Assembly (NCBI GenBank): GCA_028288765.1
Contig: JAQGHQ010000289.1
Location: 1-38,120 of the forward strand
Reading direction: 5' to 3'
Length of the DNA stretch: 38,120 bases
Origin: Gemmataceae bacterium
GTDB lineage: Bacteria; Planctomycetota; Planctomycetia; Gemmatales; Gemmataceae
Below are positions 1 to 38,120 of the stretch, piece by piece (within the stretch, counting starts at the first letter, position 1; the number at the start of each line of letters is the position of its first letter). Both the position numbers and the translations under genes were made by a program. The notes under the pieces are model-generated. The model ran no database searches. It was not told where the DNA came from and was given only the letters and a program-made list of their open reading frames with translations.

Positions 1-1
1 C

Positions 2-664
2 ACCCTCGACGACGAGTACGTCGAGCGGGCCTGCCCGGACCGGGCCGACTGGTACACGGCCACCGACTCCGACGAGATCTGCGTCCTCGAATTCTCCGAC
101 CGCGACCACAAACGCGGCATGCTCGCCCACGCCCCGGTGCTTAGCGACCCGGACGTCATCCGGTTCGTGGCCGAGAGCACCACCCCGACCCACCGGCTCC
201 ACGTCCGACGCCACATCCGGTTCCACACCCGCGACGTCGTCCCCGCCGAGTGGGGCGAGGTCACGGTCCGGTCGGACCGGCTGGTGAAGCGGTACCTGCA
301 CCTGTTCGAGACCCGCCTGGCCGGGCAAGCACTGACCGGCCCGTTCCAGGAGGAAGTCGAACGGTGGCTCAACCCCGGGGCCGGGACGCCTCTCGGCGGG
401 GATTCGGCCGCCGTCCGGGCCGTCCGCTGGCTGGCCCGGCCAGCGTACAGGTTTCTGCACTACCCCCTCTACCGGTACGCGGGCCGGCTCAATGCCGAGC
501 TCATCCACCTGCGGACCCTGCTCCACCTGACCCGGGTCCAACTCGCAGCCGCGACGAAGCGGTTGGAGCTGGTGGAACAGACCCAGGCCGATGAGGACGC
601 GGCGGGTTACAGCCCCCGGGGGACCGGCCACCTGTCGAACGGGATGGCCAAAAAAGTCGGTTGA
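2..664 (+). CDS. C-terminal part of an unknown protein, cut by the window edge
   Basis: An open frame enters from the left edge in phase 2 and runs to a TGA at 662-664, giving about 220 residues without a start. The reading is rich in Arg, Asp and Leu and has no membrane segment. The stretch around 119-330 is acidic/basic mixed and contains HRLHVRRHIRFHTRD. The last 80 residues are helical and Leu/Ala-rich (RLNAELIHLRTLLHLTRVQL), possibly a coiled coil. I do not recognise the family. A glycosyltransferase or methyltransferase tail is possible in this genomic setting but nothing in the visible part shows it. Codon usage with strong G/C in third positions supports real coding. The ATG at 119 is internal, because coding quality continues upstream of it. 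Confidence 0.6.
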   Translation, partial: TLDDEYVERACPDRADWYTATDSDEICVLEFSDRDHKRGMLAHAPVLSDPDVIRFVAESTTPTHRLHVRRHIRFHTRDVVPAEWGEVTVRSDRLVKRYLHLFETRLAGQALTGPFQEEVERWLNPGAGTPLGGDSAAVRAVRWLARPAYRFLHYPLYRYAGRLNAELIHLRTLLHLTRVQLAAATKRLELVEQTQADEDAAGYSPRGTGHLSNGMAKKVG

Positions 665-1133
665 TAACTTGGCCGAATGAAATCAACAGGCCATCAAATC
701 CCTGCGGCCGCAACTGCACGCCGGGGGATTCGGCGGTCGGGATCGGACGGCCGACTGCCGCACCCGCGCACGTCTCCACAAAGCGGAAGAACACGGGCAC
801 GCCGTTAAGCCGATGCGGATCGCCCAATCATAATCCATCTCAACCCGCGAACGAGCCCCGGCGTGCGTGTTCACGACTCTCGGGGATTGATTCCCGCTGG
901 GCGCGTCCGCACGGATGGGTCCAAGGAGAATAGAACCTGCGAACGCCATAACCAGCAGAGAGCATTTGAGCCCGAGTGAACGGTCCGAGCGAGGGTGGCC
1001 GGTCCGGATAAGGCTGCCACCCACGTATACTCTGCGCGGTCAGGAATCAGACATCGCTCCCTGGATCCCACGCCATGCGTGGTCAGAGACGATCCGAGTA
1101 TTGACAGGATAAACGGGATCGGGTGGTGCCCTG
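665..1133. other. Intergenic region without a supported gene
   Basis: About 470 bases between the end of the first gene and the stop of the HTH gene on the other strand. Short open frames exist on both strands, but none has a convincing ribosome site plus codon bias. On the minus strand, near 900-980, one frame reads like a short hydrophobic leader (LLVMAFAGSILLG) without a good start or a recognisable continuation. I see no tRNA, terminator hairpin or tandem repeat. Confidence 0.5.
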
Positions 1134-2072
1134 CTAATGTTGCACACCCTCGATTATCCAGCGAAATCCGAGAGGTGTTCGGACCCGTCTCGCTGGACGC
1201 GACACCGGCTCTGCTTCCCTCGTGCCCACGCGGGGCGAGGGCACGAGGGGGAGGGGAGCACCGGGGGGAAGGTGGGGTGGCGACCGAGACGGGTCGGTCT
1301 TCTCCTCTTGCGTCGCGGGGGCCGGACCACCCGGCCGGGATCCGGTCGCCCGGTCCGTCCGACGGTCGGTCGGGGTGACCGCGGCACGCGCCCTTTCCGA
1401 CCGCTCTCCGACCGACCCAGGGCCGGGGATCCGGTCGTGGCAGGATTTGTCAGTGTTTGGCAGCCCCAGGGCCGGTTTTTCCTCCTCCGGTGCCCGCCTC
1501 CCCACCCCCGGCTCGGCCCCGGGGGCGGGAGGGGTCCGCGGACCTCCCGGCCCGGGCCCGCCCGACGGCGGAGGCGGACCTCCCACCGCGGGCTCCTGGT
1601 TCGTCGGGTGGTCGGGCGGCCGCCCCGCCTCCGGGCCGTCGCCGGGCCCCGGGTCGTCCTCGTCCGGGTCGTCCTCCGGGGGTGGCGGGTACTCCCCGAA
1701 CCGGGCCTTGTGCTTGGTGATCCGCTCCAGGGCGGTCACCCGGTCCTCGAGCTCGACCTGGTCCCGCATCTTGAGGGTCAGGTCGACCACCGCCTTGGCG
1801 GCCTTGAACCCGACGTGCGGGTTCGGGTGCCGGACCAACTGGGTCAGCTTGTAGCAGGCGTCGGTGAGCCCGGTGGTGAGCATCCCGTAGCCCGGGGACA
1901 GGGCGGCCGCCTGGGTCGCGCTGAGGCGGTCCCGGAAGGTCGGGTTATTGAGCCGGCGGAAGACGGTCCGCTCGCTGACGTGGGCGACCCGGGCGGCGTC
2001 GGGGATGGTGTCCCCGTAGGCGAGGCGGCGGATCAGGACCTCGTCCGCGTACTCCTTGCTCGGGGTGGGCAT
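1134..2072 (-). CDS. Helix-turn-helix protein with long Pro/Gly-rich tail
   Basis: The predicted product has 312 residues. Residues 8-50 form a likely homeodomain-like HTH: a short helix, then DTIPDAARVAHVSERTVFRR, where the recognition helix would be SERTVFRRL. Residues 60-120 look helical and may mediate oligomerisation (LTLKMRDQVELEDRVTALER). From about residue 128 the protein becomes low-complexity Pro/Gly/Asp and Arg. The start ATG at 2072 is preceded by GGAGG a few bases upstream and lies about 65 bases below a good promoter. The role is probably DNA binding; the target is unknown. The C-terminal 130 residues have composition unlike a fold and may be frame drift after loss of an earlier stop, so the true end is uncertain. 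A transposase-derived HTH protein is an alternative. Confidence 0.65.
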   Translation of the reverse strand: MPTPSKEYADEVLIRRLAYGDTIPDAARVAHVSERTVFRRLNNPTFRDRLSATQAAALSPGYGMLTTGLTDACYKLTQLVRHPNPHVGFKAAKAVVDLTLKMRDQVELEDRVTALERITKHKARFGEYPPPPEDDPDEDDPGPGDGPEAGRPPDHPTNQEPAVGGPPPPSGGPGPGGPRTPPAPGAEPGVGRRAPEEEKPALGLPNTDKSCHDRIPGPGSVGERSERARAAVTPTDRRTDRATGSRPGGPAPATQEEKTDPSRSPPHLPPGAPLPLVPSPRVGTREAEPVSRPARRVRTPLGFRWIIEGVQH

Positions 2073-2142
2073 GGGGCCCTCCGGGTGGCGGGGGTGTCGG
2101 GCGCGGCCGGGGGCCGGCCGGAGAACCGGCCAAACAAGATGC

Positions 2143-2171
2143 ATAGTAGTGCAAGGCCATTTGTAGTGCAA
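2143..2171 (-). promoter_or_regulatory. Sigma70-type promoter overlapped by a direct repeat
   Basis: On the minus strand TTGCAC (2171-2166) and TACTAT (2148-2143) are separated by exactly 17 bases, upstream of the HTH gene. The 9-mer TTGCACTAC occurs twice, at 2171-2163 and 2154-2146, 17 bases apart, so one copy covers the -35 box and the other overlaps the -10 box. This arrangement suits an operator for a dimeric regulator, possibly the HTH protein itself; that link is inference. Confidence 0.5.
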
Positions 2172-2377
2172 TACAGAGATGCGGAGAATTTCTCGCCCGG
2201 GGGTGTGGGCCGCTCGCCCCGCGGGCGGACCACACGGAAACCCCTGGGTGGCGGGCGATCGAGGTCGAACACCTCGCTCTCGGCTGCTCCCGGGATAACG
2301 GGCTGTCGACGCCGGGATGCGGGGGGAGCGATTGTCGCGTCGAGCGAGACGTCTCGCTTCCCGCCCGCAATTTCGAT

Positions 2378-2884
2378 TTACGTCATCAGGTCGTTGATTG
2401 CCGCACGGATGAGTTTGAGAAACGTTCGGCCGGCAGGGATGACAAGAAGTTGTGCGGGGTGGAAAGACCAGTCGAGTGGGACGTGCAGCTCCCCGCCGGC
2501 GTCTTCCCACGGATACTCACAGTTGTCAGGGCGGGTCCCGCCACGTTTGACCGCGGGAGCGAGCACCTCAACTTCTTGCGCGAGATGCTTGGCATGGCGA
2601 AGAACCCATTTCGCCTGGGGCCCGGTAAGGTTCAACGAGACCGCCGTCTGGCGAAGTACGACCGGAAGGCTCCCGGCGACGTAGGCGTGACTGGTCTGCA
2701 GGGCAGACGGGTCCGTACCCTCGCCGCAGAGGTGAGCCTTCACCAGTTTCTCGCAGGCCATCTGCAAGAACTGGAGCTTGTGACAGACCTCGACCGCGGG
2801 TTCAGGTTCCAGTGCCTGGAACGTCTTGAAGTCGGCATCCGCCTGCCGGGCGTAGCCGTGCGACCACTGGGCGCTGGTCGCCAT
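2378..2884 (-). CDS. HEPN-like protein, downstream partner of a coupled pair
   Basis: A 168-residue, mostly helical soluble protein. The N-terminal helix (YARQADADFKTFQAL) followed by CHKLQFLQMACEKLVKAHL resembles the first two helices of HEPN domains, where a Q-x-A-x-EK-x-x-K pattern is typical. RHAKHLA near residue 116 might supply the Arg/His positions seen in HEPN nucleases, but a clean R-x4-6-H motif is not obvious. The ATG (2884-2882) shares its A with the TGA of the preceding gene, so the two are translationally coupled. HEPN proteins are often toxins paired with an antitoxin or nucleotidyltransferase. Here the partner is not a nucleotidyltransferase. Family assignment is tentative; a role as a nucleic-acid-binding or toxin component is inference. 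Confidence 0.55.
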   Translation of the reverse strand: MATSAQWSHGYARQADADFKTFQALEPEPAVEVCHKLQFLQMACEKLVKAHLCGEGTDPSALQTSHAYVAGSLPVVLRQTAVSLNLTGPQAKWVLRHAKHLAQEVEVLAPAVKRGGTRPDNCEYPWEDAGGELHVPLDWSFHPAQLLVIPAGRTFLKLIRAAINDLMT

Positions 2885-3228
2885 CAAATGAGATCCACCC
2901 CGAGGACGGAAGATTTCGGCAGTTCCTCGCCGATTTTCCAACCAGCCGGAAGTTTCAGTTCGTCTGCCTTGATCTTCTCGAACTCAGCGGGCGTCACCTC
3001 GACGATGACCGACGGGTACGGGATACCGCTGGCGGGGGCGGGGCCGAAGTTCAGCGGCATGACCCCGGACGGTACGGTGGTCGTGTTCACTTCCAGCAAC
3101 TTGATCGGCTCGGCTTCGCTGACCTCAACCTCGGCCGACCCTTTGATGCGGAAGATCCGCGTCAGCCCGTCCTCAACTTGGTAGTGCTTCCTGGCCAGGT
3201 TCCTCGCGGCTTCGTCCTTGGACGACAT
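2884..3228 (-). CDS. Small unknown protein coupled to the HEPN-like gene
   Basis: A 114-residue protein starting MSSKDEAARNLARKHY. An N-terminal helical segment is followed by beta-rich sequence (GLTRIFRIKG, then EVEVSEAEPIKLLEVN) and a second segment, SVIVEVTPAEFEKIKADELK. I do not recognise the family. The start at 3228 is preceded on the minus strand by AGGAAGG, a good ribosome site. Its stop overlaps the start of the downstream HEPN-like gene in a TGATG arrangement. The size, order and coupling are those of an antitoxin or accessory subunit in a two-gene module, but no known antitoxin motif is visible. Confidence 0.6.
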   Translation of the reverse strand: MSSKDEAARNLARKHYQVEDGLTRIFRIKGSAEVEVSEAEPIKLLEVNTTTVPSGVMPLNFGPAPASGIPYPSVIVEVTPAEFEKIKADELKLPAGWKIGEELPKSSVLGVDLI

Positions 3229-3429
3229 GGTGTTCCTTCCTCTCGGTCCGGATCGAGTCCCGGCCGGCACTCGCGGTGTCGCTCCGAAATAGATTTATAC
3301 ACGATGCTTCGGCCGGGCGTCATCAAGGGCTCGGCGGAGAGCAGTGGGACGTCACCCGTTCATAGTAAGGTGTTCGGCAGGAGTAAAGCGACCCGCAGAA
3401 TGACGAAGACACGGGGGCCGAGGCGTCTT

Positions 3430-3489
3430 GTAGGGCACGCACCGCGTGCCGTTTCGCTAACAAACCCCGGCACGCAGTGCGTGCCCTAC
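3430..3489. repeat. Palindromic intergenic repeat
   Basis: Two 21-base arms, 3430-3450 and 3469-3489, are reverse complements with one mismatch, separated by 18 bases. The outer end reads GTAGGGCACGC. It can form a strong hairpin in DNA or RNA. It sits in the 414-base gap (3229-3642) between the coupled pair and the glycosyltransferase, where I see no supported gene. Flanking minus-strand sequence (about 3490-3600) has a readable fragment, RADVVARMAALLGKQQEK, which may be a remnant of an older gene. The repeat resembles dispersed REP-like palindromes common in planctomycetes. Confidence 0.75.
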
Positions 3490-3642
3490 GAAGCGGGTAG
3501 ATCTTCTCCTGCTGCTTGCCTAACAGTGCCGCCATCCGAGCGACAACGTCGGCTCGGATTCGTCTTTTGGGCTCAGTCGTGTAGTTTGGGATGATCGACC
3601 GAGTCGACGAGCTGATCCCTCGGTGAAGGCGGTCGGGCCGCC

Positions 3643-4665
3643 TCACGCCTTCCAGAACCGCACCAGCTCGTGCCGCATGAAGTGCCACAGCCCGCGGGCG
3701 GCGAGCCAGCTCTTCGTCGCCTTGGCCCGGCGGCCGGTCGCGTACCGCACCGCCCCCTGCACCATCTTCATCACGCACTGCACCGGGGCGTCCACCGTCA
3801 CCAACGTCTTGTAGACCGCCAGCGCGGCCGGGCTCGCCCCCGCCTTCCGGAAGTACCGCACGTACCCGATCGCCACGTTCGGGGCCGCGAACCCGATGTT
3901 CTTCCGGCTCGACACCCGGCCGTAATGCACCACCTCCACGCTGCCCACGTACACCAGCGGCCGCCGCTGGCCGACCTGCGTCGACAGGTCAATGTCCTCG
4001 CCCCCGAACCGGTACTGTTCGTCCCACCGCCCGCTGTCCTCGAACACCGCGCGGGGCAGGAACACCGCCGCCCCCATCAGCACCTCGACCGGCCGCACCC
4101 CGTTCGGGTCGAACGAGTCCCGGCGGTACTCGTAGTACGCCCGGCGGAACAGCCCGGTCCACCGCAGGAGACTCACCCGGTGGAGCAGGGCTGCGAGCGT
4201 CGGCCGGCGGCGGTACGAGATCTGGAACGCCCCGTCCGACCCTCGTAGCCGCGGCCCCACCATCCCGACCGACGGGTTCGCCTCCGCGAAGTCGAGGAAC
4301 TGTCGCAGCGTGTTCGGCGGGACCACCGTGTCGTTGTTCAGGAAAAACAGATACCGCCCGCGGGCCAGGGTCGCGGCCTGGTTGTTCGCGATCGAGAACC
4401 CGCGGTTCTCCGCGTTCCGGACCAGTGCGACCTGCGGGAACTCGGCCGCGACCATCTCCGCCGCCCCGTCGGACGAGGCGTTGTCCACCACCACCACCTC
4501 GAACGGCACCCCCTGGTCGTGGTGGAACAGCGACTCCAGGCACCGGCGGAGCAGCCCGACGCAGTTCCAGTTCGCGATGCAAACGGAGACGGCAGGGGCG
4601 GTCGCGTCTAACTTCTGGGTCGGCAACAGGGCGGTGTCGGTCGGTGTGGGCAGAACCTGCGGCAT
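3643..4665 (-). CDS. Family 2 glycosyltransferase
   Basis: A 340-residue GT-A fold transferase that would move a sugar from a nucleotide donor to a glycan or lipid acceptor on the cytoplasmic side. Visible GT2 signatures: VSVCIANWN (27-34) opening the Rossmann-like half, VVVVDNASSDG (57-67), ENRGFSIANNQ (86-96), FFLNNDT (107-113; the NDT takes the DXD metal/nucleotide position), and GGEDIDLS (221-228), the ED motif carrying the probable catalytic base. The arrangement fits rhamnosyltransferase-like (WbbL-type) enzymes. No clear membrane helix is present. I chose ATG 4665 because AGGAAG lies eight bases upstream and the upstream extension has no family similarity. The gene stands alone, so acceptor and pathway cannot be inferred. 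Confidence 0.88.
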   Translation of the reverse strand: MPQVLPTPTDTALLPTQKLDATAPAVSVCIANWNCVGLLRRCLESLFHHDQGVPFEVVVVDNASSDGAAEMVAAEFPQVALVRNAENRGFSIANNQAATLARGRYLFFLNNDTVVPPNTLRQFLDFAEANPSVGMVGPRLRGSDGAFQISYRRRPTLAALLHRVSLLRWTGLFRRAYYEYRRDSFDPNGVRPVEVLMGAAVFLPRAVFEDSGRWDEQYRFGGEDIDLSTQVGQRRPLVYVGSVEVVHYGRVSSRKNIGFAAPNVAIGYVRYFRKAGASPAALAVYKTLVTVDAPVQCVMKMVQGAVRYATGRRAKATKSWLAARGLWHFMRHELVRFWKA

Positions 4666-4931
4666 AACGGCTTCCTGCGGTGCCCGCTCGGGAGGGATCG
4701 GGCCGGTCGATTCCGTTCGACACTGGCGGGACACTGGCGGGACCGGGCCCCGCCAGAAGATGCGTATTTACCACCTTCCCGCAACGGGTGTCAATTGCGA
4801 CGCCGCCGCGGTCGGCACGAGCTTCCCCTGGGACCGCAATCGTCCCGGCCACTCTTCGACGGGCCACCGGCTGAGCCTCTCGCGATCTCGGCGGCAAGAA
4901 GCGGCCGGGATGGCCGCGGTCCCGGGGGAGA

Positions 4932-5378
4932 TCAGCTGGTCGGCACCTCGACCGCGAGCTCGAAAAAGTGCTCTTTCCCCGACACGACCTCGCGGACCAC
5001 TGTCGACCGATCCGGCCGCCGCAACTGCAAGGGGAATCCGGGCTTCCCGTCCCGCAAGGCCGCGCCCGCCGAGGGCGGCGGGGCGATCGCCACTCGATAC
5101 CACCCGGGCGGGACGCTCGGCCCGCCGTCCAACACCAGCTGGAAAGTGCCGTCCGGTCCGGTTTCCCCACGGACCGGCTTCCCGCTCGACCCGTGGTCCG
5201 GGTCGGGGGCGAACACGACCAGCCCGCCGGCCACCGGCTGCCCCTGGAATGTGACCCGGCCGCGGACCGTGGTCGGCCCGGCCGGAGTGGACGAGCTGCA
5301 CCCCCCGGGTAGGGATACGAGCGCCACCCCGACAGCAAGGGAACCGAATGCGACCAGCAGTCGGACGAGGACCTGCAT
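4932..5378 (-). CDS. Lipoprotein with a transthyretin-like domain
   Basis: A 148-residue secreted lipoprotein. Residues 1-27 are a signal peptide ending in a lipobox (SLPGGC), with the acylated Cys at 27. The mature part begins with a Ser/Pro spacer, then VRGRVTFQGQPVAGGLVVFAP, the opening strands typical of the small carboxypeptidase-regulatory/transthyretin-like beta sandwich very common in planctomycetes. GWYRVAI near the middle is the conserved G-x-Y-x-V strand. Such proteins are held in the cell envelope; their ligands are not known. It is probably a single gene on the minus strand. A comparable protein lies at 14795-15196. Confidence 0.8.
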   Translation of the reverse strand: MQVLVRLLVAFGSLAVGVALVSLPGGCSSSTPAGPTTVRGRVTFQGQPVAGGLVVFAPDPDHGSSGKPVRGETGPDGTFQLVLDGGPSVPPGWYRVAIAPPPSAGAALRDGKPGFPLQLRRPDRSTVVREVVSGKEHFFELAVEVPTS

Positions 5379-6096
5379 GGCGAGCCACCCTGGACGGAGA
5401 ACCTATCGACCCACCTCCTACAATCGGCGGACCCGGCCCGACCGGTTCAACCGAACCTGTTCCCGGCGATCCAAGGCCCCATTTCGGTGGCGTCAGACCA
5501 TTACTGCACGAAGAAATCGAGGTAGGGCAAAGGGTTAGGCATGTCGTAGTTGATGGCCACCCGAACGCTCTGACCTACCTCCCGGTGGTGGAAAAACACG
5601 AGATGGAAGAGGTTTCGACAGGATAACACGATCGAGCCCGATTCCAAATCGCGATCCGGGTTCATCCTGATCATCTTGTCCCGATGGCGGTTCCGCTCCT
5701 CGGGCCTGTGCATGGCTGGTTGTTCGCACACGGGGGACCGGCGGAGCTCATCACCCAGAGAGCGGTAGCAGTTGTGACTCGGCTATCCCCGGTCGGGCTG
5801 ACGACCGGGTAGTCCATTTCCCCCCAAATCGGTCCGGTTGCGCACGCCCCAAGAACACTTCCAGAACCCCCGAACCATACACGCCTTCCGGCAAGATGAC
5901 CGAGGTGATTAGTTAAGATTGGTTAAGATTTGCGGGGTTCCGACCGGCGCGCGTCCTCCTGGACGACTCAACCCGGCAGTGGTTAACTCTCGTTAACTCG
6001 CTAACTATACATTTGTACAGATATAGTCTCGCGACCTCCAAGCGGCAGGACGCATGCCGTGAACTTGTCTACCGAGTTGAGCTAGTTACACTTGAA
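5379..6096. other. Long intergenic region with AT-rich leader and possible gene remnant
   Basis: About 700 bases without a convincing gene. A 76-residue minus-strand frame (5501-5731), ending in NYDMPNPLPYLDFFVQ, reads somewhat protein-like but has no ribosome site and no family I recognise; it may be a decayed fragment. From about 5900 the composition turns AT-rich for this genome, with repeated GTTAA words (GTTAAGATT twice near 5913-5930, GTTAACTC twice near 5981-5999). This marks the upstream control region of the ArsR gene. Confidence 0.4.
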
Positions 6097-6116
6097 ATAT
6101 TCCCATAATGGAATAT
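6097..6116. promoter_or_regulatory. 20-bp inverted repeat, likely ArsR-family operator
   Basis: ATATTCC (6097-6103) and GGAATAT (6110-6116) are perfect inverted arms around a 6-base spacer CATAAT. The site lies directly in front of the ArsR-type gene, whose proteins bind AT-rich palindromes and are usually autorepressors. An ATG at 6108 falls inside the palindrome, which argues for the start at 6126. TTGAAA (6092-6097) and TATGTT (6114-6119), 16 bases apart, could be the promoter; transcription would then begin almost at the start codon. Confidence 0.5.
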
Positions 6117-6125
6117 GTTACTCGC

Positions 6126-6479
6126 ATGGCACGCTCGGCAACAACTTCGGACGCCTTCAACGCGGTCGCGGAACCACAGCGACGCCGGATCCTCAACCTG
6201 CTCACTCAAGGCGAGCGGTCGGTGAACGACGTCGCCGGGTCCCTCTGTCTCAAGCAGCCTCAAGCCTCCAAGCACTTGCGGGTGTTGAAAGAGGTCGGCC
6301 TCGTCAGTGTGCGAGGCTCGGGGCAGCAGCGGCTGTACAAGCTGAACGGCGAAGGCCTCAAGCCCATCCACGATTGGGTCAAGACATTCGAACGGTTCTG
6401 GAATGAGAGCTTCGATCGCCTGGCCGATTACCTCAACGAGCTACAAACCCGGGAACAGTCGAATGAGCACAAAGAATGA
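6126..6479 (+). CDS. ArsR/SmtB-family transcriptional regulator
   Basis: A 117-residue winged-helix repressor. DAFNAVAEPQRRRILNLL is the canonical first helix pair (A-x-P-x-R-x-x-I-L-x-x-L), followed by the recognition region SLCLKQPQASKHLRVLKEVG (about 40-60) and the wing (VSVRGSGQQRLYKLN). There is no Cys pair of the metal-sensing type, so it belongs to the non-metal subgroup that commonly sits next to AHSA1/SRPBCC genes. Its last 17 bases overlap the start of the SRPBCC gene, so the two are co-expressed. The start at 6126 (MARSATTSDAF) is preferred over 6108 because the latter lies within the operator-like palindrome. The signal it senses is unknown. Confidence 0.88.
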   Translation: MARSATTSDAFNAVAEPQRRRILNLLTQGERSVNDVAGSLCLKQPQASKHLRVLKEVGLVSVRGSGQQRLYKLNGEGLKPIHDWVKTFERFWNESFDRLADYLNELQTREQSNEHKE

Positions 6480-6945
6480 CTCCGCGGCGGACACCTCGGA
6501 CCGGGAAATCGTCATCACGCGCGTAATCGACGCGCCGCGGGACCTCGTGTTCTCGGCGTGGACCGATCCCGAGCACGTGTCGCGGTGGTGGGGGCCGCGG
6601 GGCTTTACGACCACGACGTCCAGGATGGACGTGAGCCCGGGCGGCGTCTGGCGGTTCGTCATGCACGGCCCCGACGGCCGCGACTATCAGAACAAGATCG
6701 TCTTCTCCGAGGTCGTGAAACCCGAGCGCCTCGTCTACGCCCACGGCGGGGACGACGAGGGCGAACCCGTGAACTTTCACGTGACGGTGACCTTCGAAGA
6801 CCAGGCCGGCAAGACCAAGCTCACCATGCGGAGCCTCTTCCCGTCGGCCGAGGAACGCGACCGGGTGGTCCGGGAGTACGGGGCCGTCGAGGGTGGGAAC
6901 CAGACCCTCGCCCGTCTTGCGGAGCACCTGACGAAGATGGGTTGA
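6463..6945 (+). CDS. SRPBCC / AHSA1-type protein 1
   Basis: A 160-residue START-like protein of the AHSA1 (activator of Hsp90 ATPase homologue) group. The hallmark pattern is intact: REIVITRVIDAPRDLVFSAW, then a D-P-E-H-x-x-R-W-W-G-P-R-G block (about 36-50), then DVSPGGVWRFVMHGPDG. The fold forms a deep hydrophobic cavity; bacterial members bind small hydrophobic ligands, and physiological ligands are mostly unknown. ATG 6463 lies inside the end of the ArsR gene, giving a 17-base overlap typical of this regulator-SRPBCC pair. It is 54% alike by eye to the next gene in key blocks, so the two are likely a tandem duplication. Confidence 0.88.
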   Translation: MSTKNDSAADTSDREIVITRVIDAPRDLVFSAWTDPEHVSRWWGPRGFTTTTSRMDVSPGGVWRFVMHGPDGRDYQNKIVFSEVVKPERLVYAHGGDDEGEPVNFHVTVTFEDQAGKTKLTMRSLFPSAEERDRVVREYGAVEGGNQTLARLAEHLTKMG

Positions 6946-7016
6946 CAGACGACTTGTGGATCGCGGCAAGGTGGACGAATATCCGAACGATTTCCAACAC
7001 CAACGGGTGAATAACC

Positions 7017-7508
7017 ATGGGCGAAAAAACGAGCAGCGCCCTGACGGTGACGCTGCCCTCGGATCGGGAGATCGTCTTGACGCGCATCTTCGAGGCGCCT
7101 CGCGGGCTCGTCTTCGAGGCGATGACCAGGCCCGAGCACCTCGCGCGGTGGTGGGGGCCGCGGGGGTCCAAGCTGACCGTCTGCGAAATCGACCTTCGCC
7201 CGGGAGGTGCCTGGCGCTACGTCCTTCGCGGGCCCGACGGCATCGACTACCCGTTCAAGGGCGTCTACCGGGAGATCGTGCGGCCCGAACGGATCGTCAC
7301 CACCGAATGCTTCGACAACCCGAGCATCGGGAGCCCCGAGTGGCTCGCGACGATGGTTCTGGAAGAACACGACGGCCGGACGAAGATGATGACCACCTGT
7401 CTCCACCCGTCGGTTGAGGCTCGCGACGGGCATCTCAAGTCGGGGATGGAGGGAGGGGCGGGCGAAACCCTGGACCGCCTCGAAGAGCTCCTCCGGACGA
7501 TGGCATGA
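7017..7508 (+). CDS. SRPBCC / AHSA1-type protein 2
   Basis: A 163-residue cytosolic paralogue of the preceding protein. REIVLTRIFEAPRGLVFEAM, then a P-E-H-L-A-R-W-W-G-P-R-G block and a DLRPGGAWRYVLRGPDG block, follow the same order as in the first copy. Residues 115-163 (helix GGAGETLDRLEELLRTMA) form the long C-terminal helix that closes the cavity in this fold. It begins 71 bases after the upstream stop. No strong ribosome site is visible; GGTGAATAACC precedes the ATG. It probably remains in the ArsR-controlled transcript. Confidence 0.87.
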   Translation: MGEKTSSALTVTLPSDREIVLTRIFEAPRGLVFEAMTRPEHLARWWGPRGSKLTVCEIDLRPGGAWRYVLRGPDGIDYPFKGVYREIVRPERIVTTECFDNPSIGSPEWLATMVLEEHDGRTKMMTTCLHPSVEARDGHLKSGMEGGAGETLDRLEELLRTMA

Positions 7509-7859
7509 ACGCCTCCGCACGAGCAACGGCAAACCGGTGGGGCCGGGTCCATTCGTGTAAAGAAACGAGCCCGGCTCCCTCTTCAAGTCTAGGCTTCTTC
7601 GACACTTACGAAGTGTTTTCTGAAATCGACGGCGCGCCTGTCGATCCTGCTGGCCCCCGTTCGACAAGACAGTAGTGTCGGGGCTGAGTTGGGCGAGGCA
7701 ATCCGGGGGGGGCCCTACGATCCTGGTCCAGTAGAGGCCGCCCTGCGTGGCGGCCCGAGCGACCCGAGCTTTTCAACACAACAACACCGTCTCTAAGAAG
7801 CAGTGCAAGTGCCAACGTGGGACTTAAGAACAAGCCCTATTAGTCCTGGGAGCGTTCGC
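7509..7859. other. Intergenic region, nothing recognised
   Basis: About 350 bases between the second and third SRPBCC genes. I see no supported gene, no strong hairpin with a T-tract and no tandem repeat. The break suggests that the third SRPBCC gene and those after it may be transcribed separately from the ArsR unit. Confidence 0.4.
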
Positions 7860-8420
7860 GTGGAAATCTACATCGGAATCGCCGTCCTTGTCGTCGTTCT
7901 GTTCGCCGCGTTGCTGATCTACATCGGCACCCGCCCGGCGAGTTTCCACATCGAGCGGAGCGCCCAGATCGACGCGCCCGGCGATGTCGTCTTCTCGATC
8001 ATCAACGACTTGCACCAGTGGGGCCGGTGGTCTCCCTACGACAAGCGCGACCCGGCCATGCAGAAGACCTTCGAGGGCTCCCCCACAGGCCCCGGGGCCG
8101 TCTATAGCTGGAACGGAAACGGCAAGGTGGGGGCGGGACGCATGACGATTCTGGAGAGCAAGCCCGGCGCGCTCGTCTCCATGAAACTCGAATTCTTCAG
8201 GCCGTTTAAGGGGACAAACCAGGTGAGGTTCAGGCTCGTCCCCTCCGGGGCCGGAACCCGGGTCAGCTGGATCATGGACGGGAAGTACACCTTCATGACC
8301 AAGGCATTCTCGCTCGTCATGGACATGGACAAAATGATCGGCAAGGACTTCGAGCAGGGCCTCGCCAACCTCAACACCGTGGCGCATGCCGAGCGGCAGA
8401 GCGCCGGGGGCACTGCGTAA
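7860..8420 (+). CDS. Membrane-anchored SRPBCC (polyketide cyclase-like) protein
   Basis: A 186-residue protein with one N-terminal transmembrane helix (IGIAVLVVVLFAALLIYIG, about residues 4-23) followed by an SRPBCC domain. The domain opens FHIERSAQIDAPGDVVFSII and continues INDLHQWGRWSPYDKRDPAM, a pattern of the polyketide cyclase/dehydrase-like subgroup. WIMDGKYTFMTKAF is the typical late beta strand and helix. The cavity domain would lie at the membrane surface. I chose the GTG at 7860 because GGGAG is eight bases upstream and it starts the membrane helix directly; an ATG at 7803 would add 19 residues of poor quality. It differs from the two upstream AHSA1-type proteins. Confidence 0.82.
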   Translation: MEIYIGIAVLVVVLFAALLIYIGTRPASFHIERSAQIDAPGDVVFSIINDLHQWGRWSPYDKRDPAMQKTFEGSPTGPGAVYSWNGNGKVGAGRMTILESKPGALVSMKLEFFRPFKGTNQVRFRLVPSGAGTRVSWIMDGKYTFMTKAFSLVMDMDKMIGKDFEQGLANLNTVAHAERQSAGGTA

Positions 8421-8484
8421 ACACGGGAGAGGCGGGGTGAGGGCAACGGACGAACCCGCGGCGGAAGCACCAGGGAGCCCCGTC

Positions 8485-9033
8485 ATGCCTGTGTCCGGAG
8501 GCGAGGACGACCGGTTATTCCGCGACGCGGTGATGGGCCTCGAGCGGGGCGACTTTTCGCGTCTGGAACAGCTATTTGATGTGGACCCGTCGCTCGCCCG
8601 GCGCCGATGTCGTATCGTCGCGTGGTACGAGCAAGGGAATTTTGACGACGAGCCGAGGGCACTGGCGGAAGCATTCACCTGCGCGTGCTTTAACGGTCGA
8701 TCCCATGTTGCCGATTTCCTGCTGGAGAAGGGGGTTGATCCGGCGGCCGGCGTGAACACCGGGCTGACCGCCTTTCACTGGGCCGCGAATCGTGGGCACC
8801 TGGACACCGTCCAGCTGCTCATCGAACGGAAAGCCCCACTGGAAATTGAGAACATGTACGGCGGGACGGTGCTCGGGTGTGCGGTATGGTCTGCCATCAA
8901 CGAGCCCAGGGTTAACCACCTTCCCATCATCGACGCGTTGATCGACGCGGGTGCAAGACTGGACGCCGCCGGCTATCCCACGGGGAACGAGCGCGTCGAC
9001 GAACTGCTGCGGCGCCGGGGCGCGACGGCGTGA
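8485..9033 (+). CDS. Ankyrin-repeat protein
   Basis: A 182-residue soluble protein with about three ankyrin units. Visible repeat cores are [20 protein letters not shown], then [20 protein letters not shown] with the diagnostic T-A-x-H-x-A-x-x-x-G-H-L, then [15 protein letters not shown] leading to [13 protein letters not shown]. These would form a helical solenoid for protein binding. The N-terminal 50 residues ([20 protein letters not shown]) look like a degenerate cap repeat. The ATG at 8485 has GGGAG upstream; in-frame alternatives lie further 5'. Its partner is unknown. It lies 64 bases after the third SRPBCC gene on the same strand. Confidence 0.8.
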
Positions 9034-9115
9034 GCGAGGCGGGAGAGAACTCCGGACTACAACGCGGGCGAGGTGCTTGCCGGCGGCAGCTCCAGAAACT
9101 CGGGAGGAGGACGTA

Positions 9116-10231
9116 ATGAGCGGAGTACGGGTTCTGGTGGGTACGCGGAAGGGCGCGTTCGTCCTGACATCGGACGGCAAGCGCGACCGGTGGGACGTCA
9201 GCGGCCCCCACTTCGGGGGCTGGGAGATCTACCACCTGAAGGGCTCGCCCGTCGACCCGAACCGGCTGTACGCGTCGCAGACCAGCGGCTGGTTCGGGCA
9301 GCTGATCCAGCGCTCCAACGACGGCGGCAAGACGTGGGACCCCGTGGGCAACAAGTTCGTGTACGACGGCGTGCCCGGCACGCACCAGTGGTACGACGGC
9401 ACCCCGCACCCCTGGGAGTTCAAGCGCGTCTGGCACCTCGAACCGTCGCTGACCGATCCGGACACGGTTTACGCCGGGGCCGAAGACGCCGCCCTGTTCC
9501 GTTCGACCGACGCCGGCCAGACGTGGCAGGAACTCTCCGGCCTGCGCGGCCACGGCTCGGGGCCCCGGTGGCAGCCGGGCGCCGGCGGGATGTGCCTGCA
9601 CACGATCCTCCTGGACCCGAGCGACCCCGCCCGGATCTACATCGCCATCTCGGCCGCGGGCGCCTTCCGGACCGACGACGCCGGCAAGACGTGGAAGCCG
9701 ATCAACCGCGGGCTGCATTCGAAGTACATCCCCGACCCGGCGGCCGAGGTCGGCCACTGCGTCCACCGCATCGCGATGCACCGGGCGCGCCCGGGCGTGC
9801 TGTTCATGCAGAAGCACTGGGACGTCATGCGGAGCGACGACGCCGGCGACTCGTGGCAGGAGGTCAGCGGGAACCTGCCGACCGACTTCGGGTTCGTGAT
9901 CGACGTCCACGCGCACGAGCCGAACACCATCTACGTGGTGCCGATCAAGAGCGACTCGGAGCACTATCCGCCCGACGGCGCGCTGCGCGTGTACCGCAGC
10001 CGGACCGGCGGGAACGAGTGGGAGGCACTCACGACCGGCCTGCCCCAGCGCGACTGCTACGTGAACGTGTTGCGCGACGCGATGGCCGTCGACTCGCTCG
10101 ATTCGTGCGGCGTGTATTTCGGCACCACCGGCGGCCAGGTGTACGCGTCGGCCGACGCCGGCGACAGCTGGGCGCCCATCGTCTCCCATCTCCCGGCCGT
10201 GGTGTCCGTGGAGGTCCAGACACTGCCATGA
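9116..10231 (+). CDS. Asp-box (BNR) beta-propeller protein, sialidase/VPS10-like
   Basis: A 371-residue protein made of propeller blades with five Asp-box turns (S/T-x-D-x-G-x-T/S-W): RSNDGGKTW (66-74), RSTDAGQTW (129-137), RTDDAGKTW (185-193), RSDDAGDSW (239-247) and ASADAGDSW (344-352). Despite the family name, there is no arginine triad or Tyr/Glu pair identifying a true sialidase. It fits the 'exo-alpha-sialidase' proteins of environmental bacteria whose activity is unproven. There is no signal peptide, so it appears cytosolic. The ATG has an excellent GGGAGGAGG ribosome site. Its TGA overlaps the ATG of the MoaD-like gene (ATGA), implying coupled translation. Confidence 0.83.
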
Positions 10232-10524
10232 TCCGAGTCGTGCTCCCGGCCCACCTGCGGACGCTGGCGCGTGTCGACGGCGAGGTGCTGGTCGCCGTCG
10301 AGGGTTCGGCCACGCAGCGATCGGTTCTCGACGCGCTCGAGGCCCGGTACCCGATGCTGGGCGGGACGATCCGCGACCACGTCACCCACCAGCGCCGGCC
10401 GTTCCTGCGGTTCTTCGCCTGCGAAGAGGATGTGTCCCACGAGCTGCCGGACGCCCCGTTGCCCGACGCGGTCGCGTCGGGGGCGGAGCCGTTTTGGATC
10501 GTGGGGGCCATTGCGGGCGGCTGA
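10228..10524 (+). CDS. MoaD/ThiS-family small sulfur-carrier-like protein
   Basis: A 98-residue ubiquitin-fold protein. It starts [20 protein letters not shown], the usual strand-turn-strand of MoaD/ThiS proteins, has a middle helix ([13 protein letters not shown]) and ends in Gly-Gly (WIVGAIAGG), the tail that is adenylated and thiocarboxylated in this family. It is slightly longer than MoaD (about 80) because of an insertion near residues 50-75. It is coupled to the Asp-box gene by an ATGA overlap. No moeB/thiF, moaE or cysteine-synthase partner lies in the window, so the sulfur acceptor is unknown. Confidence 0.8.
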
Positions 10525-10616
10525 GGAATATGTGCAAAGGCGACCGGCAGGGAATCCGATACCCCCAGCCGGCTTCGCCCGAGGCCGGCCTCGGCGGTGT
10601 GGTCGAGAGGCCCTCC

Positions 10617-10872
10617 GGCTCCCCGCTGGGTGCTTTGTCGAAACCCTCGAGCGATCAGCGAATCTGGGATTTCAGCCTGAAAGGCTGGGCCAGCATAGCC
10701 CAGGGCAACGCCCTGGGTTCTTGAGCCATCGACTCTCTTTCCCGGCCCCCCGGCCCCCGGCCCCCCGGTTGCCCAGGGCGTTGCCCTGGGCTATGCTGTC
10801 CCACCCCTTCGGGGTGAAGACCGAGGCCGGACCGAGGATCTCGACAAAACACCCAACGGGGAGAGGGCCCCA
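10617..10872. repeat. Nested palindromic element of about 255 bp
   Basis: Inner arms 10688-10717 and 10772-10802 are near-perfect inverted copies, each itself palindromic around CCCAGGGCAACGCCCTGGG. Outer arms also match in inverted orientation: 10617-10648 (CTCCCCGCTGGGTGCTTTGT) against 10829-10860. The centre is a C/G-rich run of CCCGG words. The whole fills the gap between the converging MoaD-like and sigma-factor genes, and could act as a bidirectional terminator if transcribed. It looks like a dispersed non-coding repeat; no transposase is inside. The rest of 10525-10939 holds no gene I can support. Confidence 0.75.
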
Positions 10873-10939
10873 ACCGATCGACGCGGTACGGGTCACTTTT
10901 CACCCCCCGCTCGCCAATGCGCGGCACGCACCGCGTTCG

Positions 10940-12226
10940 TCACCGCGGCCCGGGTGGCATTGAGCCGTCCGCGCACGCCGCCGCGCGTCCCAGGAGAAGC
11001 TCGCGCTCGCGGGCGTTGCGCGTGAGCGCTGCCGCGCGCTCGAACTCCGCGCGGGCCTCGGCGGGGCGGCCGAGCCTGGCGAGGAAGTCGCCGCGCACGC
11101 TGGGCAAGAGGTGGTAGCCCTTGAGCGACGGCTCCGCCGTCAGCGCGTCGACGAGATCGAGGCCGGCTTGTGGGCCGAAGGCCATCGCGACCGCCACCGC
11201 CCGGTTCAGCTCCACGACGGGGGACGGCGCGAGCTGGGCGAGCGACTCGTAGAGCGCCGCGATGCGCGCCCAGTCCGTTTCCGCCGGGGCCCGCGCCCGC
11301 GCGTGACAGGCGGCGATCGCGGCCTGGAGGGAATACGACCCGAGCGTGCCGCCGAGCTTCTCGGCCCGCTCGAGCGCGGCGAGCCCGCGGCGGATGAGGA
11401 GCTGATCCCAGAGCGCGCGGTTCTGGTCGAAGAGCCGGATGGGTTCGCCCGCCGGGCCCACCCGCGCCCGCGCCCGCGACGCCTGGATCTCCATGAGCGC
11501 GACCAGGCCGTGGACCTCGGGCTCGCGCGGGGCGAGCCCGGCCAGGATCCGGCCGAGACGGAGCGCGTCCTCGCACAGCGCCGGGCGCATCCAGTCGTCA
11601 CCGGCGGTCGCCGTGTAGCCCTCGTTGAAGACGAGGTAAATGACCTCGAGCACCGACGACAGCCGGGCCGCGAGCTCGGCCCCGCGGGGGACCTCGAAGG
11701 GGACTTTCTTTTCGGTGAGGGTCCGCTTGGCCCGGACGATGCGCTGGGCGACCGTCGGCTCCGGGACAAGGAACGCCCGCGCGATCTCCTCGGTCGTCAG
11801 CCCGCCGAGCAGGCGGAGGGTGAGCGCGACGCGGGACTCGGTGGAGAGGACCGGGTGGCAGGCCGTGAACACGAGACGGAGGAGGTCGTCGCCGATGTCG
11901 TCGTCGAGGGCCGCGTCGAGGTCCGGCGCGGTTCCCCCTTGCCCGGCCTTCAACCCGCGGCCGATCTCCTCGTGCTTGCGCTCGATGAGTTTGGTGCGGC
12001 GCACGAGGTCGATCGCCCGGTGCTTGGCGGTGGCCATGAGCCAGGCGCCCGGGTTGTCCGGGACGCCCGCCTCCGGCCACTGCTCAAGCGCGGCCACGAG
12101 GGCGTCGTGGGCGAGGTCCTCGGCCAGGCCGACGTCGCGCACGACCCGCGCGAGCCCGGCGATGAGCCGGGGGGACTCGATCCGCCAGACCGCGTCGATC
12201 GTGCGGTGGGTGTCGGAAGCCGTCAT
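10940..12226 (-). CDS. ECF42-type RNA polymerase sigma factor with C-terminal helical extension
   Basis: A 428-residue sigma factor, more than twice the length of a standard ECF protein. Residues 10-80 are region 2 (DLAHDALVAALEQW; AWLMATAKHRAIDLVRR), residues 115-170 are region 4 with the HTH GLTTEEIARAFLVPEPTVAQ, and residues 190-428 form a long helical, TPR-like extension (FNEGYTATAG motif at its start). This architecture and the adjacent DGPF/YCII genes match the ECF42 group, which is known to lack an anti-sigma factor and to be controlled through its C-terminal extension. Upstream by 62 bases on the same strand is a DGPF gene. Targets probably include the cluster's own promoters. Confidence 0.88.
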   Translation of the reverse strand: MTASDTHRTIDAVWRIESPRLIAGLARVVRDVGLAEDLAHDALVAALEQWPEAGVPDNPGAWLMATAKHRAIDLVRRTKLIERKHEEIGRGLKAGQGGTAPDLDAALDDDIGDDLLRLVFTACHPVLSTESRVALTLRLLGGLTTEEIARAFLVPEPTVAQRIVRAKRTLTEKKVPFEVPRGAELAARLSSVLEVIYLVFNEGYTATAGDDWMRPALCEDALRLGRILAGLAPREPEVHGLVALMEIQASRARARVGPAGEPIRLFDQNRALWDQLLIRRGLAALERAEKLGGTLGSYSLQAAIAACHARARAPAETDWARIAALYESLAQLAPSPVVELNRAVAVAMAFGPQAGLDLVDALTAEPSLKGYHLLPSVRGDFLARLGRPAEARAEFERAAALTRNARERELLLGRAAACADGSMPPGPR

Positions 12227-12288
12227 GGCGACCGATCACACCATCTTCGACCCGCCGGTGCAAGCCCCGTTGAGCCGCGGGCCCGGCG

Positions 12289-12717
12289 TCACGCCCCCGG
12301 GCGCTGCCCGGCCTGCGCCTGCATCTCGGGAAATCCCGCCGCCGCCTGCTGGACGTCGGCGGGGAAGTCCGCGAACTCCTGCACCTGCCGGACCTCGATC
12401 ACCTCGTTGTCCGATCCGGGGCAGCGCTTGGCCCACTCGATCGCCTCGTCCCGCGACTTCACCTGGATCATCCAGTACCCGCCGACGACCTCTTTCGCCT
12501 CGGTGAACGGCCCGTCGGTCACCGCGGGCTTCCCGCCGGCGAACGAGACGCGGGCGCCCGCCGACGGGGGGTGGAGGCCGTCGAGGGCGAGCAGCACTCC
12601 CGCCTTCTGCAGGTCCTCGTTGTACTTCATCATCGCGGCAACGGCCTTGGCGTCCGGCATGGTGCCCGGCGCGGCCGTCTCGTAGCCCTTGGGAATCATC
12701 AGCATCATGAACCGCAT
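12289..12717 (-). CDS. DGPF/YCII-family protein 1
   Basis: A 142-residue YCII-related (DGPF) protein, alpha-beta ferredoxin-like fold. It begins MRFMMLMIPKG and carries the name-giving motif in VTDGPFTEAKE (about 82-92), followed by GGYWMIQVKSRDEAIEWA. The role of DGPF proteins is unproven; they are the usual partners of ECF42 sigma factors and are often their regulon members. The ATG at 12717 is preceded by AGGAGACACGACG, a fair ribosome site. It is the gene immediately upstream of the sigma factor and almost certainly cotranscribed with it. Confidence 0.88.
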   Translation of the reverse strand: MRFMMLMIPKGYETAAPGTMPDAKAVAAMMKYNEDLQKAGVLLALDGLHPPSAGARVSFAGGKPAVTDGPFTEAKEVVGGYWMIQVKSRDEAIEWAKRCPGSDNEVIEVRQVQEFADFPADVQQAAAGFPEMQAQAGQRPGA

Positions 12718-12827
12718 CGTCGTGTCTCCTTTAAGTCGGCGCGGTGATCGTCCGCACCACACCCTGGGTCTAATACCGGAACCCGGTGAGGGTGTTCGGT
12801 ATCAGGACTGGGGTCGTGGCCGCCGGC

Positions 12828-12857
12828 CGGCGCCTCGAACACCTCGATAACCTCGCT
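12828..12857 (-). pseudogene. Possible remnant of a further DGPF gene
   Basis: On the minus strand a short stretch reads SEVIEVFEAPAGG, close to the C-terminal pattern of neighbouring DGPF proteins (IEIRQVFEAPDFG in the copy at 13588-14019). No start or remaining domain is visible. It lies next to a palindromic repeat in the 392-base gap 12718-13109, which otherwise holds no gene I can support. It may be a deletion remnant of a fourth copy; coincidence is possible. Confidence 0.3.
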
Positions 12858-12924
12858 GGGTTTGAATCGGCGATTTCCTCGGACGTCAACTTGCCCTGTT
12901 GAGATCCCATATGGGGAGGATTTC

Positions 12925-13000
12925 TTGTAGGGTGGGTCGAGTCGTCGAGGCCCACCGTGATTAACACCGGTGGGTCGAGTCGTCGAGGCCCACCCTACAA
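12925..13000. repeat. Double hairpin repeat unit
   Basis: The 26-base unit GGTGGGTCGAGTCG...CCCACC occurs twice in the same orientation (12931-12956 and 12969-12994). Each copy has inverted ends GGTGGG/CCCACC. The pair is framed by TTGTAG and CTACAA, so the outside is inverted. It could fold as one long or two short hairpins. It lies between the DoxX-like gene and the first DGPF gene and may separate two transcripts. Confidence 0.75.
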
Positions 13001-13109
13001 AACCCACAATTTCAACCGAGCACCCGAAGGGCTGAAGACCGGTTCCCAGAACCTCCCGCGGGTTTCAACACGGCAACGTCAACTCGAAAGGGGCGGCCGC
13101 CCGGCCGCC

Positions 13110-13523
13110 TCATGCGGCCGCCCGGCGGAACGGAATGAGGACGCGGAGCCGGGGTTCGCGCAGGAAAAGCCCGACCCAGACCAGCACGCCGAAAATGGCC
13201 CCGAAGGCCACCGGGAAGGCCGAATCCTCGACCCGGACGTGCGTCGCGACGGCACCCCCGAGGTAGCCGGTCAACAGGATCGCGCCGAGAACGGACGTCG
13301 GCGGAAGCGCGTACACCACGGTACAGGCCAGGAGCAGGACCCCGATGTCGGGGACGATGTGCTCGGGAATCCCGAGTTTGGCGCACGCCTCCACCACCGG
13401 AGGCGGCATGAACAGTTTTGCTACCCCGTCGAAGACCAGGAACAGGACGCAGAGCGCGCTGATCCCGCGCCCGGCCCAGACCATCGTTTTCGAGACGGGA
13501 ACAGGTTGAGAACTCGTCGCCAT
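13110..13523 (-). CDS. DoxX-like membrane protein
   Basis: A 137-residue integral membrane protein with four hydrophobic helices, beginning near GRGISALCVLFLVFDGVAKL, DIGVLLLACTVVYALPPTSV, LGAILLTGYLGGAVATH and AFGAIFGVLVWVGLFL. The pattern, including F-D-G-x-x-K-L in the first helix and TGYLGGAVATH in the third, is that of DoxX-like proteins, often associated with AHSA1, DGPF and ECF genes. Biochemical function is not established; links to redox or thiol metabolism have been proposed for DoxX relatives. It lies 64 bases downstream of a DGPF gene on the same strand, so it is likely part of the same transcript. AGGAAACC precedes the ATG at 13523. Confidence 0.85.
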   Translation of the reverse strand: MATSSQPVPVSKTMVWAGRGISALCVLFLVFDGVAKLFMPPPVVEACAKLGIPEHIVPDIGVLLLACTVVYALPPTSVLGAILLTGYLGGAVATHVRVEDSAFPVAFGAIFGVLVWVGLFLREPRLRVLIPFRRAAA

Positions 13524-13587
13524 CGAAGGTTTCCTTCTCGGTTCGGTTGAACGAAGCGGCGGCCGCCACCCGGCCGCGACCGCCGCG

Positions 13588-14019
13588 TCACGACGACTTT
13601 TGCTTCTCGACCTGGGCGCGGAGGCGCTCCTCCTGCTCCTTGAGCTCCGGGGTGAGCGCGGCGCCGAAGTCCGGCGCCTCGAACACCTGGCGGATCTCGA
13701 TCTCGGCCTCCCCCTGGAGGGGACTGGGGCAACGCTTGACCCACTCGATCGCCTCGTCCTTCGATTTCACCTGCCAGAGCCAGAAGCCGGCAATCAGCTC
13801 CTTCGCCTCGGTGAACGGCCCGTCGACCACGGTCCGCTTGTCGCCCGAGAATTTGACCCGCGCGCCCTTCGAGCTCGGGTGGAGTCCTTCGCCCGCGAGC
13901 ATCACGCCGGCTTTCACCAGCTCTTCGTTGAACTTCCCCATCTCGGTCAGCAGCTTCTCGTCCGGGAGGACACCCGCCTCCGTGTTCTTGTCGGCCTTGA
14001 TAATAATCATGAATCGCAT
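13588..14019 (-). CDS. DGPF/YCII-family protein 2
   Basis: A 143-residue protein, paralogue of the other two in this cluster. It opens MRFMIIIKADKNTEAG, contains VVDGPFTEAKELIAGFWLWQ in the middle, and closes with IEIRQVFEAPDFGAALTPEL and a charged tail. Cytosolic; the family's biochemical role is unproven. It follows the third copy by 57 bases and precedes the DoxX-like gene by 64, so an operon of DGPF, DGPF, DoxX is likely. GGAGAACC lies before the ATG. Confidence 0.88.
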   Translation of the reverse strand: MRFMIIIKADKNTEAGVLPDEKLLTEMGKFNEELVKAGVMLAGEGLHPSSKGARVKFSGDKRTVVDGPFTEAKELIAGFWLWQVKSKDEAIEWVKRCPSPLQGEAEIEIRQVFEAPDFGAALTPELKEQEERLRAQVEKQKSS

Positions 14020-14076
14020 CGTGGTTCTCCAGTTCGGTTCGATTTCACACCGGGGTGCGGGGGCGGAATCGGCGAT

Positions 14077-14463
14077 TCACCCCTGATTGTCAACCCGACA
14101 CGGACCGACGTCCGTCGCCTCGTAAACCTGGCGGATCTCGCTCTCACCGTCGCCCGCCACTTTGAGGAATCGCTTGGCCAGTTCGACCGCCTCGTCCTTC
14201 GACTTCACCTGGACCAGCGCGAAGCCGGCGATCAGCTCCTTCGCCTCGGTGAACGGTCCGTCGGTCACGGTGACCTTTCCCCGGGCGGATCGTACAAGCG
14301 CGCCCTTCGAGCTGGGTTGGCACCCCTCGGTCGCGAGCAACACGCCGGTCTTCGTCATCTCCTCGATGAACTTCCCCATTTCGGCCATTTCCTCCTGGCT
14401 GGGGGGAACGCCCGCCTCCGAGTTCTTCGAGTCGGCGGGCCGGTACAGCATCAGGAATCGCAT
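14077..14463 (-). CDS. DGPF/YCII-family protein 3
   Basis: A 128-residue protein with the same order of elements: MRFLMLYRPADSKNSEAG, then VTDGPFTEAKELIAGFALVQ, then VELAKRFLKVAGDGESEIRQ. It is the first gene of the minus-strand DGPF-DoxX run. GAGGAGAATTTCC precedes the ATG, a good ribosome site. With the other two copies this gives three divergent paralogues within 2.2 kb, more than the one or two usually next to an ECF42 factor. Confidence 0.88.
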   Translation of the reverse strand: MRFLMLYRPADSKNSEAGVPPSQEEMAEMGKFIEEMTKTGVLLATEGCQPSSKGALVRSARGKVTVTDGPFTEAKELIAGFALVQVKSKDEAVELAKRFLKVAGDGESEIRQVYEATDVGPCRVDNQG

Positions 14464-14598
14464 CGGAAATTCTCCTCGTCGCTTTCTGGTTCGGGGCTGG
14501 GCTTCCGGCCGGTCTCGACCAGCTGAACCCGGGTTCTACTGTCGCATCGAACGAGAGGGGGCGGGATCGACAGCCTCAAGGAGCTTTCTTGGAAAGTT

Positions 14599-14628
14599 TT
14601 TATAGGTGTCGACCACGATTCGACTTAA
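14599..14628 (-). promoter_or_regulatory. Possible promoter for the DGPF-DoxX run
   Basis: On the minus strand TTAAGT (14628-14623) and TATAAA (14604-14599) are 18 bases apart, about 135 bases ahead of the first DGPF start. The boxes are imperfect and an ECF promoter would look different, so this is a weak call. The rest of 14464-14794 contains no gene I can support; a plus-strand frame from 14606 has no ribosome site or recognisable family. Confidence 0.25.
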
Positions 14629-14743
14629 TCCGTCCGTTGGGGTGTGGTTCGTGACGCCGCCGCTGATGCACCAGCTGGTCGAGAAGTGGATGGACAACGC
14701 GGAGGCCCACCTATCGGGCGTGCGGATCGCCGGTGGGGAAACG

Positions 14744-14769
14744 AAAAAACCCGGGGGCTGGCCCCGGGT
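14744..14769 (-). terminator. Rho-independent terminator of the lipoprotein gene
   Basis: Read on the minus strand, a G/C hairpin (ACCCGGGGC, 3-base loop region, GCCCCCGGGT) is followed directly by six T. It begins 25 bases after the stop of the lipoprotein gene at 14795, so it closes that transcript. Confidence 0.8.
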
Positions 14770-14794
14770 CCCGGACACGTCATCGCGGGTGCAG

Positions 14795-15196
14795 TCACCC
14801 GGTCTTGTCGAGGTCGATCACGATCTCGGCCGTGCTCGAATTGATCTCGACCACGAACGGGGACTTCGCGGCGTCGAACTTCCCGCCGAACTGGTCCCTC
14901 CTGTTCTTCATCAGCTCGATCGCCACCCGGTACTTACCCGGGGGCATCCCTTTCCCGTTCTTTCCGGCCGGCCGGAACGTCCCGGCCGCCTGGTCTACCT
15001 CCGCCGCGTAATAGTCGGTCGGCAGCTTGCCGTCCGGGAATATGGGGACGAAGAGGATCTGGACCACCTCCCCGGTCTGCGGGAGGAACGGCTGGCCGTT
15101 CTTGACCAGCCGGCCCTGCGTCCGGAGCATTCCGTCCCCGCACCCGACGGCCAGCAGGCACAGCGCCGCGGCGGCCGGCGTCAAAACCCGTTGCAT
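14795..15196 (-). CDS. Small envelope lipoprotein
   Basis: A 133-residue lipoprotein. Residues 1-20 are a signal peptide (MQRVLTPAAAALCLLAVGCG) with a lipobox ending in Cys 19. The mature part contains GRLVKNGQPFLPQTGEVVQI and GKYRVAIELM, the two conserved strands of the planctomycete transthyretin-like lipoproteins. Planctomycetes often place these genes directly downstream of a DUF1559 gene, as here (14-base gap). That frequent pairing suggests a shared envelope or surface function, but no role is proven. ATG 15196 was chosen because it starts the signal peptide. Confidence 0.8.
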   Translation of the reverse strand: MQRVLTPAAAALCLLAVGCGDGMLRTQGRLVKNGQPFLPQTGEVVQILFVPIFPDGKLPTDYYAAEVDQAAGTFRPAGKNGKGMPPGKYRVAIELMKNRRDQFGGKFDAAKSPFVVEINSSTAEIVIDLDKTG

Positions 15197-15210
15197 GGCG
15201 TGCCCTCCGG

Positions 15211-16314
15211 TTACCAGTCGCTGTCGAGGACCTGACCGTCCGACTTGGACAACAGCCGGACCCACGAGATCTGGCTGATCGAGTCCTTGATGAACCGGAC
15301 GCTCCCGTCCGCCTGGCACGTGTTCACCCCGCCGGTGTGCTGGCTCCGGGACATGCCCGAGGTCATCGAGCTACCGGACGTGGTGCAGCCCATCTTGTTG
15401 AGCTGGGCGGTCTGGGGGGAGCAGTACGTCGACCCGTCCTGCAACTCGTCCCCGCCGTCGGCGGCCGTCCCCCCGAGCGTGTTGTTCGGGGTCGGGTTGT
15501 ACCCGGCCCGGCCGGCGTTCACGACGCTCGCCCCGGGGAACCCCATCGCCCACACCCCGCGGGGGTCGATGGCCGACAGCCCGGCCCGGAGTTCGGCCAC
15601 CATGATGGTGTTCGACGTCCCGTCGGTGATGTCCAACAGCTTGGCCCCGTAGTTGGTGGACATCACCGGGCTCGACACCATCCCGTACGTCATCGGGATG
15701 CCGGCCTGCACGGTCGTGTACGTCGCCCCGCCGCTGACGTGGTCGTAGTCCTCGTACCCGGCAGTCACCCCGTAGTTCCCCCGGGCCCACCCGTTCGCCG
15801 CCCCGGGCACGTTCGGGTTGTTGAACGGCTGCTGGTTGTACGAGTCGGACGGGCAGGTAAACGGCTTGACGGTGGTCCCGACGACCACCCGCCAGGTGCT
15901 ACTGTTGACCCCGGCCGGCGGCGGCCCGGTGGGAGGAGTCGGGACCGCCACCCCCGGGAAGGACATAACGTTCGCCTGAGTGTGCAGGGCGTTCTGCTCG
16001 ATGTACGGGAGCAGCAACACCGCCCAGTTCGGCCCGAACGGGCCGGTGTAGTCCAGGTTCGAGCCGCTGTTCTGCTTGGCCCACGGCACCTGGGACGCGG
16101 GCGGGAGCTTGCCGTAGCTGCTCTCGTAGTTCATCAGCCCGAGGCCGATCTGCTTGGCGTTGTTCGAGCAACTCGCCCGGGCGGCGGCCTCGCGGACCTT
16201 CTGGACGGCGGGGAGGAGGAGGCCGATCAGGATCGCGATGATCGCGATCACCACCAACAGCTCGATCAGCGTGAAACCCGAAGACTTGCTCGACAGTTTC
16301 GGCAATCGAGGCAC
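15211..16314 (-). CDS. DUF1559 prepilin-like protein
   Basis: A 367-residue protein with a type IV prepilin leader: [20 protein letters not shown] at 11-30, cleaved after Gly13, followed by [20 protein letters not shown], the highly conserved continuation in DUF1559. The C-terminal domain includes [13 protein letters not shown] and, near the end, the family block [17 protein letters not shown]. These pseudopilin-like proteins are massively expanded in planctomycetes and are thought to be exported via type II/IV-pilus-like machinery. Function is unknown. The lipoprotein gene follows by 14 bases. No pilin peptidase or secretion ATPase lies in the window. Confidence 0.95.
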
Positions 16315-16506
16315 GGGCGACCTCCAGTCGCAACTCGGTGGGGCGAATTCAGGGAGGGTGGAATGACGGACGGATTACAGTCCGTGGTCGGCCGGCGACC
16401 AACGGCGGACGGATGCGGAGATGATATCGTGATAGTGGATCCCGAACGCGAAGATCGCCGGAGCAATATGAGAAGGTTCGATGTGTATAGTAAAGCTGCG
16501 ACTCGA

Positions 16507-18045
16507 TTAGAGCTGCGTCTCGGCCACCTCGAGGGCCCGGAACAGGCTCATCGCCTTGTTCACCGTCTCCTGGTACTCGGCCGCCGGGACGCTGTCGGCC
16601 ACGATCCCCGCCCCGGCCTGGACGTAGGCCGTCGTCCCCAGGATCACCATCGTCCGCAGGGCGATGCAGGTGTCCATATTCCCGCTGAAGTCCACGTACC
16701 CCACGGCCCCCCCGTACGGGCCCCGGCGGTGCGGCTCCAGCTCGTCGATGACCTCCATCGCCCGGACCTTCGGGGCCCCGCTCAGCGTCCCCGCCGGGAG
16801 GCTCGCCCGCAGCGCGTCGAACGCCGTCTTGTCCGGCAACAGCTGCCCGGTCACCGTACTCGACAGGTGCATCACGTGGCTGTACCGCTCCACCGCGAGG
16901 AGGTCGCCGATCTTCACACTCCCGAGCTGACTCACCCGGCCGACGTCGTTCCGGGCCAGGTCCACCAGCATGATGTGCTCGGCCCGCTCCTTCGGGTCGG
17001 CCAGCAGCTCCTCGGCCAGCAGCCGGTCCTCGTCCGGGGTCGCCCCGCGGGGCCGCGTCCCCGCGAGCGGCCGGTTCGTGATCTCCCCGTTCTCCACCCG
17101 GCACATGATCTCCGGCGACGCCCCGACGAGCGTGACCGCGCCGGCCCGCAGGTAGAACATGAACGGGGACGGGTTCACCACCCGCAACGCCCGGTAGACG
17201 TCGAACGGCTTTGCCGTCGTCTCCGTCTTGAACCGTTGGCTCAGGACCACCTGGAAGATGTCCCCGGCGTTGATGTACTCCACCGCCTTGCGGACCGCCG
17301 CCTCGAACCCGGGCCGGGTGAAGTTCGACTCGGCCCGGGCGAGCGGCGGGGGTGCCCCCCCCGAGTTCCCCATCCCCGGGTCGATGTCGGTGAGCTTGAT
17401 GTCCGCCGGCTCGTGCTGGAGCCGCCCGACCAGCTCGTCCACCCGCCGGCAGGCGTCCGTGTACGCCGCCCGCAGGTCTTCCTCCTCCGGCTCCCGACTC
17501 GCGACCCGGTACCCGGTCAGGTCCGCGTTCGCGACGACGGCCACCGTCTTCGCGACGTGGTCGAAGATGACCATCCGGTCGTACAGCGCGAAGCACAGGT
17601 CGGGGATCTTCCGGTCGTCCGGCGGGGCGTTCGGGAGCTCCTCGACGTACCGGACGGTGTCGTACCCGGCGTACCCGACCGCCCCGCCACAGAACCGCGG
17701 GAGCCCGGGCAGGTGCGGGGCGGTGTACAGGCCGATGAAGTCTTCCAGCGCCTTCAGCGGGTCCTCGGGGGACGCCTCGACCCGGGTCCCGTCAGGCTTG
17801 GTCACCGAGATGTTGCGGCCGGCCGCCTGGAACTGCATGAACGGCCCGGACCCGAGGAAGCTGTACCGGCCGATCCGCTCGCCGCCGACCACGCTCTCGA
17901 ACAGGAACGACCAGTCGCCGTCCTCGACCTTGCGGAACGCGGACACGGGCGTGAGGCTGTCGCCGGTCAGCCGGCGGTACACCGGGACAACGCTGTGGCT
18001 GCGGGCCAATTCAGCGAACTGGTCGAACGGCGGAAAGTGGGGCAT
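16507..18045 (-). CDS. trpE: Anthranilate synthase component I
   Basis: A 512-residue enzyme converting chorismate and glutamine-derived ammonia to anthranilate, the first step of tryptophan synthesis. The N-terminal domain has SFLFES (46-51) and GRYSFLG (60-65), part of the tryptophan feedback site. The chorismate-binding domain shows [11 protein letters not shown] (261-271), NPSPFMFYL (291-299), [10 protein letters not shown] (325-334), [16 protein letters not shown] (357-372) and AGTLSGAPK (418-426). Length and motif order favour TrpE over PabB or isochorismate synthase. No trpG or other trp gene is adjacent, so the glutamine amidotransferase subunit is encoded elsewhere. The gene is single on the minus strand. 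Confidence 0.95.
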
Positions 18046-18224
18046 GGGGTATCGGCGTCCGCGGGTCTGGGGAACGATGCTGGTGTATACCGGCCCGGAC
18101 GGGGGAACAGGTTCCGCCGCCCGAGACAGCGCCCGCCGCCGCCCGGAATTTTCATATTTTCGGCCCCGGACCGCTTGAACCTCACGTTACGTCAGGCCGT
18201 ACCATGCCCGCGTCGGACGGGATC

Positions 18225-18292
18225 TTCCCTGGGAGCGCGGCCGTCTCGGCCGCCGGGGCAGCGAAGCGGCCGAGACGGCCGCGCCCAGGGAA
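18225..18292. repeat. Inverted repeat in front of the MerR-type gene
   Basis: Arms 18225-18253 and 18266-18292 pair almost perfectly (TTCCCTGGGAGCGCGGCCGT against its complement), with a 12-base loop. GCGGCCG(A/T) words dominate. It lies 23 bases before the MerR start, between divergent trpE and regulator genes. It resembles dispersed palindromes of this genome type more than a MerR operator. Confidence 0.7.
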
Positions 18293-18314
18293 AGACCCGG
18301 CAGAGGGTCGCATC

Positions 18315-19088
18315 ATGCCGCAGACGAACCCGGGCCAGCTCTGGAAGGTCGGGGAGCTGGCCGGGCGGACGGGTTTGACCGTCCGCACCCTGCACCACTA
18401 CGACGCGATCGGGCTCCTGTCCCCGTCGGGCCGGACGGGGTCCGCCCACGGGTCCGGGCACCGGCTCTACACCGCGGCGGACGTGGCCCGACTGCAACAG
18501 GTGCTGTCGCTCAAAGCCCTCGGGTTCAGCCTGGAACAGGTCAGCGAGTACCTGTCCCGGGGCGACTACGACCCGCGGCAGGTGGTCCGGCTGCACCTGG
18601 AGCGGGTGCGGGCCCAGGCCGCCGAGCTGAGAGAGATCACGGCCCGGCTCACGGCCCTGGCCGACGCGCTCGACCGGCAGGAGGTGGTCTCCGCCGACGA
18701 GTTCCTGAACACCATCGAGGGGATGACCATGTTGGACAAGTACTACACCCCGGAGCAGCTGGAGCAGATCAAGGCCCGGGGGGAGCAGGTGGGCGAAGAG
18801 CGGATCCGGGAGGTGGAGGCCGAATGGCCCAGGCTGATGGCCGCGGTCCAGGCCGAGATGGACGCCGGGACCGACCCGGCCGACCCGAAGGTGCAGGCGT
18901 TCGCCCACAAGTGGGTGTCGCTGGTGAACGAGTTCACCGGCGGCGACCCGGGGATCACCGCGTCGCTGCGGAAGATGTACGAGACCGAGGACCGGATCCA
19001 CACGATGGACGTGAAGGCGATGCGGCCGATGTTCGAGTACATGAACAAGGCCTTCGCGGCGGCCGGGATCAAGCTGCCCGGGGCGTGA
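18315..19088 (+). CDS. MerR-family regulator with TipAS-like drug-binding domain
   Basis: A 257-residue activator. Residues 9-40 are the MerR winged helix (LWKVGELAGRTGLTVRTLHH, then YDAIGLLSPSGRTGS), followed by the second DNA-binding segment HRLYTAADVARLQQVLSLKA and a dimerisation helix rich in Leu/Arg (85-115). The C-terminal part (about 135-257; LDKYYTPEQLEQIKARGEQV, then WPRLMAAVQAEMDAGTDPAD) matches TipAS domains, which bind thiopeptide-like and other hydrophobic compounds. Start 18315 lies after the palindrome; the earlier ATG would include the repeat. A cysteine for covalent ligand capture is not obvious. Such regulators usually control efflux or self; no efflux gene is adjacent. Confidence 0.9.
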   Translation: MPQTNPGQLWKVGELAGRTGLTVRTLHHYDAIGLLSPSGRTGSAHGSGHRLYTAADVARLQQVLSLKALGFSLEQVSEYLSRGDYDPRQVVRLHLERVRAQAAELREITARLTALADALDRQEVVSADEFLNTIEGMTMLDKYYTPEQLEQIKARGEQVGEERIREVEAEWPRLMAAVQAEMDAGTDPADPKVQAFAHKWVSLVNEFTGGDPGITASLRKMYETEDRIHTMDVKAMRPMFEYMNKAFAAAGIKLPGA

Positions 19089-19098
19089 CGGGCCAAAA

Positions 19099-19396
19099 GA
19101 CAGAAGACGGAATGGCCGCAAAAAGGCACGAAAAAGCACGAAAAGAAGAAATGATTTTCTTATTCCCTCGTTCCCACGCTCCGCGTGGGAATGAGCCTTG
19201 CCCGCTCTGCGGGGTGGACCAACCCACCCCGGGTGACGTTAGTCGAGTCCCCGGGAACGCGCTCGGACCGTCTCGGCCACGACGCAGAGCGTCGAAGAGG
19301 GCATTCCCCCGCGGAGCGTGGGAACGAGGGGATGAATTTCTTATGTCTTTTCGTGCTTTTTCGTGCCTTTTTTGTGGCCATTCTGCTTTTTCGGCT
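19099..19396. repeat. Large imperfect inverted repeat of about 300 bp
   Basis: Left arm 19099-19193 and right arm 19302-19396 are reverse complements with a few mismatches, including AGGCACGAAAAAGCACGAAA against TTTTCGTGCTTTTTCGTGCC and CCCTCGTTCCCACGCTCCGC against its complement. The 108-base centre has a further partial hairpin. The A/T-rich outer arms are unlike the local composition. The element occupies almost the entire gap between the convergent MerR and DUF488 genes and contains no gene. It has MITE-like geometry; no target-site duplication could be defined by eye. Confidence 0.75.
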
Positions 19397-19407
19397 GTTT
19401 CTCCCAC

Positions 19408-19833
19408 TCACTCCAGGTGCGTGAACCGCCACCCGCGCTCGCGGGCCAGATACTCGGCGACGTGCCGGCGGTGGCACTCGGCGACCTTCTTCTCGGCGCA
19501 CAGCAGGCAGACCGGGCCGGGCACGTCGGCCGTGAGCCGGTCGAACAGGAGTGGTCCGGCCCGGTCCAGGAAGTCGGCGTACCGGGTCGGCCAGTCGTCG
19601 TAGCCGAGGAACAGGTTGCCGAGCTCGGGGAGCGACACGTAGCCGACCCCGGCCTTCGCGAGGAGCCCGGCGATGCCCTTGTCGGGCTCCCTCGCCTTCG
19701 CGTAGCTCCCCACACTCGCCTTGTCCGGCCGGAGCCGGACGTCGACTACCGTCTTCACGCCGTTGGCGGCGAGCAGCTGCGCGAACGCGTCCGGCTTCCG
19801 CCCGCCGTAGCCGATGGTGAACGCGGCCGTCAT
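19408..19833 (-). CDS. DUF488 family protein
   Basis: A 141-residue cytosolic protein. The N-terminus MTAAFTIGYGGRKPDAFAQL is the family's TIGYxxR/K strand-turn, followed by VVDVRLRPDK, and the C-terminus has LLCAEKKVAECHRRHVAEYL, the conserved C-x-E-x(4-5)-CHR segment. DUF488 function is unknown; proposed roles include nucleic-acid or metal binding through the Cys/His cluster. I chose ATG 19833 because GGAGG is eight bases upstream; ATG 19839 is too close to it. It lies downstream of the DUF433/DUF5615 pair on the same strand, 64 bases from the toxin's stop. Confidence 0.88.
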   Translation of the reverse strand: MTAAFTIGYGGRKPDAFAQLLAANGVKTVVDVRLRPDKASVGSYAKAREPDKGIAGLLAKAGVGYVSLPELGNLFLGYDDWPTRYADFLDRAGPLLFDRLTADVPGPVCLLCAEKKVAECHRRHVAEYLARERGWRFTHLE

Positions 19834-19897
19834 CCTCATTGCCTCCGACCGGTCCGGCGGGTCCGCCGTGGGCTGTAGACGTGGAACATACCGGGTA

Positions 19898-20266
19898 TCA
19901 GATCGGGAGGATGCGGACCCGGTTGCGGGCGGAATCGACGACCACCAAGGCTCCGCTTCGGAGGTCGGACTCGCACTGTCGGAGGGCAGCCACGACCGGG
20001 TTTCCCAACGCCGTGGGGAAGGTGTCTTCACCGCGGACGAGGACGACGCTCGGGCCCGTAGCGTGGGTCTGGGCGAGGATGGCACCAAAGTCCAGGTCGT
20101 GCGTGAGAACGACGTGATCGTTATTCCGGGCCCACTCCATGATTTCCGGATCGAGCGCCCGCACGTCCCCCACCGTCGACCAGTGCGCCGCCGCGTGCCC
20201 GTGCCGGGCGAGAAATGGAACCCAGTCCGGGGACAGGTTCATGTCCACCAGGACCGAGAAACTCAC
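19898..20266 (-). CDS. DUF5615 PIN-like toxin
   Basis: A 122-residue PIN-like (Mut7-C type) nuclease, probably the toxin of a two-gene module. It shows VLVDMNLSPDW at the start (first acidic residue of the PIN site), GDVRALDPEIMEWARNNDHV in the middle and VVLTHDLDFGAILA, the second acidic cluster. These positions would hold a metal ion for RNA cleavage. The GTG start at 20266 overlaps the TGA of the upstream DUF433 gene (GTGA), giving translational coupling. Toxin identity is family-based inference; the RNA target is unknown. Confidence 0.85.
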   Translation of the reverse strand: MSFSVLVDMNLSPDWVPFLARHGHAAAHWSTVGDVRALDPEIMEWARNNDHVVLTHDLDFGAILAQTHATGPSVVLVRGEDTFPTALGNPVVAALRQCESDLRSGALVVVDSARNRVRILPI

Positions 20267-20490
20267 GACACCACCAGCGGCTGCTCGCGCTCTTCCAGCC
20301 GCCACGCGGCGTATGCCAGCGACTGGTCGATATCGCCCGCTTCGAGATACGGATAAGCTTTGAGAATCTCGTCCCGCGATCGGCCCGCGGCCATCAGCCC
20401 GAGGATCATGCCCGCCGTCACCCGCATCCCGCGGATGCACGGCTTCCCGCCCATTTGTCGGGGGTCGTGGGTGATGCGGTCGAAAGTCAT
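20263..20490 (-). CDS. DUF433 antitoxin
   Basis: A 75-residue protein with a small HTH-like fold. MTFDRITHDPRQMGGKPCIR followed by GMRVTAGMILGLMAAGRSRD is diagnostic of DUF433, with the P-x-I-R-G-x-R-V-T motif intact. DUF433 proteins are the usual antitoxins of DUF5615 toxins (VapB45/VapC45-like). It would bind and inhibit the toxin and repress its own promoter. ATG 20490 is preceded by GGAGGCGTCCG on the minus strand. It is the first gene of the pair. Confidence 0.88.
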   Translation of the reverse strand: MTFDRITHDPRQMGGKPCIRGMRVTAGMILGLMAAGRSRDEILKAYPYLEAGDIDQSLAYAAWRLEEREQPLVVS

Positions 20491-20522
20491 CGGACGCCTC
20501 CGTCGGGTAGCCGCCATTCTAC

Positions 20523-20552
20523 CAAACGAAACCGGGGGCTCGCGCCCCCGGT
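20523..20552 (-). terminator. Rho-independent terminator after the DUF1501 gene
   Basis: Minus-strand reading gives a perfect stem ACCGGGGGCG/CGCCCCCGGT-type hairpin (20531-20552) followed by TTTCGTTT (20530-20523). It lies about 45 bases after the DUF1501 stop and shares its design with the terminator at 14744-14769. Confidence 0.65.
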
Positions 20553-20597
20553 CGAACCGCACTCGGGGGGCTCACGTCCCCCGCCCGCCAAGAGACA

Positions 20598-21887
20598 TCA
20601 CACCAGCTCTTCCACCCGGGCCCGCTCGTCGAGGATGTACATCGGCCGGCCGGCCCCGTTCAGGAAGGTCTGGGCCGGGTCGATCCCGATCGCCTGGTAG
20701 ATCGTGCTCAGCAGGTGCGGGACCTTGTACGGCCGGTCCTTCGGGTACTCGCCGCGGGCGGAGCTGGACCCGACCGCCTGCCCCATCTTCAGCCCGCCGC
20801 CGGCCACCAGGGCGCTCATCACCGGCGACCAGTGGTCGCGGCCGGCGTCGCTCCCGTTGATCTTCGGGGTCCGCCCGAACTCGCCCCACACCACCGTGAT
20901 CACGTCGTCCTGCATCCCCCGCTCGTGCAGGTCCTCGATCAGGCTCGCGATCCCGCGGTCCAGCTCCGGCAGCTGGTGCTTGAGGGTCTTGAAGTTGCCG
21001 CTGTGCGTGTCCCACCCGCCGTAGCTGAGGGTCACGCACCCGACCCCGGCCTCGACCAGCCGGCGGGTCGTCAGGAACTGTTCGATCCCCTTGTACCGGT
21101 CGCGGGTCCGGGACGATTCCTGCTTCAGGTCGAGCGCCTTCCGCACCACCCCGGACGCGATCATGTCGAACGCCCGGCCGTTGAACGCGTCCATCCCCTT
21201 CATCGTCCCGCTCGCGTCGATCTCCCGGCGGGCGGTGTCGAACTGGCCGAGCAGCGTCTTCCGGTCGCCCATCTTGTCGGCGGTCAGCCCGCCGCCCAGC
21301 TGGAGGTTCTGGACGCCCGGGCCCTCCGCGGTGAACGGCCGGTGGGAGATCCCGAGGAACCCCGGCTCGGTCCCGAGGCCCATCCCGCGCAGGCTGACGA
21401 ACGGCGGGACGTCCGCGTTCGCCCCGGCCCGGAGCTTCGAGATCACCGACCCGATCGACGGGTGCTGGCCGCCGGTCGCGGCCCGGTTCACCTGCTCCGT
21501 GTACCCGGTCATCACGTACGAGTCGCTGTGCTCGTCGTTCGCCACGAGGGAGCGGACGATCGCCAGCTTGTCCATCATCCGGGCCTGGAGCGGGAAGTGC
21601 TCGCTGACCTGGATGCCCGGGACGGTGGTGGCGATCGGCTTGAACTCGCCGCGGAACTCGGCCGGGGCCTCGGGCTTCAGGTCGTACATGTCGATGTGCG
21701 ACGGCCCGCCCGGCAGGTAGATCATAATCACCGACTTGTTCGCGGTCGGCCGGCCCGGCCCGGCCTCGGCCTTCGCCCGGAGCATGTCGGCCAGGCTGAG
21801 CCCGGCCCCGAACGCCCCGACCTTCAGGAAGTTGCGGCGGCTCAAGCCGTCGCAGTACCGCTGGCGACCGCCCCAAATGGTCAGCAT
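20598..21887 (-). CDS. DUF1501 protein with Tat signal
   Basis: A 429-residue exported protein. SRRNFLK at 16-22 is a twin-arginine motif followed by a hydrophobic stretch, so it leaves the cytoplasm folded. The DUF1501 core shows KSVIMIYLPGGPSHIDMYDL (a sulfatase/alkaline-phosphatase-like metal strand), PLQARMMDKLAIVRSLVAND, GYTEQVNRAATGGQHPSIGS and, later, VVWGEFGRTPKINGSDAGRD with the metal-binding His after it (DHW). In planctomycetes these genes usually follow a DUF1553/cytochrome gene; here none is adjacent, so it stands alone. The substrate is unknown. ATG 21887 was chosen because it begins the Tat leader with a plausible length. Confidence 0.93.
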   Translation of the reverse strand: MLTIWGGRQRYCDGLSRRNFLKVGAFGAGLSLADMLRAKAEAGPGRPTANKSVIMIYLPGGPSHIDMYDLKPEAPAEFRGEFKPIATTVPGIQVSEHFPLQARMMDKLAIVRSLVANDEHSDSYVMTGYTEQVNRAATGGQHPSIGSVISKLRAGANADVPPFVSLRGMGLGTEPGFLGISHRPFTAEGPGVQNLQLGGGLTADKMGDRKTLLGQFDTARREIDASGTMKGMDAFNGRAFDMIASGVVRKALDLKQESSRTRDRYKGIEQFLTTRRLVEAGVGCVTLSYGGWDTHSGNFKTLKHQLPELDRGIASLIEDLHERGMQDDVITVVWGEFGRTPKINGSDAGRDHWSPVMSALVAGGGLKMGQAVGSSSARGEYPKDRPYKVPHLLSTIYQAIGIDPAQTFLNGAGRPMYILDERARVEELV

Positions 21888-22091
21888 GAGATGGGCCTCC
21901 CGGAACGCAGTTGGGTGGGAAAGGGGTGTGGTGTGGTGGGATGAACCGGCGGGCGACCCCCGCGGCAAGAGCCGGTGGGGTCACACGCGATACTACCCCG
22001 GGCGGGGCCGGGTCGCAATCGGAAAGTGGGAATCCCCAAGGGGCGCCAGGAGCCGGGCGGGCGGCGTTCGATTTCGACCGTGTGGGCGGGG

Positions 22092-22847
22092 TCAGGCGCC
22101 CGGGGCGGGATCCGCGGCGAACGCGACGACGTCCTGGTGGTCGGACCAACCCCGTTCGACGTACGTCACCAGCCTGGCGGCCGGGACGGCGGCCAGCTGC
22201 CCGCACACCCACCCCGGGCTCGACAGCGAGATCCCGTAGTCCTGGCCGGGGTAAGCGGCGTAGGCGAACCCGGTCCGCTGGTACGAGCGGAGCAGCCCGG
22301 CCGGGTTATGCAGCCCGTAGCCGGTGACCTCGGACCGAATCAGCCCGGCGGCGTGATGCCCGTGGACCGTGAACACGCACACCCCGCCCGGGGCCAGGGA
22401 CGCGCGGAACAGGGCCAGGAACGCGGGCCACCGGGCGGCGCTCAGATGGGTCAGGAGCGACCCGACCCAGATCAGGTCGTACCCGCCGGGCAGCCGGATG
22501 TTCCGCGGGTCCGGGTCGGAGTAGATCGGTTCGGCCCCGAACCGGGCGGCGCAGAAATCGACCCCGCCCCGCTCCAGGTCGCAGGCGTGTAACTCGGCGG
22601 CCGGGTACGCGGCCCTGAGGACACGGAGGACCCGGCCGTACCCGCACGGCAGGTCGAGGACGCGGTGGACCACCGCGGTCCCCGCCGCGACCAGGGCCAG
22701 CCGGACCGCCCGGAGGGCCGACAGGCCGCACGCGAAATAGTGGTTCCACGCCTGGTCCGGCGGGGCGTGTCGGACGAGCATCCCGTCGGTCTCGGCGATC
22801 GTCGTGTCGACCGGAGCGTCCAGGGACGATAGGTTGAGGGCCGGCAT
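22092..22847 (-). CDS. Class I SAM-dependent methyltransferase
   Basis: A 251-residue cytosolic enzyme. HRVLDLPCGYGRVLRVLRAA (61-80) is motif I with the glycine-rich SAM loop, ELHACDLERGGVDFC (85-99) supplies the acidic residue contacting ribose (Asp90), YDLIWVGSLLTHLS (123-136) is motif II and FRASLAPGGVCVFTVHG the later strand-loop. This is the arrangement of methyltransferase family 11/25-like proteins. The acceptor cannot be deduced; the segment around QDYGISLSSPGWV near the C-terminus may shape the substrate pocket. ATG 22847 starts the conserved part; upstream frame extension is of poor quality. It is isolated on the minus strand. Confidence 0.85.
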   Translation of the reverse strand: MPALNLSSLDAPVDTTIAETDGMLVRHAPPDQAWNHYFACGLSALRAVRLALVAAGTAVVHRVLDLPCGYGRVLRVLRAAYPAAELHACDLERGGVDFCAARFGAEPIYSDPDPRNIRLPGGYDLIWVGSLLTHLSAARWPAFLALFRASLAPGGVCVFTVHGHHAAGLIRSEVTGYGLHNPAGLLRSYQRTGFAYAAYPGQDYGISLSSPGWVCGQLAAVPAARLVTYVERGWSDHQDVVAFAADPAPGA

Positions 22848-23025
22848 GGGCGCGCTCCGGGGATCCACGTTCCGCCTTTCAATATCGGCAGAATGGGCAC
22901 ACGGACTGCAGTAAACCCACCGCCAGCAAGTAATAGGAGCTGTCCGGTGGGGTCGGTCCTGGGCACGCCGAAGAGCAGCCGGGACGGCGGGCTCCGGGAC
23001 CGACCTCACCGGAATTGTGACACCC

Positions 23026-23847
23026 CTACTGGTCGTCAGGCTCCTGGGCAGCCGGCGCCAGGGGCTGCTGGTTCCCCCGGTTCGGCCGCGGGGCGGGGCC
23101 GGTGTCGGCCGGGTCCGGGCTGTCGTCGTGGTCTTCCTTCCGGTCCTTCCTGATCTCCGCGACGACCAGGAACCCGACCAGGATGATGTTGGCGACGAAC
23201 GACAGGACGTTCACCGCCCCGACCGAGGTGTTCGTCTCCCACACGTCCAGGTCGAACTGGGTCATGAACAGGCCGAAACTGACCAGACAGCTGATCGGGA
23301 AAATGAGAAACCCCGGGAGCTTCGCCCAGTCGCCGATGAACATGATCCCGTTCACCACGAACGTGATCGCCGCGATCTTCAGGATCGCCGGGCCCAGCCG
23401 GCCGTACTCGATCCCTACCAGCATCCCGACGACCATCAGCGCGGCGATGGTCACCGGGACCGTGACGAACAGCCCGATCACCAGTACCCCGATCGTGTGG
23501 AACGCCGCGGCCTTCCCGCCCACCCCGATCGCCCCGACGAAGCAGAGGATCAGGCCGACGGCGAGGAGCAGGGCCGGCCAGACCCATTCGAACTGAGCGA
23601 GCGCCCGGTCGCGGGCCTCCTGGTCCTCGTCCGCCGCCGGGACCGGCCGCCGCTTCTTCTTCTTCCGCTTGAACGTGCGGGGCCCCGGCTCTCGTTCGCC
23701 CTCCTCGTCGGCCGCGGGCTCGGCCCGGCGGGCCTTCAGGGGTGGGGGCGGGGTGGGTTTTACCATTCCGGGCGGGGGGTCTTCGACGACCTCGAACCCG
23801 GGGTCGGGGTCCGGGTCCGGGCGGCGGGGGCGATTGGGGTCGGGCAC
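23026..23847 (-). CDS. Multi-pass membrane protein with basic/proline-rich N-tail
   Basis: A 273-residue protein of unknown family. Residues 1-80 are cytosolic and low-complexity: Pro/Asp-rich, then a strongly basic patch (TFKRKKKKRRPVP). Five or six hydrophobic segments follow between 85 and 240 (WPALLLAVGLILCFVGAIGV, HTIGVLVIGLFVTVPVTIAA, then LMVVGMLVGI, AAITFVVNGIMFIGDW, LIFPISCLVSFGLFM, VLSFVANIILVGFLVVAEI). The C-tail is charged and Pro-rich. It is probably in the cytoplasmic membrane. It is divergent from the MoxR gene, separated by 161 bases that may hold both promoters. Confidence 0.75.
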   Translation of the reverse strand: MPDPNRPRRPDPDPDPGFEVVEDPPPGMVKPTPPPPLKARRAEPAADEEGEREPGPRTFKRKKKKRRPVPAADEDQEARDRALAQFEWVWPALLLAVGLILCFVGAIGVGGKAAAFHTIGVLVIGLFVTVPVTIAALMVVGMLVGIEYGRLGPAILKIAAITFVVNGIMFIGDWAKLPGFLIFPISCLVSFGLFMTQFDLDVWETNTSVGAVNVLSFVANIILVGFLVVAEIRKDRKEDHDDSPDPADTGPAPRPNRGNQQPLAPAAQEPDDQ

Positions 23848-24008
23848 AGATCCCTCCGGGGTGGGGTGGCGGGCCGTCGCACGGACCGGCCCGGGCGGGT
23901 CCGGAATCCGTCCCGGGCGCGGGGTTTGCGAGTCCGGGCGGGCCCGCCATACAATAATCGTCCGTGCAGCTTCGTGCCAGCCCCGCGCGCACCAGAGGAG
24001 CCGCCCCG

Positions 24009-25034
<1,026 letters not shown>

Positions 25035-25487
25035 TCAGTCCCACAAGTAATTCTCGTCGAACCCGAGCCCGTGGCGGGTGAGCAGCGCCCGGAACTCGTC
25101 CTGGAACGTCCGCGTCCGGTGGTGCTCGTCCTGGTTCGCGATGTACGCCTTCACCGTGTCGATCACCGAGTGGCTGACGGTAAACGCCCCGTACCCGGTC
25201 TGCCACCAGAACCCGCCGGCCGCCGGGAACGTGTCGTGAACCCAGCCCGACGACCCGGCCTTGAGCTGCCGCACGAAGTCCGCCAGGGCGGGTTGTTGCC
25301 GGAGGGTGGCGAGCAGGTGAACGTGATCGGCGGTCCCGCCGACCGCGAGCGAGATACCCCCCTCGCCCCGGACAATGCCCCCGAGGTACTCCCAGAGGCG
25401 GGGGCGAAGGTCCGGGGTGATCGTCGGCTCCCGGTGCCTGGTGCTGAATACGAGATGATAGTGCAGGCAGGTGAACGACTGAGGCAT
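25035..25487 (-). CDS. IS200/RAYT-like Y1 transposase
   Basis: A 150-residue single-strand DNA transposase of the HUH-Y1 class. CLHYHLVFSTRHRE (7-20) is the first strand, ADHVHLLATL (53-62) contains the HUH metal motif, and SVIDTVKAYIANQDEHHR (107-124) carries the catalytic Tyr115, with FQDEFRALL following. No TnpB follows. It stops on the base next to the MoxR stop, convergent with it. No classical IS200 end hairpins are evident, but a palindrome lies at 25535-25689. Domesticated REP-associated transposases (RAYTs) have this single-gene-plus-palindrome arrangement. Start ATG 25487 gives the family's usual length. Confidence 0.85.
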   Translation of the reverse strand: MPQSFTCLHYHLVFSTRHREPTITPDLRPRLWEYLGGIVRGEGGISLAVGGTADHVHLLATLRQQPALADFVRQLKAGSSGWVHDTFPAAGGFWWQTGYGAFTVSHSVIDTVKAYIANQDEHHRTRTFQDEFRALLTRHGLGFDENYLWD

Positions 25488-25534
25488 GGGACACCGGGCG
25501 AGGGATATGCGCATGCCGGCGGGGGGGTCGCCAG

Positions 25535-25689
25535 CGCCGCCGGGGGTTTCACCCCTGGCTACCGGCACCGGCCCCTCCGGGGCCAAAGTACCCGAGCCAA
25601 ATGCCGGGGAATGCGGGATCCACGCAGCTGTATTCTGCAGCCGCGAAGCGGCGACCGCCGGTAGCCAGGGGTGACAACCCCCGGCGGCG
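25535..25689. repeat. Inverted repeat beside the transposase
   Basis: Arms 25535-25566 and 25657-25689 are inverted copies (GGGGGTTTCACCCCTGGCTA against TAGCCAGGGGTGACAACCCC) with a single mismatch and an extra base. The 90-base centre has a small GGCCCCTCCGGGGCC hairpin. It begins 48 bases upstream of the Y1 transposase start and ends 66 bases before the next gene, so it could be the transposase's recognised REP-like element; that is inference. The rest of 25488-25754 holds no gene. Confidence 0.7.
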
Positions 25690-25754
25690 AACGCGCTAGG
25701 GCCAACCGACCGGGTCACACCCGGCAGCCAACCCGCCGGCCCGGGCCGGCGGCC

Positions 25755-26423
25755 TCACACGCACACCTCGAGCGTGAGGAAGTGGTCCGGCTCCTTCTTG
25801 TACAGCTCGGCGGCCTTGCGGAGGGTGGCGACCCGGGTGTCGTGCCACGGGTTCTCAAGCTTCGGCATCGTGTCCGGGTACGGGAAGGTTTCCAGCACGT
25901 CCGCCCGGACCAGCATCGCCCGGATCTTGCGGATCCGCTCGTCCCCGACCAGCTCGCACGTCAGGAACAGGGCGTACCGGACCACCGTCACCGGCTGGCC
26001 GGCGTCCTGCCGGATGTTCCCGCCCACGAAGTGCTCGGCCACCGCGTTCAGGACGAAGTTCAGGAGGAACCACCGGTCCGCCTTCGCGACCGGCATGATC
26101 GGGTTGTCCGCCGTCGTCGCCCGGGCGGCGGCCTCCACCTTGTCCACCGCCAGCCGGTTCAGGAACACCTCCTCGACCGACCGCTCCATCACCGTCCGGA
26201 TCTTCAGGGTCCCCTCGGCGAAGCTGTTCAGGCTGACGATGATCCGGTCGAGAAATTCCTTCGCGTGCCACTGCCGGCCGGCCTTGTACCGGCCCCACCA
26301 CCGGCCGGCGAAGAACGTCGCGGTCGAGGTGATCGCGGCCACCAGCACGGTCACCAGGACCCGCTTGGTGACCTCGTTCCCGACCTCCCCGCCGGTCACG
26401 TCCAGCCCGAACAGGGTCAACAT
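25755..26423 (-). CDS. Unknown membrane-anchored protein
   Basis: A 222-residue protein with one N-terminal membrane helix (VTKRVLVTVLVAAITSTATFFAG, about 18-40), then a basic stop-transfer (RWWGRYKAGRQWH) and a helical soluble domain (FLDRIIVSLNSFAEGTLKIR; RSVEEVFLNRLAVDKVEAAA; later RWFLLNFVLNAVAEHFVGGN). I do not recognise the family. The soluble domain is likely cytoplasmic by the positive-inside rule. The start at 26423 was chosen because it begins the leader with ATG after a clean upstream region; the frame upstream is open but of shadow quality. It lies 137 bases after the BamA stop on the same strand. Confidence 0.75.
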   Translation of the reverse strand: MLTLFGLDVTGGEVGNEVTKRVLVTVLVAAITSTATFFAGRWWGRYKAGRQWHAKEFLDRIIVSLNSFAEGTLKIRTVMERSVEEVFLNRLAVDKVEAAARATTADNPIMPVAKADRWFLLNFVLNAVAEHFVGGNIRQDAGQPVTVVRYALFLTCELVGDERIRKIRAMLVRADVLETFPYPDTMPKLENPWHDTRVATLRKAAELYKKEPDHFLTLEVCV

Positions 26424-26560
26424 GGGTGGGCCCCGACAGGGGTCGCGGATGTCCCGGGGCCGGGTAACGCCCCGGGGCCGGGTTGCGGCCATCATACGCC
26501 GGAGGTCCGGTCGGGGCTGCGGGGGTGGCGGTCTTTCCCCCGGGAGCGCCGGGTACTCGG

Positions 26561-28939
26561 TTACCCGCCGAACAGGCCGACGTAGAAGCTGAACAGCTGC
26601 TTGTTGTCCCCCGGGGCCTGGTTCAGCGGGAAGGCGAAGTCGAGGGCGATCGGGAGCGGGCCGAGGGCCGGGACGTTGATCCGGAACCCGAACCCGGCGC
26701 TCACCCGGTAGTTCTTGATCTCGACCGTCTGCTCGACCGTCCCGTGGTCGAGGAAGGTCACGAAGAACAGCCTGTCGTTCTGTAGGATCGGGACCTGGTA
26801 CTCGACCGTGTTCAGGAACGAGAACGTGCCCCCGGTGTGCAGGTCGTTCTCGACCGGCCCGACCCCGCGGAAGGTGAACCCGCGGAGGCTCCGGAACCCG
26901 CCCGCGTAGAACCGCTCGTACACCGGGGCGTTCGCCCCCTCGACCCCGACCTGCGACCGGACCGCCAGGACGTGCTTCCCGCTCCCGTCCTCCCGCTGCA
27001 GGTACTTCGACGAGAAGAACTGGGTGAACTCGGCCGTCCCGATCGGGAACGTGTACTTCCCCAACACCTGCTCGAACCCGATGTCGAACACGTTCCCCTT
27101 GGTCGGGAAGATGAACGAGTCGCGGGTGTCGCGGGTCAGCCCGCCCCGGATCCCGAGCAGGAAGTTCCACCCCTGGAAGTTCGAGATCGACGGCGGGGCG
27201 TAGACCGGGACGTTCTTGACCTCCACCTCCTCGATCCGGGTCGTGACCGACGCCTTCCAGATCGAGTCCAGCCGGCGGTCGATCGTGATCCGGTCGCCGA
27301 TCCGGTTCTCCATGTACTCGATGTACTGCCGCTGGAAGTAGTACACCGAGTCCGAGAACCCGAACTGGGTGTCGAACAGGTACGGCTCCCGGAACGTGGC
27401 CCGGTACTGCTGGTACTGCGTCCCGGGCTGGGCCTCCAGCCGGAGCTCCTGCCCGGCCCCGCGCCACGCCCGCCCGGTCCGGAAGTCGTCCCAGCTGGTC
27501 GGGAACCGGCAGATGTCGAAGTTCCGCTCGTTGATCACGAAGTTCCCGGTCAGCCCGGCGTTCGAGTTGATCCCGCCGCCGATCATCACCTGCCCGGTCC
27601 GGGTCTCGCCCACCCGGACCAGGACGTCCTTGAAGTTGCTGTCCAGGTCGTTCTGCTCGACCAGCACCTCGGGCGGGTTGTTCGTGTCGAAGATCCCGAG
27701 CCGGGCGAGCCGCATCCGGGCGTCCTCGAGCTTCGGGTACTGGAGGACCTGCCCCGGGTAGATGCCGAGCTGGTTCATGATCACCCGGTCCTGGGTGACC
27801 GTGTTCCCCTCGATGATCACCCGCCCGACCCGGTCCGGCTCCCCGCGGTCGCCCTGGACGACGTAATGCACCCGGACCGTCCCCGGCTGGTCGGGATCCT
27901 CGTACACCTGCTTGTCCACCGCGACGTTGTGCCCGTGGATCCCGTACTTGTACTTCACCCGCTGCATGTCGGCCCGGACGACCCCCTCGTCGTACCGCTC
28001 GCCGGCCTTCAGGTCGGTCAGCGGGCTCAGGGCCCCGGCGTCGAACGTCTTGTTCCCCTCGAACTGCGTCCCGCCGACCCGGTACTGGATGCCCTCGACG
28101 ATGTGGTACACGATCCGGACGTGCGACGGGTCGGCGGTCCGGACCACCTCCGGGGTGATCCGGACGCTCAGGAACCCGAGCCGGTGGTAGTACTCGACCA
28201 GCTGCTTCAGGTCCATGTCGACGGACATCGGGTTGAACTTGCCCCCGAACACCCCGATGAATTCCCGCTTGGTCGCCAGCTGGGTCTTGAGCCGGCCGGT
28301 CTCGGCGTGGGTGTTCCCCCGGAACTCGACCCCGGCCACCTTGACCACCGGCCCCTCGACGATGCTGTACACCACCCGGGCGTCGGCCGGTTTGCCCCCC
28401 TCGACCAGGTCGACGCTCGCGAGGAACCGCCCGTCCTCCTGGTACTGCCGGAGGATGGCCTGCCGGCCGACCTCGTTGGAGAGCGGGTTCATCGGCTCGC
28501 CCTTCCGGACCCCGGCCAGTTCCTTGAGCTTGTCCGGGCTGATGTGCTCGGCCCCGATGTACTGGACGTCCTGGACCGTGCTCGTCAGCTCGGTGACCTG
28601 GACGAACACGGTCACCCGGCCGTCCGGGTCGATCTTGGCGTGGACCCGGACCCCACCGGGGGCGAACCATTTGGTCGCGTGCAGCCGGCGGACGTCCTCC
28701 TGGATCAGGCCCTCGTCGTAGGGCTTTCCGGCCCGGGAGTGCATGGCCCCGAGGACGTGCTCGGGCGGGTGGATGCGGCCGGCCGAGCCCCCGCTGTTCA
28801 CCACAATGATCTCCGCGACGGTCCGACCGATGGGGGAGTCGGTGGCGACCACCCAGCGGTCCCCCGCGATCACGGCGGCGGCCGAGAGCACGACGGCTAA
28901 CAGCCACGTCCGGCGGCGATCACGGCGGCACACAATCAT
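26561..28939 (-). CDS. bamA: BamA/Omp85-family outer membrane protein
   Basis: A 792-residue outer-membrane assembly factor. Residues 1-26 are a signal peptide. Several POTRA units follow (for example GPVVKVAGVEFRGNTHAETG, GIQYRVGGTQFEGNKTFDAG and RVGRVIIEGNTVTQDRVIMN, the recurrent V-x-x-I/V-x-F/I-x-G-N core). The C-terminal part is a 16-strand barrel: RTGQVMIGGGINSNAGLTG begins it, FREPYLF is a typical strand, and GGFRSLRGFTFRGVGP holds the conserved R-G-F loop-6 motif. It inserts barrel proteins into the outer membrane of this diderm. It ends FYVGLFGG rather than with a terminal aromatic. No skp/lpx genes follow as they often do elsewhere. Confidence 0.93.
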   Translation of the reverse strand: MIVCRRDRRRTWLLAVVLSAAAVIAGDRWVVATDSPIGRTVAEIIVVNSGGSAGRIHPPEHVLGAMHSRAGKPYDEGLIQEDVRRLHATKWFAPGGVRVHAKIDPDGRVTVFVQVTELTSTVQDVQYIGAEHISPDKLKELAGVRKGEPMNPLSNEVGRQAILRQYQEDGRFLASVDLVEGGKPADARVVYSIVEGPVVKVAGVEFRGNTHAETGRLKTQLATKREFIGVFGGKFNPMSVDMDLKQLVEYYHRLGFLSVRITPEVVRTADPSHVRIVYHIVEGIQYRVGGTQFEGNKTFDAGALSPLTDLKAGERYDEGVVRADMQRVKYKYGIHGHNVAVDKQVYEDPDQPGTVRVHYVVQGDRGEPDRVGRVIIEGNTVTQDRVIMNQLGIYPGQVLQYPKLEDARMRLARLGIFDTNNPPEVLVEQNDLDSNFKDVLVRVGETRTGQVMIGGGINSNAGLTGNFVINERNFDICRFPTSWDDFRTGRAWRGAGQELRLEAQPGTQYQQYRATFREPYLFDTQFGFSDSVYYFQRQYIEYMENRIGDRITIDRRLDSIWKASVTTRIEEVEVKNVPVYAPPSISNFQGWNFLLGIRGGLTRDTRDSFIFPTKGNVFDIGFEQVLGKYTFPIGTAEFTQFFSSKYLQREDGSGKHVLAVRSQVGVEGANAPVYERFYAGGFRSLRGFTFRGVGPVENDLHTGGTFSFLNTVEYQVPILQNDRLFFVTFLDHGTVEQTVEIKNYRVSAGFGFRINVPALGPLPIALDFAFPLNQAPGDNKQLFSFYVGLFGG

Positions 28940-29183
28940 CGGGCTTCCCCCTGACTCCCCGGTAACTCGACGGCGGCATCTCGGCGCGAGAAGCGGCCAT
29001 ACGCCCGGCCTGATTTTGTGTCAAGATCGCAGGTTCGAGTGCCGAACTGCGCCCGGACCTCCCAGCCCCCCGGTTCGGGAAGCGGGGCGGGTCGAACGGC
29101 TGGTTGCCGGGGGGGGTTGCCATAGAATCTCTGGATCGGGTCGTTCTTCCGGTCGTACCGGGTCGAATCAAGGGTATTGCTCG

Positions 29184-30041
29184 ATGCGGCGGGACGTGCG
29201 GGGGCGGGTCGTGATGGTCACCGGGGCCTCGCGGGGGATCGGGCGTCGGGCGGCCGAACGATTGGCCAAACTCGGCGCAAGGCTCGCCCTCACTGCACGT
29301 TCCGCTGACGACCTCGCCAAGCTCGCGGGCGACTTACGGGCCGGCGGCAGCGACGTGGCGATCTTCCCCGGCGACCTGACGAAGCCCGGCGACCGCGATC
29401 AGATTGTGACCGCCGCGATCGACCGGTTTGGCGGGCTGGACGTCCTGATCAACTGCGCTGGCGTGTGCAGTTTTGGCGAATTTAGTACGTCGACGGAGGA
29501 TATTGTCAGGCAGGTAATGGAGGTAAACTTCTTCGCCCAGGCCGAGATGATCCGTGTCTGCCAGCCGCACCTGACGAGAAGTTTTGAGCGGGCCCGCGAC
29601 GGGTGGCGGCCGGCGGTGGTGAACGTGGCGAGCATCTGCGGGAGATGGGGTATCCCGTCGATGTCCGAGCACTGCGCCAGCAAGCACGCATTCGTCGGAC
29701 TGACGGAAGCCCTGCGGGGCGAGTTCGAGCGGTTCGGGATTGACGTTCTGCTCGTGCTCCCCGGGCTGGTCCGGTCCGACGACCTGAACCGGCATCTACT
29801 GCGGAACGAGGGAAAGATCCACCTCGATTTCGCGGGCGCGCAGCCGTCGGCCGAGGTCGCGGACGGTGTGGTGCGAAGTTTGCTGAACAACCGGACCGAG
29901 GCGGCGGTCGGGTTTGTGTCGTGGTGCGTGTGGCTGTTCCGCCGGCTATTCCCCCGGGCCGTCCGGTTCTTCATGCAGCGGAAGGTGTGGCGGTTCGCGA
30001 GGCGGGAACGTGCAAGCGGCCAATCGACAGTGACCAGTTGA
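29184..30041 (+). CDS. Short-chain dehydrogenase/reductase-like protein with His in place of the catalytic Tyr
   Basis: A 285-residue Rossmann-fold protein. TGASRGIG (13-20) is the NAD(P) glycine motif, TARSADD (37-43) suggests NADP by the Arg/Ser after strand 2, NCAG (90-93) and NVASICG (147-153) are present, and Ser150 and Lys167 stand in their usual places. The residue four before Lys is His163 (SEHCASKHAF), where nearly all classical SDRs have Tyr. The C-terminus adds a hydrophobic, basic segment (FVSWCVWLFRRLFPRAVRFF), probably membrane-associated, as in many SDRs acting on lipids. Activity is therefore uncertain. The HicA-like gene starts 12 bases after its stop. Confidence 0.88.
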   Translation: MRRDVRGRVVMVTGASRGIGRRAAERLAKLGARLALTARSADDLAKLAGDLRAGGSDVAIFPGDLTKPGDRDQIVTAAIDRFGGLDVLINCAGVCSFGEFSTSTEDIVRQVMEVNFFAQAEMIRVCQPHLTRSFERARDGWRPAVVNVASICGRWGIPSMSEHCASKHAFVGLTEALRGEFERFGIDVLLVLPGLVRSDDLNRHLLRNEGKIHLDFAGAQPSAEVADGVVRSLLNNRTEAAVGFVSWCVWLFRRLFPRAVRFFMQRKVWRFARRERASGQSTVTS

Positions 30042-30053
30042 GGAAGCCCTGCG

Positions 30054-30374
30054 GTGAGTCGCCCGGCGAAAACTCTGGATCGGGTACTCCGCGGGACGGC
30101 CGACGCGAACATCGCGTTCGAAGATTTGTGCGGGCTGCTGCGGGACTTAGGGTTCGCCGAACGGGTGCGTGGCAGCCACCACATCTACAGCCGCGACGGT
30201 GTGGCGGAGATTCTGAACCTCCAGCCGATTGGGGGCAAGGCAAAGGCGTATCAGGTCCGGCAGGTGCGAGGCGTGATCGTCGGGTACGGGTTGGCCGGCG
30301 ATTCGGGCGACCAGCCCCCGGCCGGGGCGGACGAGACGACGAAGGCCGAGGGGGAGGTTGATGATGGGGAATGA
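30054..30374 (+). CDS. hicA: HicA-like mRNA interferase toxin
   Basis: A 106-residue protein with a double-stranded RNA-binding-like fold. FEDLCGLLRDLGFAERVRGS followed by HHIYSRDG is the diagnostic region: the G-S-H motif holds the catalytic His (about 42). LQPIGGKAKAYQVRQVRGVI continues the HicA pattern. The C-terminus (about 85-106) is a Glu/Asp-rich tail longer than usual. A GTG start at 30054 is supported by GAGGAAG eight bases upstream, overlapping the SDR stop. It overlaps the HicB-like gene by 14 bases, the usual toxin-first order. Toxin activity is inferred from family. Confidence 0.82.
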   Translation: MSRPAKTLDRVLRGTADANIAFEDLCGLLRDLGFAERVRGSHHIYSRDGVAEILNLQPIGGKAKAYQVRQVRGVIVGYGLAGDSGDQPPAGADETTKAEGEVDDGE

Positions 30375-30582
30375 ACATCGCTACGAGGTGATCCTGTATT
30401 GGAGCAAGCCCGATCAGGCGTACCTTGCCGAGGTGCCGGAGTTGCCCGGGTGTGCGGCCGACGGGCCTACCCGCCAGGAGGCACTGGCCGCCGTCGAGGT
30501 GGTGATCGCCGAGTGGATCGAAACCGCGAAGGACCTCGGCCGTCCGATCCCCGAGCCGCGGGGCCGGCTGATGTTCGCGTGA
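30361..30582 (+). CDS. hicB: HicB-like antitoxin
   Basis: A 73-residue protein with the partial RNase H-like fold of HicB: HRYEVILYWSKPDQAYLAEV, then PELPGCAADGPTRQEALAAV (the D-G-x-T-x-x-E-A signature) and VIAEWIETAKDLGRPIPEP. It lacks the C-terminal DNA-binding domain of longer HicB proteins and belongs to the short form. It would bind the preceding HicA-like toxin. The start is ATG 30361 or 30364; GGGGGAGG lies just ahead and favours the latter slightly. It is followed 18 bases later by the phosphatase gene. Confidence 0.85.
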   Translation: MMGNEHRYEVILYWSKPDQAYLAEVPELPGCAADGPTRQEALAAVEVVIAEWIETAKDLGRPIPEPRGRLMFA

Positions 30583-30600
30583 TCTTTGGACCGGTGGCAC

Positions 30601-31017
30601 ATGCGACAGGTCGGCAACTACCCCCTGTGGATCGGAACCGCGCGGGACGCGCGCGACATCAAAGGAGTATTGGCCGCCGGAATTCACGCGGTCGTCGACC
30701 TGGCGGCGGAAGAGCTGCCGGTCAGCCCGACCCGGGACCTGGTGTACCTCCGGTTCCCCCTCGTCGACGGCGAGGGGAACGAGCTGAGACTCCTACGGGC
30801 GACGCTGGGGTCCGTGGTTGCGTTGTTGAAGGCCCGGATCCCGACGCTCGTGGCCTGCGGGATGGGGATGAGCCGGGCGCCGGCGGTCGTGGCGGTGGCA
30901 TTCGCGACGGCCTACCAGCTGACCCCCGCCGACGTGCTGAACATGATGCCCGGGCCGGGCGACGTGTCGCTGGGGCTGTTGCGGGACCTGGGGGCGGCCG
31001 TCGAAGAAGTCAGTTGA
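30601..31017 (+). CDS. Small dual-specificity/tyrosine-phosphatase-like protein
   Basis: A 138-residue protein with the cysteine-phosphatase signature C-x5-R: CGMGMSR at 86-92, with Ser91 before Arg92 as in active enzymes. Strand YLRFPLVDGEGNEL (49-62) precedes it; Asp56 is placed to act as general acid. The residue before Cys86 is Ala, whereas most family members have His. The helix SRAPAVVAVAFATAYQL follows, as in dual-specificity phosphatases. Substrate is unknown. ATG 30601 was chosen; an upstream TTG would add five residues. It lies on the plus strand after the HicAB-like pair. Confidence 0.8.
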   Translation: MRQVGNYPLWIGTARDARDIKGVLAAGIHAVVDLAAEELPVSPTRDLVYLRFPLVDGEGNELRLLRATLGSVVALLKARIPTLVACGMGMSRAPAVVAVAFATAYQLTPADVLNMMPGPGDVSLGLLRDLGAAVEEVS

Positions 31018-31124
31018 GGGGTGACCCGGGCCGCGAAACCGAGACGAAGTACCGGTACGCCGGACGTTTCACAAGGCCGTTAACTGCCGACCGGCTACTG
31101 TCTACTGGCAAGGGGTGAGACCTG

Positions 31125-33230
31125 ATGTGCGGGATCGCGGGAATGATCGACCTGAGCGGCCACCGGCCGGCCCCCCGTGGGGTCGTGCCGGCGATGGCCC
31201 AGGCCATTTACCACCGCGGCCCCGACGAAGACGGGTATCTCACCGGCGCCGGCCTCGAACTCGCCAACCGCCGGCTCTCGATCGTCGGCCTGGCCGACGG
31301 CAAGCAACCGATCTCGAACGAAGCCGGCACCGTCTGGACCGTCTTCAACGGCGAGCTCTTCGAGTACCCCGAGAAGCGGCGCGAGCTCGAAGCGAAGGGC
31401 CACGTCTTCCGCACCCACACCGACACGGAGCTGGTCCCGCACCTGTGGGAAGAGTACCGCGAGGGGATGCTCGACCACCTCCGCGGGCAATTCGCCCTCT
31501 GCGTCTGGGACAAGCGGACGAACGAGGTCGTCCTCGCCCGCGACCGGTCCGGGATCTGCCCGCTGTTCTACGCCGTCCGCCGGCACGACGGGGCCGACTG
31601 GCTCCTGTTCGCCTCCGAGATGAAGGGCCTGTTCGCCTCCGGCCTGGTCGAGCCGAAGGCCGACCTCCGCGGCCTGAACCACGTCTTCACCTTCTTCGCC
31701 ATGCCCGGCCCGGTGACCGTGTTCGAGGGCGTCACCGCCCTCGCCCCCGGCCACTACCTCCGCTTCGGGCTCGGGACCACGTCGCCCGCCGCCGCGCAGA
31801 CGCAGCGGGCCTACTGGCGGGTGACGTACCCCGACCGCGGGCAGGAGGAGTACGGCGCGGACGAGGCGAAGGTGGTCGACGGGTTCGAGCAGGTGCTGCT
31901 CGCGGCGGTGAACAAACGGCTGCGGGCGGACGTGCCGGTCGTCTCGTACCTGAGCGGCGGGGTGGACTCGAGCCTCGTCGTGGCGATGGCGAACAAGGCC
32001 CTCGGCCGGCCGATCCCGACGTTCACCATCTCGGTGCAGGGCGAGGGGATGAACGAGGAGAGCGAGGCCCTCCAGGTGGCCCGGCACCTCGGGTGCGAGC
32101 CGGTCGTGGTGAAGTCGGGGCACGACGAGCTCCGGGTCGGGTACCCGGAGCTGATCGGGGCGGCGGAGATCCCGGTCGTCGACACGTCGTGCCTGGCGCT
32201 GCTCGAACTCGCCCGGTCGGTCCACCGGCACGGCTACAAGGTGGCCCTGACCGGCGAGGGGGCCGACGAGTGGCTGGCCGGCTACTCGTGGTTCAAGATC
32301 AACAGGGTGGTCGGGTTCCTGGACCGGGTGCCCGGGGTGCCGGTCGGTGGGGCGCTGCGGACCCTGTTCCTGAAGGCGACCGGCCAGCCGACGTTCCCGC
32401 TCCGGCAGTACCAGGCCACCCAGCAGCTGCTCGGCGGGCCGAACGGGTGGCTCGACCTGTACGGGATCATGAGCCTGAACAAGCTCCGGTTCTTCACCCC
32501 CGAGAAGCGGGACGAACTCCTCCGGTACTCGCCGTGGGAGGACCTCGACCTGTCCCCCGACCTGCACCGGTGGCACCCGTTCAACCGCCAGATGTACCTG
32601 GGGGCCCGGGTCATGCTCCCCGGCCACCTGCTCGCCTCGAAGGGCGACCGGGTGGCGATGCACTCGTCGGTCGAGACGCGGTACGCGTTCCTCGACGAGG
32701 ACGTGCTGGCGTTCGTCAGTCGGCTCCACCCGCGGTGGAAGCTCCGCGGGCTCCTGCGGGACAAGTTCGTCGAGCGGAAGGTCGCCGAGCGGTGGCTGCC
32801 GAAGGAGGTCGCGTGGCGGCGGAAGCGCATGTTCCGCGCCCCGATGGACGCCTGGCTGGAGGGGAGAGAGGGTACGGGTCAGGGGGTAGGCCGGAATGGC
32901 ACGGCCCACCCCTATCCCCCGTCCCCTGTCCCCTCCGAAGGCTGGATCGACCAGGTCCTCTCCGCGGAGTCGATCCGGAAGGCGGGGTACTTCGACCCGG
33001 AGGCGGTGGCGGCGGCCCGCCGGAAGATCGGCGGGATGCGCCGGGGGCTCGGCCGGACCGGGCTGGAAATGGGCCTGACCGCGGTGACCGCCACCCAGCT
33101 GTGGCACCACCTGTACATCCGCGCGGAGCTGTGCGACCTGCCGAGCCGGGTATCGGGTATCGGGTATCGGGTATCGGGCGAATACCCGGGACCGGTGCCT
33201 TCCGCCCCACCCGGCCCGTTGGTGGTCTGA
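31125..33230 (+). CDS. asnB: Asparagine synthase-type amidotransferase with repeat-derived insertions
   Basis: A 701-residue enzyme of the glutamine-hydrolysing asparagine synthase family. Cys2 (MCGIAG) is the N-terminal nucleophile of the glutaminase half; YHRGPDEDG (29-37), NRRLSIVG (48-55) and FNGELFEY (74-81) bind glutamine. The synthetase half has the PP-loop SGGVDSS (277-283) and GEGADEW downstream. Homologues of this kind often amidate secondary metabolites or cell-envelope components rather than making free asparagine. Two stretches are odd: residues 579-604 come from an inverted word array and interrupt a conserved C-terminal region (DAWLEG before, WIDQVLS after), and residues 675-701 are also array-coded. 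The gene begins the likely operon; AGGGGTGAG precedes the ATG. Confidence 0.92.
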   Translation: MCGIAGMIDLSGHRPAPRGVVPAMAQAIYHRGPDEDGYLTGAGLELANRRLSIVGLADGKQPISNEAGTVWTVFNGELFEYPEKRRELEAKGHVFRTHTDTELVPHLWEEYREGMLDHLRGQFALCVWDKRTNEVVLARDRSGICPLFYAVRRHDGADWLLFASEMKGLFASGLVEPKADLRGLNHVFTFFAMPGPVTVFEGVTALAPGHYLRFGLGTTSPAAAQTQRAYWRVTYPDRGQEEYGADEAKVVDGFEQVLLAAVNKRLRADVPVVSYLSGGVDSSLVVAMANKALGRPIPTFTISVQGEGMNEESEALQVARHLGCEPVVVKSGHDELRVGYPELIGAAEIPVVDTSCLALLELARSVHRHGYKVALTGEGADEWLAGYSWFKINRVVGFLDRVPGVPVGGALRTLFLKATGQPTFPLRQYQATQQLLGGPNGWLDLYGIMSLNKLRFFTPEKRDELLRYSPWEDLDLSPDLHRWHPFNRQMYLGARVMLPGHLLASKGDRVAMHSSVETRYAFLDEDVLAFVSRLHPRWKLRGLLRDKFVERKVAERWLPKEVAWRRKRMFRAPMDAWLEGREGTGQGVGRNGTAHPYPPSPVPSEGWIDQVLSAESIRKAGYFDPEAVAAARRKIGGMRRGLGRTGLEMGLTAVTATQLWHHLYIRAELCDLPSRVSGIGYRVSGEYPGPVPSAPPGPLVV
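32861..32935. repeat. Inverted G-rich/C-rich word array inside asnB
   Basis: Left 32861-32890 contains GGGTACG, GGTCAGG, GGGTAGG in steps of seven; right 32911-32935 contains CCCCCGT, CCCCTGT, CCCCTCC in steps of seven. The right arm pairs with the left with about three-quarters identity. The array is in frame with asnB and encodes about 25 Gly/Arg/Pro-rich residues with no family counterpart. Confidence 0.6.
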
Positions 33231-33265
33231 CCCGATACCCGGTAAACCCGATACCCGACAGACCC
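33148..33265. repeat. Inverted GGGTATC word array at the asnB/permease junction
   Basis: Four tandem copies of GGGTATC end in GGG (33148-33178). After a 52-base spacer, inverted words (CCCGATA, ACCCGAT, TACCCGA; 33231-33265) follow, less regular but mostly spaced by seven. The asnB stop (33228-33230) and the permease ATG (33270) bracket the right arm closely. No Shine-Dalgarno sequence is left before that ATG. Confidence 0.75.
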
Positions 33266-33269
33266 GGTT

Positions 33270-34409
33270 ATGTCCTACGCCCTCCAAACCCTGTTGCACG
33301 AACGCCAGCGGTACGCGTCCGGCGTGCTGGCGGTGACGTTCTCGGCCGTCCTGATCGCGCTGCAGTGCGGGCTGCTCCTCGGGCTGTTCAAGATCACCTC
33401 GATCCCGATCGACCAGACCGAAGGGCGGGGGAACAGCGCGGACGTCTGGGTCGGGTCGACGGGGGTCCCGAGCGTCGACCTCGGGAAGCCGATCCCGACC
33501 TCGTACCTGACCCGGATCGCCGGCCGGCCCGGGGTCGGGATGCCCGAGCTGTACATCGCCAACTTCGGGAACTTCACCAAGCCGGCCGGCGGGACCGAGC
33601 TTTGCTTCCTGCTCGGCACCCTGCTCGACCCCGATTCGCTCGGGGCGGCGGACGTGCTCACCCCGGAGCTGCGGGCCGCCCTGACCGAGCCGTTCACCAT
33701 CGTGGTGGACGAGTCGGACGTGAACCGGCTGCGGCTCGACCACCCGTACGGCAAGCCGAAGATCAACGGGAAAGAGGTCAAACTGGTCGGGACGGTGAAG
33801 GGGCTCCGGAGCCTCGCGGCCCCGTGGGTGTTCTGCTCCCTGCACACCGCCCGCCAGCTGCTCGGGTTCCTGCTCCCGCCGGACCACGTGACCTACCTGA
33901 TCGCCCGGTGCGACTCCCCGGCCCGGGCCCGGGCGGTGGCGAAGGAGCTCCGGGAGCAGTACCCGGACGACATGACGGCCTACACCGCCCAGGAGTTCTC
34001 GACCGAGAGCCGGGTGTACTGGCTGCTCCGGACCCGGGCCGGGATCGCGCTGGGGTACGCGGCGCTGCTGGGCCTCTTTGTCGGGGCGGTGATCACGGCC
34101 CAGACGATGTACTCGGCCACGGTGGCGAGCGCGAAGGAGTTCGCGATCCTGCTGGCGCTCGGCATCCCGCGGTGGCGGATCGCGGTCATGGTCCTGACCC
34201 AGTCGTTCTGGGTCGGGCTGATCGGGATCGCGCTGGCGTACCCGATCTGCCTGGGGCTGCGGGAGGCCGTCCGGGCGAAGATCGACGTCGACCTCCGGGG
34301 GGAGATCCTGGCCGGGACGGCCGGGGTGGCCATCCTGATGGCGCTCATGGCCGGCACCTGGGCCCTCCGGTCGGTCCGGCGGATCGAGCCGATGGATTTG
34401 TTGCGGTAG
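33270..34409 (+). CDS. ABC transporter permease, FtsX/DevC type
   Basis: A 379-residue membrane protein. An N-terminal helix (SGVLAVTFSAVLIALQCGLL) is followed by a long extracytoplasmic domain (about 45-250), then three helices (GYAALLGLFVGAVITAQTMY; VMVLTQSFWVGLIGIALAYP; LAGTAGVAILMALMAGTWAL). EFAILLALGIPRWRIAVMV is the FtsX-family coupling helix motif. This layout matches DevC of DevBCA exporters, which move glycolipids with an HlyD-type adaptor and an outer-membrane channel. The ATPase and adaptor are the second and third genes downstream. The stop is one base before a tandem word array. Confidence 0.9.
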   Translation: MSYALQTLLHERQRYASGVLAVTFSAVLIALQCGLLLGLFKITSIPIDQTEGRGNSADVWVGSTGVPSVDLGKPIPTSYLTRIAGRPGVGMPELYIANFGNFTKPAGGTELCFLLGTLLDPDSLGAADVLTPELRAALTEPFTIVVDESDVNRLRLDHPYGKPKINGKEVKLVGTVKGLRSLAAPWVFCSLHTARQLLGFLLPPDHVTYLIARCDSPARARAVAKELREQYPDDMTAYTAQEFSTESRVYWLLRTRAGIALGYAALLGLFVGAVITAQTMYSATVASAKEFAILLALGIPRWRIAVMVLTQSFWVGLIGIALAYPICLGLREAVRAKIDVDLRGEILAGTAGVAILMALMAGTWALRSVRRIEPMDLLR

Positions 34410-34410
34410 T

Positions 34411-34460
34411 GTTTGGTGTTTGGTGTTTGGTGTTTGGTGTTTGGTGTTTGGTGTTTGGTG
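34411..34460. repeat. Left word array: seven GTTTGGT copies
   Basis: Seven perfect tandem copies of GTTTGGT plus one G, starting two bases after the permease stop (34407-34409). Its reverse-complement array lies at 34910-34982, on the far side of the four-helix-bundle gene. There are no mismatches among the copies, implying recent expansion or correction. Confidence 0.95.
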
Positions 34461-34499
34461 TGAGAGTGTTTGTGGTTTGCTGAATACCGGGGTGTCATT

Positions 34500-34910
34500 G
34501 TGGCATTCGTGCGGTTTCAGGAACTCGTGGTGTACCAACTCGCCGAGGAATTGGCGGACGCCATCTGGGGGATTGTCCGGAAATGGGACGTGCTCGCACG
34601 GGACACGGTCGGGAAGCAGGTGATCCGCGCTGCGGACAGTATCGGGGCCAACATCGCCGAAGGCTCCGGGCGGCACGGTCACAACGACAACCGCCGGTTC
34701 GTCCGCATCGCCCGCGGGTCGTTGCTCGAAACCCAACCCTGGCTCCGCCGTGCGTTCCGCAGGAACTTACTCACGCCGGACCAGACAACAGCTTTGCACG
34801 CGACTGTCGAAAAGCTCGCCCCCAAGCTGAACGCTTATCTGAGATCCATCGGACGGCCACCCGTGACGAGACAGACCCCCGAACAAGACTCATCACCTGA
34901 CGGCGGGTGA
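34500..34910 (+). CDS. Four-helix-bundle protein (23S-IVS / Avd-like)
   Basis: A 136-residue helical protein of the family first seen in 23S rRNA intervening sequences and related to Avd of diversity-generating retroelements. RFQELVVYQLAEELADAIWG is the first helix, KQVIRAADSIGANIAEGSGR the signature (A-x-S-I-x-x-N-I-A-E-G), and FVRIARGSLLETQPWLRRAF the third helix. Family members are basic nucleic-acid-associated pentamers in some systems. It is placed between an ABC permease and its ATPase and is bracketed by inverted 7-base word arrays, so it is likely an insertion. GTG 34500 was chosen; the GTG at 34509 is possible. No rRNA or reverse transcriptase is nearby. Confidence 0.88.
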   Translation: MAFVRFQELVVYQLAEELADAIWGIVRKWDVLARDTVGKQVIRAADSIGANIAEGSGRHGHNDNRRFVRIARGSLLETQPWLRRAFRRNLLTPDQTTALHATVEKLAPKLNAYLRSIGRPPVTRQTPEQDSSPDGG

Positions 34911-34982
34911 CCAAACACCAAACACCAAACACCAAACACCAAACACCAAACACCAAACACCAAACACCAAACACCAAACACC
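34910..34982. repeat. Right word array: ten ACCAAAC copies
   Basis: Ten perfect tandem copies of ACCAAAC plus ACC. It begins at the A of the four-helix gene's TGA and ends on the base before the ATPase ATG (34983). It is the exact complement of the left array's word but has three more copies. It leaves no ribosome site ahead of the ATPase gene. Confidence 0.95.
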
Positions 34983-35711
34983 ATGCCCGCCGTCGCCACC
35001 AACCCGACCTTGAAAGGCGTCCACCTGACCCGGACCTACGGGGACGGGGCGAAGCGGCGGGCCGCGCTGCGGGACGTGTCGATCGACCTGTTCCCCGGCC
35101 AGCTCGTCCTGCTTATGGGGCCCAGCGGGAGCGGGAAATCGACCCTGCTCGCGGTCATGTCCGGGCTCCTCGAACCGGACTCCGGGCAGGTGCTGGCGGA
35201 GGACGGCGGGGACCTCCGGGACGTGTGGACGATGACCCCGAAGGAGCGCGAGGACTTCCGCCTCCGGACCACCGGGTTCATCTTCCAGGGGTACAACCTG
35301 TTCCCCGCCTTGACCGCGCGACAGCAGCTGGAGATCGTGTTAAAATGGGGTGGATACGCGGGCGGGGCCGAGGCCCGCCGGCAGGCCGACGACATGCTCG
35401 AGAAGCTCGGCCTGCTCCCGAACCGACACAAGAAGCCCGCCCACCTGTCCGGCGGCGAGAAGCAGCGGGTCGCGATCGGCCGGGCGCTGGTGAAGGACCC
35501 GACGTTCGTGTTCGCCGACGAACCGACCAGCGCCCTCGACTGGGAGAACGGCCAGCGGGTGATGGAGCTGCTCCGGGACGCGGCCCACGACCGGGGGGCG
35601 TCGATCCTGGTCGTTTCCCACGACCACCGGTTGCTCCCGTACGTGGACGTGTACTATCACCTGGAAGACGGCCACCTGGAGGAGCGCCCGCTGATCCCGG
35701 CGGGCCACTGA
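34983..35711 (+). CDS. ABC transporter ATP-binding protein, LolD/DevA/MacB type
   Basis: A 242-residue ATPase that would power the permease above. GPSGSGKS (46-53) is Walker A, FIFQGYNLFPALTARQQLEI (99-118) holds the Q-loop with the N-L-F-P/L-T pattern of this subfamily, LSGGEKQR (155-162) is the signature, TFVFADEPTSALD (174-186) Walker B and D-loop, and VVSHDHRL the switch His. It starts directly after a word array and has no Shine-Dalgarno sequence, so translation may rely on coupling or on a weak internal signal. Its own stop begins a perfect GC palindrome. The adaptor gene follows. Confidence 0.95.
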   Translation: MPAVATNPTLKGVHLTRTYGDGAKRRAALRDVSIDLFPGQLVLLMGPSGSGKSTLLAVMSGLLEPDSGQVLAEDGGDLRDVWTMTPKEREDFRLRTTGFIFQGYNLFPALTARQQLEIVLKWGGYAGGAEARRQADDMLEKLGLLPNRHKKPAHLSGGEKQRVAIGRALVKDPTFVFADEPTSALDWENGQRVMELLRDAAHDRGASILVVSHDHRLLPYVDVYYHLEDGHLEERPLIPAGH

Positions 35712-35779
35712 CGGCGCCCGCCGCGGCGGGCGCCGTACCGGATAGACGATTCGCAGGGGGCCGCCCGCCGCGGCGGCCC
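35711..35779. repeat. Two GC palindromes between ATPase and adaptor genes
   Basis: 35711-35736 is a perfect 26-base palindrome centred on CCGCGG and starts at the last base of the ATPase stop. 35758-35779 is a second hairpin (GGGCCGCC, 6-base loop, GGCGGCCC). Neither has a T-tract, so they are weak terminators at best and may instead shape mRNA stability. They differ from the word arrays of the other junctions. Confidence 0.75.
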
Positions 35780-35841
35780 GCCGATCATTCGCCCCCGGCC
35801 GAGCGGAGTTCCCGGCCGCACCACTGGAGGGAAGGTGCCCC

Positions 35842-37020
35842 ATGACGTGGCTGCGTAAGTTCCGGCCGCCGTTGTTCGTCCTCGGCGGGCTGCTGCTGAT
35901 CGGCAGCCTGCTCGGTGGCCGGCTGCTCACCCACGGGTCCGGAGGGGGGACCGAGCCGGCCGGGAAGACCACCCTGCCGGCCCACGCGCCGGACACGCCC
36001 GGCACGATCTTCCTCGGGTTCGTCGACTCCGACCCGCCCCCGGTCTCCCACGGCCTGCCCCCGGTCTTGCAGTCCGGGGAGGTCGAGAAGGTGTTCGTGA
36101 ACACGGGCGACGAGGTCAAGGTCCGGACGTTCGTGCTCTGGGGCCGGACGGTCCGGGTCGGCGACCCGCTGTACAAGTTCAACACGACCCTCCAGGAGGA
36201 CGACCTGAAGCAGGCCCGGCAGGTGGTCGAGGTCGCCCGGGTGAAGGTCCGCCAGGCGAAGGCCCTGGAGCAGCAGCACAAGACGAAGATCGCGCTCCAG
36301 AAGCAGAAGCTCGCCGGGGCTGAATTGCGGGTGAACCGGACCCAGGAGGGGTACCACGTTTACTACCGGAACCTCCGGGCGGCGAAGGAAGACCAGTTCG
36401 GGAGGGACAAGAAGGAGCTGATCGAACAGGCGATGAAGGACGACCCGAAGCTGTTCGAACTGGAAACCGCGTACCTGACGGCCGAGCGGGAGCGGGACGT
36501 CGAGAAGGCGACCCTGGACGCCCTCGAAACGACCGACATCGGGGCGGCGGTGGCCGAGGCCGAGGCCGAGGTGAAGCGGTACCAGACGGTGGCCGACAAG
36601 GCCGACACGGCGGTCGAGCTGTGTACCGTCCGGGCGAAGGTGGCCGGGACGGTCGAGCGGGTGAACATCAGCCCCGGGGACACCCTGGGGATCAGCACCC
36701 GGATTCCGGCCGTCATCCTGGTCCCGGCCGGCCCGCGGGTTGTCCGGGCCGAGGTCGAGGCCGACTTCGCCCACAAGGTCGGGCCGGACAAGAAGGGCAA
36801 GGAGGTCACCATCTACGACAACTCCGACGCGAAGCTCACCTACACCGGGGTGGTCCGGCAGATCGGGACCACGTTCCTCCCGAAGCGGAGCACCGGGGAC
36901 GGGTTCATCCAGAACGAGACGCGGGTCCTGGAGGTGGTGGTGGACGTGCCCGACCCGAACCCGCCCGGCAAGCCCCCGCTCCGCGTCGGCCAGCGGGTCC
37001 GGGTGAAGTTCGGGCAATAA
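35842..37020 (+). CDS. HlyD/DevB-type periplasmic adaptor protein
   Basis: A 392-residue adaptor. One membrane helix (LFVLGGLLLIGSLLGGRLL, 11-29) anchors it; the first lipoyl half contains GEVEKVFVNTGDEVKVRTFV (about 76-95); a long helical hairpin follows, with DDLKQARQVVEVARVKVRQA and AETAYLTAERERDVEKATLD-like heptads (about 118-245); the second lipoyl half reads VRAKVAGTVERVNISPGDTL, then a beta barrel (VVRAEVEADFAHKVGPDKKG). It would link the FtsX-type permease to an outer-membrane channel. No TolC-like gene lies in the window. GGAGGGAAGG precedes ATG 35842, an excellent ribosome site, unlike its neighbours. Confidence 0.9.
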   Translation: MTWLRKFRPPLFVLGGLLLIGSLLGGRLLTHGSGGGTEPAGKTTLPAHAPDTPGTIFLGFVDSDPPPVSHGLPPVLQSGEVEKVFVNTGDEVKVRTFVLWGRTVRVGDPLYKFNTTLQEDDLKQARQVVEVARVKVRQAKALEQQHKTKIALQKQKLAGAELRVNRTQEGYHVYYRNLRAAKEDQFGRDKKELIEQAMKDDPKLFELETAYLTAERERDVEKATLDALETTDIGAAVAEAEAEVKRYQTVADKADTAVELCTVRAKVAGTVERVNISPGDTLGISTRIPAVILVPAGPRVVRAEVEADFAHKVGPDKKGKEVTIYDNSDAKLTYTGVVRQIGTTFLPKRSTGDGFIQNETRVLEVVVDVPDPNPPGKPPLRVGQRVRVKFGQ

Positions 37021-37026
37021 ATCAGG

Positions 37027-37146
37027 CAAATGACGAATGCCCCACCAATGACCCACCAATGACGAAGGAAGACAACCCGGCGGGTACGCCGGTCGAGGTT
37101 TTACCCTTCGTCATTGGTGGGTCATTGGTGGGGCATTCGTCATTTG
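37027..37146. repeat. Perfect 40-bp inverted repeat of CATT-based words
   Basis: Arms 37027-37066 and 37107-37146 are exact reverse complements with a 40-base loop. Inside the right arm the words CATTGGTGGGT, CATTGGTGGGG and CATTCGT follow each other, in steps of 11, 11 and 7. Similar words continue to about 37200, into the beginning of the next gene. It starts six bases after the adaptor's stop. Confidence 0.9.
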
Positions 37147-37166
37147 CCCCGGCCGGTGGGGCATTG

Positions 37167-38036
37167 GTGGGTCATTCGTCATTCCCCGAGTCATTCGCGC
37201 ATTGTCGCCGGGTCGCCCGCCGGGCCAACAGCTCCTTCCCGCTCGCGTTCCGGCTGCTCCCGGCCGGGAAGCGGCGGGCGATGGACGCCCTGTACGCGTT
37301 CATGCGGGTGACCGATGACCTGGCCGACGAGCCCGGCGACCCCGCCGTCAAGCGCGCGAGCCTGGACCGGTGGCGGGCCGCCCTGGCCGCCGCCCTCGCC
37401 GGCCGGTACTCCCACCCCGTCCACCCCGCCCTGCACGACATCACCCGCCGGTTCGCCGTCCCTCCCGAGTACCGGTCCGCCGTGATCGACGGCGTGGAGT
37501 CGGACCTCGAACCGGTCCGGTTCGCCACGTTCGCCGACCTGTACCCGTACTGTTATCGGGTGGCTTCGGTGGTCGGGCTGGCGTGCGTCCGGGTGTGGGG
37601 CGTCCGCCCCGGGGTGGAGCCGGCCGACGCGACCGCCCCGGCCGAGGCGGCGGGAATCGCGTTCCAGCTCACCAATATCCTCCGCGACCTCGGCGAGGAC
37701 GCCGCCCGCGGGCGGGTGTACCTGCCGGCCGACGAGATGGGGCGGTTCGGGTGCCCGCCGGAGATGTGGACCGCGGCTGGCGGGGCGTTCCGCGAAATGA
37801 TGCGGTTCCAGGTCGGGCGGGCCCGGGACTATTACCGCCGGGCCGAGGTGCTCCCCCAGCTGCTCTCCGCCGACGGCCGGGCGATCTTCCGGATGATGTG
37901 CGGCACGTACCAGGCGCTGCTCGACGAAATCGAGCGGCGTGACTACGACGTACTGACCCGGCGGGTCCGGGTCCCCCGGTGGCGGAAGGGGCTGATCTTC
38001 CTCTCCGCGTGGCCGGTGAAGTGGGAACTCCTGTGA
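37167..38036 (+). CDS. Squalene/phytoene synthase-family protein
   Basis: A 289-residue trans-isoprenyl diphosphate synthase. FAHCRRVARRANSSFPLAFR (10-29), KRRAMDALYAFMRVTDDLAD (35-54) with the first aspartate-rich motif D50-D-x-x-D54, and QLTNILRDLGEDAARGRVYL (167-186) with the second one are all present, as are YCYRVASVVG and the flap tyrosine region. It would join two farnesyl or geranylgeranyl diphosphates head-to-head. HpnC/HpnD-type hopanoid enzymes are the closest look by motif, but carotenoid synthesis is possible. The start is uncertain: the GTG at 37167 fits homologues, but it and an ATG at 37059 both lie in repeat sequence. Confidence 0.88.
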   Translation: MGHSSFPESFAHCRRVARRANSSFPLAFRLLPAGKRRAMDALYAFMRVTDDLADEPGDPAVKRASLDRWRAALAAALAGRYSHPVHPALHDITRRFAVPPEYRSAVIDGVESDLEPVRFATFADLYPYCYRVASVVGLACVRVWGVRPGVEPADATAPAEAAGIAFQLTNILRDLGEDAARGRVYLPADEMGRFGCPPEMWTAAGGAFREMMRFQVGRARDYYRRAEVLPQLLSADGRAIFRMMCGTYQALLDEIERRDYDVLTRRVRVPRWRKGLIFLSAWPVKWELL

Positions 38037-38120
38037 TTGCGGATTGCGGATTGCGGATTGCGGATTCAAGAGACCCGGGATCGGCACCGCCGGGTCCGCA
38101 ATCCGCAATCCGCAATCCGC
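38035..38120. repeat. Inverted GATTGCG/CGCAATC array at the window edge
   Basis: Four tandem GATTGCG copies plus GATT (38035-38066) begin within the synthase's stop codon. After a 28-base spacer with a CCCGG..CCGGG hairpin, CGCAATC-type words run from about 38095 to the edge and may continue beyond it. Same layout as the GTTTGGT/ACCAAAC pair. Confidence 0.9.

Follow-up and report, generated by a model that had tools for sequence, protein, structure and literature searches.

In REPIN-RAYT (or REP-BIME) systems, a protein gene lies between inverted repeats and gene-less copies of the repeats are dispersed in intergenic DNA; the RAYT protein is a Y1 transposase and its REP repeats are palindromic. 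A gene between inverted repeats is also found in the Coxiella IVS, where, in the excerpted text of PMC4990558, an S23 ORF lies within a terminal inverted repeat (28-bp stem) and tandem heptamers (GACAGAT) of strain-variable number occur just upstream of the ORF. G4-forming heptamers have been described as GGGNATC in Xanthomonas and GGGGA(C/T)T in Nostoc, and PMC4692102 counts inverted pairs in two Xanthomonas genomes (70 and 75) and reports few for Nostoc; it also gives 83% of the Xanthomonas arrays as common to two species, mostly at conserved positions. The TAACTGA repeats of Beggiatoaceae are intergenic tandem heptamers found in several phyla, their origin left unexplained in the excerpted text of PMC4679880, and they differ from the arrays described below in being nearly all direct, with one inverted case reported there. 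PMC4692102 reports G-quadruplexes, and the terms "four helix" and "23S" occur neither in its text nor in that of PMC4679880. The S23 family (PF05635) is compared to Avd of diversity-generating retroelements in an excerpt of PMC10053308.

Inverted word arrays in a Gemmataceae contig

The window analyzed here is the whole contig JAQGHQ010000289.1 (positions 1–38,120) of a Gemmataceae bacterium. The original prediction placed five sites in one operon at which a short word is tandemly repeated and then repeated in inverse, and all five are present: sites 3–5 are perfect, site 2 is good, and site 1 is decayed. Counting exact inverted tandem pairs (period of at least 7, at least two copies, no more than 1.5 kb apart), three are seen in the window (sites 3, 4, and 5) and none in 100 Markov-1 shuffles; sites 1 and 2 fail this test. 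The predicted site descriptions needed correction, in that site 1 is weak and intragenic, site 2 overlaps a gene end, and site 4 has period 11.

At site 3, the largest, the word GTGTTTG (7.6 copies, 34409–34461, + strand) starts at the stop codon of an FtsX-like gene, and the inverse word CAAACAC (10.6 copies, 34910–34983, − strand) reaches into the start codon of an ABC ATPase gene; the arms match perfectly over the 53 bp of the shorter one. Between these terminal arrays lies an S23 (23S_rRNA_IVP) gene (34470–34910, + strand; PF05635 domain at 34518–34832, E 2.2e-26), which, like a sixth inverted-word site, is an addition to the earlier description. The sixth site, built of the 10-mer AAAAAGCACG, has its left arm at 19110–19174 (+ strand) and its right arm at 19321–19383 (− strand), outside the five-site cluster.

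The other four sites are S23-less. Site 1 (32858–32893, + strand, and 32902–32936, − strand; local score of the pair 12.5) lies in frame within an asnB-like gene; on inspection by eye, its element is absent from the orthologues in G049, G062, and G032, and G061 has a different insertion there. Site 2 straddles the end of the asnB-like frame, its left arm (33147–33172, + strand, with GGGTATC at 4.6 copies over 33147–33178) falling inside the 3′ end and its right arm (33230–33257, − strand) starting at the stop codon (pair score 19). Site 4 belongs to a family based on the 11-mer AATGACCCACC, its left arm (37025–37068, + strand) having a perfect 44-bp inverse at 37105–37148 (− strand) in which the mixed order of 11-bp units is mirrored. 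Site 5 begins with 4.6 copies of GATTGCG (38035–38066, + strand) overlapping the stop of a squalene/phytoene-synthase-like gene, and its right arm (38095–38120, − strand) is cut off by the contig end. When orthologous operons were compared, as had been proposed, the junctions were empty or held other elements.

The S23 product of site 3 scores 92.6 bits to PF05635, for which the curated cut-off is 33.8, and is thus a member of the family; no other Pfam family matches it at E ≤ 0.001, and no reverse transcriptase domain was found in the seven window proteins scanned. The protein is modeled as a four-helix bundle (AF2, pLDDT 93.6), and the nearest solved folds are 2gsc (E 7e-6, target TM 0.88) and 2rld. 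Avd 4dwl is a weaker structural match (E 0.009, target TM about 0.8); going by the model, Avd (4dwl, 8ube) would have the fold in common with the window's S23, from which it differs in having only ~11% identity. The dN/dS of 0.09, obtained with dS above 1, indicates purifying selection.

The element thus resembles the 23S rRNA IVS in carrying an S23 ORF within terminal inverted repeats. It differs in its position, between FtsX-like and ABC genes rather than in a 23S rRNA helix (no Rfam family matches 30000–38120 at the gathering threshold), and in having long arrays on both sides, an element-specific word, and dispersed S23-less relatives. With the Xanthomonas and Nostoc heptamers, as far as PMC4692102 is excerpted, it shares the period and an intergenic location between aligned genes. 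The window's words (GTGTTTG, AATGACCCACC, GATTGCG, and GGGTATC) were scored as not of the GGGNATC or GGGGAYT type, so that the class is shared and not the word; by eye, words of the published type flank S23 genes at ~10 of the 29 loci from Lysobacteraceae and at two of the 29 from cyanobacteria. The view that no named system fits is only half right, as names already exist for parts of what is apparently the same thing: the 23S rRNA IVS, S23 gene included, and the heptamers of Xanthomonas and Nostoc.

S23 genes, their words, and dispersed copies

Close inverted word arrays around S23 genes recur in many bacterial phyla and some archaea, mostly as 7-mers and less often as 8-, 11-, or 14-mers. 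Scoring a flank as positive when an array falls within 300 bp of the S23 domain, we find arrays on 87 of 144 S23 flanks in the window's family (distal control flanks, 3/138), 97 of 160 in a cross-phylum set (4/145; for most of these loci a default domain end was used, a few bases off), and 48 of 58 in a cyanobacterial order (2/53). The counts are 33/58 in Lysobacteraceae, 29/60 in ten named genomes, and 21/28 in three congeners. The sets overlap and the flank counts include repeated loci; ~40% of S23 flanks are below the array threshold.

Within an element the two arms agree closely. An inverted match of at least 16 links the element's own arms at 167 of 229 S23 loci, compared with 0/208 for distal sequence and 2%–4% of mismatched pairs. 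Left and right words differ by at most one position in 103 of 123 own pairs versus 4% of other pairs (the word comparison used 248 of 254 loci after removal of six repeats, and a few repeats may be left). The word itself varies from element to element, with 117 distinct left words among 151. The order of units is mirrored between arms above permuted order (summed z of 8.5 over 136 elements), an effect that is weak per element, with 18 of the 136 reaching p ≤ 0.05. A fixed recognition motif was considered and rejected, as all that the words have in common is a pattern that is G-rich and weak (3.2 bits versus 2.6 for letter-shuffled words). An element at an accB-like/accC-like junction in 12 genomes has arms that agree in 12/12 and 11/12 genomes at two word positions, where the tree requires four and three word changes; thus, while an element is inherited vertically, a new word can take over both of its arms after only a short divergence.

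With exceptions, words found at S23 genes also turn up elsewhere in those genomes, in gene-less arrays scattered over gene junctions. The expectation of a different word at each site holds within this operon; across the genome, GTGTTTG and AATGACCCACC form dispersed families and are not unique to their sites. The two are found on 15 and 12 contigs, and each is absent from three congeners, which supports the predicted active process spreading such arrays. The GTGTTTG pattern has 51 (overlapping) matches in the window's own genome and 70 in G061, both of which have an S23 gene carrying GTGTTTG, and 0 in G032, G049, and G063. The 11-mer has 21 matches in its own genome and 44 in G049, again both with an S23 gene carrying it. 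In the 250-kb sample of G098, no word types are commoner than its two S23 words, GTGAATC and GGGACTC. The correspondence is looser elsewhere: of two words circulating in G131, the one found at S23 is not the more frequent, and in G079 it leads only slightly; G011 and G036 have 74 and three matches of an S23-associated word and no S23 gene was found in either; and G062 has 11 GTGTTTG matches, yet GTGTTTG accompanies none of its five S23 matches. No further copies of the GATTGCG and GGGTATC arrays were found in the 528 kb of the own genome searched. Placement at gene junctions, as claimed, holds for the sample taken: 31 of the 33 arrays, at 22 of the 24 loci, are situated between called genes, in 384 kb of which ~76% is coding. 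Six of 20 own-genome loci have an array on one side only. No insertion delimited by defined ends or by a target duplication was found.

In a tree of 78 S23 proteins (two of 80 were left out for stops, and the alignment has few columns), phyla are partly mixed, with 35 changes compared to a minimum of 19 and a shuffled mean of 51; judged from these sequences, S23 genes may have been transferred between phyla. A phage origin was set aside, as tblastn with one S23 protein gave no match in a phage collection. A plasmid jump was also considered; an S23 gene is present on two Calothrix plasmids, and its nearest neighbors are in the same order, so no jump is shown. The Trichormus S23 gene is surrounded by plasmid genes.

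Origin of the arrays

The arrays are probably terminal repeats, both of S23 (IVP) elements and of derivatives lacking S23, with an S23 protein and its cognate array forming a pair much as RAYT and REPIN do. As in REPIN-RAYT, dispersed gene-less copies share the repeats of the gene-bearing copy (G011, G036, and G062 excepted). The differences are that S23 is a four-helix bundle without a known enzymatic domain, that the S23 element encodes no Y1/HUH transposase, and that the repeats are word arrays. An Avd-like S23 protein would recognize the arrays, whether in DNA form or in a nucleic-acid intermediate, and promote their copying, so that both arms would be rewritten together; S23-less copies would spread in trans, like REPINs with RAYT, and intercistronic gaps would be the places where copies survive. 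Slippage could alter copy number within one arm. S23 shows no enzymatic domain, so the insertion chemistry would have to come from the host, by way of a polymerase, recombinase, or reverse transcriptase. The mostly conserved positions of the Xanthomonas arrays argue for low mobility and so against this explanation.

One alternative, which we consider unlikely, is that the arrays are RNA stems (RNase III sites, terminators, or intercistronic stabilizers) whose arms are kept complementary by selection on the transcript. RNase III excises the Coxiella rRNA IVS (PMC4990558, in part), most Xanthomonas heptamer arrays are transcribed according to the excerpted PMC4692102, 18 of 22 intergenic array loci lie between co-directional genes, and the three congeners readable at site 4 all retain its hairpin, with wobble changes in places. 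Against this, mismatches between arms of 117 S23 elements are divided equally between the G-U and A-C types (187 versus 187), so the arms would seem to be matched at the level of DNA and not of sense RNA, although the test was without a positive control and is diluted by out-of-register units (448 further mismatches of other types). The RNA-level function proposed for the arrays is thus unsupported for the S23 elements tested, and the lack of an Rfam match also counts against it.

It is about as improbable that S23 genes are passengers, with existing inverted arrays serving as favored landing sites and spreading independently of S23. Many arrays do lack an S23 gene, and some genomes have dispersed words without a detected cognate S23. 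However, S23 similarity predicts word similarity (r of −0.20, where 500 permutations went down to −0.08), S23 words coincide with words dispersed in their own genomes, and RAYT genes, which are mobile-like too, are seldom flanked by word arrays (5/60 flanks).

This last count also makes it very unlikely that the arrays are REP/BIME elements moved by the genome's own RAYT. The window does contain a Y1_Tnp gene (25131–25469), REP-like palindromes were seen by eye at two junctions of the congener G049, and RAYT genes too have inverted flanks (37.9 for own pairs, 10.8 for other pairs), so that inverted flanks alone are not specific to S23 genes; yet no array lies within ~330 bp of the window's RAYT. 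Unrelated microsatellites made by ordinary replication slippage could account for the unequal copy numbers of the site 3 arms, but strict inversion, arm-specific words, a central S23 gene, genome-wide dispersal, the shuffled controls, and mirrored unit order leave this reading scarcely credible.

If the arrays are indeed the ends of S23 elements, the 23S rRNA IVS is probably one member of the class, and the same layout may explain several unexplained short-repeat families. A bolder version, possible though on balance doubtful, is a domain-wide, transposase-free mobile DNA in which an Avd-like S23 and a cellular reverse transcriptase or polymerase would copy short words rich in G into inverted arrays at the element's ends, rewrite both arms at once, and spread S23-less copies between genes, its traces being the 23S rRNA IVS, the Xanthomonas/Nostoc G4 heptamers, and perhaps cyanobacterial STRRs.

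To our knowledge, S23/IVP proteins have no established function, although a solved structure dates from 2006, and we know of no origin for the heptamer arrays of several bacteria. The link between S23 and arrays gives both a testable partner, as each S23 would be expected to recognize the word by its own gene. S23 elements would offer natural protein/word pairs for work on binding, mobility, and concerted evolution, and, if the link is true, the rRNA IVS would be one of the sites at which a widespread element has landed.

The S23 gene and the inverted word sites of the window

All five inverted tandem-word pairs of the original prediction are present in the window, which is the whole of contig C568 in a genome of ~10 Mb and 615 contigs. 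Sites 3, 4 and 5 (34411-34982, 37027-37146 and 38035-38120) are perfect inverted repeats of 53, 44 and 26 bp, respectively, and these three exact tandem pairs compare with none in 100 Markov-1 shuffles. Site 2 (33148-33265) is of good quality, and site 1 (32861-32935) is present but decayed and lies within an asnB-like frame. A further pair, the sixth, has a 10-bp word (AAAAAGCACG); it occupies 19110-19174 and 19321-19383 and encloses a second palindrome of the CGTTCCCACGCTCCGCGTGGGAATG type. At 38095-38120 an array runs off the contig end; short-read assemblies may break at such arrays, so their number may be underestimated in draft genomes.

An open frame (34470-34910) separates the two long arrays of site 3; its product matches S23, the 23S rRNA intervening sequence protein (PF05635; E = 2.2e-26, 92.6 bits versus a cut-off of 33.8). 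An AlphaFold model of the protein (pLDDT 93.6) is similar in fold to the solved S23 proteins 2gsc and 2rld (five chains each) and, more weakly, to the diversity-generating retroelement protein Avd (4dwl and 8ube; E about 0.01). Against the congener G061, dN/dS is 0.09 for S23 (approximate, at a dS of 1.1) and higher, 0.22, for the neighboring FtsX-like gene, and mean pN/pS is 0.32 over 66 Lysobacteraceae S23 orthologue pairs; these low ratios indicate a constrained protein. The surrounding genes are of common kinds (asparagine synthase, FtsX-like permease, ABC ATPase, HlyD-like protein and squalene/phytoene synthase). The same genome has another FtsX-like permease near a contig end (C353; loci L072 and L080), with 72% identity to that of the window.

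Word arrays beside S23 genes across phyla

PF05635 is present in 35 of the 61 genomes of the window's family. For 72 loci taken from its matches there (37 from searches and 35 fetched), an array scoring at least 12 within 300 bp was found in 87 of 144 S23 flanks, versus 3 of 138 stretches at 600-900 bp, with a period of 7 in 48 flanks, 8 in 13 and 14 in 13. The best 80 of 574 candidate loci formed a cross-phylum set covering Planctomycetota, Acidobacteriota, Verrucomicrobiota, Pseudomonadota, Bacteroidota, Bacillota, Cyanobacteriota and candidate phyla, as well as archaea of the ANME-1/Methanophagales group; here arrays adjoin S23 in 97/160 flanks, versus 4/145 at 900-1200 bp. A cyanobacterial order with S23 in 43 of 60 genomes gave 48/58 flanks (29 loci) versus 2/53 distal stretches. 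Distal controls cover these three sets; flank counts alone are available for Lysobacteraceae (33/58, 29 loci; S23 found in 29 of 60 genomes), for ten named genomes (29/60, 30 loci, some repeated from the cross-phylum set) and for three further congeners (21/28, 14 loci). RAYT genes, which encode the Y1 transposases of REPIN-RAYT systems, served as a control in the window's family and had arrays in 5 of 60 flanks (30 loci). The window has its own RAYT-like Y1_Tnp gene on the minus strand (25131-25469; PF01797, E = 1.1e-22), and no word arrays were found within ~330 bp of it.

Some S23 genes lie on cyanobacterial plasmids, adjoining integrase or conjugation genes (L394, L395 and L396). Chryseobacterium indologenes (the genome of L160) has ten S23 matches, several truncated or with internal stops, which look like a decaying multicopy family.

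Agreement and replacement of the two arms

At 167 of the 229 S23 loci with both flanks, the inverse of the right flank aligns with the left flank of the same element at a score of at least 16 (56/71, 51/74, 42/57 and 18/27 by set, the sets overlapping slightly), compared with 0/208 distal controls and 2-4% of mismatched pairs. Inverted flanks are found at RAYT genes as well (score 37.9 for own pairs versus 10.8 for other pairs, 28 loci), and hence word arrays, not inversion alone, mark S23. In 103 of 123 S23 elements with a 7-mer word on each arm, the two words are identical or one base apart, versus 4% of mismatched pairs, and the mean arm-word difference is 0.79, versus at least 2.91 in 5000 permutations. 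Distinct left words number 117 of 151; read inwards, words are G-rich and C-poor (0.36 versus 0.14), with a weak shared pattern. The variable base of the 11-mer family is the same on both arms in 10 of the 11 elements with intact arms. Unit order is mirrored beyond the permuted expectation (summed z 8.5 over 136 elements, 81 of which exceed the permuted mean and 42 fall short of it), as whole-arm copying predicts; slippage would then change copy number.

An RNA-level function of the stems had also been proposed. If a sense transcript needed to fold, arm mismatches should be mostly of the G-U type. In 117 elements of the family and cross-phylum sets, with arms aligned at a score of at least 18, 187 G-U-type mismatches equal 187 of A-C type, a count made without a positive control; 448 more are transversion-type, partly from units aligned out of register. 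This absence of sense-RNA bias does not support the proposal for these elements, and suggests that the similarity of the arms is maintained at the level of DNA, or by some agent indifferent to strand.

The words on both arms appear to be rewritten together. We found an S23 element between accB- and accC-like genes (identified by eye) in 12 Lysobacteraceae genomes; its arms agree at two variable word positions (12/12 and 11/12, one tie), at which the downstream-gene tree requires 4 and 3 changes. Two of these loci (L343 and L353) are 0.014 substitutions per site apart in the downstream gene and differ on both arms. Words were also counted in samples from four genomes of the family. The S23 genes of G098 (250 kb sampled) carry GTGAATC and GGGACTC, the two commonest word types there (63 and 58 dimers; the third has 16). 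For 400 kb each of the others, G093 (S23 word GGGAATC) shows that type 58 times and the GGGATTC type 7 times, G131 (also GGGAATC) has 39 GGGATTC-type and 14 GGGAATC-type, and G079 (GGGATTC) has 23 GGGATTC-type and 17 GGGAATC-type. Over 176 loci, word similarity is correlated with S23 similarity (r = -0.20, with 500 permutations reaching down to -0.08); mean word distance is 0.4 for the five closest S23 pairs, then 1.6, 2.9, 3.2 and 3.5 with falling similarity.

Gene-less copies, junctions and known systems

As exact 18-mers, counted with overlap, GTGTTTG (the word at the S23 gene of the window) has 51 hits on 15 contigs of its own genome and 70 in G061, where S23 at the orthologous junction bears it on the left and a one-base variant on the right. 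Three other congeners (G032, G049 and G063) have none, and the reversed pattern had no hits in the same scan. An exception is G062, with 11 hits and S23 genes none of which bears the word. The 11-mer of site 4 has 21 hits on 12 contigs of its own genome, 44 in G049 and one in G062, whereas the other three congeners lack it; the 11-mer flanks S23 genes in its own genome (C194, one side intact) and in G049 (C887, both sides). Nine of the 61 genomes have hits of an 8-mer that adjoins two S23 genes in G039 (185 hits) and one in G009 (2 hits); some S23 gene is present in 7 of these nine. A search detected no S23 gene in the other two, G011 (74 hits of TGACAAGG) and G036 (3 hits); G011 may either harbor orphaned arrays or have a gap in its assembly.

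The words were used to fetch 20 loci of the own genome; both arms carry arrays in 14 of them, and one arm does in six. L303 holds an S23 gene, L293 has a 25-residue S23-like match, perhaps a remnant, ~250 bp from its array, and the other 18 lack an S23 match. By eye, the loops are mutually unlike save near their ends. With genes predicted by a custom caller trained on six genes of the window, 31 of 33 arrays in the own-genome sample (22 of 24 loci) fall between called genes although 76% of the sample is coding, and co-directional genes bracket 18 of the 22 intergenic loci. The predicted gene-junction placement holds in this sample, and the dispersal of GTGTTTG and the 11-mer over 15 and 12 contigs supports the spreading process also envisaged.

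The original prediction called for a search of orthologous operons for empty junctions, which were found. A close FtsX-like orthologue exists in four congeners, whose junctions were read by eye. The FtsX-ABC junction holds an S23 element in G061, a one-armed array with a REP-like palindrome in G049, and only gaps of ~40 and ~70 bp in G032 and G062. An 11-mer-type hairpin occupies the HlyD-synthase junction in all three congeners with contigs reaching there, and at the site after the synthase the window has GATTGCG, G049 has CAGTCAT, and the other two carry stems of different kinds. Junctions are thus shared sites at which element and word change. By eye, REP-like palindromes (GTAGGGTGGG... and GTAGGGCACG...) stand in the asnB/FtsX and FtsX/ABC junctions of G049 (L076), where the window's genome has word arrays.

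In Coxiella, the 23S rRNA intervening sequence (IVS) is bounded by a terminal inverted repeat of 28 bp, is excised by RNase III in vitro and carries, upstream of the S23 ORF, tandem heptamers of variable number (PMC4990558). The S23 element is similar, yet it does not lie where an rRNA IVS would. Rehm et al. report GGGNATC arrays in Xanthomonas, two genomes of which have 70 and 75 inverted pairs, together with GGGGAYT in Nostoc, and read both words as G-quadruplex repeats; their text contains neither "four helix" nor "23S" (PMC4692102). By eye, words of these published types adjoin S23 at ~10 of 29 Lysobacteraceae and 2 of 29 cyanobacterial loci. In a search of top hits by title and abstract, which took in few subscription papers and no preprints, no paper but the one on Coxiella was seen to connect S23 genes with tandem arrays. 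A REPIN-RAYT system pairs protein and repeat in a like manner, yet the S23 element has no Y1 transposase and so is not a member. The best-supported reading is that the S23 protein and its cognate terminal arrays form a REPIN-RAYT-like pair, with S23-less copies at gene junctions, in which S23 would recognise the arrays and may mobilise them in trans.
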